Source: an uncultured Erythrobacter sp. (GTDB lineage Bacteria; Pseudomonadota; Alphaproteobacteria; Sphingomonadales; Sphingomonadaceae). Taken from it: 64,000 bases of DNA. Under the pieces are notes generated by a model, which searched no databases, was not told where the DNA came from, and saw nothing but the letters and a program-made list of their open reading frames with translations. Positions 1 to 64,000 of this stretch are shown here, piece after piece. The number at the start of each line of letters is the position of its first letter. The stretch's first letter is position 1. The stretch is taken from contig CANKYK010000001.1 in the NCBI GenBank assembly GCA_947488155.1, positions 682,001-746,000 on the forward strand. The letters run 5' to 3'. The position numbers were made by a program, and so were the translations under genes.

Positions 1-401
1 AAGCCCGCTCGGTTCAATTCACCCATCACAGCCATCACTCTGCCGTAATCAAGCGTGCGGTCGCCGCGTAGCACAATAGCCGGCTGCTGACCGTCACCGC
101 CGCGGTCAATCCGGGCCAAAGCCTCAGGAAAAGCACCCGGTTCGACCGCTGCATCATCAATGTAGATCACACCCGCGCCATCGACCGAAATAGTCACCTG
201 CTCCGGCGTTTGATCGATCGGATTGGCACGACTTTCCGGCAGTTCAATCGGCACGCCAGAGGCGAGCAGCGGCGCTGTGACCATAAAGATGATGAGCAGC
301 ACAAGCATGACGTCGACGAACGGCGTGACGTTGATCTCCGCCATGGGCGCGCGCCGCGAACGACGCCCGCCGCGAGAGTTAGCGGCTAGCCCCATCCCCA
401 T
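1..401 (-). CDS. tolR: TolR/ExbD-family biopolymer transport protein (partial, C-terminus off the left edge)
   Basis: TolR works with TolQ as a proton-driven motor that energises the Tol-Pal envelope system during cell division. Reading the minus strand from the ATG at 401 gives a short Arg/Gly-rich cytoplasmic N-terminus, then one transmembrane helix (about residues 23-45) with the conserved membrane Asp (D30, in the stretch NVTPFVDVMLVLL), then a periplasmic domain that runs off the window. A second ATG two codons later is also possible. It lies behind tolQ, separated by about 140 bases that carry a structured repeat. The order ybgC-tolQ-tolR is the usual tol operon order, which favours TolR over ExbD. 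Confidence 0.93.
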   Translation of the reverse strand, partial: MGMGLAANSRGGRRSRRAPMAEINVTPFVDVMLVLLIIFMVTAPLLASGVPIELPESRANPIDQTPEQVTISVDGAGVIYIDDAAVEPGAFPEALARIDRGGDGQQPAIVLRGDRTLDYGRVMAVMGELNRAG

Positions 402-415
402 TAGCTTATTTTCCT

Positions 416-510
416 TCCGCACGCCCATCCGGGCGCGCGAACTCCTCGCTCATGCGGCCATAGGCCGCGTCGCTGCGGGCGGGCAGTCGCCCTTGCGGCT
501 GCTGCGCAGC
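416..510 (-). repeat. Structured dispersed repeat, copy 1 (tolQ-tolR gap)
   Basis: This copy fills the tolQ-tolR intergenic gap and lies in the same sense as the operon. Read on the minus strand it begins with the family signature around CCGCAAG and then folds into three hairpins: GGGC-GACT-GCCC (492-481), GCGGCC-TAT-GGCCGC (468-454) and a longer stem around the loop GGAT (441-416). The third stem contains pairs that are G-T on the minus strand but A-C on the plus strand, so it would pair only as minus-strand RNA. Related copies lie at 35015-35120, 35195-35310 and 55622-55715. Confidence 0.75.
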
Positions 511-540
511 CGAACATCGCCAATCGCAAACCCCGCTCCG

Positions 541-1251
541 TCATGCCTTATCCAGTTCCCTACTCAGGCCCGCATGGAAGCGGTCCGCAAAACGCTGCAA
601 TCGCGCCTCAAACCGATTCACCCTATTGCTGAAACGGTTGTACCCAATCACTGCCGGGATCGCCGCGAACAGGCCTATCGCGGTTGCAAACAGCGCCTCG
701 GAAATGCCCGGCGCGACCACAGCCAGCGACGAACTTTCCTGAGCGCCGATTTGGAAGAAGCTGTTCATGATGCCCCAGACCGTGCCGAACAGACCAACAA
801 ATGGTGCGACCGATCCGGTCGTGGCGAGGAAGTTAAGCCGCGCAGCAAGCTCGTCTGCTTCAAATGCGACCTGGCTCTCCATCGCCGCGCCAATCCGCTG
901 GCGTGCAGCATCCCGGTCAACGTTGGAGGATTGGGTCGACATCTTCCATTCGCGCAGTCCCTTGGCGGCGACCCGGGCGGAGGCGACCTCTTTCTGAGTG
1001 CGTTTACCCAGCACCGCCTCATGGTCGCTGGTCTCGAAGAAATCCTCTTCATAGCCGCGCGCCTTGCGCTCCATCCCGCCGATCCGCAGGCTGAAGGAGA
1101 CGATGATCATCCATACCCAGATGCTGGCAAGGATCAGGCCAGCCATCACCAATTGCACAACAATATCGGCGTCCAGAAACAGCTCAATCGGATCGAGCCG
1201 GGTGGGCGCAGCAGCAGCGGCGCTCGCCGCAAGCGATGAGAAAATCGTCAT
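541..1251 (-). CDS. tolQ: TolQ, proton channel of the Tol-Pal system
   Basis: This is an inner-membrane MotA/TolQ/ExbB proton-channel protein of 236 residues, the usual size. Three hydrophobic segments are visible: about residues 30-52, about 140-165 (the conserved stretch TTGSVAPFVGLFGTVWGI) and about 175-198. A large cytoplasmic loop separates the first two. Its ATG overlaps the stop of ybgC by four bases, so the two are translationally coupled, and tolR follows. The gene order and the TM2 signature make the Tol role more likely than ExbB. Confidence 0.95.
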   Translation of the reverse strand: MTIFSSLAASAAAAAPTRLDPIELFLDADIVVQLVMAGLILASIWVWMIIVSFSLRIGGMERKARGYEEDFFETSDHEAVLGKRTQKEVASARVAAKGLREWKMSTQSSNVDRDAARQRIGAAMESQVAFEADELAARLNFLATTGSVAPFVGLFGTVWGIMNSFFQIGAQESSSLAVVAPGISEALFATAIGLFAAIPAVIGYNRFSNRVNRFEARLQRFADRFHAGLSRELDKA

Positions 1252-1715
1252 TTAGCCTCTTGGTCCATGAAGTTCTGAAAGGCCGCTCGCCAAGCACCAG
1301 GCTGGCGCTTTGGACGACCTTCGAGAGAGATAAAGCCGACGCGCAGATACGCCTCGCACAGGGTTCCTTCGCCGCGTTTTGCCAGTTGATGCATGCGGCA
1401 ACTCGCCGCGCCCAACTCGGTGCATGTGGTGACAATCACCACATCATCATCAAGCTTGGCCGGGCGCAGATATTTCAGATTGATCTCAGACACGGCATAG
1501 GCGCCCTCGTCCGCTTCGATCGCGGCGCGCTGATCGATTTCGAGCATACGCAGCAAATCAGAACGCGCACGCTCAAACCAGCGCAGGTAATTCGCGTGAT
1601 AAGTGATCCCCGACAGGTCTGTGTCCTCGTAATAGACGCGCACCGCATAAAGGTGGCGCGGCCCATCAAAGACGCCGCCCGGAAGATTCAAAGACTGCGG
1701 ATTGGGGTTAACCAT
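1248..1715 (-). CDS. ybgC: YbgC-type acyl-CoA thioesterase (hot-dog fold)
   Basis: This is a 155-residue single hot-dog-domain thioesterase of the 4-hydroxybenzoyl-CoA thioesterase/YbgC family. The active-site region YYEDTDLSGITYHANYLRWF is visible at about residues 28-48 and holds the catalytic Asp. YbgC is the usual first gene of tol-pal operons and hydrolyses short or acyl-ACP-derived thioesters; its exact role in envelope maintenance is unsettled. The stop codon overlaps the tolQ start (ATGA). The ATG at 1715 is the only good start near the conserved N-terminus. Confidence 0.9.
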   Translation of the reverse strand: MVNPNPQSLNLPGGVFDGPRHLYAVRVYYEDTDLSGITYHANYLRWFERARSDLLRMLEIDQRAAIEADEGAYAVSEINLKYLRPAKLDDDVVIVTTCTELGAASCRMHQLAKRGEGTLCEAYLRVGFISLEGRPKRQPGAWRAAFQNFMDQEAK

Positions 1716-1815
1716 GGTGCAAACCGTCTAACGCAGCGGGGATTCGCTGGGAAGTGGGCTTTTCACCCTCGGTGATTAATGGCGGTGAAACGAGTCTTAT
1801 CTGCGACAGAATTGG

Positions 1816-2193
1816 TTACGCGCTGATCATCCGGCCCAGCGGTTGACCGCCAAAAATATGCACATGCAGGTGCGAAACCTCTTGCCCACCATGCGCGCCG
1901 ATATTGGCGAGTAGGCGGTATCCCAGTTCCACCAGCCCCTTGGCCCGAGCGACTGTGCCAACCGCACGGACAAATCCGCCGATCTCTGCGTCTGACGCCT
2001 TGGCCGAAAAATCGTCCCAACTGACATAACGCCCTTTTGGAATCACCAGCGTGTGGATCTCTGCCTGCGGATTGATGTCTTCAAAGGCAAAGGCCCACTC
2101 ATCCTCATAAACCTTGGTCGAGGGGATTTCGCCGCGCAGGATTTTGGCGAAGATGTTCGCATCATCATACGGCAAGGTCGCATCAATCGGCAT
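1816..2193 (-). CDS. HIT-family (histidine triad) nucleotide-binding protein
   Basis: This is a HinT-like purine nucleoside phosphoramidate hydrolase of about 125 residues. The C-terminal histidine triad is clear (SHLHVHIFGG), and the N-terminal block with NIFAKILRGEIPS is typical of the family. I place the start at the ATG at 2193, preceded by GGGAG at good spacing and five bases after the hisE stop; an ATG 14 codons upstream lies inside hisE. It is the last gene of the histidine operon transcript, an arrangement seen in other alphaproteobacteria. Its link to histidine synthesis is unknown. Confidence 0.9.
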   Translation of the reverse strand: MPIDATLPYDDANIFAKILRGEIPSTKVYEDEWAFAFEDINPQAEIHTLVIPKGRYVSWDDFSAKASDAEIGGFVRAVGTVARAKGLVELGYRLLANIGAHGGQEVSHLHVHIFGGQPLGRMISA

Positions 2194-2197
2194 ATGA

Positions 2198-2518
2198 CTA
2201 CTCCCGAGAGGCTTTTTCATCGAGGCCAGAGACACCTTCGCGCCGGTCCAGCTCGGCCATCACATCACCAATCGCAATGCCCTTATGACCCAACAGAACC
2301 ATAAGGTGGAACAGCAGATCTGCCGCCTCACCAACCAGCGCATCATCGCCTTCGCTCAACGCGGCAATGATCGTCTCGGTTGCCTCCTCGCCCAGCTTTT
2401 GCGCGATCTTGCCCAGCCCCTTTGCATTCAGGCTGGCGACATAGCTCGCATCCGGCGCGGCGTCTGCGCGCGCTGCAATCGTCTGCTCCAGGCGGTCAAG
2501 AGTGCTCGGCGTATCCAT
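2198..2518 (-). CDS. hisE: Phosphoribosyl-ATP pyrophosphatase
   Basis: HisE hydrolyses phosphoribosyl-ATP to phosphoribosyl-AMP, the second step of histidine biosynthesis. At 106 residues it is the standard stand-alone HisE, not the HisIE fusion. The MazG-like metal-binding helix is visible in the stretch LGEEATETIIAAL, followed by EAADLLFHLMVLL. It lies 16 bases behind hisF and just before the HIT gene. hisI and the other pathway genes are not in this window. Confidence 0.94.
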   Translation of the reverse strand: MDTPSTLDRLEQTIAARADAAPDASYVASLNAKGLGKIAQKLGEEATETIIAALSEGDDALVGEAADLLFHLMVLLGHKGIAIGDVMAELDRREGVSGLDEKASRE

Positions 2519-2534
2519 AACGCTATCCTTTTGC

Positions 2535-3317
2535 CTAAACGCCGCGTGCGGGCAAGCCAGCGGCTCTCAACGCCTCATGCGCCTCAGAGACGGTGTGCTC
2601 ACCAAAATGGAAGATTGAGGCGGCCAAAACCGCGCTCGCATGGCCTTTTGTCACGCCCTCCACCAGGTGATCGAGTGTGCCCACCCCGCCGCTTGCAATC
2701 ACAGGCACGCTGACTTTGTCCGCGATTGTACGGATCAATTCCAAATCATACCCGGCTTTGGTCCCATCGCCATCCATGCTGGTGACCAGCAGTTCGCCTG
2801 CGCCGAGATCAGCGACTTTCTGCGCATAAGCGACTGCATCAATGCCGGTTGGTTTGCGCCCGCCGTGGGTGAATATTTCCCACTGCGGCACCGCCTCACC
2901 AATCGGCAGGATGACCCGACGCGCATCCACGCTAGCAACGACGCATTGGCTGCCAAACCGTGCGGCTATCTCGCTCACCAGCTCTGGCCGAGCAACTGCG
3001 GCAGAATTGATCGCGACTTTGTCTGCACCTGCGAGCAGCAATTCACGCGCATCCTCAACGCTGCGAACCCCGCCGCCAACGGTCAATGGCATGAAGCACA
3101 CTTCTGCCGTGCGGCGCACCATATCGAGCAAGGTACCCCGTCCTTCATGACTGGCAGAAATGTCTAGAAAACACAGCTCATCCGCGCCGGCCGCATCATA
3201 GGCGCGCGCTTGTTCAACCGGATCACCTGCGTCTTTGAGATCGACGAAATTGACGCCTTTAACCACACGGCCATCTGCCACATCAAGGCAGGGTATGACG
3301 CGGATACGGACGGTCAT
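2535..3317 (-). CDS. hisF: Imidazole glycerol phosphate synthase, cyclase subunit
   Basis: HisF is the (beta/alpha)8-barrel subunit that joins ammonia from HisH to PRFAR, giving imidazole glycerol phosphate and AICAR. The 260-residue protein has the expected start ([19 protein letters not shown], containing the catalytic Asp), the second catalytic Asp in [13 protein letters not shown] at about residue 130, and phosphate-binding loops VGGGVRS and ASGGVG. Its start overlaps the hisA stop by four bases. HisA and HisF are internal paralogues, and both are intact here. Confidence 0.97.
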
Positions 3318-4042
3318 GCCCGCTCTGCCATCGCAATGGCTGCTGCAAGATCGAGCTTACCTTCGTACAAAGCACGGCCAGTAATTACGCCTTCGATACC
3401 CTCTTGTGCATGCAGCGACAGCACGTGAATATCGTCTAAGCCCTTCACCCCGCCGCTGGCGATCACAGGAATGTCCACCTGCCGCGCGAGTTCCAGCGTC
3501 GCGTCGATATTCGCGCCTTTGAGCAGGCCATCGCGGCCAATATCGGTGAACAGCAGGCTAGCGACGCCTGCGTCCTCAAACCGGCGAGCGAGATCAACGA
3601 CGGGCACATCGGAGACATCGGCCCAGCCTTCGGTCGCGACCATGCCGTCTTTGGCATCCACCGCGACGACAATACCGCCTTCCCATTCCCGCGCCATCTC
3701 TTTAACAAATTCGGGGTTCTTCAGCGCAGCAGAGCCCATCACCACGCGCGAGACGCCGAGCTTGAACCAGCCTTCCACGTCGGCCGCATCGCGGATACCC
3801 CCGCCCAATTGCACATGGCCGGGAAAGGCCGCGATGATGGCTTCGACCGCTTCGCGGTTTTCCGTCCGCCCGGCAAAGCTGCCATCAAGATCGACTACAT
3901 GCAGGTGCTGCGCGCCGCTTTCGGCAAACAGCTGCGCCTGAGCGGCAGGGTTATCGCCATAGACGGTCGCGCGATCCATATCGCCCTCGGCCAGACGCAC
4001 GACCTCGCCGTTCTTAAGATCGATGGCAGGAAAGATAATCAT
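3314..4042 (-). CDS. hisA: Phosphoribosylformimino-5-aminoimidazole carboxamide ribotide isomerase
   Basis: HisA catalyses the Amadori rearrangement of ProFAR to PRFAR in the cytoplasm. The 242-residue barrel begins [17 protein letters not shown], which includes the first catalytic Asp. The second lies in [16 protein letters not shown] at about residue 130, and the phosphate-binding loops LGGGIRD and ASGGVKG are present. It overlaps hisF by four bases. A 28-base perfect inverted repeat separates it from hisH upstream, the only sizeable gap inside this operon. Confidence 0.97.
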
Positions 4043-4075
4043 TGGAGGTGCTTTCTTGGGCGTTGCCGCAGCCAG

Positions 4076-4148
4076 CCCGCGCCCTCCATCCTTCCACCCG
4101 GATTATCACGCCGGGTCACTATCCGGGTGGAAGGATGGAGGGCGCGGG
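4076..4148. repeat. Perfect 28-bp inverted repeat between hisH and hisA (palindromic family B, copy 1)
   Basis: The arms at 4076-4103 and 4121-4148 are exact reverse complements over 28 bases, with a 17-base loop. The flanks extend the symmetry with one indel. The element sits inside the his operon, so the transcript would carry a very stable hairpin. There is no T-run, so it does not look like an intrinsic terminator. A close relative with different loop bases lies at 61136-61205. Confidence 0.9.
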
Positions 4149-4184
4149 TGGCTAGGTTACGAGTTTTATCGAGCCACAGAAGAT

Positions 4185-4811
4185 TCAAGGCATCCATCGC
4201 AGGAACCTCTCTAATGTCTCCAGCCCATAAGACTGGCTCTTTTCCGGGTGGAATTGCACGCCAAGCATATTTTCCTTGGCAACCGCCGCGACAAGCCCCT
4301 CACCGTGGTCGGTCAGGGCGGCAATGTGCTGCGGGTCTTCGGCGGCGAAGTGGTAAGAATGGAGGAAATAGGCCTCGCCCTCCTCCACTACATGATGGCT
4401 GCGCGCATGCGGCAACAATGCTACATCGTTCCAGCCCATATGCGGCACTTTGATCGCCGGGTCGGTGGGTTCGATCAGCCGCACTTCGCCGGGAATCCAG
4501 CCAAGTCCAGCGGTTGTCCCGTGCTCAAGTCCGCGAGTGCAGAGTAGCTGCATGCCGACACAAATGCCCAAGAAGGGCGCGCCGCCCACCTGCACGCGCT
4601 CTGTCATCGCCTCCACCATGCCGGGAATGGCGTGCAAGCCCTCAGCGCAGGCTTTGAACGAGCCAACACCGGGCAGGACAATCCGATCCGCCGCGCGCAC
4701 CACGTTTGGGTTGGCAGTCACCTCGACCGTTGCCCCAACCGCTTTCAAAGCATTGTGAACAGAGTGAAGGTTGCCCGCGCCATAGTCGATAAGCGCGACC
4801 CTCTCACCCAC
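4185..4811 (-). CDS. hisH: Imidazole glycerol phosphate synthase, glutaminase subunit
   Basis: HisH is a class I glutamine amidotransferase that supplies ammonia to HisF. The protein opens [18 protein letters not shown]; the oxyanion/active-site block [10 protein letters not shown] holds the nucleophilic Cys near residue 90, and the catalytic His-x-Glu lies in VQFHPEKSQ near the C-terminus. I choose the GTG at 4811, which overlaps the hisB stop by eight bases and gives 208 residues, the family size. The open frame extends upstream but only antisense-like coding lies there. Confidence 0.95.
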
Positions 4812-5409
4812 CGAGCTGCCCCTTGGTGCTAGGGATTGCGCCGGCCTTACGCGGGTCTTGCTCCACCGCGCCCCGCATTGCGCGGGCAAAGCCTTTATAG
4901 ATCGCTTCACAGATGTGGTGATTGTTGCTGCCATAGAGCAGCTCCACATGCAGCGTGATGCCAGCGGTTTGCGCGACCGATTGGAACCAGTGCTCGATCA
5001 GTTCCGTGTCCCACTCGCCCAATTTTTCCTGAGTAAAGCCAGCGTTCCAAACCAGAAATGGTCGGCCAGAAATGTCGAGCGCAACGCGCGCCAATGTCTC
5101 ATCCATAGGGGAATAGGCGCTGCCATAACGGCCAATTCCGGCCTTATCGCCCAGCGCATCGGACAATGCCTGGCCCAGCGCAATCGCGCTGTCTTCCGTC
5201 GTGTGGTGCTGATCCACATGCAGATCGCCCACCACCTTCATCGACACATCGATCAGGGAATGCTTGGCAAATTGCTCGACCATATGATCGAGAAACCCAA
5301 TGCCGGTGGAGATGTCATAAGCGCCAGTGCCATCGAGATTGACCGTAATGGCAATCTCGGTTTCCGCCGTTTTGCGCTCTATCGTGCCTGTGCGAGCTGT
5401 TTTTTGCAT
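4804..5409 (-). CDS. hisB: Imidazoleglycerol-phosphate dehydratase
   Basis: HisB dehydrates imidazole glycerol phosphate to imidazole acetol phosphate. The monofunctional 201-residue form is present, without a histidinol-phosphatase domain. Metal-binding motifs are visible: [13 protein letters not shown] and [14 protein letters not shown] in the first half, and [17 protein letters not shown] near the end. The start is placed at the ATG at 5409, which begins [14 protein letters not shown]; an upstream extension is not family-like. It is the first gene of the hisBHAFE-HIT operon and diverges from sspB. Confidence 0.96.
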
Positions 5410-5531
5410 AAATCGCGCTATAGGCGCACCGCAAATTGAAGCAAGCGCTCGCACACTACTGGGCGTAACTGCCAAGTTAAGTTACCAATTTGCTTGACCA
5501 GCGCGGCGCGCCTCGCCACCCTTTAAGCATA

Positions 5532-6035
5532 ATGACCGAAGACACCCCCGATAGCCTGATCCCCTATGATGAGATCGTCCAAGAGGCACTGCGCGCCGTG
5601 GTTGGCCGCGTGCTTGGCGAAATTGTCGCTGGAGGCAGCGAGCTTCCTGGCACGCATCATTTCTACATCACCTTCAAAACCGAAGCGCCTGGGGTCTCGA
5701 TACCGCCGCACCTGCACGAACGGTTCCCTGATGAAATGACCATCGTGCTGCAAAACAAATTTTGGGATTTGGAAGTCACCGACGAAGGTTTCTCCGTGGG
5801 ACTGTCATTCAATCAGATCCCGGCCAAACTGTCCGTACCATTTGCCTCGATCACCGCATTTGTCGATCCGGCCGTGGATTTCGGCCTGCAATTCCAGGCG
5901 ACGGTCGCCGATATGGCTCCTGAAGAGCATGAGGACGCCGAAAATGACCTCATCGAAAGTGACGGCGAGGAAGCAGCCGAGGGCGCAGATGATGGCTCTA
6001 ACGTGGTCACAGTGGATTTCGGACGCAAGAAATAG
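5532..6035 (+). CDS. sspB: SspB-family ClpXP adaptor (alphaproteobacterial type)
   Basis: SspB tethers ssrA-tagged proteins to ClpXP for degradation. The 167-residue product has an N-terminal substrate-binding fold (LIPYDEIVQEALRAVV, then HHFYITFKTEAPGVSIPPHL at about 45-65). It ends in an acidic, low-complexity tail with a final motif VVTVDFGRKK, which fits the short C-terminal ClpX-binding tail of the family. The start at 5532 (MTEDTPDSLIPY) matches the family, while an in-frame TTG upstream does not. It is divergent from hisB. Confidence 0.9.
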   Translation: MTEDTPDSLIPYDEIVQEALRAVVGRVLGEIVAGGSELPGTHHFYITFKTEAPGVSIPPHLHERFPDEMTIVLQNKFWDLEVTDEGFSVGLSFNQIPAKLSVPFASITAFVDPAVDFGLQFQATVADMAPEEHEDAENDLIESDGEEAAEGADDGSNVVTVDFGRKK

Positions 6036-6090
6036 CCGCTCTGCTCAAAAGGCAAGGCGGTTCAATGGCGCACACCGGTGCATTGAGTGA

Positions 6091-6498
6091 ATGATGAGCA
6101 GTTTAAGAGAACCATCACGGGACTTGGTCCCCGCTTCGTCATCCGATGATGAGAACGGAGAGGTTCGCGTGCTTGGCCCCAGCACCAACCCGGCGACAAA
6201 CCTGCTGATCGCGGATGTTGTGCTGCGCGGGGCCTCCACCCTGTTTCGCAAGCAAGCGGAAAAGGGCATCGTCAGCACCAGCGAGGACGAGCAAGGCGCA
6301 CGTGACATGCTGGACGGGCGCGGGATTTTGACCACTTTGGCGCTTTACGGTGCGAGCAAACTCGCCACGCGTTCCGTGCCGGGCCTTGCGATTGTGGCGG
6401 CCGGGTTGCTGGCCAAGACGCTGTATGATCGCGGAAAATCGGTCGAACTGCGGCGCAGCGCACGCTCAAAAGAGAGTGCAAACGAACCCTTGGACTAA
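6091..6498 (+). CDS. Unrecognised small protein with one hydrophobic segment
   Basis: I do not recognise this 135-residue protein. The first 35 residues are polar and look disordered. A middle part follows (NLLIADVVLRGASTLFRKQ), then a hydrophobic stretch at about residues 95-115 (SVPGLAIVAAGLLAKTLYDRG) that could be one membrane helix or amphipathic, and a basic end. Codon use and GC bias look like real coding sequence. It sits between sspB and gmk on the same strand, 55 bases after sspB, so it may be co-transcribed. A second ATG one codon downstream is equally possible as start. Confidence 0.6.
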   Translation: MMSSLREPSRDLVPASSSDDENGEVRVLGPSTNPATNLLIADVVLRGASTLFRKQAEKGIVSTSEDEQGARDMLDGRGILTTLALYGASKLATRSVPGLAIVAAGLLAKTLYDRGKSVELRRSARSKESANEPLD

Positions 6499-6564
6499 GG
6501 CCAATCTTGCCCGTGCGCGGTCACAAGACTTGATTTAACCGCCCAGTTTGCGGCATCGGGCCGC

Positions 6565-7224
6565 ATGGGCGACACACCACAGCATACCAATAATGATCCC
6601 GGCCACCTCAATCGCCGCGGCTTAATGTTCATTCTTTCCTCGCCGTCGGGCGCGGGCAAAACGACTTTGTCACGCATGCTGCTGGAGGCGGATCCGGAAA
6701 TCGCCTTGTCCGTCTCGGTCACAACGCGCCCGCCGCGCAAGGGAGAGATTGACGGCGTACACTATCACTTCGTCTCGGACGCGAAGTTCGATCAAATGGT
6801 CGAAGAGGATGATTTTTACGAATGGGCCCCGGTTTTCGATCACCGCTATGGAACGCCCAAAGGGCTGATCCGCAACGCTTTGAAAGAGGGGCAGGATTTT
6901 CTGTTCGACATTGATTGGCAAGGCACGCAGCAACTCTACCAAAAGGACCAGCAGGACGTGGTCAGCGTGTTCATCCTGCCGCCAAGCCTCGAAGAGCTGC
7001 GCCGCCGTCTGGAGGAGCGCGCCACCGATAGCGGCGATGTGATCGATGGTCGGATGGAGCGCGCGCGCGGCGAGATCAGCCATTGGGCTGAATATGACTA
7101 TGTAGTGATCAACGATGATGTCGATGCATGCTTTGCCAAGGTTCGCGAGATTTTGGACGCAGAGCGCATGCGCCGCACGCGGCAGACGGGCCTTATCCCG
7201 TTTGTGCGCGAACTGATGGGGTAA
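6565..7224 (+). CDS. gmk: Guanylate kinase
   Basis: This enzyme phosphorylates GMP to GDP with ATP, an essential step in nucleotide supply. The 219-residue protein has the P-loop SSPSGAGKTTLSRMLL at about residues 20-35. The GMP-binding block VSVTTRPPRKGEIDGVHYHF follows, then the lid region with Arg residues (RRRLEERATDSGDVIDGRM). The N-terminus is about 15 residues longer than the E. coli enzyme. No other gene in this transcript bears on nucleotide metabolism. Confidence 0.97.
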   Translation: MGDTPQHTNNDPGHLNRRGLMFILSSPSGAGKTTLSRMLLEADPEIALSVSVTTRPPRKGEIDGVHYHFVSDAKFDQMVEEDDFYEWAPVFDHRYGTPKGLIRNALKEGQDFLFDIDWQGTQQLYQKDQQDVVSVFILPPSLEELRRRLEERATDSGDVIDGRMERARGEISHWAEYDYVVINDDVDACFAKVREILDAERMRRTRQTGLIPFVRELMG

Positions 7225-7266
7225 ATGCGTTCCCGCTTGGCCGCAAACGACCAAGCAAGCACAGGC

Positions 7267-7911
7267 CTAGATCGTATTGCGGTCTTCCAATTGTTCCAGC
7301 AGTTCTCTTAGCTGCTCGCCAAGAATTGCGCCGCTGTCGCCGCCGCCATAATTCAACGCACCGCTTGAAAAAGTGGTGCCAAATGTGTCGGCCAATGCGT
7401 GTGTTTGCAGCACGCCAGAGGCGAAATCGCGCGTTGTCAGCGTGTCGAGCGGATGAATATAAGCGCTCCACACCAGATTTTGCGCCACCGCGTAACGCGC
7501 ATCGAGAGCAGTATCGAAGTTCGCCTGCATCAGGCGCTGCATCGCGCCCTCTGGCAAATCCGAAACAGCGGCGATGGGGGTGATCACTCGCATGCGGCCC
7601 TGGCTGGTATCGGTAACCACCAGGATTGTCCGCTCCTGGAGGGTGAACTGCCAAGAATTGCCGGTACGCTGCGCATCTCCATCTAGCGCGCCGATCACCT
7701 CATCCATCTGGTCGAGCACTGCTTTGAGCTCTTCGCTGACCTCTGGACTTGCCTCAGGGGCCTCACCCTCCTCTGGCGCAGGTTCACTAAAATCAGGGGC
7801 GGGTTCAACATCTTGTGCATCGGCGTAGGGAGCCGCTGCAATTCCCAGCCCTAGAAAGATCGCGAGCGAAGCCGCTTGGATAAGCTGATAGCGGCGTTTG
7901 TGTTTGGGCAT
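7267..7911 (-). CDS. Exported protein of unknown function (possibly YbjN/CesT-like fold)
   Basis: This is a secreted protein of about 214 residues when started at the ATG at 7911 (MPKHKRRYQ). It has a basic n-region, a hydrophobic h-region (about 10-28) and a signal cleavage site near AAPYADAQ. A Pro/Glu-rich linker follows, and then a globular domain of about 130 residues. The pattern of the domain (SWQFTLQERTILVVTDTSQGRMRVITPI, then LMQANFDTALDARYAV) reminds me of YbjN/type III chaperone-like domains, but I could not test this. It is convergent with gmk and has no obvious operon partner. Confidence 0.6.
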   Translation of the reverse strand: MPKHKRRYQLIQAASLAIFLGLGIAAAPYADAQDVEPAPDFSEPAPEEGEAPEASPEVSEELKAVLDQMDEVIGALDGDAQRTGNSWQFTLQERTILVVTDTSQGRMRVITPIAAVSDLPEGAMQRLMQANFDTALDARYAVAQNLVWSAYIHPLDTLTTRDFASGVLQTHALADTFGTTFSSGALNYGGGDSGAILGEQLRELLEQLEDRNTI

Positions 7912-8001
7912 GGTGTAATCCTCCGGCAGGCGCATCTCTTACATCTCAATTCGAAAGGGGCATGCCGAAGGTTACAAGTTTCGGGTCCATAAAGGCCGCG
8001 A

Positions 8002-8808
8002 CTAGCCAGCAGGATCGTTGAACATACTCGGCAGCGACGCGTTCACTACCCCGCCATCGACCGTCACTGTGTCGCCGACGACATAATCACCAGCGCGGCT
8101 GCACAGGTAGATAGCAGCGGCGGCCATATCTTCCTTCGTGCCGACACGTTTGGACGGGATCATCGCCGCAGATGCATCTGGTGCATTCTTGGCGGCCTTG
8201 TTCATCTCGCTTGGGAAGGCCCCAGGCGCGATCGAAGTGACAATGATATTGTCTTGGATCAGACGCGCGGCCATCCGCTTGGTAAGCTGAATAACGGCCG
8301 CTTTCGATGCCTGGTACGGATAGGTTTCCCACGGATTGATCCGTTGACCATCAATGGACGAGACATGGATCACCTTTGCCGGGTGATCGCCCCTGCCGCC
8401 TGCAACCAGCAAATCGTGCAGCTTCTGCGTGAGGAAGAATGGCGTTTTGACGTTCAGGTCCATCGTGCGGTGCCAGCCCGCCTCGCTGAACTCCAGATAA
8501 GGCTGGCCCCAAGCAGCGCCTGCGTTGTTGATCAGAATATCAAGCTTCTCCTCGCGCTTTGTCATCTCATCCGCAAGGCTCTGAATCCCATCCATCTGAC
8601 TGAGGTCAGCAGGAATGCCGATCACTTTGTCTTCGCCAAATTCGGCGATGGTTTCTTGCATTTGCTCCACTTTGCGCGCCGAAATGTAGACCCGAGAGCA
8701 GCCCGCAGACAGCAGCCCCTCAACAAACATTTTGCCAATGCCGCGGCTGCCGCCGGTCACCAGAGCAACGCGGCCGTTGAGGCCAAACAGGGCGTTCATA
8801 TCCATCAT
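8002..8808 (-). CDS. Short-chain dehydrogenase/reductase (RhlG/FabG-like)
   Basis: This is an NAD(P)-dependent SDR oxidoreductase of 268 residues. The cofactor motif TGGSRGIGKMF is at about residues 18-28, NNAGAAWG at about 90, the catalytic Ser in HVSSIDG and the YxxxK motif as YPYQASK at about 165-171. The best match from memory is the RhlG/3-oxoacyl-ACP reductase branch. It is the last gene of a three-gene minus-strand operon with two acyl-CoA dehydrogenases, so a role in beta-oxidation (hydroxyacyl or keto intermediate) is likelier than fatty-acid synthesis. The substrate is unknown. Confidence 0.85.
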   Translation of the reverse strand: MMDMNALFGLNGRVALVTGGSRGIGKMFVEGLLSAGCSRVYISARKVEQMQETIAEFGEDKVIGIPADLSQMDGIQSLADEMTKREEKLDILINNAGAAWGQPYLEFSEAGWHRTMDLNVKTPFFLTQKLHDLLVAGGRGDHPAKVIHVSSIDGQRINPWETYPYQASKAAVIQLTKRMAARLIQDNIIVTSIAPGAFPSEMNKAAKNAPDASAAMIPSKRVGTKEDMAAAAIYLCSRAGDYVVGDTVTVDGGVVNASLPSMFNDPAG

Positions 8809-8831
8809 AATTCTTGCTCCAATTGGCAGGC

Positions 8832-9971
8832 TTAGTAGCCGCTCATTTCGGCCACACGGCCAGAATGGTAATAGGCATCACCAAGGAATTCGCTGAGCGC
8901 GCGGTCGCGCTTCATATAAAGACCGATGTCGTATTCGTCGGTCATACCGATGCCGCCGTGCATTTGCACGCCTTCGCGCACGGCTAGACCAGCGGTTTGT
9001 GAGACTTTCGCCTTGGCAACCGATGCCATCAAGTCAGCTTTCTCGCTGTCACCATCAAGCAATTGCTGCGCCTTGATCACAGAGGCGCGCGCGATCTCAA
9101 CCTCGGAATAGAGGTGGCTGGCGCGGTGTTGCAGCGATTGAAACTCGCCGATCAGCTTCCCGAATTGCTTGCGCTGTTTGAGATACTCAACGGTCATATC
9201 CATCGCACCGCTGGCCACGCCAACACCTTCTGCCGCTGCGCCAACCCGGCCCGCCTTCAGCATAGCGTTCAGCACTTCGCGTCCGCCATCAACTTCGCCA
9301 ATGACCGCGTCACCATCCAGCTCCACACCGTTGAATTTGGTATGGGTCGCCATTGAGCTGTCGACCAGACGGACCGAGTCATGGCTCATATTCGCTGCGT
9401 CCTTAGGCACGGCAAACAGAGTGATGCCATCTTCGTCATCATCGCCGCCGCTGGTGCGCGCCGCGACAACGATCATGTCAGAGCTTGCGCCGTGGATGAC
9501 GAAATCTTTCTGACCGGAGAGCTTAAAGCCATTGCCTGATTTTTCGGCGCGCATTTTGATCCGCTCTGGGCGGTGCTTTGCACCTTCATCAATCGCAACG
9601 GCAAACACACTCTTGCCTTCGATAAGGCCGGGCAGATAGCGCCCGCGCAGATCGTTGGACCCGTGGCCAAGAGCCGTGGCCGCCAAAACAGAGCTGGTCA
9701 GGAACGGCGAAGGCGACAGATTGCGGCCGATCTCTTCCAGGACGATGCCAGCCTCAACATGGCCCATGCCAAGCCCGCCGTCTTCCTCGCGAACAAGAAT
9801 GCCGGTGAAGCCCATTTCGCCAAACTGCTCCCACAGAGCGTGGCCAAAACCATCCGGGCAATCTCGGTCACGCCAATGGCGCAACTGCTTGGCGATTTTA
9901 CCTTCCTCAGCCATAAATTGGCGGGCGCTGTCGGCCAGCATGGCCTGATCGTCATTGTGGTAAAGGGGCAT
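8832..9971 (-). CDS. Acyl-CoA dehydrogenase, subunit lacking the usual catalytic Glu block
   Basis: This is a flavin-dependent acyl-CoA dehydrogenase of 379 residues with the N-terminal helical domain, a beta domain (KLSGQKDFVIHGASSDMIVVAA) and the C-terminal helical domain with the FAD-binding block QMHGGIGMTDEYDIGLYMKR. At the place where many family members carry the (Y/I)EGTSE catalytic segment it reads SEFLGDAYYH, so the usual base is absent there. It follows another dehydrogenase that does have IEGGTSE. The pair may form a heterotetramer with one active-site subunit, as known for FadE pairs in steroid and side-chain degradation; this is inferred. Confidence 0.88.
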   Translation of the reverse strand: MPLYHNDDQAMLADSARQFMAEEGKIAKQLRHWRDRDCPDGFGHALWEQFGEMGFTGILVREEDGGLGMGHVEAGIVLEEIGRNLSPSPFLTSSVLAATALGHGSNDLRGRYLPGLIEGKSVFAVAIDEGAKHRPERIKMRAEKSGNGFKLSGQKDFVIHGASSDMIVVAARTSGGDDDEDGITLFAVPKDAANMSHDSVRLVDSSMATHTKFNGVELDGDAVIGEVDGGREVLNAMLKAGRVGAAAEGVGVASGAMDMTVEYLKQRKQFGKLIGEFQSLQHRASHLYSEVEIARASVIKAQQLLDGDSEKADLMASVAKAKVSQTAGLAVREGVQMHGGIGMTDEYDIGLYMKRDRALSEFLGDAYYHSGRVAEMSGY

Positions 9972-10054
9972 TGTCCCTTGATCCTCTCATACGTTTATTC
10001 GTGCGGACCATCCATGCAATTTGCCGGATTGGCCATATGTCCTTGAGCGTTCGG

Positions 10055-11233
10055 TTAGGAGCCAGGCAGGTCGAGAATGCGTTTAGAAATCACATTCAGC
10101 ATGACTTCAGATGTGCCGCCCTCAATCGAGTTTGCCTTGGTTCGAAGCCAGTTGCGAGAGGGTTTACCGCCGCCCGTTTCTTCGCTCTCCCATTCCAGAC
10201 TGCGCGAGCCGCCGGCTGACATCATCAGCTCGTGGCGCCGCTTGTTGAGCTCCGTGCCGGCATATTTCATCATGTTCGGCTGAGCGGGATGCCCCTTGCC
10301 AACCTTGATTTCATCGAGAAATTTCTCGCCCATTGCACCATAAGCCAACGCATCGACGTCAAACATGGCCAGCTCCGCGCGCAGGACCGGGTCAAGTTCA
10401 CCAGCGTGACGTTTCATCGCCGCACCGATCGTGCCGGTGTTGCCGCCATCGGCGCCGGAAATCATCTCACGCTCATGGCCAAGCAGATATTTGGCCACGT
10501 CCCAGCCGCGACCCACTTCACCCACTTGCGCAGGGAGGCCGTCGCCATAACTCTTAGGCACCTTGACATTGTCCATGAAGGTTTCGCAGAACGGCGAGTT
10601 GCCGCTGATCAGCTTGATCGGCTTGGTCGAGCAGCCTTCGCTTTCCATGTCGAACAGCATGAAGGTAATGCCTTGATACTTGTTCTCTTTGTCGGTGCGC
10701 ACGAGGCAGAAAATCCAGTCGGCTCGGTCAGCATAGCTGGTCCAAACCTTCTGACCGTTCACGACCCAGTGATCGCCCTGATCCTCGCCAAATGTTTGCA
10801 GACTGACGAGATCGCTTCCCGAACCCGGCTCTGAATAGCCCTGGCACCAGCGGATTTCACCGCGCGCAATTTCGCCTAGGAAGTGCTTCTTTTGCTCTTC
10901 GGTGCCGAAGTGCAGCAATGCCGGGCCAAGCATCCAAATACCAAAACTGGAGAGCGGTGGGCGCGCATTTATGCGGTTCATTTCCTGACGCAGAACCTTG
11001 GCCTCCGCTGGCCCCAGTCCCGCCCCGCCATACTCCTTTGGCCACGCAGGGACTGTGTAGCCCTTTGCAAGACATGCTTCGAACCACACCTTTTGCGCGT
11101 CGTTTTTGAAGGTCGCCCGGCGGCCGCCCCAGTAAATGTCGCCTTCATCGCGAACAGGCTCACGCATCTCAGCCGGGCAGTTCGCCTCCAGCCACGCGCG
11201 GGTTTCTTGGCGGAATGTATCTAGATCAGGCAT
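10055..11233 (-). CDS. Acyl-CoA dehydrogenase, probably the catalytic partner subunit
   Basis: This is a 392-residue flavoprotein that oxidises acyl-CoA to enoyl-CoA. It shows the FAD/substrate signatures RWCQGYSEPGSGSDLVSLQT (about residues 125-145) and WVVNGQKVWTSYA, and it ends with SIEGGTSEVMLNVISKRILDLP, which carries the Glu of the usual catalytic block. It heads a minus-strand operon with the dehydrogenase at 8832 and the SDR at 8002, with an 83-base gap between the two dehydrogenases. It is divergent from the transporter at 11493. Confidence 0.9.
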   Translation of the reverse strand: MPDLDTFRQETRAWLEANCPAEMREPVRDEGDIYWGGRRATFKNDAQKVWFEACLAKGYTVPAWPKEYGGAGLGPAEAKVLRQEMNRINARPPLSSFGIWMLGPALLHFGTEEQKKHFLGEIARGEIRWCQGYSEPGSGSDLVSLQTFGEDQGDHWVVNGQKVWTSYADRADWIFCLVRTDKENKYQGITFMLFDMESEGCSTKPIKLISGNSPFCETFMDNVKVPKSYGDGLPAQVGEVGRGWDVAKYLLGHEREMISGADGGNTGTIGAAMKRHAGELDPVLRAELAMFDVDALAYGAMGEKFLDEIKVGKGHPAQPNMMKYAGTELNKRRHELMMSAGGSRSLEWESEETGGGKPSRNWLRTKANSIEGGTSEVMLNVISKRILDLPGS

Positions 11234-11492
11234 GGTGCCGACTCTCCTCTAATCGCTCCCACTTGACGCTTACGTTATGGTCATTTGCGCGTCCGCTGCA
11301 AGCGCTCAAATGCTAGGCTTCAAAGGATCAGAGCGCCAATCGCGAATGCCGTAACGTCAAGTCACTGGGTCGACGTGGAAAGCCCAGCTTTGCATTGACG
11401 CGCCGCCTGCTTCGCTTACGTTTGCGTAAAGAGCTTGGGAGAGCCGCAATGCAAAGATTCGCTGGAAATAGCAGCCAGAAAGAGGTGTCTGC

Positions 11493-12929
11493 GTGAGCCT
11501 TGTAAAGGGGCCGCTGCCTTTGCGGCTGAAATTGATCCACGGCTTTGGCGCGGTGGCATTCGGCGTAAAGGATACCGGGTTCCAGTTCTTCCTGCTGTTC
11601 TTTTACAGTCAAGTGATGGGCATGGATGCAGGGCTGGTAAGCCTCGCTTTGTTATGCGCCCTGCTGATCGATGCGGTGGTTGATCCAATACTCGGCAATC
11701 TGTCCGACCGGACCTATACCAAATGGGGTAGGCGATTGCCCTGGCTCTACGTCGCACCGATTCCGCTTGCCTTTGCATGGGTGATGATGTGGTCCCCGCC
11801 CGGCGGAGAGGCACCGACATTCATGGGTTTGTTGGGAATTGCGGTTGTCGTGCGCATTCTGCTTTCTGCGTGCGAAGTGCCCTCCATCTCTCTGCTGCCT
11901 GAAATCACAAGCGATTATGACGAGCGCACAACCCTGTTCCGCTTTCGCTATATTTCCGGCTGGCTCGGCGGCATTTTGATGATGGTGCTCGCTTACACCG
12001 TCTTTATGCCAGGAGAGGGCGGTTTGTTGAACAGAGAGGGTTACGTCGGCTGGGCGATGACTGGCGGATGCCTGATCGTGCTGTCGGTGATGGGATCGGC
12101 TTGGGGACAGCATAAACTGGTCGCCCATCTGCCTGAGACAAAACCTGCGCCGTTTACAATTAAGGGATGTTTCGAGGAAATCTTTGAGGCGTTTCGAGAG
12201 CGGGCGTTTCTGATCTTCGCCGCAGGCGGATTGGCGGCCTATGTCAACCAGGGTTTGACCTTCTCGCTCACCAATTATCTGACGCTATATGTGTGGAGGC
12301 TCGACACCGCGCAAATGCCGTTGTTGCCAGAGGGTGTGACCGCGCTTAGCATTTATCCGCTGGCACTTTTCCTTTCGGCGATCCTGATGTTCTTTATCGT
12401 CGGACCAATGCACAAACATTTCGGTAAACCAAAAAGCGCCGCGCTTTCGGCAATTGGAACAGTCATATTTACGCTGATCCCATACATGGCGCTTTATGCC
12501 GGGATCTGGCCACCGCTCGACACGGCCCTTTCCGGCCTTATGCTGCTGGGCTTACTGATAATCGGCAACACGCTCGGCATAGTCGTCCTGATTTCCGCAA
12601 GCTCGATGATTGCAGAAATCGTCGAAGCCTATTTGGAGCGCACTGGTCGGCGCGCCGAAGGTGCGTTCTATTCTGGCAACTGGCTGATCCAGAAATGCGC
12701 GACCGGGCTTGGCATCTTTCTGACTGGCCAGGTTCTGTCCTTCATCAGTTTTTCGCGCGATGCTGCGCCTGGCGAGGTGCCTGATACGACCATCGGCAGT
12801 CTGATCCTGTTTTATGCGCTGGCTACGTCTGTCCTAATGGGGATCGCGGCATATTGGCTCGGCCGGTTTCCGATCAATCGGGAAGATCATGAAGCGCGCG
12901 TCAACGCCTTGGCCGCGGCGAAAAATTGA
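11493..12929 (+). CDS. MFS transporter of the GPH (MelB-like) family
   Basis: This is a 478-residue polytopic membrane protein with about 12 hydrophobic segments. The N-terminal part (HGFGAVAFGVKDTGFQFFLL, then DAVVDPILGNLSDRT, then WGRRLPWLYVAPIP) is typical of glycoside-pentoside-hexuronide:cation symporters. The start is GTG at 11493, with GAGG seven bases before it. The neighbours are acyl-CoA enzymes, not sugar enzymes. In sphingomonads such transporters often travel with acyl-CoA dehydrogenase clusters, so the cargo may be a carboxylic acid or terpenoid. That is only an inference from context. Confidence 0.88.
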   Translation: MSLVKGPLPLRLKLIHGFGAVAFGVKDTGFQFFLLFFYSQVMGMDAGLVSLALLCALLIDAVVDPILGNLSDRTYTKWGRRLPWLYVAPIPLAFAWVMMWSPPGGEAPTFMGLLGIAVVVRILLSACEVPSISLLPEITSDYDERTTLFRFRYISGWLGGILMMVLAYTVFMPGEGGLLNREGYVGWAMTGGCLIVLSVMGSAWGQHKLVAHLPETKPAPFTIKGCFEEIFEAFRERAFLIFAAGGLAAYVNQGLTFSLTNYLTLYVWRLDTAQMPLLPEGVTALSIYPLALFLSAILMFFIVGPMHKHFGKPKSAALSAIGTVIFTLIPYMALYAGIWPPLDTALSGLMLLGLLIIGNTLGIVVLISASSMIAEIVEAYLERTGRRAEGAFYSGNWLIQKCATGLGIFLTGQVLSFISFSRDAAPGEVPDTTIGSLILFYALATSVLMGIAAYWLGRFPINREDHEARVNALAAAKN

Positions 12930-13027
12930 CCTGACAGACACAAATGAGAGCTTGGCGGGTGCGCTGCGAACTGCCACGGTCGCGCCAAGCAGATTCGATT
13001 GCGATTAAGGACTAGAGAGGAAACCTC

Positions 13028-14362
13028 ATGGATTTTCAGCCAACCGAACGCCAGGTCTATTGGCGCGACCGCGTGCGTGATTTCATCGAAACGCATGTAC
13101 GTCCGAACATGGGCACCTATTACGAACAGGATGCCGAGGGCGACCGCTGGAAGGTCATCCAAATCATCGAAGATAAGAAGAAGCTGGCGAAGGACGCTGG
13201 CATCTGGAACCTGTTCATGCCGCCACGCAATGAGAGTCATCATCATGTCGATGACACGTTCGAATTTGAAGGTCCGGGTCTCACCAATCTCGAATATGCA
13301 CTGTGCGCTGAAGAAATGGGCCGCATTGGCTGGGCCAGCGAAGTCTTCAACTGCTCTGCGCCTGACACCGGCAACATGGAAGTGTTCCACCGTTATGGTA
13401 CCCGCGAGCAAAAAGAGACCTATCTCGGTCCGCTGATGAATGGCGAAATCCGCTCTGCCTTCCTGATGACAGAGCCTTTCACCGCTTCATCCGATGCGAC
13501 CAATATCGAAACCCGGATTGAGCGCGACGGCGATGAATATGTCATCAATGGCTGCAAGTGGTGGTCTTCAGGCCTGGGCGATCCGCGTTGCAAAGTCTCG
13601 ATCGTAATGGGTAAGACCGATTTCTCTGCGGGCCGCCACGCACAGCAAAGCATGCTGCTCATGCCGAACGATGCGCCAGGCGTGAACATCATCCGCCATC
13701 TACCGGTGTTCGGATATGACGATGCACCCCATGGCCATATGGAAGTGGAAATGAAGGACGTTCGTGTCCCGGTCACCAATATGCTGCTGGGCGAAGGACG
13801 TGGGTTCGAAATTGCGCAGGGTCGCCTTGGCCCTGGCCGTATCCACCACTGCATGCGCACGATCGGCGTCGCTGAAGAAGCACTGGAGAAAATGTGCAAG
13901 CGGCTGCAAGAACGCGAAGCCTTCGGCAAACCGATCTACAAGCATTCCGTCTGGGAAGAGCGTGTTGCGCGCGCGCGCATCGATATCGACATGACCCGTC
14001 TGCTGTGCCTCAAGGCCGCTGATATGATGGACAAGGTTGGCAACAAGTCCGCCAAGCAAGAGATCGCGATGATCAAAGTTCAGGCGCCTAACATGGCTCT
14101 ACAAATCATCGACGATGCAATCCAGGCCCATGGCGGCGGCGGCGTTTCGAACGATTACGGTCTTGCGTCGGCCTATGCCCATCAGCGCACCTTGCGGCTC
14201 GCCGATGGTCCCGATGAGGTCCACGCACGCTCAATTGCTCGGATGGAATTTGGTAAGCACGTTCCGCAAGAGGGGCCAACTGCCAACGCATTGCGCAAAG
14301 GCGGCGCGGCCGCAAATGACGCTGGTGGATTCAGCTCCGGCGATATGGGCGCGACACGCTAA
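13028..14362 (+). CDS. ACAD10/ACAD11-like acyl-CoA dehydrogenase
   Basis: This is a 444-residue acyl-CoA dehydrogenase. The C-terminal block [19 protein letters not shown] is the signature I associate with the dehydrogenase half of animal ACAD10/ACAD11. The FAD region [16 protein letters not shown] and the beta-domain stretch [20 protein letters not shown] are also present. It is followed by a zinc alcohol dehydrogenase and, one gene on, by a phosphotransferase matching the other half of ACAD10/11. Together they resemble the animal fusion split into separate genes. A good Shine-Dalgarno sequence (GAGAGGAAA) precedes the ATG. Confidence 0.9.
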
Positions 14363-14385
14363 GCAGGCAAAAGGAAGAGCGAGTT

Positions 14386-15474
14386 ATGGCAAAGGCAGCA
14401 ATTCTGGAGACGCCGGGACAGGGCCTCGTCATTGGCGAGGTAGAACTGGCAGATCCGATGCCGCACGAAGTGCTGATTGACACCAAGGCCTGCGGCCTGT
14501 GCCATTCAGATTTGCACTTTATTGATGGAGCCTATCCGCATCCCCTCCCCGCCATTCCGGGGCACGAGGCGGCGGGCATTGTCCGCGCCGTGGGCAGCGA
14601 GGTGCGCACCGTCAAACCCGGTGATCACGTCGTATCCTGCCTCAGCGCCTTTTGTGGGACCTGCGAATTTTGCGTTACCGGCCGTATGGCACTTTGCCTT
14701 GGTGGAGACACTCGGCGGAGCGAAGGCGATGCGATGCGCATCAGTCGCGCTGGCGGGGAAAGCGTCAATCAGATGCTCAATCTGTCGGCTTTCTCTGAGC
14801 AGATGCTCATCCATGAAAATGCATGCGTCTCGATTGATAAAGATATGCCATTGGACCGGGCCGCCGTCATCGGCTGTGCGGTCACCACTGGTGCTGGCAC
14901 GATCTTCAACACCTGTAAGCTAACACCGGGTCAAACCGTCGCGGTCATCGGTTGCGGCGGGGTTGGCCTGGCGGTTGTGAATGCCGCAAAGATTGCAGGG
15001 GCAGGCCAAATCATTGCTGCTGATCCACTCCCTGAAAAGCGAGCCCTGGCTGAAGCGCTGGGGGCGACCCACACGGTGGATGCCACCGCTGATGATGCTG
15101 CCAAGCAGATCACGATGATCTCAAATGGCGGCGTCGACTTCGGCATCGAAGCGGTCGGACGTCAAGCATCAGCAAACCTGGCGGTTGCGTCTTTGCGGCG
15201 CGGCGGCACGGCGATAATACTCGGCATGATGCCACTGGATTGCAAAGTCGGGCTTGGTGCAATGGATCTGCTCAGCGGCAAAAAACTGACAGGTGCGATC
15301 ATGGGTGACAATCACTTCCCAGTCGACCTGCCGCGGCTGGTCGATTTCTATATGCGCGGACTGCTTGATCTCGACACGATCATCGCAGAGCGGATCGCGC
15401 TCGATGATATTAATGCTGGTTTTGACAAAATGCGCGCCGGCCATTCCGCGCGCAGCGTTGTGGTGTTTGACTGA
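14386..15474 (+). CDS. Zinc-dependent alcohol dehydrogenase (MDR, class III-like)
   Basis: This is a 362-residue medium-chain dehydrogenase. The catalytic zinc ligands are visible in ACGLCHSDLHF and PGHEAAGIV, and the structural zinc site has four Cys in FCGTCEFCVTGRMALC. The dinucleotide fold is VIGCGGVGLAVVNAAK at about residue 185. It lies between the ACAD10/11-like dehydrogenase and the phosphotransferase and overlaps the latter by one base (TGATG). It is probably part of the same catabolic route, oxidising a hydroxy or formyl intermediate. The substrate is not evident. Confidence 0.9.
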   Translation: MAKAAILETPGQGLVIGEVELADPMPHEVLIDTKACGLCHSDLHFIDGAYPHPLPAIPGHEAAGIVRAVGSEVRTVKPGDHVVSCLSAFCGTCEFCVTGRMALCLGGDTRRSEGDAMRISRAGGESVNQMLNLSAFSEQMLIHENACVSIDKDMPLDRAAVIGCAVTTGAGTIFNTCKLTPGQTVAVIGCGGVGLAVVNAAKIAGAGQIIAADPLPEKRALAEALGATHTVDATADDAAKQITMISNGGVDFGIEAVGRQASANLAVASLRRGGTAIILGMMPLDCKVGLGAMDLLSGKKLTGAIMGDNHFPVDLPRLVDFYMRGLLDLDTIIAERIALDDINAGFDKMRAGHSARSVVVFD

Positions 15475-16565
15475 TGACTGACAATTCTGCTCCGCAAATC
15501 GATTTCGACAAGGAAATGGTCGGCACGGTTGAAGTGGCGGACGCCGACAAGCTCGATATGGAAAAGCTGACGGCATGGTTTGAAGCCAATGTCGAAGGCT
15601 TTGCCGGACCGATCAACTACACCAAGTTTAAAGGCGGGCAATCGAACCCAACCTATAAGATTGAGACCCCTGGCGCGAACTATGTTTTGCGCCGTCAGCC
15701 GTTTGGCAAATTGCTGCCGTCGGCCCATGCGGTCGATCGCGAGTATAAGGCGATGACGGGCCTTCACCCGACCGGTTTCCCCGTTCCGAAAACATATGGA
15801 CTGTGCGAAGATCCAGAGGTTCTGGGTTCGAAGTTCTTTGTGATGAGCATGGCCGATGGTCGCTCGCTCTGGAACGGCGCGCTGCCTGGCCGATCGCCAG
15901 AAGAACGCCGCGAACTTTACAACGCACTGATCGACACGATCGCGGACATGCACCTTAACAAGCCCGATGAAATTGGCCTTGGCGATTATGGCAAGCCGAC
16001 CGATTACTGCGCGCGTCAAATCGCCCGCTGGTCAAAGCAGTATAAGCTATCGGAAACAGAACATATGCCGCAAATGGAGCGGCTGATTGAATGGTTGCCG
16101 CAAACCATCCCACCGCAGCACGAGAGCAGTGTCGTTCATGGCGATTACCGCCTCGACAATGTGATCTTTCACAAGACCGAGAACCGCGTCATCGCTGTGC
16201 TGGACTGGGAGTTGTCGACGCTGGGCGATCCAATCGCTGATTTCAGCTACCTGATGCTCAACTGGTTCCAGCCTTCCGATGATGGCCGTGCGGGTTTGTT
16301 GGGTCTTGATCTGCCAGCATTGGGCATTCCGACAGTAGAGGAGGCAGTGGAACGTTATGTTGCGCGCACCGGCTATCCCGTTCCTCCGATGGATTGGTAC
16401 TTCGCTTACAATCTGTTCCGCCTTGCCGGAATTATGCAGGGCATCAAGAAACGCGTGATCGATGGCACCGCTTCATCCGCCCATGCCAAGGCAATGAGCG
16501 ACCGGGTCGCACCACTGGTTGAGCGCGCGTATCAATTCGCTCTCGAAGCGGGAATGCCTGAGTAA
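15474..16565 (+). CDS. Phosphotransferase (APH family), ACAD10/11 kinase-domain type
   Basis: This is a 363-residue aminoglycoside-phosphotransferase-fold kinase. The nucleotide region FKGGQSNPTYKIETPG and the catalytic Brenner motif VVHGDYRLDNVIF (about residues 220-232) are clear, and the metal-binding Asp is in AVLDWELSTLGDPIADFSY. These blocks closely match the N-terminal kinase half of animal ACAD10/ACAD11, which phosphorylates 4-hydroxyacyl-CoA before elimination by the dehydrogenase half. The coupling with the gene at 13028 supports that role, not antibiotic resistance. The start overlaps the preceding stop. Confidence 0.9.
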   Translation: MTDNSAPQIDFDKEMVGTVEVADADKLDMEKLTAWFEANVEGFAGPINYTKFKGGQSNPTYKIETPGANYVLRRQPFGKLLPSAHAVDREYKAMTGLHPTGFPVPKTYGLCEDPEVLGSKFFVMSMADGRSLWNGALPGRSPEERRELYNALIDTIADMHLNKPDEIGLGDYGKPTDYCARQIARWSKQYKLSETEHMPQMERLIEWLPQTIPPQHESSVVHGDYRLDNVIFHKTENRVIAVLDWELSTLGDPIADFSYLMLNWFQPSDDGRAGLLGLDLPALGIPTVEEAVERYVARTGYPVPPMDWYFAYNLFRLAGIMQGIKKRVIDGTASSAHAKAMSDRVAPLVERAYQFALEAGMPE

Positions 16566-16628
16566 GTTGAGCAATACAGGCCCGCGGCATCTGCGCCGTT
16601 TGACCCTCGTACTTACCAGTCTGAGCGT

Positions 16629-19037
16629 TCAAAACTCCGTACTAAAGCTCACCACTGCGCCGGCATCGTCACGCGATGCCGCGAAATGCCCAGGATCACG
16701 GCGATAAAACAGGCTTGCTGAAGCATATCCGAAGGATAGCGGCCCTTGCCAAGCGAGTTCACCCATGACCTCGCGCCCTTCCGGAGACAGCGAGAGCCGC
16801 TGTATTCCGAAAATCGCACTCTCAGTCACATAATCATACGCCACTGGCAGATCGAGGTTCAACCCGCCGCCGCTGACCCGCAAGGGTTGGCTGAAACGAA
16901 GGCCCAAACTGTCGCTATTGGTGAGAACGCCGTAGCGGGTCACATCAAACGACCAGGCCTCACTCGTCAATTGTGAACCATCACCGATCAACGCGCCGCC
17001 TCGAGGTCGCGTAATCCCCTGACGGTAAGCGGCGCCCATCCGCCAACCGCGCGCAAATTCATGACCAAATGCGGTATCAAGAAACACCGTATCGGCTCCG
17101 CTCACACTAAGTGCGTCGTGGAAATGCGCCCCCAGCAATGTATCTGTTTCCTGCAACCAAGTGAGAGAGACAACCGCGTCCACGCCGGCGATGGAGCGAT
17201 CCGCAGCAAGGCTAAAACTTTGCGTTGGCCTCTGTTCGCGCGCTCCGCTCAGAACAGTTTCTGCTTGTCTATCCGCCCCAAGCAGCACATCGCCGCGATC
17301 GGCGGACACAGTCAGTCCCCAAGGCCCAAGCTGTTGGCGCGCAGCCAGGGAAAACTCGCTGTTTTGGAAAAAGCCGTCATCACCGCTTGCTTGCGGTGCG
17401 ATGCGAAATGCCGGGCGGTCCGTGCCTTGTAACTGTGCGACCAAACCGCCGGCTCCTTGCGATAAAGCAAAGCCAAGCTGGATATCTGGCGCGATCTTGG
17501 CGGCAACCCGCGCCGCCAGAACCCGTGCCCCCTGCGCTTCTTCCGGTGTGAGTTGCAATTGCTGAGTCCAGCCAAGTTCGCCCGAGCGTGCAGTGTCTGC
17601 TATGGTGAACGCCATCGACAAAGCGCCGCTTGTCCCGCCGCGACTGATCCCGTTCCGCTCGACCACACCGCGAAGTCTTTGAATCTGCGCAGAGTTACGC
17701 GTGCGTGCCCCCAGATCAACGGTGTAGGCCCTATCAAATCTGTCGGTCACAACCGCGTTAAGGCTGATCCCGCTAAGCGCATCGCCCATCGCAGCCGAGC
17801 CAATCACCACATCGTCGGCTAGCGCCAGCCTGGTTTGGGTTCCCCCCAATGTCGTCGTGCCTGCTGGAGCAAAAGCAGCCCCGATATCAAGAATGCCTGA
17901 ACCGAAGACCGCATCAACGCCGGTCGCACCAGCATCGCGTGCACTATCAAGCAGGATTTGGACAATCTCTGGACCAGTCAGATTTGGGAAGGCCTGCGCC
18001 AGCAATGCGACCGCACCGGATACCTGTGGAGCAGAGAAGCTCGTCCCAGAGAACAATGTAACAAAGTCCTGCCCATTGATGTTTTCAATGAACACCTCTC
18101 CATTCTCGTACACGCAGCAGATAGCTTCACCACGCGCATTGATAAAGGAGCTGCCAAAGTTACCGGCACGGTTTGAGAAATCAGAGATCGCTCCGTTTTC
18201 ATCGACAGAACCGACAATGATCACATTGCCATTTCCCGCTTGCTGTAAATCAGCAGCAAAGGGATCAGGTTGATCCGGGTCAATATCGGGGTCTGAGCCA
18301 TCGCCTGAATTGCCCGCCGATACGACAATGACTAATCCCGCATTCGCCGCTCGCCCAACTGCATTGAGCAAACCACCAGAAGCCCGCCCACCTCCAAGGC
18401 TGATATTGACCACAGCAGCGCCAGAACTGATCGCGAGATCAATGCCGTCCGTTATATTTCTGTCGCTGAACAAGCACCCGAGCGACGGATCTGAAGGCGT
18501 GTCTACACCGCAAGAGCCAACATTGTCGGCACGAACCGCTAGCACTTCTGCATCAAACGCGATTCCAAGCACGCCGATGCCATCGCGCCCACCCGCGGCG
18601 ACCAATGCAACATTTGTGCCGTGGTCATCCTCTGGATCGACCCCACGATTTCCGACGACATCAGCAGAGTTTGCATTCACTCGGCCCGCGAATTCGGGGC
18701 TGTCAGTGTCCAGACCGGTGTCGATAACAGCAATGATCTCTCCAACTCCGGTGAACCCCTGCTCCCAGGCTGAGATAGCCCCGTGAAATTCAGGTCCGTC
18801 GGAGCGACGGAATTCGGCTGTATTGAAATTGGTTGTGGACGGTGGTGGCGGAGGAGGAGGTGGTGGTGGCGGCGGCGGTGGTGGTGGTGGAGGCGGAGGA
18901 GAGGGAGCCGGGGCAGAAATTGGCCCGCCTCCGCCAGCACCGCCTGGGCTGCCACCGCAAGCACTTAGTGCGGCGCAAGCGGTTGCAGCGACAACAATTT
19001 TCCAGCTGATCGGGCAATTGGGACTCTTTTCCATCAA
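16629..19037 (-). CDS. Subtilisin-like (S8) lipoprotein autotransporter protease
   Basis: This is an 802-residue exported serine protease. The first 27 residues form a lipoprotein signal with lipobox LSAC (Cys27). Then come a Gly/Pro-rich stretch and an uninterrupted run of about 20 prolines. The S8 domain carries the full triad: Asp in IAVIDTGLDTD (about 107), His in DDHGTNVALVAAG (about 140) and Ser in FSGTSFSAPQVSGA (about 333). The last roughly 360 residues look like an outer-membrane beta-barrel (alternating strands, final residue Phe). It therefore resembles an autotransporter with an added lipid anchor. The proline run is coded by CC(A/C/T) triplets and may vary in length between strains. 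Confidence 0.88.
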   Translation of the reverse strand: MMEKSPNCPISWKIVVAATACAALSACGGSPGGAGGGGPISAPAPSPPPPPPPPPPPPPPPPPPPPSTTNFNTAEFRRSDGPEFHGAISAWEQGFTGVGEIIAVIDTGLDTDSPEFAGRVNANSADVVGNRGVDPEDDHGTNVALVAAGGRDGIGVLGIAFDAEVLAVRADNVGSCGVDTPSDPSLGCLFSDRNITDGIDLAISSGAAVVNISLGGGRASGGLLNAVGRAANAGLVIVVSAGNSGDGSDPDIDPDQPDPFAADLQQAGNGNVIIVGSVDENGAISDFSNRAGNFGSSFINARGEAICCVYENGEVFIENINGQDFVTLFSGTSFSAPQVSGAVALLAQAFPNLTGPEIVQILLDSARDAGATGVDAVFGSGILDIGAAFAPAGTTTLGGTQTRLALADDVVIGSAAMGDALSGISLNAVVTDRFDRAYTVDLGARTRNSAQIQRLRGVVERNGISRGGTSGALSMAFTIADTARSGELGWTQQLQLTPEEAQGARVLAARVAAKIAPDIQLGFALSQGAGGLVAQLQGTDRPAFRIAPQASGDDGFFQNSEFSLAARQQLGPWGLTVSADRGDVLLGADRQAETVLSGAREQRPTQSFSLAADRSIAGVDAVVSLTWLQETDTLLGAHFHDALSVSGADTVFLDTAFGHEFARGWRMGAAYRQGITRPRGGALIGDGSQLTSEAWSFDVTRYGVLTNSDSLGLRFSQPLRVSGGGLNLDLPVAYDYVTESAIFGIQRLSLSPEGREVMGELAWQGPLSFGYASASLFYRRDPGHFAASRDDAGAVVSFSTEF

Positions 19038-19258
19038 GATTATCCTTCATATACCCTTCTAGCTGTAGGGCTTAAAACCAAAGCAAATGACAACGCAAGA
19101 CGAATGCGGCAAAGACCCCAAAATAACAGTCCCGCGTTGAGAGCCCTTGTGACTAAGACCCCACCGGGCTAGCAGCACACCAACCTTGAAAACCGATGAA
19201 GACTGCGGCGAATTTTCCGGCTTAAGGCAAATTCAAGAGCAATCATTTTGGAGAAATT

Positions 19259-20095
19259 ATGTCACAAGAGTTGATCACCCAAATCGAAGCTGCGTGGGAA
19301 TCACGCGCCGACATCACACCGGGTAGCGATGTGCGTCATGCGGTGAATGATGCCCTGGCATTGCTCGACAATGGCCGAGCCCGGGTGGCGGAACCTGATG
19401 GCAATGGCAGTTGGCGTGTCAACCAATGGCTCAAGAAAGCAGTGCTTCTCTCATTCCGCCTGCGTGACAATCACGTCATGGAGGGAGGCTCTGCTGGCGA
19501 AGCAGCCTATGACAAAGTCCCAACCAAGTTTGCAGGTTGGGGCGAGAACCGTTTCAACGACGCTGGATTTCGCGTCGTCCCCGGGGCAGTCGTTCGACGC
19601 GGCAGCCATATCGGCAAGGGCGTTGTCCTCATGCCAAGCTTTGTAAACATTGGCGCATTTGTTGACGAAGGAACCATGATCGACACATGGGCAACCGTCG
19701 GATCATGCGCGCAAATCGGCAAGAACGTGCATATTTCCGGCGGCGCTGGAATTGGCGGCGTGCTGGAACCCTTGCAGGCGGAACCCGTGATCATTGGCGA
19801 CGGCGCATTCATTGGTGCACGCAGCGAAGTGGCAGAGGGCGTGCGCGTCGGCGAGGGTGCGGTGCTATCAATGGGTGTCTATCTCGGCGCATCGACCAAG
19901 ATTGTCGACCGCACCACAGGCGAAGTTCACCGCGGCGAAGTCCCACCCTATGCTGTGGTTGTCCCAGGCGCATTGCCGGGTAAGCCTTTGGCTGATGGCA
20001 GCCCCGGCCCGTCGCTCTATTGCGCGGTGATCGTGAAGACGGTGGATGCGCAAACACGCTCCAAGACCGGCATCAATGAGCTGCTACGCGAGTAA
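19259..20095 (+). CDS. dapD: 2,3,4,5-tetrahydropyridine-2,6-dicarboxylate N-succinyltransferase
   Basis: DapD succinylates tetrahydrodipicolinate in the lysine/diaminopimelate pathway. The 278-residue protein has the helical N-terminus, a left-handed beta-helix made of hexapeptide repeats ([18 protein letters not shown] ... [19 protein letters not shown] ... [16 protein letters not shown]) and the usual C-terminal extension. Length and order match the family. It stands alone, with a 221-base gap to the protease upstream. A short Shine-Dalgarno sequence (TTGGAGAAATT) precedes the ATG. Confidence 0.97.
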
Positions 20096-20124
20096 TTTAC
20101 AGACCTAACCAGCCCAGCGAACCC

Positions 20125-20149
20125 GGAACGATTGCTGACTCTCTCCGTT
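20125..20149 (+). promoter_or_regulatory. EcfG-type (general stress sigma factor) promoter
   Basis: The -35 GGAAC at 20125-20129 and -10 CGTT at 20146-20149 are separated by 16 bases. This is a perfect match to the alphaproteobacterial EcfG consensus GGAAC-N16/17-CGTT. It lies 34 bases before the start of the 50-residue membrane protein, so the expected transcript has a short leader including its Shine-Dalgarno sequence. Confidence 0.7.
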
Positions 20150-20183
20150 AATTTACCTATATTCTCATTTTGCGGAGAGTTTT

Positions 20184-20336
20184 ATGCATAAAGAAGGCGA
20201 TGAAATTCACATCGAAGATGATGACGCACGTGGCGCGCAAACGACAGGTGTGATGCGCTGGGTTCTGGGCATCAGCTTGGCCGCAGCGGTTGTCGCAATG
20301 ACCCTCGTCTGGGTCATTCCCGCAATCTACGGCTAA
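20184..20336 (+). CDS. Small single-pass membrane protein (50 residues)
   Basis: This is a 50-residue open frame. It has an acidic, hydrophilic N-terminus (MHKEGDEIHIEDDDARG) and a single hydrophobic helix at about residues 24-46 (RWVLGISLAAAVVAMTLVWV). GGAGAG stands just before the ATG, and a perfect EcfG-type promoter lies upstream. The strong signals at both transcription and translation level make it a real gene. The function is unknown; a small stress-induced inner-membrane protein is the simplest reading. It is convergent with the M19 dipeptidase. Confidence 0.72.
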   Translation: MHKEGDEIHIEDDDARGAQTTGVMRWVLGISLAAAVVAMTLVWVIPAIYG

Positions 20337-20377
20337 TTACCAGTTTTGTACTTCGGCTTGGCGGGCTCCTTACAGGA

Positions 20378-21667
20378 TCACTCGCCAGGCTCAATCAGTG
20401 TTTCAATCGGCGGCATATTTGAAACACTGCTCGAATAACGTTCGGCCGCGCGCAGAACGCGCATCGCATTGAGGCTTGAGATGAGTTCCAGCTCTGTCTG
20501 CGAGTAGCCCCGGCGGGCCAGTTCGGTAAAGAGCGCAGGATAGCCTGCGCTATCTTCCATCCCGATCGGCCCGGTTGGCATACCATCAAAATCCGCCCCG
20601 ATACCAATATACTCAACGCCCGCGACCGAGCGGATATGATCGATGTGGTCGGCCATCTGGCTAACCGGCGTCTGCGGTTCTGGATTGGCTGCATCCCACT
20701 CTGTCATTGCCGCCTCAACAATGCTCGGCTGCCCCTGGTTGAGCGATTCCTGCCGCGCCAGCTCTGCCTCGCGCTGGCTGTACCACTGGCGGCGTTCTTC
20801 GTTGAGAAAGCCAGGCAAACCAACGACCATCACAATACCGCCATTTTGAGGCAATCTTTCAAGCACGCTGTCGGGTACATTGCGCGCATGACCGTTAATC
20901 GCACGCGCGCCAGAATGGCTAAAGATCACCGGAGCGCGAGTCGTATCAAGCGCGTCCATCATCGTGTCTTCGCTGACGTGGCTCAGATCGACGAGCATCC
21001 CAATGCGGTTCATCTCACGGATCAAGTCTTTGCCGAACTCGGTCAAGCCGCCATGTTCAGGCGCATCGGTCGCGCTGTCTGCCCACGGCGTGTTCTTGGA
21101 ATGGGTGATCGTCATATAGCGCGCGCCCAGCGCATACATTTGCCGCAGGACTGCCAGGCTGGAGCCAATCGAATGCCCGCCTTCCATTCCCAAGAATGAA
21201 GCAATCCGTCCCTCTGCCATGGCGCTTTCGGCTTGGTCAGCAGTCAGTGTAAGCTGCAATTGATCGGGATAACGCGCGATCAGACGCTTCATCACGTCGA
21301 TCTGTTCCATCGTCATTTGGACGGCTTCTGGTTCACTGATCCCGGTTGGCACATAGACCGACCAATATTGCGCGCCGACTTTACCTTCGGCCAGGCGAGT
21401 CAGGTCAGAATGCATCGCCCGCCCCTCTGGATGGGTCACGCCAGTGCCTGTGGTATCGACAAAGTCAAAATCATTGATCTGGTTGTCAAACCGCGAGCGC
21501 AGTTGGATCGGCACGTCGTTGTGCCCGTCAAACACAGGCGCAGCATCAAGCGCAGCCGTGGCAAGCGCTTCTGCAGGATCCGGCACGGCTGCATCACTCC
21601 CAGCTTCTTGCGCCGCAAGCGGCGAGATCAGCAGGGAAGCGGCGAGCAAGGCGGCGGCGTATTTCAT
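20378..21667 (-). CDS. Membrane-type dipeptidase (peptidase family M19)
   Basis: This is a 429-residue zinc dipeptidase of the renal-dipeptidase family, exported by a Sec signal (MKYAAALLAASLLISPLAAQ). Metal-ligand motifs are intact: FDGHNDVPIQL near residue 47, FLGMEGGHSIG with the bridging Glu, THSKNTPW, LSHVSEDTM and FSHSGARAI. The family cleaves dipeptides, including some with D-residues. It belongs with the many exported peptidases in this window but is not in an operon with them. Confidence 0.93.
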   Translation of the reverse strand: MKYAAALLAASLLISPLAAQEAGSDAAVPDPAEALATAALDAAPVFDGHNDVPIQLRSRFDNQINDFDFVDTTGTGVTHPEGRAMHSDLTRLAEGKVGAQYWSVYVPTGISEPEAVQMTMEQIDVMKRLIARYPDQLQLTLTADQAESAMAEGRIASFLGMEGGHSIGSSLAVLRQMYALGARYMTITHSKNTPWADSATDAPEHGGLTEFGKDLIREMNRIGMLVDLSHVSEDTMMDALDTTRAPVIFSHSGARAINGHARNVPDSVLERLPQNGGIVMVVGLPGFLNEERRQWYSQREAELARQESLNQGQPSIVEAAMTEWDAANPEPQTPVSQMADHIDHIRSVAGVEYIGIGADFDGMPTGPIGMEDSAGYPALFTELARRGYSQTELELISSLNAMRVLRAAERYSSSVSNMPPIETLIEPGE

Positions 21668-21858
21668 GACAAATAACAGCTCCTAAGCATGGACCAGATC
21701 AGCTATGTATTGTCTTAGCAAGCAGTAGGCCGAAGGGAAGCGGCTTTCTGCAAATTGGTGGGGAATGGCCAATCAACAATTCGACTGAGCAGCGGTCCAG
21801 CGCGACCACCGCATCGGAGCCCGCTGAGAGCGGCCTAAAGCGCTTCAATCTCGCGCTG

Positions 21859-22236
21859 GTGCGCATCATCTTGGCCGTGTTTTACGGCTATGCTGGCTAT
21901 GCCCATATCGCCACGCCGGGGCTATTTCTGGCGATCATGCCGCGCTTTGTGCCAGCACCAGAAGCGGTCGTTTACTTGACGGGTATTGCGGAGGTCGCCA
22001 GGGCAATTGCCCTGCTACAGCCCTTCTCCAAACCAATAAGGAGGGCAGGCGGTATCGGCCTTGCTCTGTACGCTTTGTGTGTATGGCCCGCCAATATCAA
22101 TCATTTTTCCATGGACATGGCGAACCCTGATGGCGGTTTCGGGCTTGGCTATCATGTTCCGCGAATGATCGCTCAACCGATATTGATCTGGCTGGCCCTG
22201 TTCGCTGGAGAAGTGGGCTGGCGACGCCGCACATAA
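21859..22236 (+). CDS. DoxX-like small membrane protein
   Basis: This is a protein of about 125 residues with four hydrophobic segments. It starts VRIILAVFYGYAGYAHIATP, resembling DoxX/DUF4345-like membrane proteins. The start is uncertain. The GTG at 21859 has no clear Shine-Dalgarno sequence, and the same frame stays open upstream to about 21740 without an ATG, so translation may begin further upstream at a non-ATG codon. Neighbours give no functional hint, and the role is unknown. Confidence 0.6.
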   Translation: MRIILAVFYGYAGYAHIATPGLFLAIMPRFVPAPEAVVYLTGIAEVARAIALLQPFSKPIRRAGGIGLALYALCVWPANINHFSMDMANPDGGFGLGYHVPRMIAQPILIWLALFAGEVGWRRRT

Positions 22237-22265
22237 AACCTGCGCGACGCCGCCAGCAATCACTC

Positions 22266-22517
22266 TTAGGTGAGGTGCTTAGACACCGCAGCCGTCATTT
22301 TGAACATTGAGATCTGGTCTTTACCGATCACAGCGCTGAGCTTGCCATCAGGATTGATCTGACGCTTGTCTTTGCTGTCCTGCAGGCTGTTGCCCTTAAT
22401 GTATTCCCAAATCTTTGACGTCACTTGCGCGCGCGTCATCGGGCCTTTGCCGATGACAGCTTCAAGTTCAGACGAAAGCTGCACCGGTTTCTGCAGTGCA
22501 TTAGTCTTTCCAGCCAT
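22266..22517 (-). CDS. SWIB/MDM2-domain protein
   Basis: This is an 83-residue protein consisting almost wholly of one SWIB domain. It reads LQKPVQLSSELEAVIGKGPM, then TSKIWEYIKGNSLQDSKDKRQI, then LSAVIGKDQISMFKMTAAVSKHL. Stand-alone bacterial SWIB proteins are common in chlamydiae and alphaproteobacteria. They are thought to bind DNA or affect chromatin/topoisomerase function, but the role here is unproven. The ATG at 22517 has GGAGAGG upstream and is preferred over one 11 codons earlier. It is followed by nothing on its strand. Confidence 0.9.
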   Translation of the reverse strand: MAGKTNALQKPVQLSSELEAVIGKGPMTRAQVTSKIWEYIKGNSLQDSKDKRQINPDGKLSAVIGKDQISMFKMTAAVSKHLT

Positions 22518-22573
22518 GATCCTCTCCTTCTCAGTGGTGGCAGGTTTCAAAAATCAAAGTCACGTATTCAACT

Positions 22574-23164
22574 TCAAATATCGTCTTCGGCCCAGTCGCC
22601 CTCATCTTCAGCGGCAGAACCAGTAAATGGGGCGACCAACAATGCGCTGGCGACTATCGACCCTTCTAATGTCGCCAACAAATCGGCGCGGGTTGCCCCG
22701 GGCATCAATGTCAGCGGCAATTCTGTTGCAAACAATTGGAACACATATTGCCGCGTCTCACCCTCTGGCGGATTAGGCAGCAACCATTCCGAATTGCCTT
22801 TGGAATTCTTTCCGGCACGCGGAGGCGTTTCGCCTTCCAAGAGCATGCCCTTTTGTCCCTTCAGGCCCCAGACCAGCCAATGGCAGTCCGGCTCATCGCT
22901 GGCGCTTGTTGCGTCTTCCGCAATCAGCACCAATTCTTGCGTCCCTGGCGGCGGCGCATTCCATTCAAGCGGCGGAGCGACGGCGTCCTCTTCTTCAGCG
23001 CTGAAGCAAGGGTCCAGTTCTTCACCAGGATCAAACGCGGGGCTGGTTAGCTTAAACCCACCGCGGGCAAAATTGCGCTCGCTTCCCAATTGCGCAATCG
23101 CCAAGCCCGCATGCTGCGCAGAAGCAGGCAATGCAGTTCTAAGCCAATCAGGCAAACCAGTCAT
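22574..23164 (-). CDS. YbhB/YbcL-type PEBP (Raf-kinase-inhibitor-like) protein
   Basis: This is a 196-residue phosphatidylethanolamine-binding-like protein. The fold signatures are visible: LTSPAFDPGEELDPCFSAEE at the start of the domain, NAPPPGTQELVLIAEDATSA, CHWLVWGLKGQKGMLLEGE and YVFQLFATELPL. The bacterial family has no settled function. It differs from YbhB in an added acidic C-terminal tail. It is 56 bases upstream of the SWIB gene on the same strand, so the two may be co-transcribed. Confidence 0.85.
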   Translation of the reverse strand: MTGLPDWLRTALPASAQHAGLAIAQLGSERNFARGGFKLTSPAFDPGEELDPCFSAEEEDAVAPPLEWNAPPPGTQELVLIAEDATSASDEPDCHWLVWGLKGQKGMLLEGETPPRAGKNSKGNSEWLLPNPPEGETRQYVFQLFATELPLTLMPGATRADLLATLEGSIVASALLVAPFTGSAAEDEGDWAEDDI

Positions 23165-23453
23165 CGAAGCAATTTCCTCCTGAATATTCTGTGCAAACTA
23201 GGCGCATCGGATCGCCAAGACGAGAGTTTTAGCTAAGCTTTGCCCCGGTTTCTGAGGAAAACTCGTCCAAATTTGTGAAAAGTTGTATCCAAATGGCAGA
23301 ATTCCCGCCTTTCGTTGATGCACATTGCGGGCAGGCGTGCTTGGCATTCGTCCATTAACGCGGGCGCAATCTTGCCCACTTAGGGTTCATCAGCCATGCT
23401 AATCGTATAGAAATACTGATCAAAGACCCTTTTGTAAGCCGGAGTCGCACCGC

Positions 23454-24911
23454 ATGACCATTGGTCGCATTGTCCTGTCCACCTTCCTAGCAATCTCATT
23501 GGCCGCTTGCGGCGGTGGGGGAGGATCAGGCCAAACCGCTAGCGGCGGCGGCGCAGGAGGCGGCGGCACTGGCGGAGGAACCGGTGGTGGTAGTGGCGGA
23601 GCCACAGCAGGATGCGCGCTCGCTGATCAGCAGCAGTTCGCCAAAGACGTAATCGACGAATGGTACCTGTTCCCCAATCTCGTCGACAATACAGTAGTGG
23701 CCAGCAATTTCACCGACCTCCAGGGCTATTTAGATGCATTGGTCGCCCCTGCCCGCGCCCAGTCGCGTGACCGGGGCTTTACCTTCGCAACATCTATCGC
23801 AGAAGAAAACGCGCTGATTAACTCCGGCTCTAACGCCGGCTTTGGCATCAGGCTTGGTTATGACACGGTCAACAACCGTGTCTTTGTGTTTGAGGCCTAT
23901 GAGAATGCACCAGGATTTGGTGCTGGCATTGATCGCGGCACAGAATTGCTGGCGATTGGCACCAGCAGCGGCAATTTGCAGAACGTGTCCTCACTGATGT
24001 CCTCAGGCGGGCCGCAATCGGTCATCAACGCGCTTGGCCCGTCAACCGCCGGCACAACTCGGGTTATCCAGTTCCGGACTGCGACCAACACGACCACAGA
24101 ATCCAGCATTACGAAGGCTGATTTCGCGCTAGATCCGGTATCTGATCGATATGGCGCGCTTGTGCTTGATGATGCTGGCAAAAAGGTTGGCTACCTGAAC
24201 CTTCGCACCTTTATCGTTGCCAGCGCGTCTGACGAGCTGCGCGATGCATTCGCCCTGTTTCAAAGCGAAGGGGTAACCGAACTGATCATCGATTTCCGCT
24301 ATAATGGTGGCGGATTGGTCGATGTTGCCGACCTGCTCGGCGACCTGCTGGGTTCAGGACGCACGGGCCAAGTGTTTAGCGAAACGGTCCTACGCCCCTC
24401 AAAGTCCTCGGAAAACTCAACCGAGCTGTTCCAGTCCGAGGCTAATGCGATCCAGCCAACGAAGATCGCCTTCATTGGCCGCAGAAGCACAGCCTCTGCC
24501 AGCGAGCTCGTGATTAACTCAATGATCCCTTATTTGGGCAACAATCTGGCGCTGGTCGGGGATGACACCTCTGGCAAGCCAGTGGGACAGTTTGGCTTTG
24601 ACCTGGCGGCCTGCGACCTCAGGGTTCGCGCCGTGACTTTCCAGACCAACAATGCCGATGGGAATGGCGAATATTTCACCGGGTTAGCGAGCGAGGTTCC
24701 CAACACCTGCCAAGCGGACGACGATATTTTCACGCCGTTTGGCGATCCGAACGAAGCCTCAATAGCGGCGGCGCTAGACTTTCTTGGCGGGCGCACCTGC
24801 ACCGCCATAGGCGCCGCTGGGCTTCAGCGAGTGCAAGGCTCGGCCAGCCAAACGATGTTGCAACCAGAACGGCCGAATGCAGCGCAGTTTGAGATCCCAG
24901 GACTGTTCTAA
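23454..24911 (+). CDS. S41-family (C-terminal processing) peptidase, lipoprotein
   Basis: This is a 485-residue exported S41 peptidase. It has a lipoprotein signal (lipobox LAAC, Cys about 19), then a long Gly/Ser-rich linker, an N-terminal helical part, a PDZ-like part and the protease core. The Ser nucleophile lies in RRSTASASELVINSM and the Lys general base in GDDTSGKPVGQ, both intact. A Gly-rich linker right after the lipid anchor suggests display on the outer membrane. It is convergent with the receiver gene. Confidence 0.88.
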   Translation: MTIGRIVLSTFLAISLAACGGGGGSGQTASGGGAGGGGTGGGTGGGSGGATAGCALADQQQFAKDVIDEWYLFPNLVDNTVVASNFTDLQGYLDALVAPARAQSRDRGFTFATSIAEENALINSGSNAGFGIRLGYDTVNNRVFVFEAYENAPGFGAGIDRGTELLAIGTSSGNLQNVSSLMSSGGPQSVINALGPSTAGTTRVIQFRTATNTTTESSITKADFALDPVSDRYGALVLDDAGKKVGYLNLRTFIVASASDELRDAFALFQSEGVTELIIDFRYNGGGLVDVADLLGDLLGSGRTGQVFSETVLRPSKSSENSTELFQSEANAIQPTKIAFIGRRSTASASELVINSMIPYLGNNLALVGDDTSGKPVGQFGFDLAACDLRVRAVTFQTNNADGNGEYFTGLASEVPNTCQADDDIFTPFGDPNEASIAAALDFLGGRTCTAIGAAGLQRVQGSASQTMLQPERPNAAQFEIPGLF

Positions 24912-24936
24912 GGCGGACGGCCTGCAGCCGGAGACT

Positions 24937-25335
24937 CTACTCTGCGACGAAGTGAACGGCTTGAGCGTCCGCACCTTGCGAATGCGCGATTGCAGCAGCG
25001 ATGACTTTGTCTGCTGAGGCTGGCTTGGCAATCAGTTCGGCATCCAGCTCACGAATGCGCTCATTGTGGCGATCCAGATCGCCTGAGTGCAGGATGTAAG
25101 GGATTTTCAGACGATCAAGCTCATGTGCCACGGGGAAGCATGTCAGCCCCTCACCCAGCGATACGTCCAATATCGCCAAGTCTATGCCTGCCCCATGCCT
25201 TTGAATATGGCGCTGGGCAGTATCGCAATTTGTCGCAGTTAACACTTCGCAGCCGCGATCTTCAGCCGCAAACTCCATATCCATCAGAATCAGAGGTTCG
25301 TCTTCCAATAGCAATATGGTGTAGCTCTTGGCCAT
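24937..25335 (-). CDS. Single-domain response regulator (LovR-like)
   Basis: This is a 132-residue receiver with no output domain. The acidic pair is in LLLEDEPLILMDM, the phosphoacceptor Asp in DLAILDVSLGEG (about residue 54), the Thr/Ser in YILHSGDLD and the Lys in LIAKPASADKV. Its start directly follows the stop of the LOV kinase (TGATG), so it is the cognate partner by position. In Erythrobacter and Caulobacter, single-domain receivers next to LOV kinases act as phosphate sinks or modulators of the general stress response. The same is inferred here. Confidence 0.92.
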   Translation of the reverse strand: MAKSYTILLLEDEPLILMDMEFAAEDRGCEVLTATNCDTAQRHIQRHGAGIDLAILDVSLGEGLTCFPVAHELDRLKIPYILHSGDLDRHNERIRELDAELIAKPASADKVIAAAIAHSQGADAQAVHFVAE

Positions 25336-26459
25336 CACACGCTCCCAACCGGCAGAGTGATAACGGCTTTGAGGCCTGTTTCGTTCCAATCACGCTCTAT
25401 CGTTCCATCAGTCGTGGCAAGCATCCGGTCGACAATTGCAGTGCCCGTTCCCGCGAGGATTTGATCCGGGATGACGAGAGGGCCGCCTTCTTCCGCCCAG
25501 GTGATGACAAGGCCCTCTTTATCCTCCGCTGACATCCAACTGACGGTGACTTTGCCCTCTTCGGTGGCCCACGCGCCGTGCTTGGTCGCATTGGCAGCAA
25601 GCTCGTGCAGGATTAGGCCGACAAGAGAGATGATGGTAAACGGCATACGCACACCATTCCCCTGCAAGATCATACGTTCCTCATCGCGGTCATAAGGCAG
25701 CAGAACGGCCTTAATCGCTTGCCCGATATCGATGCTGCCGGATGAAGCATCATCCAGGGTCGTTTCGTAAGCGCGCCCAAGTGCCTGAATGCGGGAATTG
25801 ATCTCAGCCGCCTCGGCGCGAATGCCCCGCACGCGCCCGGTTACATTCACGATGCCCGATATCACCGCGAACATATTCTTCATGCGGTGGGACAACTCGC
25901 GCGCCATTTCCTTTGCATGGCGACCCTCAGACCGCGCAGCGCGCACGTCAGACACGTCCCATTGACTGCCAAAGAAATAGACGAGTTCGCCGTCGCTGTT
26001 GTAGATCGGACCGAGGTGCAAAGCGTTCCAGAAAGTTGTGCCGTTCTTCCGGTAATTGAGCAGCTCAACCACCACGACGTCTTCATTGACCAGCGCTTCG
26101 CGAATGCGCGCAACCGGCTCCGGATCAGTATCAGGGCCCTGTAGGAACCGGCATGACCGCCCTAATATCTCATCCTCGCCATAGCCGGTCAGGCGGCGAA
26201 ACGCCCGGTTTGCAAAAACTATCGGCAGGTCTGGCTGGTGCGGATCGCACAGGCAGATCGCCATGCGGGTTTGCGCCATGGCTTGCTCAAACAGCACGCC
26301 AGATGCGCCAGAAAACTGATCGCCTTTGTGGCCCGCCCGAAACCTGTCGGGCGCGTCGTCAAAGCTCAAAGATACTTGCTCGGATCGCTTAGGATCGCGT
26401 TCTTCGTCGGTGCTCACTATAGTCCGCTTTCCCGCCGCAGTGATCAATGCAACGACCAT
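25335..26459 (-). CDS. Blue-light LOV sensor histidine kinase (HWE/HisKA_2 type)
   Basis: This is a 374-residue cytoplasmic kinase without membrane segments. The LOV domain (about residues 62-170) has FANRAFRRLTGYGEDEILG, the photoactive Cys103 in GRSCRFLQGP, the flavin-binding Asn residues in LNYRKNGTTFWNALHL and the signalling Gln166 in FFGSQWDVSD. The canonical GxNCRFLQ motif carries Ser in place of Asn. The kinase part has the H-box ELSHRMKNMFAVISG (His191), the N-box LILHELAANATKHGAW and a TWAEEGGP segment typical of HWE kinases. It is coupled to a single-domain receiver, and a perfect EcfG-type promoter lies just upstream. Confidence 0.93.
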   Translation of the reverse strand: MVVALITAAGKRTIVSTDEERDPKRSEQVSLSFDDAPDRFRAGHKGDQFSGASGVLFEQAMAQTRMAICLCDPHQPDLPIVFANRAFRRLTGYGEDEILGRSCRFLQGPDTDPEPVARIREALVNEDVVVVELLNYRKNGTTFWNALHLGPIYNSDGELVYFFGSQWDVSDVRAARSEGRHAKEMARELSHRMKNMFAVISGIVNVTGRVRGIRAEAAEINSRIQALGRAYETTLDDASSGSIDIGQAIKAVLLPYDRDEERMILQGNGVRMPFTIISLVGLILHELAANATKHGAWATEEGKVTVSWMSAEDKEGLVITWAEEGGPLVIPDQILAGTGTAIVDRMLATTDGTIERDWNETGLKAVITLPVGSV

Positions 26460-26478
26460 ATCTGTTCATTGCCATCCA

Positions 26479-26503
26479 AACGACAATCGGACGCGTGCGT
26501 TCC
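26479..26503 (-). promoter_or_regulatory. EcfG-type promoter upstream of the LOV kinase
   Basis: On the minus strand GGAAC lies at 26503-26499 and CGTT at 26482-26479 with a 16-base spacer. It is a perfect consensus match, 20 bases from the annotated kinase start. The leader would be very short. Confidence 0.7.
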
Positions 26504-26693
26504 AAGAAATTCGGCTGCCATAAGCATGCAGACTCATAAGCCATTGCACTATAGAGATTTTAGGTGAAATTCCGGTGCAATTATTCGTTCTAGCCCTGCG
26601 GCAAACTGCGTTTCTTGAGGATCTAGATAGTGCCGGTCACGGGCGCTCAGTAGCCCAATTTAGGCTTCCCTGTGACGGCTTAGATGTATCCCA

Positions 26694-27128
26694 TCAAATC
26701 TCGTAATCGTCGATCACGCTCATCAAAAACACCAGAAAACCAACCGCGAATATCCCGTCCGCGACCAATCCGCCCGCCACCATCGGATCGACAACAGCGG
26801 CACCAAACACTTGAGGTGCGAGCAGCGCCAAAATGCCAATCTTGCTCAAGATGCCGGCCCACAAAATCGGGCCAAAGCGCATCGGCTCGCGCGCTACATG
26901 GAAATACACGATGCCAAAGCTGAAGATAAACAAGCCGATGATCCGGGCATCGATCGTTGCCTCTGGGCTGAGCATGCCAGCCAAGCCGACGATCAAGTTG
27001 AAGACCGCAGCCGCCCAGAAGAACATCCGCCAATAACGCGAGACGGAATAGGCGCTTGCTACACCAGCATCTTCACCCTCTGTAATGGCCTGATCCTCGA
27101 CCATCTGGACATCATGCGCATCGCTCAT
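26694..27128 (-). CDS. Unrecognised four-helix membrane protein
   Basis: I do not recognise this 144-residue protein. An acidic N-terminus (MSDAHDVQMVEDQAITEGED) is followed by four hydrophobic segments at about residues 32-52, 60-78, 88-105 and 112-132, ending in DDYEI. The ATG at 27128 overlaps the stop of the lipoprotein gene upstream (ATGA), so the two are translationally coupled. A longer upstream open frame is only antisense to nothing and inside that gene. The pair may be a small envelope module. Confidence 0.7.
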   Translation of the reverse strand: MSDAHDVQMVEDQAITEGEDAGVASAYSVSRYWRMFFWAAAVFNLIVGLAGMLSPEATIDARIIGLFIFSFGIVYFHVAREPMRFGPILWAGILSKIGILALLAPQVFGAAVVDPMVAGGLVADGIFAVGFLVFLMSVIDDYEI

Positions 27129-27559
27129 TCGGATTCTTCCCCAGTAATCGGATTGCTGTCGGTGTAACCGCATCCAAGCAGTGTCGCATCACCCAAATTG
27201 ACGGTCGCTGTAAACGGATATTCGAAATCGCTCATGCCATCGCTGCATTCGCCTGGTGTGATGGCAATCTGCAAGCTCTCTCCAGCAAGCTCGCCAGAAA
27301 ATCCAAGCCCATTGTTGCCAGAAAATCGGCTGACCTCGGTAACCTCGCCTTCAAGGTTCTCTGGGCTTGTATAGGTCAGCTTGCTGCCTTCGATTGCCAT
27401 GCTCCAGAACGGCTCTGTCCCGCTCAAATTGATCGTTTCATCATCAGCAATACCGGCAAAGTTCTGAGGTGTATCGGCGCGGTTATCACCACTGGCAGTG
27501 CACGCGGAAAGGCTCAATACTCCCAGCAGCATCAAGCAAACCTGCCTTAAGCCAATCAT
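27125..27559 (-). CDS. Small lipoprotein, COG3650-like
   Basis: This 144-residue protein starts at the ATG at 27559 (MIGLRQVCLMLLGVLSLSACTA). The lipobox LSAC puts the lipidated Cys at about residue 20. The mature part carries LSGTEPFWSMAIEGSKLTYTSPEN and ends with two Cys-containing segments (GECSDGMSDFEYPFTATV, LLGCGY). This pattern is familiar from the uncharacterised COG3650 family, in which TEPFW is conserved. It is coupled to the membrane protein at 26694. No reaction is known. Confidence 0.8.
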   Translation of the reverse strand: MIGLRQVCLMLLGVLSLSACTASGDNRADTPQNFAGIADDETINLSGTEPFWSMAIEGSKLTYTSPENLEGEVTEVSRFSGNNGLGFSGELAGESLQIAITPGECSDGMSDFEYPFTATVNLGDATLLGCGYTDSNPITGEESE

Positions 27560-27681
27560 TTCACATCTACCTTTGCGCTGCCTCTCGCTAACATAGGGAT
27601 AACCAACCCCAGCGTCACTATCTGACCGCAGACAGTCGACAAATTCATTCCCGGTGGGGTGTAAAGGCGTATTCCACCCAC

Positions 27682-27717
27682 AAAAAGGGGCAGACCCCTT
27701 TATGGAGCCTGCCCCTT
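27682..27717 (-). terminator. Intrinsic terminator of the fasciclin gene
   Basis: On the minus strand the stem AAGGGGCAG (27717-27709) pairs with CTGCCCCTT (27693-27685) and is followed by a run of T residues. It lies 27 bases after the fasciclin stop codon. Confidence 0.85.
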
Positions 27718-27743
27718 CCAAGCTTTGTTGAAGAATGCTTGAA

Positions 27744-28310
27744 TTACTGAGGCATCAGCACCGAATCGATGACGTGGACGATACCGTTTGATGCTTCTAC
27801 ATCGACCGCGGTTATGGTCGCGGTGCCGCCAGCGGCATCGGTCAGAACCACTGCACCATCGACGACATTGGCTGTCAGCGTACCGCCATTCACGGTTGGG
27901 ATTTCATATCCGCCCTCGCCCGCACCTTCGATTGCACCGGTCAGCGAAGCCGCATCAACCGCCTGCGCGATGACGTGATATGTCAGGATCGTACCGAGGG
28001 TCTCGGTGTCGTCGGTCGTAAGCGTTTCGACTGTGCCTTCTGGCAGCTTCGCGAATGCCTCATTGTTTGGCGCGAACACCGTGAACGGACCCTCGCCAGA
28101 TAGAGTGTCGCCAAGTTCAGCGGCCGTCACCGCCGCCACAAGGGTTGAGAGGTTGTCATCGCCAACGGCCACATCAACAATCGTACCAGGTGCCGCTTCT
28201 TCCGCCGCCATTGCATCTTCGGTTGCAACGTCATCGGTCGCCGCTTCTGGCGAACAGGCTGCAATCGACCATGCGATGGTCGAGGCCAAGGCCAATTTAA
28301 GGGTGTTCAT
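27744..28310 (-). CDS. Fasciclin (FAS1)-domain secreted protein
   Basis: This is a 188-residue exported protein with one FAS1 domain. The N-terminus is a lipoprotein-type signal (MNTLKLALASTIAWSIAACSPEA, Cys about 19), followed by an acidic Ala/Glu linker. The domain shows LSTLVAAVTAAELGDTLSGEGPFTVFAPNNEAFAKLP (written here as two joined FAS1 blocks around TVFAPNNEAF) and the second conserved block NGIVHVIDSVLMP at the end. FAS1 domains mediate adhesion or ligand binding, and bacterial versions are often stress induced. An EcfG-type promoter upstream and an intrinsic terminator downstream make this a self-contained unit. Confidence 0.93.
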   Translation of the reverse strand: MNTLKLALASTIAWSIAACSPEAATDDVATEDAMAAEEAAPGTIVDVAVGDDNLSTLVAAVTAAELGDTLSGEGPFTVFAPNNEAFAKLPEGTVETLTTDDTETLGTILTYHVIAQAVDAASLTGAIEGAGEGGYEIPTVNGGTLTANVVDGAVVLTDAAGGTATITAVDVEASNGIVHVIDSVLMPQ

Positions 28311-28400
28311 AGGGGATCATCCTTGTAATCTTCAAAAAATTTTGGAGTCATTCGCGGGGGAATGGGAACAAGCCGTTTTGCTTGCTCGCTCACAGATACG

Positions 28401-28425
28401 AACGAGTCCCCAAATTAGATGTTCC
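28401..28425 (-). promoter_or_regulatory. EcfG-type promoter of the fasciclin gene
   Basis: On the minus strand GGAAC (28425-28421) and CGTT (28404-28401) are separated by 16 bases, a perfect consensus match. It lies about 90 bases before the fasciclin start and shares the divergent intergenic region with the photolyase-like gene. Confidence 0.7.
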
Positions 28426-28489
28426 GAAATTTGTTGTGCGTTTGAGCACGAAAATTACACAACTCAGGGTCGATGGCTCGCACTTTGTT

Positions 28490-28514
28490 GGAACTCTAGG
28501 AGGCGCCTTTGGTT
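28490..28514 (+). promoter_or_regulatory. Possible imperfect EcfG-type promoter at the photolyase-like gene
   Basis: GGAAC at 28490-28494 is followed after 16 bases by GGTT at 28511-28514, one base off the consensus. It overlaps the TTG start at 28509, so if it is used, translation would have to start at the ATG at 28524 on a nearly leaderless transcript. The strong AGGAGG at 28499-28504 argues instead for translation from 28509 and a promoter further upstream. Confidence 0.3.
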
Positions 28515-29741
28515 GTTCTTTCCATGCAATGGACACCCACTCGCGCCGCTGGCCTTGAGCAATTTGCCGCCTTTTTACCAAAAGCCGGAAGACGATATGC
28601 TGATGCGCGCAATTTTGACGATGGAACGGGCCGCAGCAATGTCTCGCTGCTGTCACCTTGGCTGCACGCAGGGCTGCTGAACGAGACCGAAGTCTGTACC
28701 TCCGTGCTTGCCAAGCACAGCCCGCAAAAGTCGGAGAAATTCATCGCTGAGGTGTTCTGGCGCGTCTATTTCAAAGGCTATCTCGAACAACACCCAAGTG
28801 TTTGGGCGGAATATTGCAAAGATCGTGACGCGGCCTTCAGCCGTTTGGAAACCAATACTCGCTTCGAAAGAGCCTATAGCGAGGCAATCTATGGCCGCAC
28901 TGGGATCGAAGCGTTTGATGTGTGGGCGCGTGAACTCATGGAAACAGGCTATCTACACAATCACGCCCGCATGTGGTTCGCCAGCATTTGGATTTTCACG
29001 CTCAAACTTGATTGGCAGCTCGGTGCGGACCTCTTTTTGAGGAACCTGATCGACGGCGATGCAGCCTCAAACACGCTTAGCTGGCGCTGGGTTGCGGGCC
29101 TGCACACTAAGGGTAAGGCTTACCTTGCTCGCCAGGACAATATCGCCACCTACACCGTCAATCACCCAGATGGCCCGCTGCCGGCAGAAGGTTTGGCAAT
29201 GGAAGCGACAGCCCTCGAAGAACCCCGCAACCACCCAAGGCAGCCATTGTCCCTACCCGATGTTCCCAGCGAAGATGCTTTTGCAGAACCGTTTGCGCTA
29301 ATGCTGCATGATGAAGCGGCGAGCCACGCCCCGCTAACCTTGCCCAATGTGCCGAGCCTAGTGATTGGCGCGGCCCGTCCCGCCGCGCGGTCGCCGCGCG
29401 AGATGAGCGATAAGGCGCTGAGTTTCGCAGAAGAGGCCGTCGCAGGTTCGCTTAGCAAGGCGGCCGATGCGTTTGGCTGTAAAACTACCGTGTGGGACAG
29501 CGAACAAAGCCTTGCTAACCTGCTGTCAGATGCCGGGGTCACGCGGGTCGTGACGCCGTATCTGCCTATTGGTTGGACCCGTGATGCGCTATGGCCGGAG
29601 CTGTCCGAATTGCAGGCAGCGGGTAATCTCGTCACCCTGCTGCCAGAACTTGATCGGGCCACGTGGCCGCATGCTAAGGCTGGCTTCTTTGGCGTCAAAA
29701 AGCAGATCGAGAGCATTCTGGGAGAGCTTGGCGTCGGCTGA
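28509..29741 (+). CDS. Photolyase/cryptochrome homologue with FAD domain first and alpha/beta domain last
   Basis: This is a 410-residue protein. Residues about 6-215 align with the C-terminal FAD-binding half of photolyases: SLLSPWLHAGLL, FIAEVFWRVYFKGYL, the HN motif GYLHNHARM and the signature LIDGDAASNTLSWRWVAG. There is no N-terminal antenna domain. Residues about 258-410 instead look like the photolyase alpha/beta domain: FALMLHDE, SLVIGAARP, VTRVVTPYLPIGWTRDALWP, LLPELDRATWPHAKAGFF. That gives a permuted order. The start is TTG at 28509 behind AGGAGG; an ATG at 28524 is an alternative. DNA repair or light sensing is likely, but the activity cannot be told from sequence. Confidence 0.82.
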   Translation: MVVLSMQWTPTRAAGLEQFAAFLPKAGRRYADARNFDDGTGRSNVSLLSPWLHAGLLNETEVCTSVLAKHSPQKSEKFIAEVFWRVYFKGYLEQHPSVWAEYCKDRDAAFSRLETNTRFERAYSEAIYGRTGIEAFDVWARELMETGYLHNHARMWFASIWIFTLKLDWQLGADLFLRNLIDGDAASNTLSWRWVAGLHTKGKAYLARQDNIATYTVNHPDGPLPAEGLAMEATALEEPRNHPRQPLSLPDVPSEDAFAEPFALMLHDEAASHAPLTLPNVPSLVIGAARPAARSPREMSDKALSFAEEAVAGSLSKAADAFGCKTTVWDSEQSLANLLSDAGVTRVVTPYLPIGWTRDALWPELSELQAAGNLVTLLPELDRATWPHAKAGFFGVKKQIESILGELGVG

Positions 29742-29862
29742 CACGAGCGCGTAAAATGCGCATTTGCACGCATTACAGCCACGCTGCACGCGGTGCATAG
29801 TTAACCGGAAACTTACGCCTGCTGCATTACCGTCCCCGGATTGGAAACCGGGACCCAAGACG

Positions 29863-31065
29863 ATGAAATATCCGAACCGTTTGCAAACCGCTTTGCTGTT
29901 CGACCAGCCGCACGACATCTTAGAGGCGGCTGTGCGTGATTTCGCTCGGATCGAAGAGATGAAATCGGGTGCGATTTTCAACGTGCCTGAGGCCAATCCA
30001 GGCAAATTTTATCGGCTATTCAACGGTTCTGAAGAACTGATGCTGACCTTTGAATATATCGATGGTCCGGCCAATCCAGACGTGTTCGCCGCGGCATTGT
30101 CATCGACCGTCACCGGCATTCTGTGCCCGGACATTCGAGATCGCATTGCTCGCTCGCGCAGCCACATCCTGCTGGAGGTGTCGCATGGGGTGATGGGCGG
30201 TGTCGAAAACGATCCCAAAATCGCCGCGATGTTTGAGCAGATCGGCGTGACACAAGCAGGCGCGACGCAGGAGCAATTTGACCGACGCTTACAAGTTTTG
30301 GCTCTGATGAGCCGGATTATCACTGACCATGCCAGCCCATCCGCCGTGCATTGGACGCAGTCAGATCAGCTAATCTCTGGTGAGATGTTTGATAGCTTTG
30401 CAGCGATGGATGCGCCAAGCCCGCTTCACATCCACCCGTATCTGTTTGGGCCGCGAGCAGGCCCCAGCGAAGGTCAAGAGTTGGGCATTCGCACCTATGG
30501 CGCGCGTCATTGGCTGGGCCGCGAAATCATGATCAAACCCAATGTGCTGCCTTGGGCTGTCAATTTCGAAACCATCATTGGTTTTATGAATATCTGCACG
30601 GCCGAGAACGGCTATGTCATCCCGGATGGCGATACATTCGGGCCGGAAGACCGCAGCCTATCATACCGAGTGAACTGGCGCGATGCTGACCCAGAAGATG
30701 GCGAGGCTGGATTGGCGTTTTATGAACTCACTCCGCTTAAACATGTGGAGCATGATTTTCTCGCTGAGGATCACGTCCCTGACGAAAACGCCTTCAACGA
30801 CCGATCCTTTCCAGCTGACCTCATGCCTGGGGAACAGGACGCGAAGGCCGAACTTGCGAATGAGTGGGCCGAGAAACGCACCATGGCCGAGGGCATAGGC
30901 GGAAGGTTCGAAGTGCGCGCGATTGGAGACGGAGGTGTCCCGCACCCTGATCCCGACTCCCCAAAGCCCGCCCAAGTCAGCCAGCCAACACCCAGTAATC
31001 CGGGCATGCCAAGCCTAAGCGGCAAGAGATTGCGCGCGAAAGTGTTTGGCCGGAAAGGTGTCTAG
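29863..31065 (+). CDS. Unrecognised cytoplasmic protein, possibly DUF4261-like
   Basis: I do not recognise this 400-residue protein with certainty. It has no signal or membrane segment. The part with LGIRTYGARHWLGREIMIKPN (about 205-225) recalls the DUF4261 pattern in which T-G...FG..EI is conserved, but I could not test this. The last 60 residues are polar and Pro-rich and end in a basic patch (GKRLRAKVFGRKGV). The ATG at 29863 is taken as start because the protein then begins MKYPNRLQTALLFDQP; the longer frame lacks an upstream Shine-Dalgarno sequence. It may be linked with the two unknown genes that follow on the opposite strand. Confidence 0.65.
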   Translation: MKYPNRLQTALLFDQPHDILEAAVRDFARIEEMKSGAIFNVPEANPGKFYRLFNGSEELMLTFEYIDGPANPDVFAAALSSTVTGILCPDIRDRIARSRSHILLEVSHGVMGGVENDPKIAAMFEQIGVTQAGATQEQFDRRLQVLALMSRIITDHASPSAVHWTQSDQLISGEMFDSFAAMDAPSPLHIHPYLFGPRAGPSEGQELGIRTYGARHWLGREIMIKPNVLPWAVNFETIIGFMNICTAENGYVIPDGDTFGPEDRSLSYRVNWRDADPEDGEAGLAFYELTPLKHVEHDFLAEDHVPDENAFNDRSFPADLMPGEQDAKAELANEWAEKRTMAEGIGGRFEVRAIGDGGVPHPDPDSPKPAQVSQPTPSNPGMPSLSGKRLRAKVFGRKGV

Positions 31066-31128
31066 TGCGCGCAAGTTTGGCCCCTCAGCATAGGCTGAGA
31101 GGTCACACTACAAAGCGTTCGTAGGTTC

Positions 31129-31356
31129 TTAAGCGCTGGCCGCTTCGGCTGCTTCGGCTTCGGCCGCACGGCGCGCGGCACGCTCTTCATCGGCGCGGGC
31201 GCGGTCTTGCACGGTCTTGCGAGCCTGCTCAGCCAAACCACGCCAGGTTTTCTCAGCCCGCAGATGCCGTTCACGCACATTGGCGAGATCAGACTTTTCT
31301 GCTTGCGCCGCCGCTTCGTCAGCGCGCTCGCTGTAGAATTCGTAAGTTTGGGCCAT
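31129..31356 (-). CDS. Small Ala/Glu/Arg-rich coiled-coil protein
   Basis: This 75-residue protein is highly charged and predicted by eye to be helical or coiled-coil throughout (MAQTYEFYSERADEAAAQAE, then DRARADEERAARRAAEAEAAEAA). A good AAAGAGAGACC Shine-Dalgarno-like stretch precedes the ATG. Short proteins of this composition are common in sphingomonads and have no known function. It stands alone, 215 bases from the next minus-strand gene. Confidence 0.65.
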   Translation of the reverse strand: MAQTYEFYSERADEAAAQAEKSDLANVRERHLRAEKTWRGLAEQARKTVQDRARADEERAARRAAEAEAAEAASA

Positions 31357-31571
31357 GTAATGGTCTCTCTTTATGCTCTGGCTCAGCAGGGGTCAGAGTG
31401 CATGCAAGCACTTGGCATGTCTTGCCGCAAACTAAGCGCAGCGGCGCCAGATTCTTTGGATAGACCGTAGGGGTAGCAGATTTATACCCAAACACCTAAT
31501 TTATGCGGCTTTCGTGGTAAATACACGCGCAAGCACTCGCGCCGTACAGAGACAATGCTCGCGCGCTGAGA

Positions 31572-32501
31572 CTAAGCCGCCTTGTCGACGGAGCGCCCGC
31601 GCCCAAACAAACGGCTGAAGAAGCCGCGCTTCTTCGGCTCAGGCTCTGGCGCCTCTTCCATGATCTCATCAACTTTGCGGCGCAGATCTGCACCGGAGAA
31701 TTCCTTCTCCTCTTCAACCACCTTGCGTTGGATGAATGTCTCTGCCTCAATCGAGGCAAGCTCCACGACCGGACGGCGTTCCGCCACCTGCTCCATCGCA
31801 GGCTTGGCCAGAACACTGATCAGCTCAGGGCGCATGTCCTCAACAGCGACGACGGCACCAATGCCGATGGGATGGAGGTGCTCTTTCACGCGGGCCGCGA
31901 TCGCTTGCTGACACCTCAGCGCGCGCCACCAACAGCCAACAACATATTCGACGTAGCGCAGCGGCGCCTGCGGCGGGTTGTCATCGCGGAAGAAGTGGCG
32001 CTGCTTGTGGAACAGCAAAGCAGTGTTGAGCGGGCCAAAACCCTCAATCTCTAGATAGAGCTCAATGTCTTCTTCTTTGCCAGCCCAGGCCGGACCCTCT
32101 TCATTGCCGCATTCCGCGATTATCTGGTCAGCGGGCGTACCAGAAAAGGCATAGTCCTCGTCCGTATAGAGCATGGCTGCGAGGAAAGGCTCATGCGTCT
32201 TGCCCTTTTCAAAGGCCAGGTCTGGCGGGTTCGCCGCGACGATGATCACCGTGCTGACGGGTTCGCCTTCAAGCCCATCGACGCAATCGAACACGTCTTC
32301 GAGACCATTGATCTCAATCGCATCATGATCAAGCTGGCGGCACAGTTCAGCCACTGGGCTGTCCATGGTCGCAATATGCTCTGAAAGGATTGTCTCCACA
32401 GCATCAAAATCAGAGGCGGCGAACAGCGCATGCAAGCGCTCCTCAAAGGCTCTTTCCCCCTCGGCAGTCGCAAAGACTTCCTGCAATTGATGCATTTTCA
32501 A
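31572..32501 (-). CDS. Unrecognised acidic protein with a basic C-terminal tail
   Basis: I do not recognise this 309-residue protein. It is acidic for most of its length and lacks signal and membrane segments. A central region contains AAMLYTDEDYAFSG and VEYVVGCWWRALRCQQAI. The last 25 residues switch to a Pro/Glu linker and a basic-aromatic tail (KKRGFFSRLFGRGRS) that resembles membrane- or nucleic-acid-binding amphipathic tails. A similar basic end occurs in the neighbour at 29863. Its function is unknown. Confidence 0.65.
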   Translation of the reverse strand: MKMHQLQEVFATAEGERAFEERLHALFAASDFDAVETILSEHIATMDSPVAELCRQLDHDAIEINGLEDVFDCVDGLEGEPVSTVIIVAANPPDLAFEKGKTHEPFLAAMLYTDEDYAFSGTPADQIIAECGNEEGPAWAGKEEDIELYLEIEGFGPLNTALLFHKQRHFFRDDNPPQAPLRYVEYVVGCWWRALRCQQAIAARVKEHLHPIGIGAVVAVEDMRPELISVLAKPAMEQVAERRPVVELASIEAETFIQRKVVEEEKEFSGADLRRKVDEIMEEAPEPEPKKRGFFSRLFGRGRSVDKAA

Positions 32502-32800
32502 AACCCCTTAGTCACGATCCGCACTGGCGCCAAAGGCCAGCCCCGCTGTCATGCAGCGTAATCCTTCCAGCGCGTTAACCGCGCATGGCTACTATAGGGT
32601 TAATACTGAGGTTACTGTGGCCCATCCTCTCGCTTCTAACCACGGTCAGTACGAGTAGGAAAGCGCTGCGGCGGCCATAGCCAGCGTCATCAGCGCTTCA
32701 TATCTTGGCTCACATCTGTCGGAGCCCATCTGCGCGTCTTCCCGCGCAGAGGGATTGCAGCGGGGCAGAGCCATCACAGCCCCGCCCCGCCACGGATCGC

Positions 32801-33013
32801 TTAGTCAGCAGCTGACAAGTTCACAGCGCTTTCTTTGCCATTACGGCCTTCTTCGAGGTCGAAGTTGACGCGCTGGTCCTTATCAAGCGATTGCATGCCG
32901 GCGGCTTGCACTGCGCTGATGTGGACGAAGCTGTCATTGGAGCCATCGTCAGGCTGAATGAAGCCATAGCCCTTGTCAGTGTTGAAGAACTTTACGGTTC
33001 CAGTCTTAGACAT
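32801..33013 (-). CDS. cspA: Cold-shock domain protein (CspA family)
   Basis: This is a 70-residue single cold-shock domain, a nucleic-acid chaperone. The RNP1 and RNP2 motifs are visible as [11 protein letters not shown] and DSFVHISAV, and the start [16 protein letters not shown] is typical. A clear Shine-Dalgarno sequence (GAAAGGAAA) precedes the ATG. The leader contains a 7-bp stem (33045-33051 with 33061-33067) about 30 bases upstream, which could affect temperature-dependent translation. A GC-rich hairpin without T-run follows the gene (32760-32785). The next 300 bases downstream to 32502 hold no gene I can see. Confidence 0.95.
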
Positions 33014-33474
33014 AGTCGTTTCCTTTCAAGCGAAACGGTAATTGCCATGCCCCAATGCGAGGCATGGTTGTGCGTCAAATCGTCAAATGAAAGGAAGTCG
33101 TCGTCTGGTTTACGCCGGGGGCCACAGGGGCCAAACGGCGGAAGGCAAATCTCGAAGTCCGTCGCAAATCTCGACGTCAGCAAGGCGCAACTAGCAGACA
33201 TTTGGGCAATCACCTAATTTGAAGGAGTTAGCCGCCATTTCTGCGCCGCCATGAAAGGTCGCTTTTCGCAGCGCCGTAAGCCCCATTCCTCCACTCGCCG
33301 CACGCACAGGGCGCTTGGAACAGCTGGAACACAGTCTAGGGCCAAAAACCATCCGATCACAGACACGCCTATTGATCGAAAAAATCGATTGAACGCCGCT
33401 CAGGAGAGCAAGATTAGGCATAAGAAAATGACGCATCGGCTTACGATAGTCTTACGCATCGCAAGTAGGAAAGC
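33014..33474. other. Intergenic region: cspA leader and gene-free spacer
   Basis: This stretch of about 460 bases between cspA and the lipocalin has no convincing gene. Open frames on either strand lack Shine-Dalgarno sequences and have no familiar protein pattern. It contains the cspA leader hairpin (33045-33067) and ends with the EcfG-type promoter of the lipocalin gene. Confidence 0.6.
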
Positions 33475-33500
33475 GGAACAAGTGCCCCCTCGTCCGCGTT
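33475..33500 (+). promoter_or_regulatory. EcfG-type promoter of the lipocalin gene
   Basis: GGAAC at 33475-33479 and CGTT at 33497-33500 with a 17-base spacer match the consensus perfectly. The lipocalin ATG lies only nine bases after the -10, so the transcript is expected to be leaderless or nearly so. Confidence 0.7.
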
Positions 33501-33508
33501 AAGCCAGT

Positions 33509-34093
33509 ATGATCTTCAAACACACCTCACGTATCCTCACCACACTGTTCGGAGCAGCAGCACTCGCCGCATGCGCTGGCTCTCCCGGCCCGGTCGGCAA
33601 CACCGCCGTGCCTCAGCCCGCAAAGCCGGTTGCGCTCGCATCCTACCTTGGCACCTGGCACGAATACGCCCGCTATGAGGCGCCATTTCAAAAGGGCTGC
33701 GAAGGCGTCACTGCGACCTATTCGGAGCGCGATGATGGCAAGATCGCGGTGCTCAATTCCTGCCGCAAGGGCGGGCTTGATGGCAAGCTCAGCGAAGCCA
33801 AAGGCCGCGCCAAAGTGGTCGAGGGATCAGACGGAGCCAAGCTGAAAGTCAGCTTCTTCGGCCCGTTCTACGGCGATTATTGGGTGCTGGACCGCGGCGA
33901 ACCAGACGCAGAAGGGCAATATCCGTGGTCGATCGTCGGCGAACCATCAGGCCGATACCTCTGGATGCTCACCCGCGAGGCCCAGCCCAGCGCGGAATTG
34001 CGCGCCGCGCTAGAGGCCCGGGTGCGCGAGCTCGGCTATGACTGGAGCCTAGTGAGAATTACGGAGCAAGCGCCCACTACCCCGTCATCCTGA
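33509..34093 (+). CDS. blc: Bacterial lipocalin (Blc-like) outer-membrane lipoprotein
   Basis: This is a 194-residue lipocalin. A lipoprotein signal (lipobox LAACAG, Cys about 22) leads to the domain with the hallmark YLGTWHEYARYEAPFQKGC, then VTATYSERDDGKIAVLNSC and, near the end, GRYLWMLTREAQPS. Blc binds lysophospholipids and in E. coli is induced by stress. The stop codon lies inside a dispersed 28-base palindrome (34083-34110), so the last few codons come from the repeat. A perfect EcfG-type promoter lies just upstream. Confidence 0.92.
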   Translation: MIFKHTSRILTTLFGAAALAACAGSPGPVGNTAVPQPAKPVALASYLGTWHEYARYEAPFQKGCEGVTATYSERDDGKIAVLNSCRKGGLDGKLSEAKGRAKVVEGSDGAKLKVSFFGPFYGDYWVLDRGEPDAEGQYPWSIVGEPSGRYLWMLTREAQPSAELRAALEARVRELGYDWSLVRITEQAPTTPSS

Positions 34094-34110
34094 ACTTGTT
34101 TCAGGATAAC
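34083..34110 (-). repeat. 28-base palindromic repeat (family C), copy 1
   Basis: This copy lies at the lipocalin 3' end. Its core TCCTGAA-(ACAAG)-TTCAGGA, read on the minus strand, is a hairpin. It is the exact reverse complement of the copy at 34480-34507 over all 28 bases, and the two enclose the GIY-YIG gene. Confidence 0.9.
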
Positions 34111-34122
34111 AAGCCACAAGCC

Positions 34123-34422
34123 TCACTCTCGCAAACCCAGCTCCAGACTCAGATCAATCCACTCGGGGTTCTCTTCCTCCACTAGATTGATCTTCCATTC
34201 TCGGTGCCAATTCTTCAGCTGCTTCTCGCGCGAGATCGCGTCATACATGCTCTCAAACATCTCAATCCCGACGAGACGTTTGCAATTTCGCACTTTGGCA
34301 AACCCTTCGAGTGCGCCAGTGCGATGTTGCCACATGCGCTGGGCGAAATTGGAAGTAACGCCGATATAGATGTAGCCGCGGCGACCGCTCGCTATGATAT
34401 AGACGCAAGGTTGTTTGGCCAT
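34123..34422 (-). CDS. Stand-alone GIY-YIG nuclease-domain protein
   Basis: This is a 99-residue protein made of one GIY-YIG domain (COG2827/YhbQ-like). The two signature strands are CVYIIAS and YIYIGVTS, the conserved Arg/His follow in QRMWQHRTG, and the catalytic Glu lies in SREKQLKNWHREWK. The family includes putative nucleases of unknown cellular role. AAGGTGG precedes the ATG. The gene is enclosed by an exact inverted pair of 28-base palindromes (34083-34110, 34480-34507) and has a second small hairpin (34435-34455) at its promoter side. This gives it the layout of a small repeat-associated or mobile unit. Confidence 0.9.
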   Translation of the reverse strand: MAKQPCVYIIASGRRGYIYIGVTSNFAQRMWQHRTGALEGFAKVRNCKRLVGIEMFESMYDAISREKQLKNWHREWKINLVEEENPEWIDLSLELGLRE

Positions 34423-34434
34423 ATGCCCACCTTC

Positions 34435-34507
34435 ATGCTGAATTCACTCCAGCATAACAAGTGAAGCCTCTCTGAGACGGTTATCCTGAAACAAGTTCAG
34501 GATGACG
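34435..34507 (+). repeat. Two-hairpin repeat unit upstream of the GIY-YIG gene (family C, copy 2)
   Basis: A first hairpin, ATGCTG (34435-34440) with CAGCAT (34450-34455), is followed 45 bases on by the 28-base palindrome 34480-34507. The same two parts recur with identical spacing at 35843-35915, so the whole 73-base unit is one element. Confidence 0.85.
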
Positions 34508-34536
34508 AGTGTGTTTGTTGAGCCAAAACACAAACA

Positions 34537-34899
34537 TCACATCTCCTTATCAGGGCGCGGATCGTGCTTGTGCTTTTCCATCTTGCCCAGCACGCGTTCC
34601 AGTCGCTGGGCCATGGTGTTCGCCGCTTTGCGAGCCGCCGTATCCACATCGCCCGCATGTTCGGTGACACCGATCGGCTTGTCCCCGCGCGGGCGCGCCT
34701 CAATCATACAGGCCTTGTCATCATCACCGCCCTTGCGCGCATTGTCATCGCGCACGTGAACCTCCAACCGGGTGAGGCGATTTTCAAACCGGGCAAGCTT
34801 GTGACGCACAGCGACCTCGATCCGCTCTGCGACGTTCTCTGTGCCCATAACGCTGCTGTCAGAATTGAACTGGAACTGCATGGTTTCGGTGTTAGGCAT
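34537..34899 (-). CDS. HPF/RaiA-family ribosome-associated protein (short)
   Basis: This is a 120-residue protein resembling ribosome hibernation factors. The beta-alpha fold shows in MQFQFNSDSSV, VAERIEVAVRHKLARFENRLTR (two helix turns with basic residues) and LEVHVRDDNARKGGDDDKAC. It lacks the long C-terminal dimerisation domain, so it is of the short type. The C-terminal end is basic (KMEKHKHDPRPDKE). HPF proteins bind the 30S subunit in slow growth, and this one may belong to the stress functions around it. The identification rests on the pattern only. Confidence 0.78.
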   Translation of the reverse strand: MPNTETMQFQFNSDSSVMGTENVAERIEVAVRHKLARFENRLTRLEVHVRDDNARKGGDDDKACMIEARPRGDKPIGVTEHAGDVDTAARKAANTMAQRLERVLGKMEKHKHDPRPDKEM

Positions 34900-35014
34900 C
34901 GGGGGCGACGCTCCTCTCTTAGGGGGTTTGTTGTACCATTTGATATGGGGAGCCGCGCGGGAATTTCGAGGGATTTCGGAAGGGGGAGTTTCGAGGCTTG
35001 GTCGCGGAGCACGG

Positions 35015-35120
35015 GTTTTTTGTTTGCGCCCTCAGGCGCCGGGCGCTCACATCCGTTCGCTTGGCTTTCGGCCTAACCGGCCGGCGCGCGGTCGCGCTTG
35101 CGGCTCGCTAATCGCTCGCC
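35015..35120 (-). repeat. Structured dispersed repeat, copy 4
   Basis: Read on the minus strand, the signature CCGCAAG is followed by the hairpin GCGC-GACC-GCGC (35097-35086). Next comes CGGCC-GGTTA-GGCCG (35083-35069), then a tail shared exactly over 24 bases with copy 2. A hairpin GCGCC/GGCGC and the end AAACAAA close the copy. Both internal stems differ in sequence from the other copies but keep their pairing. Confidence 0.75.
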
Positions 35121-35194
35121 GAATCATTCCAGAGGATAGATGTTGCTCCAAGATACTTGGTGCGCTTCCGTTGGCTTGGTCGCGGAGCACGGTT

Positions 35195-35310
35195 GCGTTA
35201 GCGACCGCAAGGGCCTTGCGCCCGCCCGCAGCGACGCGATCTATGATCGCGTGAGCGAGGATAGCCAAGCGAACGGATGTGAGCGCTGGCGCTTGAAGCC
35301 AAACAAAGAC
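35195..35310 (+). repeat. Structured dispersed repeat, copy 2
   Basis: After CCGCAAG it forms GGGC-CTTGC-GCCC (35211-35223) and CGCGATC-TAT-GATCGCG (35235-35251). It continues with GCGAGGAT, the shared 24-base tail (35263-35286), a short TGGC/GCCA stem and AAACAAA. It lies directly upstream of yaiI in the same sense, so it could be part of that gene's leader. Confidence 0.75.
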
Positions 35311-35341
35311 TCTTTCAGATCTTGGCGCTACAACTTCGGCA

Positions 35342-35812
35342 ATGTCTGAAGCACAAAACCCCATCACAATCCTGGTCGATGCCGATGCCTGCCCGGTGAA
35401 GGACGAGGTCTACCGCGTCGCAGAGCGGTTTAAGGCGCAGGTGCGCATCGTCAGCAATTCGCCGTTCCGTATCCCCGATCACCCGCGCATAAAGCGCATC
35501 GTTGTCGACGATGGCTTTGACGCAGCAGATGACTGGATCGCGGAAAATGCGGACCCGCTAAGCGTGGTGATCACTGCCGACATTTTGCTTGCCGAGCGGT
35601 GCCTAAAGGCGGGCGCGGCGGTGCTGGCGCACAATGGCAAGCCGTTCGATGCGGCCAGCATCGGCAGCGCAATCGCGACCCGCGCAATTATGGAAGACCT
35701 GCGCGCCGGTATGGACGGCATCGGCGGCGGCCCACCGCCATTCTCAAAGGCCGACCGCTCGCGTTTCCTACAGGAGCTGGACCGAGTGCTGGTAAAACTG
35801 GGGCAGGGTTAG
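35342..35812 (+). CDS. yaiI: YaiI/YqxD (DUF188) family protein
   Basis: This is a 156-residue protein of the UPF0178/DUF188 family. It begins ITILVDADACPVKDEVYRVA, the conserved PIN-like Asp cluster, and includes VVDDGFDAADDWIAE and VVITADILLAERCLKAGA. These blocks and the length match the family. The acidic residues suggest a metal-dependent nuclease-like site, but no activity is established. It lies behind a structured repeat copy and has no operon partner. Confidence 0.92.
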   Translation: MSEAQNPITILVDADACPVKDEVYRVAERFKAQVRIVSNSPFRIPDHPRIKRIVVDDGFDAADDWIAENADPLSVVITADILLAERCLKAGAAVLAHNGKPFDAASIGSAIATRAIMEDLRAGMDGIGGGPPPFSKADRSRFLQELDRVLVKLGQG

Positions 35813-35842
35813 AAGAAGGCTTGGACTTCCTCCCACATCGCC

Positions 35843-35915
35843 ATGCTGAACTCACTTTAGCCGGACAAGTAATGCTGGCTCGATAGAGTTATCCTGAAAC
35901 AAGTTCAGGATGACG
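35843..35915 (+). repeat. Two-hairpin repeat unit without a GIY-YIG gene (family C, copy 3)
   Basis: The 28-base palindrome at 35888-35915 is identical to 34480-34507. A degraded ATGCTG hairpin at 35843 lies at the same 45-base distance. No GIY-YIG sequence is near, so this looks like a solo or decayed unit. The rest of the 280-base gap between yaiI and the RidA gene shows nothing else. Confidence 0.8.
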
Positions 35916-36092
35916 AAGTCGGGACGATACCATCACTCTCGCCCTGCTTGGCATCGAAATTGGCACAGCGCCAAGTGCCATGCTCGAGCTTCGAAACGGC
36001 ACCCGATTTCTTACAGAAACCAAACATTTCTCCGCTCGCCCCTCCGGCAAGTACAGCTTCTATCCCACGCGCTTATTCTTGAAGCCTCACCC

Positions 36093-36590
36093 CTACGGGT
36101 TCCACGCCATACACTCCACCTCGACCAACGCGCCAGCGGCCAGTCCCTTTACCGCCATAGCGGAACGCGCGGGATAACGGCTCGGATCGAAATAAGTCTT
36201 ATAGACCGCGTTAAACGCGCCAAAATCGCTCATATCTGCCAGCCAGACGGTGCACTTGAATAGCGCGTCATGGGTGAGATCATATTCGGCCAAAGTTTCG
36301 CCGATCCGATCCATTGTACGGCGGGTTTCTGGCTCGATGCCGCCGCTCACGATGCCGCTCCCGTCTTTGGCGAGGCCAAGCTGTCCTGACAGATAAAGGA
36401 TATCGCCCACCTGCACTGCTTCGGAGAGGGGGAAACGGTCATCACCCAGCGGGCGGAATTGCGGCGCAGCGGGCGCTGCATAAGGGGCCGCTTGAGCACT
36501 CGTGCGGCCATCAACCGGGGCGTATGTTGAGCTGCACCCCGCGCAGAGAACGCCCAAAGCCACAGCGGCAATTGATAGTTTATCGTTCAT
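36093..36590 (-). CDS. Exported RidA-family protein (lipoprotein)
   Basis: This is a 165-residue RidA/YjgF-family protein, a reactive enamine/imine deaminase fold. The domain shows VQVGDILYLSGQLG, the substrate-binding Arg in PARSAMAVKGLAAGALVEVECMA (joined blocks PARSAMAV and VEVECMA) and the conserved Glu. Unlike cytosolic RidA it starts with a lipoprotein-type signal (lipobox LCAGC, Cys about 19) and a Pro/Ala linker, so it should sit in the periplasm or at a membrane. It is 13 bases behind thiC with GGGAGG before its ATG, and so shares the TPP-riboswitch transcript. Confidence 0.88.
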   Translation of the reverse strand: MNDKLSIAAVALGVLCAGCSSTYAPVDGRTSAQAAPYAAPAAPQFRPLGDDRFPLSEAVQVGDILYLSGQLGLAKDGSGIVSGGIEPETRRTMDRIGETLAEYDLTHDALFKCTVWLADMSDFGAFNAVYKTYFDPSRYPARSAMAVKGLAAGALVEVECMAWNP

Positions 36591-36603
36591 GATACACCCT
36601 CCC

Positions 36604-38661
<2,058 letters not shown>

Positions 38662-38704
38662 ATGCGATCACGATTAGTGTACGCGGGCGCCTGCGTCCAG
38701 TGCG

Positions 38705-39847
38705 CTAAAGGCCGATGGCGTTTAGCATCTCGGTATCCCATGCCCCGCCCAGAGCATCCTCACGGAAGTTGAACGAACTGATGTATCCCCAGACACAGCC
38801 ATCGACATCCGCAGCGCGGAACGCATCGGTCACGGTCTGATAATAAAGCGCGCGATTGGCCGAGGGGATGGTTTGGATCGCGCCATATTCACCCATGAAC
38901 ACAGGGCGGCCCGTACGGGTCATGAAATCCTGCACCTTTGCGACACTGTTATCGACATCGCCTAAATCTTGCGGGGTACCGAACACGCGGCCGAACGGAG
39001 GCGGACTTGCCAGAAAACTTGCGCCCTGGTGCGTAAAGTCAAACGGATCGTAATAGTGGAATGTGGCGATCAGATAGGGATCATCAGGCAATGGCAGGGT
39101 GGCCAACGAATTGATCCCGCTGAAGTTCTCGCCGCCAATCACCACCGGGCGAGTTGGGTTTGTGGCGCGCACATTGGCCAGCGCGGGTTCCAAGATCGAG
39201 AGCAGATTGGCATCGGTAAGCTGATTGTGCGGCTCATTCAGCAACTCGAACCAAACCATGTCATCGGCATTTTGAAAACGCTCGGCAATCTGCAACCAGA
39301 AGGCAGCGAAACGATCCCTATGGCCGTCAGGATCGACGAAGATCTCATCATAATGATGGACGTTCAGTATAACACGCAGGTCAGATGCGCGAGCCAGAGT
39401 AACGACCTCTTCCACCCGGTCCATCCAGGCTGCATCTATCGTATAGGGTGCCGTTGCCGGCGCATGGGTCGACCAGCGCACAGGAATGCGCACGGTTTCA
39501 AAACCCTGGGCTTTGATTTGCGCAAAGTCGTCATTGGCAATCGGGCGGCCCCAACTGCCTTCGGTGGGATTGCCTTCCAACTGGTTCGACATGTTGATGC
39601 ATGCGCCAATCCGCGCGTCAGACTGCGTCAATTGGGAACCAGGGCTCGGGGGCACAGGTGTTGCTGTGGGCGTCGGTGTTGGCGTTGGCGTTGGCGTGGG
39701 TGTCGGGGCCGGCTGCGTAACGGCCGGTCCATTGCTGCTGCCACCGGAACCTTCGCCGCACCCTGTAAGACCTGTCACCATGGCCACAACCGCAAGCGCG
39801 GCTCCGCTATGCCAGTGTCTGCGCCAACCCGATGCTAAACTCATCAT
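38705..39847 (-). CDS. Secreted glycoside hydrolase family 5 (cellulase-like) lipoprotein
   Basis: This is a 380-residue exported hydrolase. The signal region (hydrophobic to LTGCGEG, lipobox TGC) is followed by a Pro-Thr repeat linker of about 20 residues and then the GH5 barrel. That barrel shows FETVRIPVRWSTHA, the acid/base Glu in WFELLNEPHNQL (about 205-215) and the nucleophile Glu in FMGEYGAIQT near the C-terminus. It probably cleaves beta-1,4-glucan or mannan. No other polysaccharide enzyme is nearby. Two adjacent ATGs behind GGGGAGAAACG make the first one (39847) the start. Confidence 0.9.
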   Translation of the reverse strand: MMSLASGWRRHWHSGAALAVVAMVTGLTGCGEGSGGSSNGPAVTQPAPTPTPTPTPTPTPTATPVPPSPGSQLTQSDARIGACINMSNQLEGNPTEGSWGRPIANDDFAQIKAQGFETVRIPVRWSTHAPATAPYTIDAAWMDRVEEVVTLARASDLRVILNVHHYDEIFVDPDGHRDRFAAFWLQIAERFQNADDMVWFELLNEPHNQLTDANLLSILEPALANVRATNPTRPVVIGGENFSGINSLATLPLPDDPYLIATFHYYDPFDFTHQGASFLASPPPFGRVFGTPQDLGDVDNSVAKVQDFMTRTGRPVFMGEYGAIQTIPSANRALYYQTVTDAFRAADVDGCVWGYISSFNFREDALGGAWDTEMLNAIGL

Positions 39848-40123
39848 CGTTTCTCCCCTACCTTACGCTGCCAAGGTCTTCATTTTTAAGGGGATTCTTC
39901 AAGTTAGATGCGGCCACTGCTGCGACATAGCAGGCGAAGCGAACACCCACTTCCAACCGAATTGGCCGCGCGCGGTTAGCGATTGCGCATTTCCGTCCCA
40001 GAACAAATCCATGATCGGCAGCATTGCAGCCGTACAATGACGTGCAAGAAAATCTAAACGCCCTTTTCACGAGAAATTAGGGCTTTTTGGTTACACCATC
40101 GTTCTCAAAGGGACGCAATTGTC

Positions 40124-41506
40124 ATGAATTTCTCGCAAGATTTTCTATCGGAAGATCATCAGCACCCGCTGCAAGAGGTGCGATCATCGGACGTCGATGC
40201 AGATTACTCACCGCCTGACGACGCCGGTGCCAACGCGATGGCACGCCGTGTCAATGCGATGCGCATGACTGCAAAGATGGGGCTGTATAACGACAGTCTG
40301 CTGATAATACTTGCGGTAATATTGGTCAGCAATGCCGCATCGTTGTTTATGGGTAACTGGAGTTGGATCCCAACCCTTGTTGCAATTATTATCGGCATTT
40401 TGGGCCTCAGTTGGGTCGCTCTGGCAAAACGCGGCATGACACGCGACTTGATTGATCCGATCAGCACAATCGCAAGCGAAATGAGCAGGCTTTCAAGCGG
40501 CGCGCGCGATATCGAGATTTCAGGCCAAGCCCGGCAGGATGAAATTGGCGATTTGGCGCGTTCTCTCGACGCATTCAAAACAGCCTATACGCATTTGGAT
40601 CAATTGGTAATTGAACGTGATATTGCCGATAAACTGCGGCTGGAAACCGAAGACAATCAGCGCCAAGAATTCCTGAGACTGGCCGAGCAATTTGAAGAGA
40701 TGGTTGGTGAAGTCACAAGCAACGTCGCCACGGCCGCATCACAGCTAAACTCAAGAGCGCACGACCTTGCCGGTTCCGCACACCTTTCTTCAGAAAAGGC
40801 GCAAATGGTGGTGGATGCAATGACCCGCGCATCAAACGGCGTTGCTTCTGCCGCTGCGGCCTCAGATGAGTTTGCCCTTTCGATCGATGAAATCAGCCGG
40901 CAGGCGGCACGCTCTGAGGAATTGGCCCGAAATGCATCACGCGCTGCAGAGGGAACCGACAAGACGATTTCGACCCTCTCCAGCGAAGCAGAGCAAGTTA
41001 CTCAGGTGGTCGAGCTGATCCAATCGATCGCCAACCGCACCAATTTGCTTGCACTCAACGCCTCCATCGAGGCCGCACGTGGCGGTGAAGCGGGACGCGG
41101 TTTTGCAGTTGTCGCCTCAGAAGTAAAAGAACTCGCCAATCAGACCAGCACAGCGACCAGCGAAGTGTCAGCACAGATCGAAACCATGCAAGGTTCGACC
41201 AGTGCAGGTGTCTCCGAACTACAAGCGATTGCCGAACGCGTCCGTGAGCTTGAGACGACATCGACTTCGATTGCTGCTGCGGTTGATCAGCAATCTGTCG
41301 CTGGCAAAGACTTGGCGCATAGCATTGATCTGTCCGCGCGAGGGACAGAGGATGTGACCGTCCATACGGCAGAAATGCTGGAACAGGCGAGCAAAGTCGG
41401 GGCAGTGGCAGATGAGTTGTTAGGCTCTGCGACAGACCTTGAAAGTCAGGCAAAACGTCTGACAGATCAGGCCAGATCTTTCCTGGAACGCATCCGTAAA
41501 GACTAG
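40124..41506 (+). CDS. Methyl-accepting chemotaxis protein without a periplasmic sensor domain
   Basis: This is a 460-residue chemoreceptor. About 50 cytoplasmic residues precede two close transmembrane helices (about 55-75 and 80-98) with only a tiny loop between, so there is no extracytoplasmic ligand domain. A HAMP-like linker and the signalling coiled coil follow, with the tip hairpin [20 protein letters not shown] and [18 protein letters not shown]. The 276 bases upstream contain no gene. No che genes are in the window. It may sense membrane state or an internal signal; that is inferred. Confidence 0.93.
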
Positions 41507-41633
41507 CACAAACATGATCTGGCCGCGTGTTAATCGCCGGCTCTTTCCTCTTCTAGCGATAAAGATAATCTATCGCTCAGCTTTATCGGCAAATTGCTGT
41601 ATACCGCTTTCAGCGCGGCGCCTGGCGCTGCCC

Positions 41634-42689
41634 ATGAAGCATGAAGAGGATACGGTTTTGATCAAATTTCCAGCCTCACTCGCTGTCTTAGTGGTATCGC
41701 TTGCGGTGCCAGCCACCGCTGAAAACCCGGCAAACACAAACACGGCTGTCGCCGCAGCTGCGCAAACGCAGACCGCCCGCGCTGGCAGCTATTGGGTGCT
41801 GAATGAAGCACGCACCACCAATGAAGGCACGACACCAGCCAGCTACACAAGGGTCGAAAACCTCTGCATCACCCAGGATGGCAAACGCTTTTTTGGCATT
41901 CAGTCAGCCTCAGGCGGAGAACCGGCAATCGCGCGGACTGAAACCGGCCCGGTGCCCATAACCCTGGCCCCTGTCGATGCAAGCGCGAGCAAGCGGCACT
42001 ATCGGATCGGCAATCCTGACAATACCGAAGAATATCTGATGATGAATTTTATCGCTCACGGCGCGCGCGAGATGGAATTGCCCAGCGCAACGGCCGGCCT
42101 GCTCAGCATCTCGGGAGAAGAGGAGTTTCAGGTCGACTGCATCGACAATGATACAATTGTAATGGTGGCCACCTTTGGAACCGAAGCCATCACTGTTCTT
42201 ATCGAAGATGGCGAATTGGTGCTCAGAGAGACGCCAGACGGCAGGCAAAACACATTTGAAGCGCGCGGTGGGTTGCTCGCCCAAGACGGCAATTTTGAAG
42301 AGCTGCATTTCGTAAAAGGCGGCGACCGCATTACAATCGATCTTAGTAGAGACGGGCAAGCCGATGGTTTCGGAGTGACAGCCTCGGGCAGCGACGATGC
42401 CAGTATTACCCAGCCGCAGGCCTACTTTATCGCCGATCCCGAAATTCTAAGCGCCTTTGCTTCTCAATCTGCAAAGGACCTTGGCCTGTTGGTTAGCCGC
42501 CTCACCGTCTGCAATCACTTTGCAGGCGAAGCGAGCGAGGATGCCGAGCGCAACGCGCAGATTGCGGAGAAAATCGCCCAATACCGCTGTATGGAGCTGC
42601 CAGCGGAATATGACACCGCCTTGGCCGCGCAAGAAAGCGACAGCGATCTGCACAGCTATCTGACCGCGCACAGCCCCAGCTGGAGATAG
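41634..42689 (+). CDS. Exported protein of unknown function
   Basis: I do not recognise this 351-residue protein. It has a signal peptide (hydrophobic region SLAVLVVSLAVPATAEN), then a likely beta-rich body (SYWVLNEARTTNEGTTPASY, VENLCITQDGKRFFGIQSA) and a polar C-terminus. The start is unclear. The ATG at 41634 gives MKHEEDTVLIKFPASLAVL, and the TTG at 41658 has GAGGA at ideal spacing and yields a more typical signal peptide. It follows the chemoreceptor on the same strand after about 125 bases. Its function is unknown. Confidence 0.6.
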   Translation: MKHEEDTVLIKFPASLAVLVVSLAVPATAENPANTNTAVAAAAQTQTARAGSYWVLNEARTTNEGTTPASYTRVENLCITQDGKRFFGIQSASGGEPAIARTETGPVPITLAPVDASASKRHYRIGNPDNTEEYLMMNFIAHGAREMELPSATAGLLSISGEEEFQVDCIDNDTIVMVATFGTEAITVLIEDGELVLRETPDGRQNTFEARGGLLAQDGNFEELHFVKGGDRITIDLSRDGQADGFGVTASGSDDASITQPQAYFIADPEILSAFASQSAKDLGLLVSRLTVCNHFAGEASEDAERNAQIAEKIAQYRCMELPAEYDTALAAQESDSDLHSYLTAHSPSWR

Positions 42690-42768
42690 GGCGCAACTCT
42701 GCAAGCCTTGGCAAGCCCCCCGCGTTAAGCCGTTTGAGCCAAACGCAGGGGCACCATGGCGGACAAAA

Positions 42769-43368
42769 TCAGTCTTCTTTGACGGCGTTCGACAGGCAAA
42801 ATGCAAGCAGCAATGTTGCAAGAACGCCGGTGCCACCAGCCAGCGGCAATTCGCCAGAGAAGCCGCGACCCAGGGCCATTGAAAGCGTGTTCGCGATCAG
42901 CGCGGCCGCGCCAATAGCAGCGGTGAGACCGCCCAACGCCTTTGCGCCGTCATTCATCTTGGCCATGCCAAACACAATCGCCGCAAGCGCCAGCAAGACC
43001 TTGGCCGCATTGTAAACCATGAAAGAGAAGGCCACGACCGCGCCCGCCGCCGGAGCGAGCGCTTCGGATGCTTCCGCTGCTTCGCGGAAGGGGCCAAACA
43101 TCGTGAGACCGACACCAACCTGAACGACGTTGAGCACCGCGCTAAATGCGATCGCCGACCAGCCAAGATGGAGGTTTTTGGCCTGAACCATCGCGGATCC
43201 GGCAAAGGCCGCCAGCAGCACGAAGATCAGCCCTTCCAGACCCCACAGCAGCTGGCGCGGAACATCGACCTCAGCGATATAAAGCCCGGTGTAGAGCGCC
43301 TGTGTCACAGCCGCCAAGAGTAACAGTAAGGCCGTGATCTGCACGGTGCGTGACAATGTGAAATTCAT
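42769..43368 (-). CDS. Unrecognised polytopic membrane protein
   Basis: This 199-residue protein has about six hydrophobic segments, with short loops and almost no charged residues in the membrane parts. It begins MNFTLSRTVQITALLLLLAA. I do not recognise a family. It stands alone between convergent and tandem neighbours; the leader of about 115 bases has no clear promoter motif. A GGGGAC-like Shine-Dalgarno sequence precedes the ATG at 43368. Confidence 0.65.
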   Translation of the reverse strand: MNFTLSRTVQITALLLLLAAVTQALYTGLYIAEVDVPRQLLWGLEGLIFVLLAAFAGSAMVQAKNLHLGWSAIAFSAVLNVVQVGVGLTMFGPFREAAEASEALAPAAGAVVAFSFMVYNAAKVLLALAAIVFGMAKMNDGAKALGGLTAAIGAAALIANTLSMALGRGFSGELPLAGGTGVLATLLLAFCLSNAVKED

Positions 43369-43482
43369 TGAAAGTCCCCTTAATTCTTGTCTAAATACCG
43401 GTACGCGAAGTTGGTAGCGTCAGTTACACATTTGCCAGAAATCGCCGAGCTTATACCGCGCTAGCCAGCGGATAAATAGCAA

Positions 43483-44346
43483 TTAGGGCAGCTCTTTGAT
43501 CGGCAATTCCTCACCCACCTTGGTGAAATAATCCCATTCGCTGCTCGTCAAAAATGCAGGCGTTTCAGCAGGCACATGCACGCCAACGGCTTCCTCTGCG
43601 TTAAGCGTTCGATCAATCAACAGCCCCGCATCATCCTGTTGGAAGAACCAGAACGGCACCATCACCAAATTCGTCCGCGCGCAGCAAAAGAACTTTGAAT
43701 TCATCGTGAAATGCTGCGCAGCGGGATCGGCATCGCCCATATGCATCACGCGGATTGGCGCGCCTACGGAATTGGTGGCGGAGACCCGGAAGGTGATGTT
43801 GTGCACCTCGCTATGCCGCTCTGGCCAGCCTGCGTGCGGCGTGCGCAGAGCCTCGACAACCACACCTGCGACCTCGATCCGTTCTGCCGCCTCACCATTG
43901 CTGAGTGCAACACCGGTGATCCGCTCGGCAAAGTCATCCTGCCACATCTCATGGCCTTGCATCGCCTCTTCAGCCTGGGCGGGTGCGATCAATTGCACAC
44001 CCGGCTGCGCGGCCATCATGCGGTTGAGATATTCTGCGGAGAAATGGTCGCCATGCGCGTGGCTGACGAAGACTGTATCGACATTATCATACGGCGCGCT
44101 GCCATTGATAATCGCCTCGATCAGGGGTTCGCCCATTTCAGCCAGCGATCCAAAATGGTTGTCATACAATGGGTCGAACAGAAACTTCGCCCCGCCCATT
44201 CTGGCGCTAACCCCCGCGTTAAGGATCGAGGTGACGCTGCCCTCACCGCTGCTTTCGACAGTCGGAACTTCAGAAGCTGGCGCGGCAGAGCATCCCGCCA
44301 GCGTAAGCGCTCCAAAAGCCGCTGCAATTATCGCGCGGTAAGCCAT
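43483..44346 (-). CDS. MBL-fold metal-dependent hydrolase, lipoprotein
   Basis: This is a 287-residue metallo-beta-lactamase-fold protein. Its lipoprotein signal (MAYRAIIAAAFGALTLAGCSA, Cys about 19) is followed by VTSILNAGVSARMGGAKFLFDPLYD and the metal-binding motif FVSHAHGDHFSAEY. A later His comes in IRVMHMGDADPAAQHF. The substrate is unknown. I choose the ATG at 44346, with GAGGAA upstream, over one six codons earlier. It is divergent from the cupin-domain gene. Confidence 0.88.
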   Translation of the reverse strand: MAYRAIIAAAFGALTLAGCSAAPASEVPTVESSGEGSVTSILNAGVSARMGGAKFLFDPLYDNHFGSLAEMGEPLIEAIINGSAPYDNVDTVFVSHAHGDHFSAEYLNRMMAAQPGVQLIAPAQAEEAMQGHEMWQDDFAERITGVALSNGEAAERIEVAGVVVEALRTPHAGWPERHSEVHNITFRVSATNSVGAPIRVMHMGDADPAAQHFTMNSKFFCCARTNLVMVPFWFFQQDDAGLLIDRTLNAEEAVGVHVPAETPAFLTSSEWDYFTKVGEELPIKELP

Positions 44347-44520
44347 GCCCAATTCCTCTTCCATCCATGCATTTGCACGCTAAGGTTAGGCCGCAATCCG
44401 CAGCAGGTCCAGTCAGCGCGCAGTTACTGCTTTTGAGATGAGCAACTTCTCCAACATACGAGGGCATGACAAGCCCGCCCCTGCCACCTATCGTGCAACC
44501 ATCAGCATTCAGCCCAAGGA

Positions 44521-45549
44521 TTGGAAGCCCTCTTGGACGCCCCGCAAACGCCCAATATTGAAGAGTTCACTGACATCGATCGAGTCAAGTTTGAAAGCGC
44601 CGTGGTGCAGGCCGGCAGGCCGATCATCATGCGCGGATTGGTGAGCGATTGGCCAGTGGTGAAGGCAGCCCAGCAATCGCCAGAGGCGCTGCGCAGTTAC
44701 CTCAATGCAGGATACAATGGCCAGCCGGTGGAAACTTTCATCTCGGCGAGCGGCAATGACGGCCGCCACTTTTATGATGATCAGATGCGCGGCTTTAATT
44801 TTCAGCGGCAAAAGGCACCGCTGAACGCTCTGCTCGACAAGCTGATCGAGGTTGCTGATCGGCCCAATCCGCCCGCGATTTACGCAGGCTCCGTTCCGGT
44901 CAGTAGCTGCCTGCCCGGCTTTGCCGCGGACAATGCAATGCCGCTGCTGGCGAATGGGATCGAGCCGCGCGTTTGGATCGGCAATAAATCCCGCGTCGCG
45001 GCGCATATCGATGTGGAGCTGAACATTGCCTGCGCCATTGCCGGATCACGCAAATTCACCGTTTTTCCGCCCGATCAAGTGGGCAATCTCTACATCGGCC
45101 CGCTGGAGTTCAACATGGCTGGTCCGCCCGCCAGCCTGGTCGATTTTGCCGATCCGGATTTTGAGCGGTTTCCGAAGTTTCGCGAGGCCTGGGATGCACG
45201 CATCGAGATTGAATTACAGCCCGGCGATGCATTGTTTCTACCACCGCTGTGGTGGCATCATGTCACGGCCGATGGCGCGTTCAACATGCTGGTAAACTAT
45301 TGGTGGCCGAGCGATCCGCGAGGGGTGCAAATGCCCGCCATGGCGCTGGCCATGCTCGCCATCCGAGAACGCCCCTTGTCAGAACGTCAGGCCTGGAGGA
45401 GCTTCTTTGATCACTACGTGTTTGGCGAGGGTGCAGCGCAATCTGCCGACCACATCCCCGATCATGCGCGCGGCGTTTTAGGACAGGCCGGGACGGAGCG
45501 GGACAAGACCATCATCGGCTTTGTCATGCGCAGTCTGGGCATGCGCTAA
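44521..45549 (+). CDS. Cupin-8/JmjC-like oxygenase-fold protein
   Basis: This is a protein of about 342 residues of the cupin-like (JmjC-related) family, probably an Fe(II)/2-oxoglutarate-dependent oxygenase. The metal motif is SRVAAHIDVELNIACAIAG (HxD), followed by KFTVFPPDQVGNLYIGPLE and the distal His in LPPLWWHHVTADG. The start is doubtful. The frame has only TTG starts at 44521 and 44533, and an in-frame stop lies just upstream at 44467. An ATG-led frame (44438) runs into the region in another phase. The family often hydroxylates protein residues, but the target here is unknown. Confidence 0.8.
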   Translation: MEALLDAPQTPNIEEFTDIDRVKFESAVVQAGRPIIMRGLVSDWPVVKAAQQSPEALRSYLNAGYNGQPVETFISASGNDGRHFYDDQMRGFNFQRQKAPLNALLDKLIEVADRPNPPAIYAGSVPVSSCLPGFAADNAMPLLANGIEPRVWIGNKSRVAAHIDVELNIACAIAGSRKFTVFPPDQVGNLYIGPLEFNMAGPPASLVDFADPDFERFPKFREAWDARIEIELQPGDALFLPPLWWHHVTADGAFNMLVNYWWPSDPRGVQMPAMALAMLAIRERPLSERQAWRSFFDHYVFGEGAAQSADHIPDHARGVLGQAGTERDKTIIGFVMRSLGMR

Positions 45550-45631
45550 TATCGCGCCGCTAAGCCTTGACCACACGCGCCGCGCGCCGCAATCCTGAAC
45601 CGACATCGCAACCCTTACGAAAGACCCGATA

Positions 45632-46750
45632 ATGCCGTTTCGCATGACAGATATGGTGGGATGTGAATTCCCGCTCTTTGCCTTTTCGCATTGCCGCGAT
45701 GTGGTCGCCGCGGTCAGCCGCGCGGGCGGATTTGGCGTGCTCGGCGCGGTCAGCTTCACCCCGGAGCAGCTCGAAACGGAGCTCAAATGGATCGACGACA
45801 ATGTCGAGGGCAAACCATACGGCATCGACGTGCTGATCCCTGAGGTGCAGGCGGTCGATCATTCGGTAAGCGCGGATGATATCGTCGCCGCGATCCCGGC
45901 GGAATACCGCGATATGACCGCCACCATTCTACGCGAGGCGGGCGTCAGCCTGGATGGCACAGCGCCATTGGGCGGCAGCCAGGCACCCAACACCTCGCTG
46001 GGTCAGGAATTGCTGGAGGTAAGCTTCAACCACCCGGTCCGCCTGATCGCCAATGCGCTGGGCACGGCCCCGCCAGCGATGATCGAAGCGGGGAAGAAAC
46101 ACGGCATTCCGGTGGCAGCATTGGTCGGCGCAAAAGAGCACGCGATGAAGCAAATCGAGGCGGGCGTTGATCTGATCATTGCCCAAGGCGGCGAAGGCGG
46201 CGGGCATTGCGGCGAGGTTAGCACAATCGTGCTGGTGCCCGAGGTGATCGAAGCGATTGAGCGGGCAGGCGCGGACATTCCCGTGCTTGCGGCGGGCGGA
46301 ATCATGAACGGGCGGCAAATGGCCGGGATGATGGCGATGGACGCGGCGGGCGCATGGTGCGGCAGCGTGTGGCTCGCCACACAGGAGGCCGAAACGCATG
46401 AGGTTTTCCGCGAGAAGATGATCGCCGCCTCCAGCCGCGACACCATCCGCTCCAAACACCGCACCGGCAAGTTCAGCCGTCAGCTGCGATCTGGCTGGCA
46501 CGCACGCTGGGAAGAGGCTGGCCTGCCCGCCCTGCCCATGCCGCTGATGATGTTACTGTCTGAGCCGGTGCTGCGCGCGATCGACAAGGCCGCAGTGAAC
46601 GGCAATGAAGACGCACGCGCGCTATGCTCATACTTTGTCGGTCAGGGCGTTGGCCTCGTCACAGAGGTACGAAGCGCGGGCGGCGTGGTGCAGGATTTCA
46701 AACAAGAATTCGTCAGCGGCTATGAGACGCTCGCCAGCGCGCTCGAATAG
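45632..46750 (+). CDS. Nitronate monooxygenase-type flavin oxidoreductase
   Basis: This is a 372-residue TIM-barrel flavoprotein of the 2-nitropropane dioxygenase/NAD(P)H-dependent flavin oxidoreductase family. Motifs seen are VAAVSRAGGFGVLGAVSF near the N-terminus, the FMN-binding block IIAQGGEGGGHCGEVSTIVLV (about 180-200) and VLAAGGIMNGRQMAGMMAM. The class detoxifies nitronates or reduces quinones. It lies 82 bases after the cupin gene and may share its transcript. The assignment within the family is open. Confidence 0.9.
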   Translation: MPFRMTDMVGCEFPLFAFSHCRDVVAAVSRAGGFGVLGAVSFTPEQLETELKWIDDNVEGKPYGIDVLIPEVQAVDHSVSADDIVAAIPAEYRDMTATILREAGVSLDGTAPLGGSQAPNTSLGQELLEVSFNHPVRLIANALGTAPPAMIEAGKKHGIPVAALVGAKEHAMKQIEAGVDLIIAQGGEGGGHCGEVSTIVLVPEVIEAIERAGADIPVLAAGGIMNGRQMAGMMAMDAAGAWCGSVWLATQEAETHEVFREKMIAASSRDTIRSKHRTGKFSRQLRSGWHARWEEAGLPALPMPLMMLLSEPVLRAIDKAAVNGNEDARALCSYFVGQGVGLVTEVRSAGGVVQDFKQEFVSGYETLASALE

Positions 46751-46859
46751 GCATTAGGCAAAACTGCCTCCTAACTAATCGCAAACATGAAAACTGGTTA
46801 ACCATAATCTAACCAGGCTGCAGTAACTGCCACCTTGAAAAAAGGGGGAACTGCAGCGC

Positions 46860-48755
46860 GTGGCCACTTTGGCGCGACCATTTCTGCTGATCATCCAGCT
46901 GGCAGCTGCGCTGCTCGCTGCGATCCTGCTCGCCCCCAGCGCAAGTGCACAATCGAGCAGCTGCGGCGCGGCCACAAGTCAAGGCACTGCACCTGCCTCG
47001 TGGCAGACCTATTGTTGGATAGATATGGACGGCTATGACGATGCCGTCGCGCGATCCGCCGCAGGTCAAACCTTCGCCGTTGGCCTGTCCGACGGATCAG
47101 TCCTCAATTTCACCTTGCGCACCACCAGCAGCGCCGCGACCGGGGCGGACCCGCGCGCCGCGCCAAGCTGGACCGGAGCAGCCGTGGGCAATACGGCGTT
47201 TTTGGGTATTCCCGGGCGCCCAATCCTCTACATGGCGAACAGCGGTTCAACGGTCAGGTTCGACTTTAGCAATATCAGCATCACGCCGCCGCCGGGGGTT
47301 GCGACGGTCACGACTTATGCCTTTGTGGTGGCCGATGCAGAATCCACCGACAATGCCGAATATCTGGAATACACCACTGATGGCGGTGCGTGGGAACTGC
47401 TCGATGACGTGCCTCCGATCAGCGGCACACAAATGCCGGGCGCTGCTGGCGTTGGAACAAGCACATTCCGCAGCGACGGCTTAGGTCAGAGCGGCCGCGT
47501 GGGCGCCTATATTGTCGGGTCGAACACACCCACAAACGTGTCTGCTGAAATGAACGGTGCTGGCCTGCAGGGGATCATGTTCGCAGTCCGCTTTGCCTCG
47601 ATCAGCCTGGACAAGGTGATCGGCGGCACCCGGCTGGACCCCGCTGATCAGTTTGATTTCATGATCAGCTCAACCTCTTCAGGGGCCATCTTTGCCACTG
47701 GATCGACAAGCGGCAGCGGGCTTGGTCCCTTCGATGCCGCCGTGCTAACCACGGGATCAGGCATCCCGCTGACGATCAGCGAACAAATGGCCGCTGGCAG
47801 CACCAGCGCGATCACCAGCTATAATTCCGAAATAACCTGCACCAATGGAAGCGGTGGTTCGTCTACGTCTTTGCCAACTGGAGTGCAGTCGGCCAGCTTC
47901 GACATTGGTCCCTTGCAATTTGGCGATGCAATCGAATGCCGCTTCACCAACACGCCGTTGCCGCATGTTACCTATCGGAAAGAGCTTGGCGCAGGCGGAC
48001 GGATTTTCGACACCGACCAATTCCGACTGCGCACGCGCGATCTCACCACAGGCACAAATCTGGTGCAAATCGACACCGAGGGCAGTGGCTCGGCATTCAC
48101 AGTGGATGGTGCAGGCCCGATTGAAGTGACAGCAGGAAATACCATCCGCTTGGTTGAATTTGCGCGAGGGTCAACGGTCATTTCGCGCTACACCTCAGGC
48201 ACGGTGTGCACGAACACCAACTCCAGCTCGTCCACCAGTCTGCCAACAGGAGCCAGGCGGGTCGACCTCATCCCGCAACTGGGCGATGTTATTACCTGTG
48301 TGGTCACCAACACACGGGGACCTCCGGACGCGATTATTGTGGTCGACAAAGCGTCCGCGATCATCACGAATGATGCCGAGACAAGCGATTTTAAGGCTAT
48401 CCCGGGCGCCGTGATCGAATACACTATCAGCGTGCGCAACGAAGGGGATGCCCCGGTCGATGCAAACACGCTCGATATGATCGATCTTGTGCCAGCCGAC
48501 ATGGCCTATGGTGCCGCATTTGGCGTGTCCTTTACCGAAGCCACTACCGCTAGCGGGCTAGACACCTTCAATGCCTCGACGATGGTTGGATTTTCCGATC
48601 AACCCGGCGGGGCCGCCCCGTTCGGCTATTCACCAACAGGCACATTTGATCCGGATGTCAGTGCGATTCAAATCCAGCCGACCGGGCAATTGGCCGCATC
48701 TGACGGGACCAACCACCCCGGCTTCACGATCACCTACCGGATGCAAATCGAATAG
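46860..48755 (+). CDS. Secreted surface protein with two tandem prealbumin-like repeats and a DUF11-like domain
   Basis: This is a 631-residue exported protein. The GTG start at 46860 has AGGGGGAA upstream, and the signal peptide ends near APSASAQ. The N-terminal 240 residues are a Ser/Thr-rich beta domain. Two tandem repeats of about 120 residues follow (about 250-370 and 371-490). Both carry CTN..SSTSLPTG and a GD.I.C..TNT block with two Cys each, resembling SpaA/CNA-B-like folds. The last part, GAVIEYTISVRNEGDAPVDA, is a DUF11-like domain. It is probably an adhesin or surface-exposed protein. Confidence 0.8.
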   Translation: MATLARPFLLIIQLAAALLAAILLAPSASAQSSSCGAATSQGTAPASWQTYCWIDMDGYDDAVARSAAGQTFAVGLSDGSVLNFTLRTTSSAATGADPRAAPSWTGAAVGNTAFLGIPGRPILYMANSGSTVRFDFSNISITPPPGVATVTTYAFVVADAESTDNAEYLEYTTDGGAWELLDDVPPISGTQMPGAAGVGTSTFRSDGLGQSGRVGAYIVGSNTPTNVSAEMNGAGLQGIMFAVRFASISLDKVIGGTRLDPADQFDFMISSTSSGAIFATGSTSGSGLGPFDAAVLTTGSGIPLTISEQMAAGSTSAITSYNSEITCTNGSGGSSTSLPTGVQSASFDIGPLQFGDAIECRFTNTPLPHVTYRKELGAGGRIFDTDQFRLRTRDLTTGTNLVQIDTEGSGSAFTVDGAGPIEVTAGNTIRLVEFARGSTVISRYTSGTVCTNTNSSSSTSLPTGARRVDLIPQLGDVITCVVTNTRGPPDAIIVVDKASAIITNDAETSDFKAIPGAVIEYTISVRNEGDAPVDANTLDMIDLVPADMAYGAAFGVSFTEATTASGLDTFNASTMVGFSDQPGGAAPFGYSPTGTFDPDVSAIQIQPTGQLAASDGTNHPGFTITYRMQIE

Positions 48756-48771
48756 AGCTACACAAGGTGCC

Positions 48772-50595
48772 TTAGCCGCCCTTTTGCGCCGCGATCCAGC
48801 GGTCAATTTTGGCCTCCAAGACGGCCAGCGGAAGCCCGCCAGTGTTCAGCACCTGAGCGTGGAATTCCTTGATGTCGAAGTCACCGGCGAGCTGTTTCTC
48901 AGCCCGCGCGCGCAGCTCTTGAATTTTGAGCGCGCCGATCTTGTAAGCCAAGGCTTGCGACGGAATGGCGATATAGCGCTCAACCTCGGAGACCACTTCG
49001 GTCCGCGTCATGCCAGAATTTTCCAGCATGAAATCGATTGCCTGCTCACGGCTCCATCCCTTTGCGTGCAGGCCAGTGTCAACGACCAGACGCATCGCGC
49101 GCAGCTGCTCATCCTGCAACGTGCCATAGCGGTTCCATGGGTCTTCGAAAAAGCCCATTTCATAGCCCAAGGTCTCGGCATAGAGCGCCCAGCCCTCAAC
49201 AAACGCGGTCGTTCCGCCAAACCGCATAAAGGCGGGCAGTGCTTCGTTTTCCTGAGCCAGGCTGATCTGGAAGTGGTGGCCTGGTGCGCCCTCGTGCAGG
49301 TACAGCGTCATATTGCCGGTCGTCAGGCGGCTCGGCAGGTCATAGGCGTTGAAATAGAATGTACCTGGGCGCGAGCCATCGGGGGTTCCCGATTGGTAAG
49401 AACCGCCCGCGCTGAACTGCTCAATCGAGGGATCATAGGGCTCGATCCGAAGTTCTGATTTCGGCAGCAGCGAGAAATATTCGCCGATCTTCTTATCGAC
49501 CTCTTTGCCCAGATCGTAATAGCTCTGGGTCAGCGCCTCGCGGCTTTCCGGTTTGAACTGCTCATCGGTTCGAACATAGTCGAAAAACTCGTTGAGCGTA
49601 CCTTCAAACCCGACCTCAGCCTGCACCTTTTCCAGATCCGATTTGACCCGCGCCACTTCATTCAGGCCCAGCTGGTGGATCGTATCCGCGTCAAGCGGCA
49701 GCGTAGTCGTACCCTCAATCAGCTGGGCGTAAAGCTCCTCGCCGCCCTTCATCTGGCTGAGCCCGACACTGTCACGAGCAACGACCAGATATTCATCGCG
49801 CAGGAAGTCCCGCATCCGCGTGTGCGCGGCGTAGATCTCCTGGGTTTTCGCTTCGTAAGCAGCGGTCAGGCGCGCTTTGTCTTCCTCAGAGAAGTCCTCC
49901 GGAAAATTCTTCACTGGACCCATAAATTGCGACTCAGCGACAGGAATGGCGATCTGAGTGTCGAGCTGAGAAATGACATTGCCAATCGTCAGCTTCGTTT
50001 CAAACACGCCGCTTTCCATGCCTTCGCGAAATTTCTCAATCGCCCGGTCAGTGATCGCAATGTAATCATCATGGCGCGACAGATTATCTTCGTAATTGGC
50101 GAGCGTTCGGAACGGGGCAGCGCCCGTACCGCTGGCAAAGTTGGGATAGAAGGTATGAAAACCGCTGAAATGGTTGACCGGGCGCACTTCGGTAAGCGCA
50201 CGAATGCGGTCTGTGTTGGCCTTCAGCGATTGCTCCTGATTGTACTTGAACACATCATAGGCGAGCTGATCGGTGGCGGAGAGCCGCGACCGGTCGATCT
50301 GCGCGAGCAGCGCCATGTTCAATTGCGTGTCTGTGCGGCCCGCCAGGAACTGCGCATCGGTTAGGAAATCACCGAGTTTGCCCGCGTCCTTGTCATCCCC
50401 GCGAAACAGGCGCGACAGGGGGTTGAGGGCCAATTGGCGCTGGTCAGAATCGGCGAACAACGCAAACAGCTTCTCTTGCTCAGACTGAGGCTGCTCAGCG
50501 GCGGCCTCTGCCGCTCCGCTATGATTGTCAGCCAGAGCTGGTGCAGCCGGTAAGGCGAAAGCTGTCGCAGCGAGAAGTGCAGCGCGAATATGCAT
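48772..50595 (-). CDS. DUF885 exported metallo-hydrolase
   Basis: This is a 607-residue exported protein with a Sec signal (MHIRAALLAATAFALPAAPALA). The DUF885 signature YLHEGAPGHHFQISLAQE is at about residue 433. It is a thermolysin-like HExxxGH zinc-binding arrangement, with a further Glu in FVEGWALYAE. Family members act as peptidases or are unassigned. It lies in a run of exported peptide hydrolases (S41, amidohydrolase, S9), which supports a peptidase role. It is convergent with the surface-protein gene, with only 16 bases between. Confidence 0.9.
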   Translation of the reverse strand: MHIRAALLAATAFALPAAPALADNHSGAAEAAAEQPQSEQEKLFALFADSDQRQLALNPLSRLFRGDDKDAGKLGDFLTDAQFLAGRTDTQLNMALLAQIDRSRLSATDQLAYDVFKYNQEQSLKANTDRIRALTEVRPVNHFSGFHTFYPNFASGTGAAPFRTLANYEDNLSRHDDYIAITDRAIEKFREGMESGVFETKLTIGNVISQLDTQIAIPVAESQFMGPVKNFPEDFSEEDKARLTAAYEAKTQEIYAAHTRMRDFLRDEYLVVARDSVGLSQMKGGEELYAQLIEGTTTLPLDADTIHQLGLNEVARVKSDLEKVQAEVGFEGTLNEFFDYVRTDEQFKPESREALTQSYYDLGKEVDKKIGEYFSLLPKSELRIEPYDPSIEQFSAGGSYQSGTPDGSRPGTFYFNAYDLPSRLTTGNMTLYLHEGAPGHHFQISLAQENEALPAFMRFGGTTAFVEGWALYAETLGYEMGFFEDPWNRYGTLQDEQLRAMRLVVDTGLHAKGWSREQAIDFMLENSGMTRTEVVSEVERYIAIPSQALAYKIGALKIQELRARAEKQLAGDFDIKEFHAQVLNTGGLPLAVLEAKIDRWIAAQKGG

Positions 50596-50752
50596 GATGC
50601 GTAAGTCCCATTAACCAAATTTGATTGCCGGTGAGCGCTAAGGAATTTGTCACGACTCGGCAAGAACAAGCCCGATGGGTGCGCAAGACGTTTCGATGAG
50701 CGCCTTGTTACTTTTGGCCGGCGGATGGTCGGTTCAACTGTTGTCTGAGCGC

Positions 50753-52024
50753 CTATTTGAGGCGGCCAGCGAGATAGTCGAGCGCCTGCGCCAACGCTGG
50801 ATCTCCGCCATCGCGGCCTGTGTCGCCCGACGCCATCTGCTCAGCGGGAACCCAGTCTTCGCGCGGTGTCCCTTCGACCGAAAACAGCTTGTCCCATGCA
50901 AAGTCCAACGACATGCAATTATTGTCCACCCGGCTGCGGTTCAAAGTTCCCAGCAAGTCCGCAAGCGGGGTGCCAATCGTGTGTGCGCCGATCGCGGTGT
51001 CAAACGCCATCGCTAAGGCTTCACCCACGCTGCCTGTCCAGCGTCCAGCGAGGACAACCACTGGTTTTTCAAAAGTGGTGCCGCGCGGGAAAACATATTC
51101 CATATGCTGGCGGCGAACCCCGAATTGCATCTCTTCTGAGATAATCCGGTGCGCCTGATAGGGGGACGATTCAGAGATGAAATGCCCCATAATCGTGCGC
51201 GCCACAGTGGTGTTGCCGCCGCCCGGCGTATCTCTGAAATCCAAAATGATGGCGCGGGCGTCAGCCTGCTGTTTCATCAACGCATCAAATTCAGCAATCA
51301 GTGCATTATTGCCGAGCGAATTGTTGAATCGGATCCGCGTGATCCCCTCGTGATCGATAACCTGCATCGTGCCGGATGGCCGATCGCCGAATGATTGCTG
51401 GGCCGGTGGCAGCTCGATCTGGCGCTGCTGCGTACCATCAGTAAACACAAACTGGCGCGCCTGGTTGAGGCGTCCGGTTAGCACAACATTCACGCCATAC
51501 TCGATCTGCTCATCGCTCGGCTGCGGTGCAACCGGCTTGAGCGCGGCCCTGGCGAGGTCTTCAATCGGCGCACCATCCATCGACAGCACTTCCCAGCCGG
51601 GTCGAATGCCGCGCGCCCGCGCCTCGCTCAATTGCTTTACGTCGGAGACAATCCAGCGCCCCTCTTTGCGCTCAATCCAGAAATCTGACGAGGATGGAAT
51701 CCACGCACGCTCCGGCCCTACGCTGGGGCGAATGTGAAAATGCCCGTCACGAAAGGCATAACCAAGCGCTTCGGTCACACTGCCCAGTTCCGCAAGACTA
51801 GTGGCCTGGGCAGCGCTGACACGAAAGGCCGCAAACAACGCGTCGATATCCTCCACACGGTCGGTGTAGGCATAGTCGCGGCGGATGCGCCCTTCGATTT
51901 CGGCCAAGGCCGCTGGTGAATTGGCCCAGGCGGCGCACAATTCCTCATCTTGCTGCGCCTGTGCTGGCACCGCAAAGACAAGCCCGAGCGCGGCCACTGA
52001 CGCGCGCATTGCTGCTCTCATCAA
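50753..52024 (-). CDS. S41-family peptidase-like protein with a modified active site
   Basis: This is a 423-residue exported S41 protein (signal MMRAAMRASVAALGLVFAVPAQA). The core shows ARAIILDFRDTPGGGNTTVAR and the Ser region VVLAGRWTGSVGEALAMAFD. The segment that usually holds the Lys base (GxxTxGK) reads IGTPLADLLGTLNRS and has no Lys, so activity is uncertain. Its start overlaps the stop of the amidohydrolase upstream (four bases), so the two are translationally coupled. Confidence 0.85.
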   Translation of the reverse strand: MMRAAMRASVAALGLVFAVPAQAQQDEELCAAWANSPAALAEIEGRIRRDYAYTDRVEDIDALFAAFRVSAAQATSLAELGSVTEALGYAFRDGHFHIRPSVGPERAWIPSSSDFWIERKEGRWIVSDVKQLSEARARGIRPGWEVLSMDGAPIEDLARAALKPVAPQPSDEQIEYGVNVVLTGRLNQARQFVFTDGTQQRQIELPPAQQSFGDRPSGTMQVIDHEGITRIRFNNSLGNNALIAEFDALMKQQADARAIILDFRDTPGGGNTTVARTIMGHFISESSPYQAHRIISEEMQFGVRRQHMEYVFPRGTTFEKPVVVLAGRWTGSVGEALAMAFDTAIGAHTIGTPLADLLGTLNRSRVDNNCMSLDFAWDKLFSVEGTPREDWVPAEQMASGDTGRDGGDPALAQALDYLAGRLK

Positions 52025-53313
52025 TCGATGACCCGCCCGCGGACCATCACGAAATCGACATCCTCCAGCACGCTGACATCAGCCAGCGGATTGCCATCGA
52101 CCGCGATGATATCGGCTGAGAAGCCCGGCGCGATCCGGCCGATTTCATTCTCTAGGCCCAGGACTTCTGCCGCAACCGTGGTGGCCGACGCCAGCACTGC
52201 TCGGTTTGACATGCCGCCGCTGCGCATCAAGGCGAGTTCGCCCGCGTTTTGACCATGCGGGAAGACGCCCGCATCCGTGCCAAACGCGATTTTCACGCCG
52301 TATTCACTGGCGCGCTCCACAATCGAGCCAGCAATCTCGCTTACGGCGACAATTTTCTCTTCTACCACTGGGGTATAGACCCCTTTACCCAGATTATTCT
52401 TCACCCCTTGGAACGCCATCAGAGTGGGCACCAGCGTAGTGCCATTCGCCTTCATCGCGTCCGCTGCGGCTTTATCGATATAGGTGCCATGCTCAATCGT
52501 GTGCACACCGGCGCGCGCCGCCGCCTCGATCCCGCGCGCACCATGCGCGTGCGCGGCGACTTTCAGACCGAGCGTTTCCGCTGTGTCGACAATCGACTTC
52601 ATTTCAGCGTCAGTAAAGTGCGCCTCTAGGCCCCGGCCCTGCTGGCTGAGCACCCCGCCAGTGGCCGTGATCTTGATCAGGTCCGCGCCATATTTGGATG
52701 CCTCGCGCACCTTTTGCGAGCACTCGACCGCGCCTGTGCAGGTAAACCCAGAATCCAGCACATCGTTCACATGCTTGTGAAAACCGTTGGTGTCGCCGTG
52801 CCCGCCAACAATGCTGATCGTGCGGGCGGAGGTGACGACACGCGGACCCGCCACAATACCCTCTGCCGTGGCGCGGCGCAGCATTTGCGTGACCTGATCT
52901 GTCCGCGAGCCAAGATCACGCACGGTGGTGAACCCGGCCAGAGCGGTGATGCGAGCGTTCTTAGCCGCGATCAGCGTGTAATATTCTGGAGGCGTGGTGG
53001 CCGCGCGCCAGAACTCGCCGCTGGGATCGCCGGACAAATGCGTGTGCAGATCGATCATACCGGGCAGCACGGTTTTGTCCGAGAGGTCAATTACCCGGTC
53101 GGCCTTGATTGGTCCTGGGGGTGCGGGATCCGTATCAACCGCGACCAGACGCCCATCTTCAACGTAGATGACCGCCGGTCCGGTCGGTTCGCTATCCGCA
53201 TCAACAATCACAGATCCTGCGCGGATCGCAATCGTTTCAGCCGCCGCAGGCGCGCTCAGCAGTGTCACAGCAGCCATCGCGGGAACCGCGAGCTTAGATA
53301 GCAATTTCATCAT
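52021..53313 (-). CDS. Exported amidohydrolase-superfamily protein
   Basis: This is a 430-residue exported metal-dependent hydrolase. The signal (MMKLLSKLAVPAMAAVTLLSAPAAAE) is followed by VIDLSDKTVLPGMIDLHTHLSGDP (metal His-x-His), a metal-binding VAAHAHGARGIEAAARAGV, IEHGTYID and the conserved Asp in FGTDAGVFPHG. It resembles imidazolonepropionase-like/Xaa-Pro dipeptidase amidohydrolases. Two ATGs in a row lie behind AGAGAGG; the first is used. It is coupled to the S41 gene and divergent from the S9 peptidase. Confidence 0.92.
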   Translation of the reverse strand: MMKLLSKLAVPAMAAVTLLSAPAAAETIAIRAGSVIVDADSEPTGPAVIYVEDGRLVAVDTDPAPPGPIKADRVIDLSDKTVLPGMIDLHTHLSGDPSGEFWRAATTPPEYYTLIAAKNARITALAGFTTVRDLGSRTDQVTQMLRRATAEGIVAGPRVVTSARTISIVGGHGDTNGFHKHVNDVLDSGFTCTGAVECSQKVREASKYGADLIKITATGGVLSQQGRGLEAHFTDAEMKSIVDTAETLGLKVAAHAHGARGIEAAARAGVHTIEHGTYIDKAAADAMKANGTTLVPTLMAFQGVKNNLGKGVYTPVVEEKIVAVSEIAGSIVERASEYGVKIAFGTDAGVFPHGQNAGELALMRSGGMSNRAVLASATTVAAEVLGLENEIGRIAPGFSADIIAVDGNPLADVSVLEDVDFVMVRGRVID

Positions 53314-53465
53314 TGAACCTCTCTTACGTTTTGGCCCTGATAGGCCCGGTTTAAGCCGCGCCGCAAGCCCACCAGATAAGATATGAATGCGCTCATCATT
53401 TGCCAAAGGCGAGTTGAACGTTATGACAGGCGCGTAATAATCCACCCACAGGGGACAATTTTCCT

Positions 53466-55538
53466 ATGAACCGGCTTTCCGTAATTTCCGCCACATTGTT
53501 CGCATCCGTCTCGCTGACTGCGGCCGCCCATGCCCGCCCGATAACGCCTGAAGACGTTGCCAAACTGGAAAGCGTCGGCGCGGTGGCCGTCTCGCCCGAT
53601 GGAGAGCACATTGCCTTCACGACCTCTGGCCTGCCAGATGTGACCGAGGGCGAGAAGGACGGATCGTTCACTCAGGAACTAAAAGTGGCAAGCGCACCGG
53701 GCGATGCCCGCGCTTATCTGCCCGATGATGTCTCGCCGGGCGGCGTCGCGTTTTCGCCAGACGGCCAGATGGTCAGCTTCCTATGGACGAAGAAGGACGA
53801 GAAACGCGCCGTTTGGGGCGTTCCAGTGGACGGCGGCACGTATAAGAAGCTCGCCGAAGTCGAAGATGCAAACGTCCGCAGCTACCGCTGGAGCGATGAT
53901 GGCAGCACCTTGTTCCTGCTCGCCAACGCTGAGGAAGACAAGCAGCGCACCAAGCAGCGCAAGGCCGGCTTTAACGCGCGAGTTTACGAAGAAGAATTCA
54001 GGCCAGCACGCATGTTCGCCGCTAAAGTCGGCGATGAAGTAGACGAAGAACCGCGCGAGATTGCTTTGCCCGGTTTCGTTAGCGCATTCGACATTGCGCC
54101 CGGCAATGCATTCGGCATCGTCGAAACCGCACCAACCCCGCTGGTCGATGATAGCCTCACCAGCAAGCGAGTGAACATCATTGATCTGAACACCGGCAAT
54201 GTTCGCGCAGTCGTAGAAACACCGGGCAAGATCGACGATGTCGAAATTTCCCCAGATGGCAAACAGCTTTCGCTGATCGCGGGCGTCGATATGAACGATC
54301 CGGCGGCAACCACGCTGCATCTCGTCGACACCGCCACCGGCGCGTACCGCGCGCTTAACGCGGGCGCTGAAGAAGCCGCCGTCGACGCGGAATGGCTTGC
54401 CAATGGCCGCCTTGCCACCGTCATTCACACCGGTGCGCAAAGCGTGCTGCGGATTTACAATTCAAACGGCAAGATCTCAGGCGAGATTGATCCGGGCGAA
54501 TTGATCCTGACACGGGTTGAGGCCGCTGGCGGACAGATGGTTGTCGCTGCGAACAGCCCCAAGCACCCGAATGAAGTGTTCGCCGTAAACGGCAGCACCT
54601 TCACCCGCTGGACCACCCACAACCCATGGCTGGCCGATATCTCCTTCGGTAATCAGCGTACCTACACCTATACCGCGCGCGATGGTCAAGAGATCGAAGG
54701 CGTGCTGATTGAACCGGTTGGCGGTGCTCCAGAAGGCGGTGCGCCGACCATCATGAATATTCATGGCGGGCCGGAAGCACACGAAAGCAATGGCTGGCAA
54801 ACTGGCTATTCGAAGCCGGGCCAAATGGCCGCAGCCAAAGGCTATGCCGTGTTCCTGCCGAATTATCGCGGGTCAACCGGATATGGCACTGCTTTTTCTA
54901 AGCAGCATCAGGGCAATTACACCGATCCAGAGTTCACCGACATTGTTGATGCGAAACGCGCGTTGGTTGCAGAAGGCATCACCGATGCAGACCGCACCGG
55001 CATCACCGGCGGATCATACGGCGGCTATGCCAGCGCATGGGGCGCAACCGCGCATTCAGCGGAATATGCCGCCAGCGTGATGTTCGTCGGCATCTCCAAC
55101 CAGGTCAGCAAATTTGGCACCGGCGACATCCCTTATGAGATGTACAATGTGCACAGCCGCAAATGGCCATGGGATGATTGGCAGGCGATGCTGGAGGTTT
55201 CCCCGATCTTCCACGTCGACAAGGCAGAGACGCCAATCCTGATCATGCACGGCGACAGCGACACCCGCGTTGATCCGGGCCAGTCGTTTGAGCTTTATCG
55301 CTCGTTGAAAATCCGCAAGCCAGAGACGCCCGTGCGCTTTGTGCTGTATCCTGGCGAAGGGCACGGCAACCGCCGCGCAGGCAGCCGCTATGATTACAGC
55401 CTGCGGATGCTCGAATGGTTCGACACCTATTTGATGACGGGCGATCGCAAGGCGGCGCTGCCTGCCGCGCGTCCACAATTGGCCGAAGGCGCCAAAGGCG
55501 CGAGCGCCGATGATGTGGACGACGACAGCGAAGATTGA
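53466..55538 (+). CDS. S9-family (prolyl oligopeptidase/DPP-like) peptidase
   Basis: This is a 690-residue exported peptidase with an N-terminal signal (MNRLSVISATLFASVSLTAAAHA). A beta-propeller part with WD-like repeats (AVSPDGEHIAFTT, VAFSPDGQMVSFL) is followed by a C-terminal alpha/beta-hydrolase domain. The triad is complete: Ser in GGSYGGYASAWG (about 519), Asp in HGDSDTRVDPGQS (about 600) and His in PGEGHGNRR (about 631). It has an acidic C-terminal tail. It is followed by a strong intrinsic terminator and a structured repeat copy. Confidence 0.95.
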   Translation: MNRLSVISATLFASVSLTAAAHARPITPEDVAKLESVGAVAVSPDGEHIAFTTSGLPDVTEGEKDGSFTQELKVASAPGDARAYLPDDVSPGGVAFSPDGQMVSFLWTKKDEKRAVWGVPVDGGTYKKLAEVEDANVRSYRWSDDGSTLFLLANAEEDKQRTKQRKAGFNARVYEEEFRPARMFAAKVGDEVDEEPREIALPGFVSAFDIAPGNAFGIVETAPTPLVDDSLTSKRVNIIDLNTGNVRAVVETPGKIDDVEISPDGKQLSLIAGVDMNDPAATTLHLVDTATGAYRALNAGAEEAAVDAEWLANGRLATVIHTGAQSVLRIYNSNGKISGEIDPGELILTRVEAAGGQMVVAANSPKHPNEVFAVNGSTFTRWTTHNPWLADISFGNQRTYTYTARDGQEIEGVLIEPVGGAPEGGAPTIMNIHGGPEAHESNGWQTGYSKPGQMAAAKGYAVFLPNYRGSTGYGTAFSKQHQGNYTDPEFTDIVDAKRALVAEGITDADRTGITGGSYGGYASAWGATAHSAEYAASVMFVGISNQVSKFGTGDIPYEMYNVHSRKWPWDDWQAMLEVSPIFHVDKAETPILIMHGDSDTRVDPGQSFELYRSLKIRKPETPVRFVLYPGEGHGNRRAGSRYDYSLRMLEWFDTYLMTGDRKAALPAARPQLAEGAKGASADDVDDDSED

Positions 55539-55565
55539 TTTGGTTCGTCAGCACTACAAATAGAA

Positions 55566-55593
55566 AAGGGCTGCCCTAACGGCGGCCCTTTTT
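55566..55593 (+). terminator. Intrinsic terminator of the S9 peptidase gene
   Basis: The 10-bp stem AAGGGCTGCC (55566-55575) pairs with GGCGGCCCTT (55581-55590, one G-T pair) around the loop CTAAC. It continues into a run of five T residues, and lies 27 bases after the stop codon. Confidence 0.9.
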
Positions 55594-55621
55594 ATGTTTG
55601 ACAGTCGATGGACCAATCGGT

Positions 55622-55715
55622 CGCGCAGCGACCGCAAGGCCAAGTGGCCGCCCACAGCGGTGCGGACTTGTCCGCAAACCGCGAGGATACCGCACGCTGG
55701 ATAGCGTGCGAAAGA
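55622..55715 (+). repeat. Structured dispersed repeat, copy 3
   Basis: After the signature CCGCAAG it forms GGCC-AAGT-GGCC (55638-55649), TGCGGAC-TT-GTCCGCA (55661-55676) and CGCACGCT-GGAT-AGCGTGCG (55691-55710). All are perfect stems. It lies between the S9 terminator and the convergent porin-like gene, and part of it touches the latter's stop codon region. Confidence 0.75.
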
Positions 55716-56684
55716 CTAAAACGTGTATCCCACGCCCGCGCCAACCAGGAATTGATCCGCGTTGCCGCGGACAGACGTAAACGGCGTATCGGCGGCATCA
55801 CCGACCAAGCGGCTGTAGCCGCCAATCCCATAAATATTCAGGCCACCGTTCAAAGCGTTGCCATCCAAATCAAAGGTGACAATCGCCGTCAGGCCAAGGC
55901 TGTTTAGCCCGCCATCCGCAGTGAATTCTGCCAGGCCGCTGTCCGCACTCTGTTGAGGCGTGACGGTGTAGTAATAATCGGCGAAGCTATCGTCGACGAA
56001 GCTCGCACTGGCGCTGACCTGCACCACAGCTCCGCGTCCAACTGGGGTAAAATAGCCGACACTGGGCTCGATCAGCATGCCGTCATGCGCGCCCAATATG
56101 TCCCATCGCACCTGCGTCGACAAAGTAACCGCATCGAAGCGTCCCAACACGCCGGGGATACGCACGCCGCCTTGCACGCCGATCTCAAACGCGGTGTCTA
56201 AGTCCCCGGTCAGCGCAACCACAGGATCTTCGATATCGCCATCGCGGTCACTGCGCAGGCGAAAGGCTGGCCCGAAGGAGACGCTGGTCTCAGATGGCCC
56301 AGCACTCGGCGCCTGTGACAGCAGATCGAGCGCAAAGCCGGGCCCATTGGGGCTGATCCCAACACCGCCAACGCGGCCAACGATCAGCGGCAACGGAAAG
56401 ACGTTGTAGTCATCCGACCCGGAATAGCTCGGCACCAATCCCGCGCCGATGCCAATCGTCACCCAGGTCTCATCAAAGACGTTTTCGCCGTTCAAAACAC
56501 CGGGAGGCGGGCCTCCAGCCCCGCTTGGCGGACCTTGCCGCTCTGAAGGCTGAGCTTGGCCGCCAACAGGATCGCGCTCGCTCGGCTGAGATGCATCTCC
56601 TTCACTATTGCCGTTTGCATAGGCAGGCGTGCTGCACAGGCCAGCGGCGGCGACCAGCGCCCACGCAATTGTTTTTCGTGACAT
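55716..56684 (-). CDS. MipA/OmpV-family outer-membrane protein
   Basis: This is a protein of about 322 residues with a signal peptide (MSRKTIAWALVAAAGLCSTPAYA). A Ser/Glu/Pro-rich linker follows, then a beta-barrel with the family start VTIGIGAGLVPSYSGSDDYNVFPLPLIVG and an aromatic end (VGAGVGYTF). MipA/OmpV proteins form outer-membrane pores or act as scaffolds; the substrate is unknown. The ATG at 56684 has GGAGC at good spacing. It is followed by a structured repeat on its 3' side. Confidence 0.9.
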   Translation of the reverse strand: MSRKTIAWALVAAAGLCSTPAYANGNSEGDASQPSERDPVGGQAQPSERQGPPSGAGGPPPGVLNGENVFDETWVTIGIGAGLVPSYSGSDDYNVFPLPLIVGRVGGVGISPNGPGFALDLLSQAPSAGPSETSVSFGPAFRLRSDRDGDIEDPVVALTGDLDTAFEIGVQGGVRIPGVLGRFDAVTLSTQVRWDILGAHDGMLIEPSVGYFTPVGRGAVVQVSASASFVDDSFADYYYTVTPQQSADSGLAEFTADGGLNSLGLTAIVTFDLDGNALNGGLNIYGIGGYSRLVGDAADTPFTSVRGNADQFLVGAGVGYTF

Positions 56685-56738
56685 TTGTAGCTCCGTTTCA
56701 GCCATTCAACCGACCGCCCTTGGGTCAGTTCCCAAGGC

Positions 56739-57332
56739 TCAGGCGGAACCTGCCGCTTGCCACTCAGCAATTGCCTCAACCGGGAACAACAGCATGATGA
56801 CATTCAGCGTCAGATTGTCGCGCACCACATAGGCAGCGAGTATCTCCATGATGACCGCCAATATGACGGTCACCCTCACGGGTAGCTTAAGCGCGAGGTA
56901 AAAGCCGAAGCTCATCCAGCCGATGTCTGCGAAGGAATTGAGCACGCTGTCACCAGAATAGCCCCAATTGGCCGTGACCGAGCGAAACCGAGCAATCACC
57001 ATCGGGGTGTTTTCTAGCACTTCCCAAGCCGCCTCAAGAAACACCGCGAGCGGCAATCCCCAACGCACGGCATTCTTGCCGCCCAGGCCCAATTTGCTGA
57101 AGAGCAGCCAACCAAACCCATAGAAAATCATTCCGTGGATGATGTGGCTGGGCGTGTACCAATCGGAGATGTGCTGGCTGTTGCCAGAGGAATTGATGTC
57201 CCCGTGCCACAACTTGATATCACCGCATTCACAGATCGGCGGGCGATCCATCGCCAGCAGGATTACGATTGTCGCAATCGTTATGCCGATAGAGACGAAC
57301 ACAGTGGTGCGGTTGGGAATGAGTTTTGCCAT
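56739..57332 (-). CDS. DUF2585 (UPF0314) membrane protein
   Basis: This is a protein of about 197 residues with roughly five membrane segments. It carries the family signature IKLWHGDINSSGNSQHISDWYTPSHIIHGMIFYGF at about residues 50-85 (joined blocks WHGDINSSGNSQHI and DWYTPSHIIHG). The family is found mainly in alphaproteobacteria and has no known function. The ATG at 57332 gives MAKLIPNRTTVF. It is divergent from crtY, with 159 bases between; neither gene shows a clear promoter motif there. Confidence 0.9.
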   Translation of the reverse strand: MAKLIPNRTTVFVSIGITIATIVILLAMDRPPICECGDIKLWHGDINSSGNSQHISDWYTPSHIIHGMIFYGFGWLLFSKLGLGGKNAVRWGLPLAVFLEAAWEVLENTPMVIARFRSVTANWGYSGDSVLNSFADIGWMSFGFYLALKLPVRVTVILAVIMEILAAYVVRDNLTLNVIMLLFPVEAIAEWQAAGSA

Positions 57333-57491
57333 CACGTCTGAGTGTGAATCAGCGCGCGCGCACTTGCAAGCAAAGATCACCGCAAACGCCCATAATCACA
57401 GCGGAAAGAACAGGGCAGCCGCACGGCATTATACCTGCTATTACAACGCGCCATTGCCGATCCCTCACGCTTTCCCTAGGGCGAGGTCAGG

Positions 57492-58712
57492 ATGAGCGGA
57501 AACATAATCGATGTGGCCATTGTTGGCGGCGGATTGGCTGGCGGATTGATTGCGCTGGCGCTTTTCCGCGAACGGCCCGAACTGCGCCTATCCATCATCG
57601 AGAACGGCAAAAGCTTTGGCGGCAATCACCGCTGGAGCTGGTTCGACAGCGACCTGTCAGAGGCAGGCCGAGAGCTGCTCGCTGCCTTCCGTCAGACCGA
57701 ATGGGACAGCGGTTATGACGTCGCGTTTCCGAAATATCGCCGCACTTTGAGAACCGGTTATCGTTCTATGGCCAGCGGCGATTTTCACGAAGGTCTCGTG
57801 CGGCTGCTGCCGGAGGGGGCACTGCGCCTAGGCTGCGAGGCAGAGGCAATCGACGCGCGCGGTGTGACCTTGGCGGATGGGGAGCGGATCAATGCCCGCG
57901 CCGTCATCGATTGCCGCAGCTTTTCACCCAGCCCGCATTTACGCGGGGGCTGGCAGATTTTCATGGGCCGCCAGATACGGCTGGACGCGGCACATGGGCT
58001 GGAACGCCCGGTGATCATGGACGCCGCCGTTGATCAGCTTGCCCCGCACGGCAATGGCGGGGCCTACCGCTTCGTCTACACATTGCCGCTGGGCGCGCAT
58101 GACGTGTTTGTCGAGGATACCTATTACGCCGACGAGCCAGAGATGGACCGCGGCGCGCTATCCTCTCGCATTGATGCCTACGCCCGCCAGCACGGCTGGG
58201 CCGATGGCGCGATCGTCGGCAGCGAAGCAGGCCTGCTGCCTGTGCTGACCGGTGGCAATTTCGCCGCTTACCAGGCCGAGGTGCGCATTCCCGGCGTCGC
58301 CATTGCTGGCGCGCGAGGCGGCTTTGTCCACCCGCTCACCAGCTACACCATGGTCATCGCGGTCGAAAATGCGCTGACTATAGCGGCCGAGGCAGACCTT
58401 GCGGGCGCTCAGCTGGCCGCCCTGTTTGAGACGCGGGCCGCGCGGCATTGGCGCAAGACCGGATATTACCGGATGCTCGCACGCATGCTGTTCTTCGCGG
58501 CAAAGCCGCACCGCCGGGTCGACATATTTCAACGCTTCTACACCCTTCGCGAAGGCCTGATCGAGCGGTTCTATGCCGCGCGCTCCACCCGGCGTGATAA
58601 ACTGCGCGTCCTTTGGGGCAAGCCGCCCGTAACTATCCCGCGCGCGCTCGCCGCCATGATCAAAAGCGGCCAGCCGCTGACAACCAAATCGCAATCGGAG
58701 AAATCGGTATGA
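57492..58712 (+). CDS. crtY: Lycopene beta-cyclase
   Basis: CrtY cyclises both ends of lycopene to beta-carotene using a reduced flavin. The 406-residue protein has the dinucleotide-binding N-terminus IDVAIVGGGLAGGLIALAL and HRWSWFDSDL, the CrtY-type block VFVEDTYYADEP and GGFVHPLTSYTMVIAVENAL. It is the first gene of the carotenoid transcript and overlaps crtI by four bases (ATGA). Confidence 0.96.
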   Translation: MSGNIIDVAIVGGGLAGGLIALALFRERPELRLSIIENGKSFGGNHRWSWFDSDLSEAGRELLAAFRQTEWDSGYDVAFPKYRRTLRTGYRSMASGDFHEGLVRLLPEGALRLGCEAEAIDARGVTLADGERINARAVIDCRSFSPSPHLRGGWQIFMGRQIRLDAAHGLERPVIMDAAVDQLAPHGNGGAYRFVYTLPLGAHDVFVEDTYYADEPEMDRGALSSRIDAYARQHGWADGAIVGSEAGLLPVLTGGNFAAYQAEVRIPGVAIAGARGGFVHPLTSYTMVIAVENALTIAAEADLAGAQLAALFETRAARHWRKTGYYRMLARMLFFAAKPHRRVDIFQRFYTLREGLIERFYAARSTRRDKLRVLWGKPPVTIPRALAAMIKSGQPLTTKSQSEKSV

Positions 58713-60298
58713 ATGCCCCCGTGTCGCAGACTGACAGACTGGACCTTGCCTCTCCGCCCGCCACTGGCCACGGGATCAACCTAGCATCGGCAGAGAAATA
58801 TGCCGGGCGCACCGCCTGCGTCGTTGGCGCAGGATTTGGCGGCATGGCGCTCGCTATGCGGCTGCAATCGGCGGGCATTGCGACCACTGTGGTGGAAGCG
58901 CGCGACAAGCCGGGCGGCCGGGCCTATTTCTGGGAAAAAGACGGCTTCACCTTTGATGCTGGCCCTACCGTCATCACCGATCCGCCTTGCCTAGAGGAAC
59001 TGTGGCACCTGACCGGGCATGATATCTCAGAAGATGTTGAGCTGATGAAGGTCATGCCGTTTTACCGGCTGAACTGGCCCGACGGCACCAATTTTGATTA
59101 TTCCAACGACGAAGCGGAACTCAACGCCGAAATCGCCAAGCTCGATCCCGATGATGTGGTCGGGTATGCGCGCTTTCTGGAATATTCCGCAGGCGTGCAT
59201 GAAGAAGGCTATCTGAAGCTCGGCCATAAGCCGTTCCTCGATTTCAAGAGCATGCTGAAAGCCGCCCCGGCGCTGGTCAAGAAACAGGCGTGGCGCAGCG
59301 TCTATTCCATGGTCTCCAGCTATGTGAAGAACGAAAAACTGCGTGAGGCTCTCTCATTCCACTCGCTGCTGGTTGGCGGCAATCCGATGAACACCAGCGC
59401 GATCTACGCGCTTATTCACAAGTTGGAAAAAGACGGCGGGGTTTGGTGGGCGCGCGGCGGCACCAACCGCCTGATCGCAGGCATGATCCGCCATTTTGAG
59501 CGGCTCGGCGGCACGATGCGCGTTGGCGACGGGGTGAAGCAGGTTCACACACTCGGCAACCGCGCCACCGAAGTCGAGACCGAAAGCGGCTGGAAACAGC
59601 GCTTTGACGCGGTCGCCTCCAACGCGGATATCATGCATTCCTACCGCGATCTGCTGTCCGGCTCGCCGCGCGGGCCCAAGGCTGCGAAAGCGCTCTCGCG
59701 CAAGAGCTTCAGCCCATCGCTGTTCGTGGTGCATTTCGGGCTGGAGGGCGCATGGCCCGGCATTCCGCATCATATGATCCTGTTCGGCCCGCGCTATAAG
59801 GGCCTGCTCGACGACATCTATAAAAACGGCGTGCTGCCGCAGGATTTCAGCATCTATCTGCACCACCCGACCGTTACCGACCCCAGCATGGCGCCAAAGG
59901 GCAAGAGCACGTTTTACGCGCTCGTGCCGGTCGCTCACATGGGCAAGATGCCGATTGATTGGGACGTCGAAGGGCCAAAGTTGGAAAAGGCGATCCTGGA
60001 CGAGGTTGGCCGCCGCCTGATCCCGGACATTCACGACCGGATCGTGACCAAATTCAGCTACGCGCCAAAGGACTTCTCACAAGACCTCAACGCGCATCTG
60101 GGCAGCGCCTTCAGCCTTGAGCCCGTGCTGTGGCAGAGCGCGTATCTGCGCGGACACAACCGCGACGATGTGATCGACAATTTCTACCTCGTCGGCGCAG
60201 GCACCCACCCGGGCGCAGGCATTCCCGGCGTGGTCGGCAGCGCAAAAGCAACTGCAGGCTTGATGCTGGAGGATTTGGCGGCCACAGCGACGACATGA
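58709..60298 (+). CDS. crtI: Phytoene desaturase (CrtI type)
   Basis: CrtI introduces the double bonds that turn phytoene into lycopene. The 529-residue protein has the FAD motif TACVVGAGFGGMALAMRLQ and PGGRAYFWEKDGFTFDAGPTVITDP. Its C-terminal signature is FYLVGAGTHPGAGIPGVVGSAK. The start at 58709 (MNAPVSQTDRLD) overlaps the crtY stop; its stop overlaps the next small gene, so four genes here are coupled head to tail. Confidence 0.97.
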   Translation: MNAPVSQTDRLDLASPPATGHGINLASAEKYAGRTACVVGAGFGGMALAMRLQSAGIATTVVEARDKPGGRAYFWEKDGFTFDAGPTVITDPPCLEELWHLTGHDISEDVELMKVMPFYRLNWPDGTNFDYSNDEAELNAEIAKLDPDDVVGYARFLEYSAGVHEEGYLKLGHKPFLDFKSMLKAAPALVKKQAWRSVYSMVSSYVKNEKLREALSFHSLLVGGNPMNTSAIYALIHKLEKDGGVWWARGGTNRLIAGMIRHFERLGGTMRVGDGVKQVHTLGNRATEVETESGWKQRFDAVASNADIMHSYRDLLSGSPRGPKAAKALSRKSFSPSLFVVHFGLEGAWPGIPHHMILFGPRYKGLLDDIYKNGVLPQDFSIYLHHPTVTDPSMAPKGKSTFYALVPVAHMGKMPIDWDVEGPKLEKAILDEVGRRLIPDIHDRIVTKFSYAPKDFSQDLNAHLGSAFSLEPVLWQSAYLRGHNRDDVIDNFYLVGAGTHPGAGIPGVVGSAKATAGLMLEDLAATATT

Positions 60299-60543
60299 GC
60301 AAAGAACCCTGTCCGTGCTGTGGATTTCTGACCATGCCAAAGCCATGGTCGTTTGAGATTTGCATGGTTTGCTGGTGGCAAGACGACGGACAAAATGATG
60401 AGAATGCAGATGAACAATGGGGCGGCGCCAACAAGAACCTTAGTCTTGCACAGGCGCGATTGAATTTCCGTGAGTTTGGCGCATCCCATAAGGAATATGT
60501 CGGACGCGCCCGCCCACCAAAAGAAGATGAGCATCCAAGATGA
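60295..60543 (+). CDS. CPCC-family small Cys-rich protein
   Basis: This is an 82-residue protein with the CPCC-domain pattern CPCCGFLTMPKPWSFEICMVCWW followed by DDGQNDENAD. That gives two Cys pairs and a paired-Trp motif, which suggests zinc binding. The ATG at 60295 overlaps the crtI stop and its stop overlaps the LOG gene (ATGA at both ends). It is thus translationally coupled between carotenoid and LOG genes. The function of the family is unknown. Confidence 0.88.
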   Translation: MSKEPCPCCGFLTMPKPWSFEICMVCWWQDDGQNDENADEQWGGANKNLSLAQARLNFREFGASHKEYVGRARPPKEDEHPR

Positions 60544-61121
60544 AACGCCTTGCTGTCTATTGCGGATCGGCCACACCCGAAGACCCGCGCTATATCGAAC
60601 TCGCCACTGAGGTCGGTCAAAATCTTGCCGAGCGAGGCATTGGCGTCGTTTATGGCGGCGGACGGCTCGGCCTGATGGGTGCTGTGGCGAACGGCGCGAA
60701 GGACGCGGGCGGCGAAGTGATCGGCGTGATCCCAGAGGCGCTGGTCAATTCCGAGGTTGCCAATCACAATTGCGACGAGCTGATCACCGTGACAGGCATG
60801 CATGAGCGCAAACAGCGTTTCACCGACCTCTCCGATGGCTTTATCACCATCCCCGGCGGGGTCGGCACAATGGACGAATTGTGGGAGGCGATGAGCTGGG
60901 CCCAGCTTGGTTATCACTCTGACCCTGTGGGGCTGCTCAACGCCTTTGGCTTCTATGATGATCTGATCGCATTCAACGCCAAAATGGCGGATGTCGGCTT
61001 TGTCCGCCAGGCCCATCAAAACATCCTGATCCACGCAGACACCATGCCTGATCTGCTCGACAAAATGGCCGCTTACCAGCCGCATACGCCGATCTTTCGG
61101 ATGAAGGCGTCTGATCTTTGA
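60540..61121 (+). CDS. LOG-family protein (nucleoside 5'-monophosphate phosphoribohydrolase)
   Basis: This is a 193-residue protein of the TIGR00730/LOG family. It starts KRLAVYCGSATPEDPRYIEL and has VYGGGRLGLMG, RKQRFTDLSDGFI and the diagnostic PGGVGTMDELWE (about residues 108-119). LOG proteins release nucleobase or cytokinin from the 5'-monophosphate; bacterial members may act on AMP-like substrates. Its coupling with crtI through the CPCC gene is unexpected. It is followed by a palindromic repeat and then crtB. Confidence 0.93.
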   Translation: MKRLAVYCGSATPEDPRYIELATEVGQNLAERGIGVVYGGGRLGLMGAVANGAKDAGGEVIGVIPEALVNSEVANHNCDELITVTGMHERKQRFTDLSDGFITIPGGVGTMDELWEAMSWAQLGYHSDPVGLLNAFGFYDDLIAFNAKMADVGFVRQAHQNILIHADTMPDLLDKMAAYQPHTPIFRMKASDL

Positions 61122-61135
61122 TGATTCCTTGCCAG

Positions 61136-61205
61136 CCCGCGCCCTCCAACCTTCCACCCGGATGGTATCCCGGTAGGCTCCGGGTGGAAGGGTGGAGGGC
61201 GCAGG
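61136..61205. repeat. Inverted repeat between LOG and crtB genes (palindromic family B, copy 2)
   Basis: The arms at about 61136-61162 and 61179-61205 are reverse complements with two mismatches. They are the same sequence as the 28-base repeat at 4076-4148 except for a few bases and a different loop. The flank GCCAGCCCGC is also shared. It separates crtB from the upstream coupled genes. Confidence 0.88.
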
Positions 61206-61224
61206 TCGGCGAAGCTCGTTCAGT

Positions 61225-62190
61225 ATGAACACTACAAGCGAACAACGCGCCGCTTTGGTCGAACAAGCCCGCCTATCGATCAAGTACGGTTCGCAAAGCT
61301 TCTCTGCCGCCTCAAAATTGTTCGACCAGGAAACGCGCGAACGCGCTTGGCTGCTCTATGCCTGGTGCCGCCGCGCCGATGACATCGCCGATAATCAGGA
61401 CATGGGTGGGCCGCTAGGCGATCAATCCAGCGCTGAGGAACGCTTGGCCTTGATCCGCAAGCTTACCGACAAAGCGCTAAGCGGCGAGCCGACCGGCGAT
61501 CCTGCCTTCGATGCACTCGGCGTGGTGGCGGCAGAATGCGGGCTAACCGCGCAAATGGCGGAGGATGTGATTGAAGGCTTTGCATTGGATGCGCAGGATT
61601 GGCGCCCGCGCAGCGAGGCCGACATGCTGCGCTATTGCTATCACGTGGCGGGTGCGGTTGGCGTCATGATGGCGGTGGTCATGGGCGTCGCCCCAGATGA
61701 TGAAGATACGCTCGATAGGGCGTGTGACCTGGGCCTAGCCTTCCAACTGTCCAACATTGCCCGCGACATTGTCGAGGATGACGCCGCGGGCCGATGCTAT
61801 CTGCCAGCGGAATGGCTGGTCGAGGAAGATATCGAGCCTGGCCAACACACCAAGCCGCACCACCGCGAGGAGCTCGCCGATATGGCCGCGCGGCTCGTCG
61901 CATTGGTTGAGAAACACGAAGCCGCCGCCCGGGTGGGCGCCGCTCGCCTGCCCTTCCGCAGCCGCTGGGCCGTGCTGTCGGCAGCGCGGATTTACGGCGC
62001 GATCGGGCGCAAAGTTCGTGCACGTGGCACAGAGGCGTGGAACAGCCGCACCTATGTACCCCGCTCCGAAAAGGCACTCTATGGCGCACGCGCATTCCTG
62101 TCCGCCGTGATCAACCGGCAAAGGCACCCCGATGGCCCGATCACCTGGGGGATAAAGGATTTCAGGCCGACCTCTCCCGATCCGGCTTGA
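61225..62190 (+). CDS. crtB: Phytoene/squalene synthase family protein, phytoene synthase
   Basis: CrtB condenses two geranylgeranyl diphosphates to phytoene. The 321-residue protein carries the first Asp-rich motif in LLYAWCRRADDIADNQD (about 37-53) and the second in LSNIARDIVEDDAAGRCYLP (about 170-190). The start at 61225 (MNTTSEQRAALVEQ) is preferred over an upstream ATG lying in the repeat. It is 103 bases behind the LOG gene, so it may need its own promoter or read-through of the palindrome. Confidence 0.95.
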   Translation: MNTTSEQRAALVEQARLSIKYGSQSFSAASKLFDQETRERAWLLYAWCRRADDIADNQDMGGPLGDQSSAEERLALIRKLTDKALSGEPTGDPAFDALGVVAAECGLTAQMAEDVIEGFALDAQDWRPRSEADMLRYCYHVAGAVGVMMAVVMGVAPDDEDTLDRACDLGLAFQLSNIARDIVEDDAAGRCYLPAEWLVEEDIEPGQHTKPHHREELADMAARLVALVEKHEAAARVGAARLPFRSRWAVLSAARIYGAIGRKVRARGTEAWNSRTYVPRSEKALYGARAFLSAVINRQRHPDGPITWGIKDFRPTSPDPA

Positions 62191-62221
62191 AGCCCCGGCC
62201 TTGAGCGCGTAGCGAGCTGAC

Positions 62222-62716
62222 ATGAGAGGAATTCTGACATTCGCATGCGCAGCGTTTGCGTGCGCCGCGTCACCTGCATCCGCGCAGCTTGTAGTCCTGC
62301 CGACAGGAGAGGTCGTGTCCGCAGTGGAACGGTTTTTCGCAGCCTTGCGAAGCGAGGATAAGACTGCGCTTGCTGACACCATAATGCCAGAGGCGACGAT
62401 TATGATCATCGATCAGATGGATGCAGACAATCCGCGCACGATCACTGTACCGGTCGCCGATCATCTCGCGCGCTGGGCGAAAGACACCCGATCAGTCGAC
62501 GAGAAAATGTATCGGGATCATATCCATATCTCTGGCAATCTGGCGCAGGTTTGGGGCCCGTATACGTTCTGGGTCGAGGGTGAGATTACACATTGCGGGA
62601 TCAATTCGTTGAGCCTCGTGAAAACTGACGGTGAATGGAAAGTCGGCAATACCAGTTTCACCATGGTCCCGCCCGATCAATGCGCCGATATTGATGCGCC
62701 GGGACGTCCTGAATGA
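62222..62716 (+). CDS. Exported NTF2-like (SnoaL/DUF4440-type) protein
   Basis: This is a 164-residue protein with a signal peptide (MRGILTFACAAFACAASPASA) and an NTF2-like fold. It shows VVSAVERFFAALRSEDKTALADTIMPEATI, then YRDHIHISGNLAQVWGPYTFWV and ITHCGINSLSLVKTDGEWKV. Such folds are used as ligand-binding or steroid-isomerase-like domains; the substrate is unknown. Its stop overlaps the start of the biotin carboxylase gene (ATGA), an unusual partner for an exported protein. Confidence 0.82.
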   Translation: MRGILTFACAAFACAASPASAQLVVLPTGEVVSAVERFFAALRSEDKTALADTIMPEATIMIIDQMDADNPRTITVPVADHLARWAKDTRSVDEKMYRDHIHISGNLAQVWGPYTFWVEGEITHCGINSLSLVKTDGEWKVGNTSFTMVPPDQCADIDAPGRPE

Positions 62717-64000
62717 TCAGCAAACTTCTTATCGCCAATCGCGGCGAAATCGCCTGCCGCATCATCCGCACTGCGCGGGCTATGGGGGTCGCCACAGTGG
62801 CGGTCTATTCCGATGCCGATGCCAAGGCTTTGCATGTGCGAAGCGCCGATGAGGCGGTGCATATCGGCCCCTCACCCGCCGCCGAAAGCTATCTGATCGG
62901 TGAGAAGATTATCGCTGCGGCGAAGCAAACCGGCGCAGAGGCGATCCATCCCGGCTATGGCTTTCTGTCAGAGAACGCAGACTTCGCGCAGAGCGTGATC
63001 GACGCGGGCCTGATCTGGGTCGGGCCAAAGCCAGACAGCATCCGCGCAATGGGCCTGAAAGATGCAGCGAAACAGCTGATGATGGATGCGGGCGTGCCCG
63101 TCACACCCGGCTATCTGGGCGAGGATCAATCGGTGGAGCGCCTTTCCAAAGAGGCGGACGCGATTGGATACCCTGTGCTGATCAAGGCGGTGGCAGGCGG
63201 CGGCGGCAAGGGCATGCGCAAGGTCGACGCGCCAGAGAATTTCGCCGCCGATCTGGAAAGCTGCCGGCGCGAGGCCAAGGCGAGCTTTGGCAATGATGAA
63301 GTTCTGCTGGAGAAGTGGATCACCTCACCGCGCCATATCGAGGTGCAGGTGTTCGGCGACAGCCACGGCAATATCGTCCACCTGTTTGAGCGCGATTGTT
63401 CGCTGCAACGCAGGCACCAGAAGGTGATCGAGGAAGCCCCCGCCCCCGGCATGGATGAGGGAACGCGTGAGGAAATCTGCGCTGCCGCCGTGCGCGCCGC
63501 GAAGGCGGTCGATTACGAAGGCGCAGGCACGATTGAGTTTATCGCCGATGCCAGCGAAGGCCTACGCGCGGACCGCATCTTCTTCATGGAGATGAACACG
63601 CGGCTACAGGTCGAGCACCCGGTGACCGAAGAGATCACCGGCGTTGACCTGGTGGAATGGCAGTTGCGCGTGGCCAGCGGTGAGCCAATCCCGCTGAAGC
63701 AGGACGAGCTGAGTATCAACGGCCATGCGATCGAAGCACGGCTCTATGCAGAAGACCCGGTGAAAGGTTTTTTGCCGAGCACCGGGCGGTTGGAATGGAT
63801 GAATGTGTCGGATCACTTCGCCCGCGTGGATACCGGGGTCGAACGAGGCTCGGATGTTACGCCGTTTTATGATCCCATGATTGCAAAGGTTATCTGCCAC
63901 GCAGACGATCGCGCCGATTCCATCACTGCCTTGCGCCGATCAACAGGCAATGTGCAGGTTTGGCCCGTTAAGCAGAACGCTTGGTTCCTGTTCCGCTTGC
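62713..64000 (+). CDS. Biotin carboxylase subunit of an acyl-CoA carboxylase (partial, runs off the right edge)
   Basis: These are the first 429 residues of an ATP-grasp biotin carboxylase, open at the right edge. It begins MISKLLIANRGEIACRIIRT and has HPGYGFLSENADFA, the Gly-rich ATP loop VAGGGGKGMRKV (about 165) and RDCSLQRRHQKVIEEAPA. The catalytic Glu-Met-Asn region is FFMEMNTRLQVEHPVTEE. The later part, WPVKQNAWFLFR, resembles methylcrotonyl-/propionyl-CoA carboxylase alpha chains more than the 450-residue AccC. The deciding BCCP domain is outside the window. It is coupled to the preceding NTF2-like gene. Confidence 0.93.
   Translation, partial: MISKLLIANRGEIACRIIRTARAMGVATVAVYSDADAKALHVRSADEAVHIGPSPAAESYLIGEKIIAAAKQTGAEAIHPGYGFLSENADFAQSVIDAGLIWVGPKPDSIRAMGLKDAAKQLMMDAGVPVTPGYLGEDQSVERLSKEADAIGYPVLIKAVAGGGGKGMRKVDAPENFAADLESCRREAKASFGNDEVLLEKWITSPRHIEVQVFGDSHGNIVHLFERDCSLQRRHQKVIEEAPAPGMDEGTREEICAAAVRAAKAVDYEGAGTIEFIADASEGLRADRIFFMEMNTRLQVEHPVTEEITGVDLVEWQLRVASGEPIPLKQDELSINGHAIEARLYAEDPVKGFLPSTGRLEWMNVSDHFARVDTGVERGSDVTPFYDPMIAKVICHADDRADSITALRRSTGNVQVWPVKQNAWFLFRL

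Follow-up and report, generated by a model that had tools for sequence, protein, structure and literature searches.

Several kinds of small structured repeats have been described in bacteria. According to PMC3116915, REP sequences and REPINs, which are linked with RAYT, are dispersed, mostly extragenic and arranged as inverted doublets, and their compensated hairpins go with an inferred single-stranded intermediate. The CGTC-tagged repeats are alphaproteobacterial, form dimers and have no known dedicated transposase, as stated in PMC3733652. In PMC10969869, the Rickettsia palindromic elements (RPE) are small palindromic repeats that also occur in frame in protein genes, and ERIC and BOX are small intergenic repeats without a transposase of their own.

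The repeat analysed here, in a 64-kb window (the whole stretch of DNA under analysis) of an Erythrobacter genome, behaves like REPIN, ERIC and RPE sequences and is not assigned to any of these families. It has four hairpins in about 100 nt, whereas REP/REPIN sequences are one short palindrome, as described in PMC3116915. It differs from the CGTC-tagged repeats, as described in PMC3733652, by the absence of a CGTC end, by its greater length and by its multiple hairpins. It is mostly intergenic, with one clear coding target found, and its resemblance to RPE, as these appear in PMC10969869, is one of kind; ERIC and BOX are found in other bacteria. Inverted doublets, a REP/REPIN trait, are present as recurrent minus-then-plus pairs within about 200 nt, and the RPE-type trait of in-frame insertion in a protein gene is present in yaiI of 5 genomes. 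GTAG, the mark of REP/REPIN ends, was found near the 5' end of 3 and in the 3' tail of 5 of 209 copies, and CGTC at the 5' end of 9 and in the 3' tail of 15 of the 209. As for a RAYT-type link, Y1_Tnp (PF01797) was detected in 5 of 41 same-genus genomes, including this one (27.9 bits, cut-off 23), as compared with the presence of the repeat in all 37 same-genus genomes sampled, and the 8 Y1 loci examined had no copy nearby (best E 0.15). RVT_1 was detected in 13 of the 41 genomes and not in this one; the searches for Y1_Tnp and RVT_1 revealed no parent IS of the sort that a MITE would have. Because of the GTAG, CGTC and RAYT results, we set the repeat apart from those families, among the small structured bacterial repeats. 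BOX repeats are modular. To our knowledge, the order of hairpins, the linkers and the loops of ERIC and BOX are unlike those of the Erythrobacter repeat.

Read on the strand that ends with GAGCGAGGATA, the unit consists of hairpins P2 (for example CGGTCGC-GCA-GCGACCG, then linker CAAG), P3 (GGGC-GACT-GCCC, then linker GCCCGCAGCGA), P4 (GCGACC-TTCA-GGTCGC, then linker TGAGCGAGGATA) and P5 (loop GGAT), the linkers between them being conserved. P5 is followed in many copies by an A-rich end such as GGAAAACAAAAAC; an alternative tail (type 2) begins GCCAAGCG. On the 5' side, a module with GCGGAGC or GCGGAGG (module A) was present in 48 of 209 distinct copies, and a module with GGAATGG, in this or a similar form, in 22 of them. 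Many copies are paired head to head in inverted orientation, a spacer separating their 5' modules, and others are single; by eye, some composites have the reverse order in close species at a shared site (L022 and L026 sites). The original prediction placed the repeat at four positions of the window, and it is indeed present at all of them. The stems that it listed are correct, but it overlooked P2, whose 3' arm terminates at the common CCGCAAG, and the 3' hairpin P5.

Copy 1 lies between tolQ (a MotA_ExbB match) and tolR, which follows in the operon, and is on the same strand as tolQ. Its core (P2, P3, P4 and their linkers) occupies 441–512 on the minus strand and scored 93.6 bits with R1, a covariance model of three hairpins built from seven copies that include copies 1, 3 and 4 of the window; its P5 hairpin, CGCGCGCCCGGATGGGCGTGCG, extends over 418–440 (minus), as assessed from the sequence, its fold and the P5 pair counts in 66 copies. 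Copies 2 and 3 are the two inverted arms of one composite (about 34995–35300), which adjoins yaiI (DUF188). In the left arm, the core of copy 2 (35050–35121, minus) reached only 17.1 bits (E 0.039) with R1. It is a shortened P4 variant (CCGGCCGGTTAGGCCG), which is kept by close relatives (L246 and L244) and was found again within a gene, in the yaiI insert of L349. Its type-2 tail (35016–35049, minus) and the central module containing CCAAGATACTTGG (35122–35172, no strand assigned) were delimited by eye, as were comparable spacers in other inverted pairs. The right arm comprises the 5' module A of copy 3, GGCTTGGTCGCGGAGCA (35173–35189, plus), its core (35190–35263, plus, 85.9 bits) and its type-2 tail, GCCAAGCGAACGGATGTGAGCGCTGGCGCTTGAAGCC (35264–35300, plus). 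A free-standing 5' module, GGCTTGGTCGCGGAGCACGG (34995–35014, plus), is probably the remnant of another copy, on the basis of its sequence and of a comparison of orthologous sites; a copy is present at this site in G027 and G421. Copy 4 has a core at 55618–55689 (plus, 80.3 bits), with a P4 subtype that has an extended Watson-Crick base, and a P5 hairpin, GCACGCTGGATAGCGTGC, at 55690–55710 (plus; sequence, and fold of the copy with z -3.3). Only the loop and 3' arm of this P5 remain in L214. Further short inserts were noticed within single copies (L030, L032, L288 and L340), those of L032 and L288 having a stretch with TGAACGACCGA.

Searching the genome with R1 gave 52 places at E up to 1, 47 of them at E<0.01, and an anchor pattern of 20 fixed bases matched 8 places in the genome, as compared with 0 for the reversed pattern. 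These two results indicate that the repeat is not due to chance. In the bacterial family, 106 of the 298 sampled genomes had the repeat, as did 47 of the 96 genera; these figures are lower bounds because only 16 candidates were scored per genome. It was found in none of 24 genomes from other families of the order, and in a class-wide sample (12 candidates scored per genome) it was present in 4 of 385 genomes, all four of the same family; none of the sampled genomes outside the family had it. By TolQ, with 98% identity between the proteins, the nearest named genomes were those of two uncultured Erythrobacter isolates, 3-903-J and 4-610. At L066 (1316–1667), four copies stand head to tail with a spacing of about 90–107 nt. 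No named family had been recognised from the letters, and none in Rfam fits: in a search of eight repeat loci at E up to 5, the sole match was to a tRNA on the border of L007, and the match in the window, a TPP riboswitch, lies elsewhere. The latter (RF00059, 55.8 bits, 38542–38668, minus) abuts the start of a 647-codon ORF (36604–38547) and is ordinary. No description of this repeat family came up among open-licence full texts, PMC12306157, PMC2267715, PMC3733652, PMC3116915 and PMC10969869 included.

The compensatory changes that had been proposed from four copies proved overwhelming in larger alignments, in two overlapping sets of copies. In an alignment of 110 distinct copies, 94.7% of the cells were paired, as compared with 75.9% when the 3' letters were shuffled, and 321 cells were changed on both sides, as compared with 93.6 in shuffles. 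Two-sided change occurred in all 18 modelled pairs, and the covariation score fell from 0.435 to 0.055 or less when the partner was shifted by 1–3 columns. The second, overlapping set gave the same picture; both alignments were fitted to R1, which favours the structure. P5, which is absent from the model, had a Watson-Crick pair at each of its positions in 45 to 65 of the 66 copies, and pairs of several types occurred.

Within the pairs, G-T outnumbered A-C, by 47 to 9 in the first set and 46 to 21 in the second when counted by copy. When each distinct hairpin was counted once, the numbers were 34 to 4 and 33 to 10 in the two overlapping sets, distinct hairpins still sharing ancestry. The outermost modelled P4 pair was omitted from these counts, as it is not a real pair (unpaired in 53 of 96 copies). 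P5 had 32 G-T and 7 A-C cells, two positions supplying 30 of the 32. No such bias was observed at unpaired conserved control positions (C-to-T 26/909, G-to-A 29/1298) or in flanks (224 versus 222 in 27 ortholog pairs). This excess of G-T over A-C suggests that it is the folding of one strand that counts.

The site of copy 1 was compared across 79 usable tolQ-tolR loci, which are not 79 species since L112 and L123 come from one assembly, as do L120 and L141. The stop and start codons of the two genes abut or overlap at most loci. The repeat was present at 20 loci, another repeat at 8 and neither at 51 (the 'other repeat' and 'empty' labels being assigned by eye), and the 20 copies were sense to tolQ in 9 cases and antisense in 11, counting as sense L115, which has overlapping matches in both orientations. 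On a tolQ tree, drawn up without L139 since the contig ends there, a minimum of 15 changes is needed to explain the presence of the repeat, and 16 for the three-state label. One of the other repeats is palindromic (CGTCATTGCGAG..., in L127, L128, L136 and L149) and resembles the CGTC-tagged repeats described in PMC3733652. A third repeat, CGTTCG..TCGAGCGAAGTCGAGAC..., occupies the gap in L126, L150 and L175. At other sites too, occupancy differs between species that are about 90% identical. At the end of mipA, this genome and G421 have an intact copy, of which G420 retains only the P5 loop and 3' arm; at the L018 and L029 sites, the copy of this genome is in plus orientation, and G420 has another one, in minus orientation. 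Just upstream of one gene, in L069, L074, L075, L077 and L094, the repeat is found in both orientations in different genera. From the way its start reads, this gene is a putative hisH.

The coding target is yaiI, which was matched in 68 of 114 same-genus genomes. In five of these (G034, G391 and G407, with partial matches only, being left outside the five), the match was in two pieces, separated by an insert that keeps the frame, is 34 to 52 codons long and has no stops, at a common position between ...DG and F/Y-DAADD. By eye, P2 and the tail hairpin can still be recognised in the inserts; three of them have an unbroken P3, and in the other two (L346 and L348) a nested stretch interrupts it. 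R1 detected the insert in L347, L349 and L350 (E 3.9e-6 to 3.0e-5) and gave no match in L346 and L348. On the yaiI tree the insert needs 4 changes, at least 2 of them by starred branches; L348 has the insert and its sister L351 has none (branch support 86). The insert of L349 differs from those of L347 and L350 in P2, P3 and P4 and has an identical right border, which points to hairpin replacement or independent insertion. The nested stretch, of about 45 nt (GAAGTCGAAGACGCAGCTGGCCAAAGGCCACCTGC in L348), has a similar, reversed counterpart within P3 of L117, at tolQ-tolR, and may be a smaller mobile repeat. The repeat is also in frame in a 267-residue protein without a Pfam match (L352, at 1933–2011, L353 and L354), in versions that differ among three close species; this case is not counted as a coding insertion because no empty site was shown. 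No clean target-site duplication was seen by eye at tolQ-tolR or in yaiI.

The repeat has a covarying fold, is dispersed, and has been recurrently gained or lost at the same sites in both orientations. The transposition-like spread that had been suggested fits these data, since the copies at tolQ-tolR and in yaiI behave as insertions. The broader idea of selection on a fold, in RNA or in single-stranded DNA, is partly supported: it accords with the compensation, the G-T excess and the insertions, and either nucleic acid may be the one that folds, but a mutational process (template switching in hairpins, or exchange of hairpins between copies) could likewise maintain the complementarity of the arms. 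Our preferred reading, to which we give about an even chance, is that the repeat is mobile and non-autonomous, of the REP/ERIC/RPE kind, and needs a folded single strand in order to spread. One strand of this element of about 100 nt would fold into four hairpins with conserved single-stranded linkers, and an enzyme supplied in trans would read this fold as single-stranded DNA. Copies would be retained where insertion does little harm, i.e. in intergenic gaps, where stop and start codons abut, and within the reading frame of yaiI, and their hairpins may be exchanged or rewritten at the conserved linkers with pairing kept.

Evidence on how resident copies change was obtained from 29 orthologous sites, picked by their flanks alone from 45 pairs, each site being represented by one pair from two of three genomes (this one, G420 and G421); at some of them, one arm of an inverted composite may have been matched with the other arm. 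Differences amounted to 66/866 in stems (7.6%), 64/1092 in loops (5.9%) and 781/8947 in flanks (8.7%). Among 413 base pairs, 13 had a one-sided change and were still paired, 17 were broken, 12 had two-sided changes and were still paired, and none was two-sided and broken; with the model columns (418 pairs), 33 were two-sided and paired and 1 was two-sided and broken. These 33 lay in 18 of 78 hairpins and 13 of the 29 sites, with two or more in 9 hairpins. Two-sided changes almost always keep pairing, and the stems are not clearly slower than the flanks, so that nothing here points to the resident copies being under strong constraint. All 46 ortholog pairs that were aligned, out of 60 candidates, gave 7.5% for stems, 7.1% for loops and 8.3–10.7% for flanks, with 19 two-sided kept pairs. 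A hand-picked set of 27 of these 46 pairs, selected with identities known and including some sites twice, had yielded 3.7%, 4.4% and 8.9%, and 0 of 412 pairs two-sided and kept. The slow stems and missing compensation seen there are an artefact of that selection; both the full 46 and the flank-chosen set disagree with them.

The hairpins of one copy are nearly unlinked. Within a genome, distances between copies at one hairpin and those at another correlated with r from -0.18 to 0.20, with 4 of 18 comparisons at p<0.05 (22, 31 and 34 copies in three genomes), as compared with a mean r of 0.64–0.70 (5–95% range 0.27–0.91) for simulated clonal copying and about 0 for a star-like old burst; these analyses used the 87 copies, out of 137, in which all four hairpins could be delimited. 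Distance correlation was used in place of mutual information, which has little power because of the many single alleles, and the values of 0.63–0.76 between halves of one hairpin reflect pairing, not descent. In G420, one 22-base P4 hairpin is common to three copies in which P2, P3 and P5 all differ, and in G421 another P4 hairpin is common to four copies with four different P2, P3 and P5. Differences at orthologous sites often involve entire stems whose pairing is intact, and together with the unlinked hairpins this suggests hairpin replacement. A further proposal, which we regard as possible though doubtful, is that the hairpins are exchangeable cassettes: the linkers would be kept while whole hairpins are swapped or rewritten, in place and during movement, and self-complementary modules would reassort. 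Single-stranded DNA or RNA intermediates could then switch template at the linkers.

The same observations can be read as upkeep of palindromes by mutation, in which template switching at replication forks (quasi-palindrome correction) maintains the stems by copying one arm of a hairpin onto the other and there is no selection on a fold. This would account for covariation between the arms of a hairpin and not between separate hairpins, for several paired changes within one hairpin at orthologous sites, for stems that are not much slower than flanks, and for yaiI inserts at one codon that differ by whole stems. However, correction of arms does not explain the conserved linkers and the P5 loop, and correction acting on double-stranded DNA should not favour G-T over A-C in the way seen in both sets of hairpins. 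As a full explanation it is in our opinion unlikely, and it could act together with the spread of a mobile element through a folded single strand.

Less probable is the notion of a cis-acting RNA element, in which inserted copies serve as stabilisers, processing sites, attenuators or 3'-end elements of host mRNAs and selection on RNA keeps the fold. An excess of G-T is what an RNA fold would produce, several copies lie within operons, as at tolQ-tolR, and pairing survives two-sided changes at orthologous sites. However, the neighbouring genes show no preferred orientation: in 81 of 83 loci, co-directional neighbours had 22 sense and 26 antisense copies, and 19 gaps were convergent and 14 divergent, as determined with a rough gene caller and counting both arms of some composites. 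Both orientations also occur at one junction, tolQ-tolR, where most loci have no insert at all, and stems change nearly as fast as flanks. At two window sites, no promoter-like site was found, and the terminator-like sites (one at each) were within the range of shuffled sequences.

We hold it equally improbable that this is an old dispersed repeat that no longer moves, the differences between species being losses, conversions and rearrangements of ancient copies. In favour of this, no pair among the 37 distinct copies of this genome was 90% or more identical. In G420, 5 of 50 copies had such a partner, and in G421, 2 of 50, several of these copies being in arrays, and the median identity to the nearest paralog was 0.81–0.83; with near-identical copies so scarce, recent copying has not been caught. 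Partial deletions are also visible (e.g. L214 versus L215), and a star-like old burst would likewise yield unlinked hairpins. Yet opposite orientations or different copies at one junction in close relatives would need many losses or inversions, and the presence of the yaiI insert in L348 and not in its well-supported sister is likewise hard to reconcile with a repeat at rest. Two further candidates were rejected, namely plasmid or phage cargo, by the lack of a blastn match in plasmid and phage collections with one copy as query, and a terminator, as a GC hairpin with a T run, distinct from the repeat, adjoins copy 4, and copy 1 is within an operon.

The preferred reading of a mobile element that spreads through a folded single strand concerns a family-wide, strongly covarying repeat that is not named by Rfam or by the papers found. 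It provides a case, outside Rickettsia, of a repeat of this sort inserted in frame in a coding sequence. Its naturally filled and empty sites, at tolQ-tolR, yaiI and mipA, are test beds for the spread of bacterial palindromic repeats that have no known transposase and for the upkeep of stems. If the hairpins were indeed exchangeable cassettes, this would be a bacterial repeat with SINE-like behaviour, which would also add coding segments to proteins.
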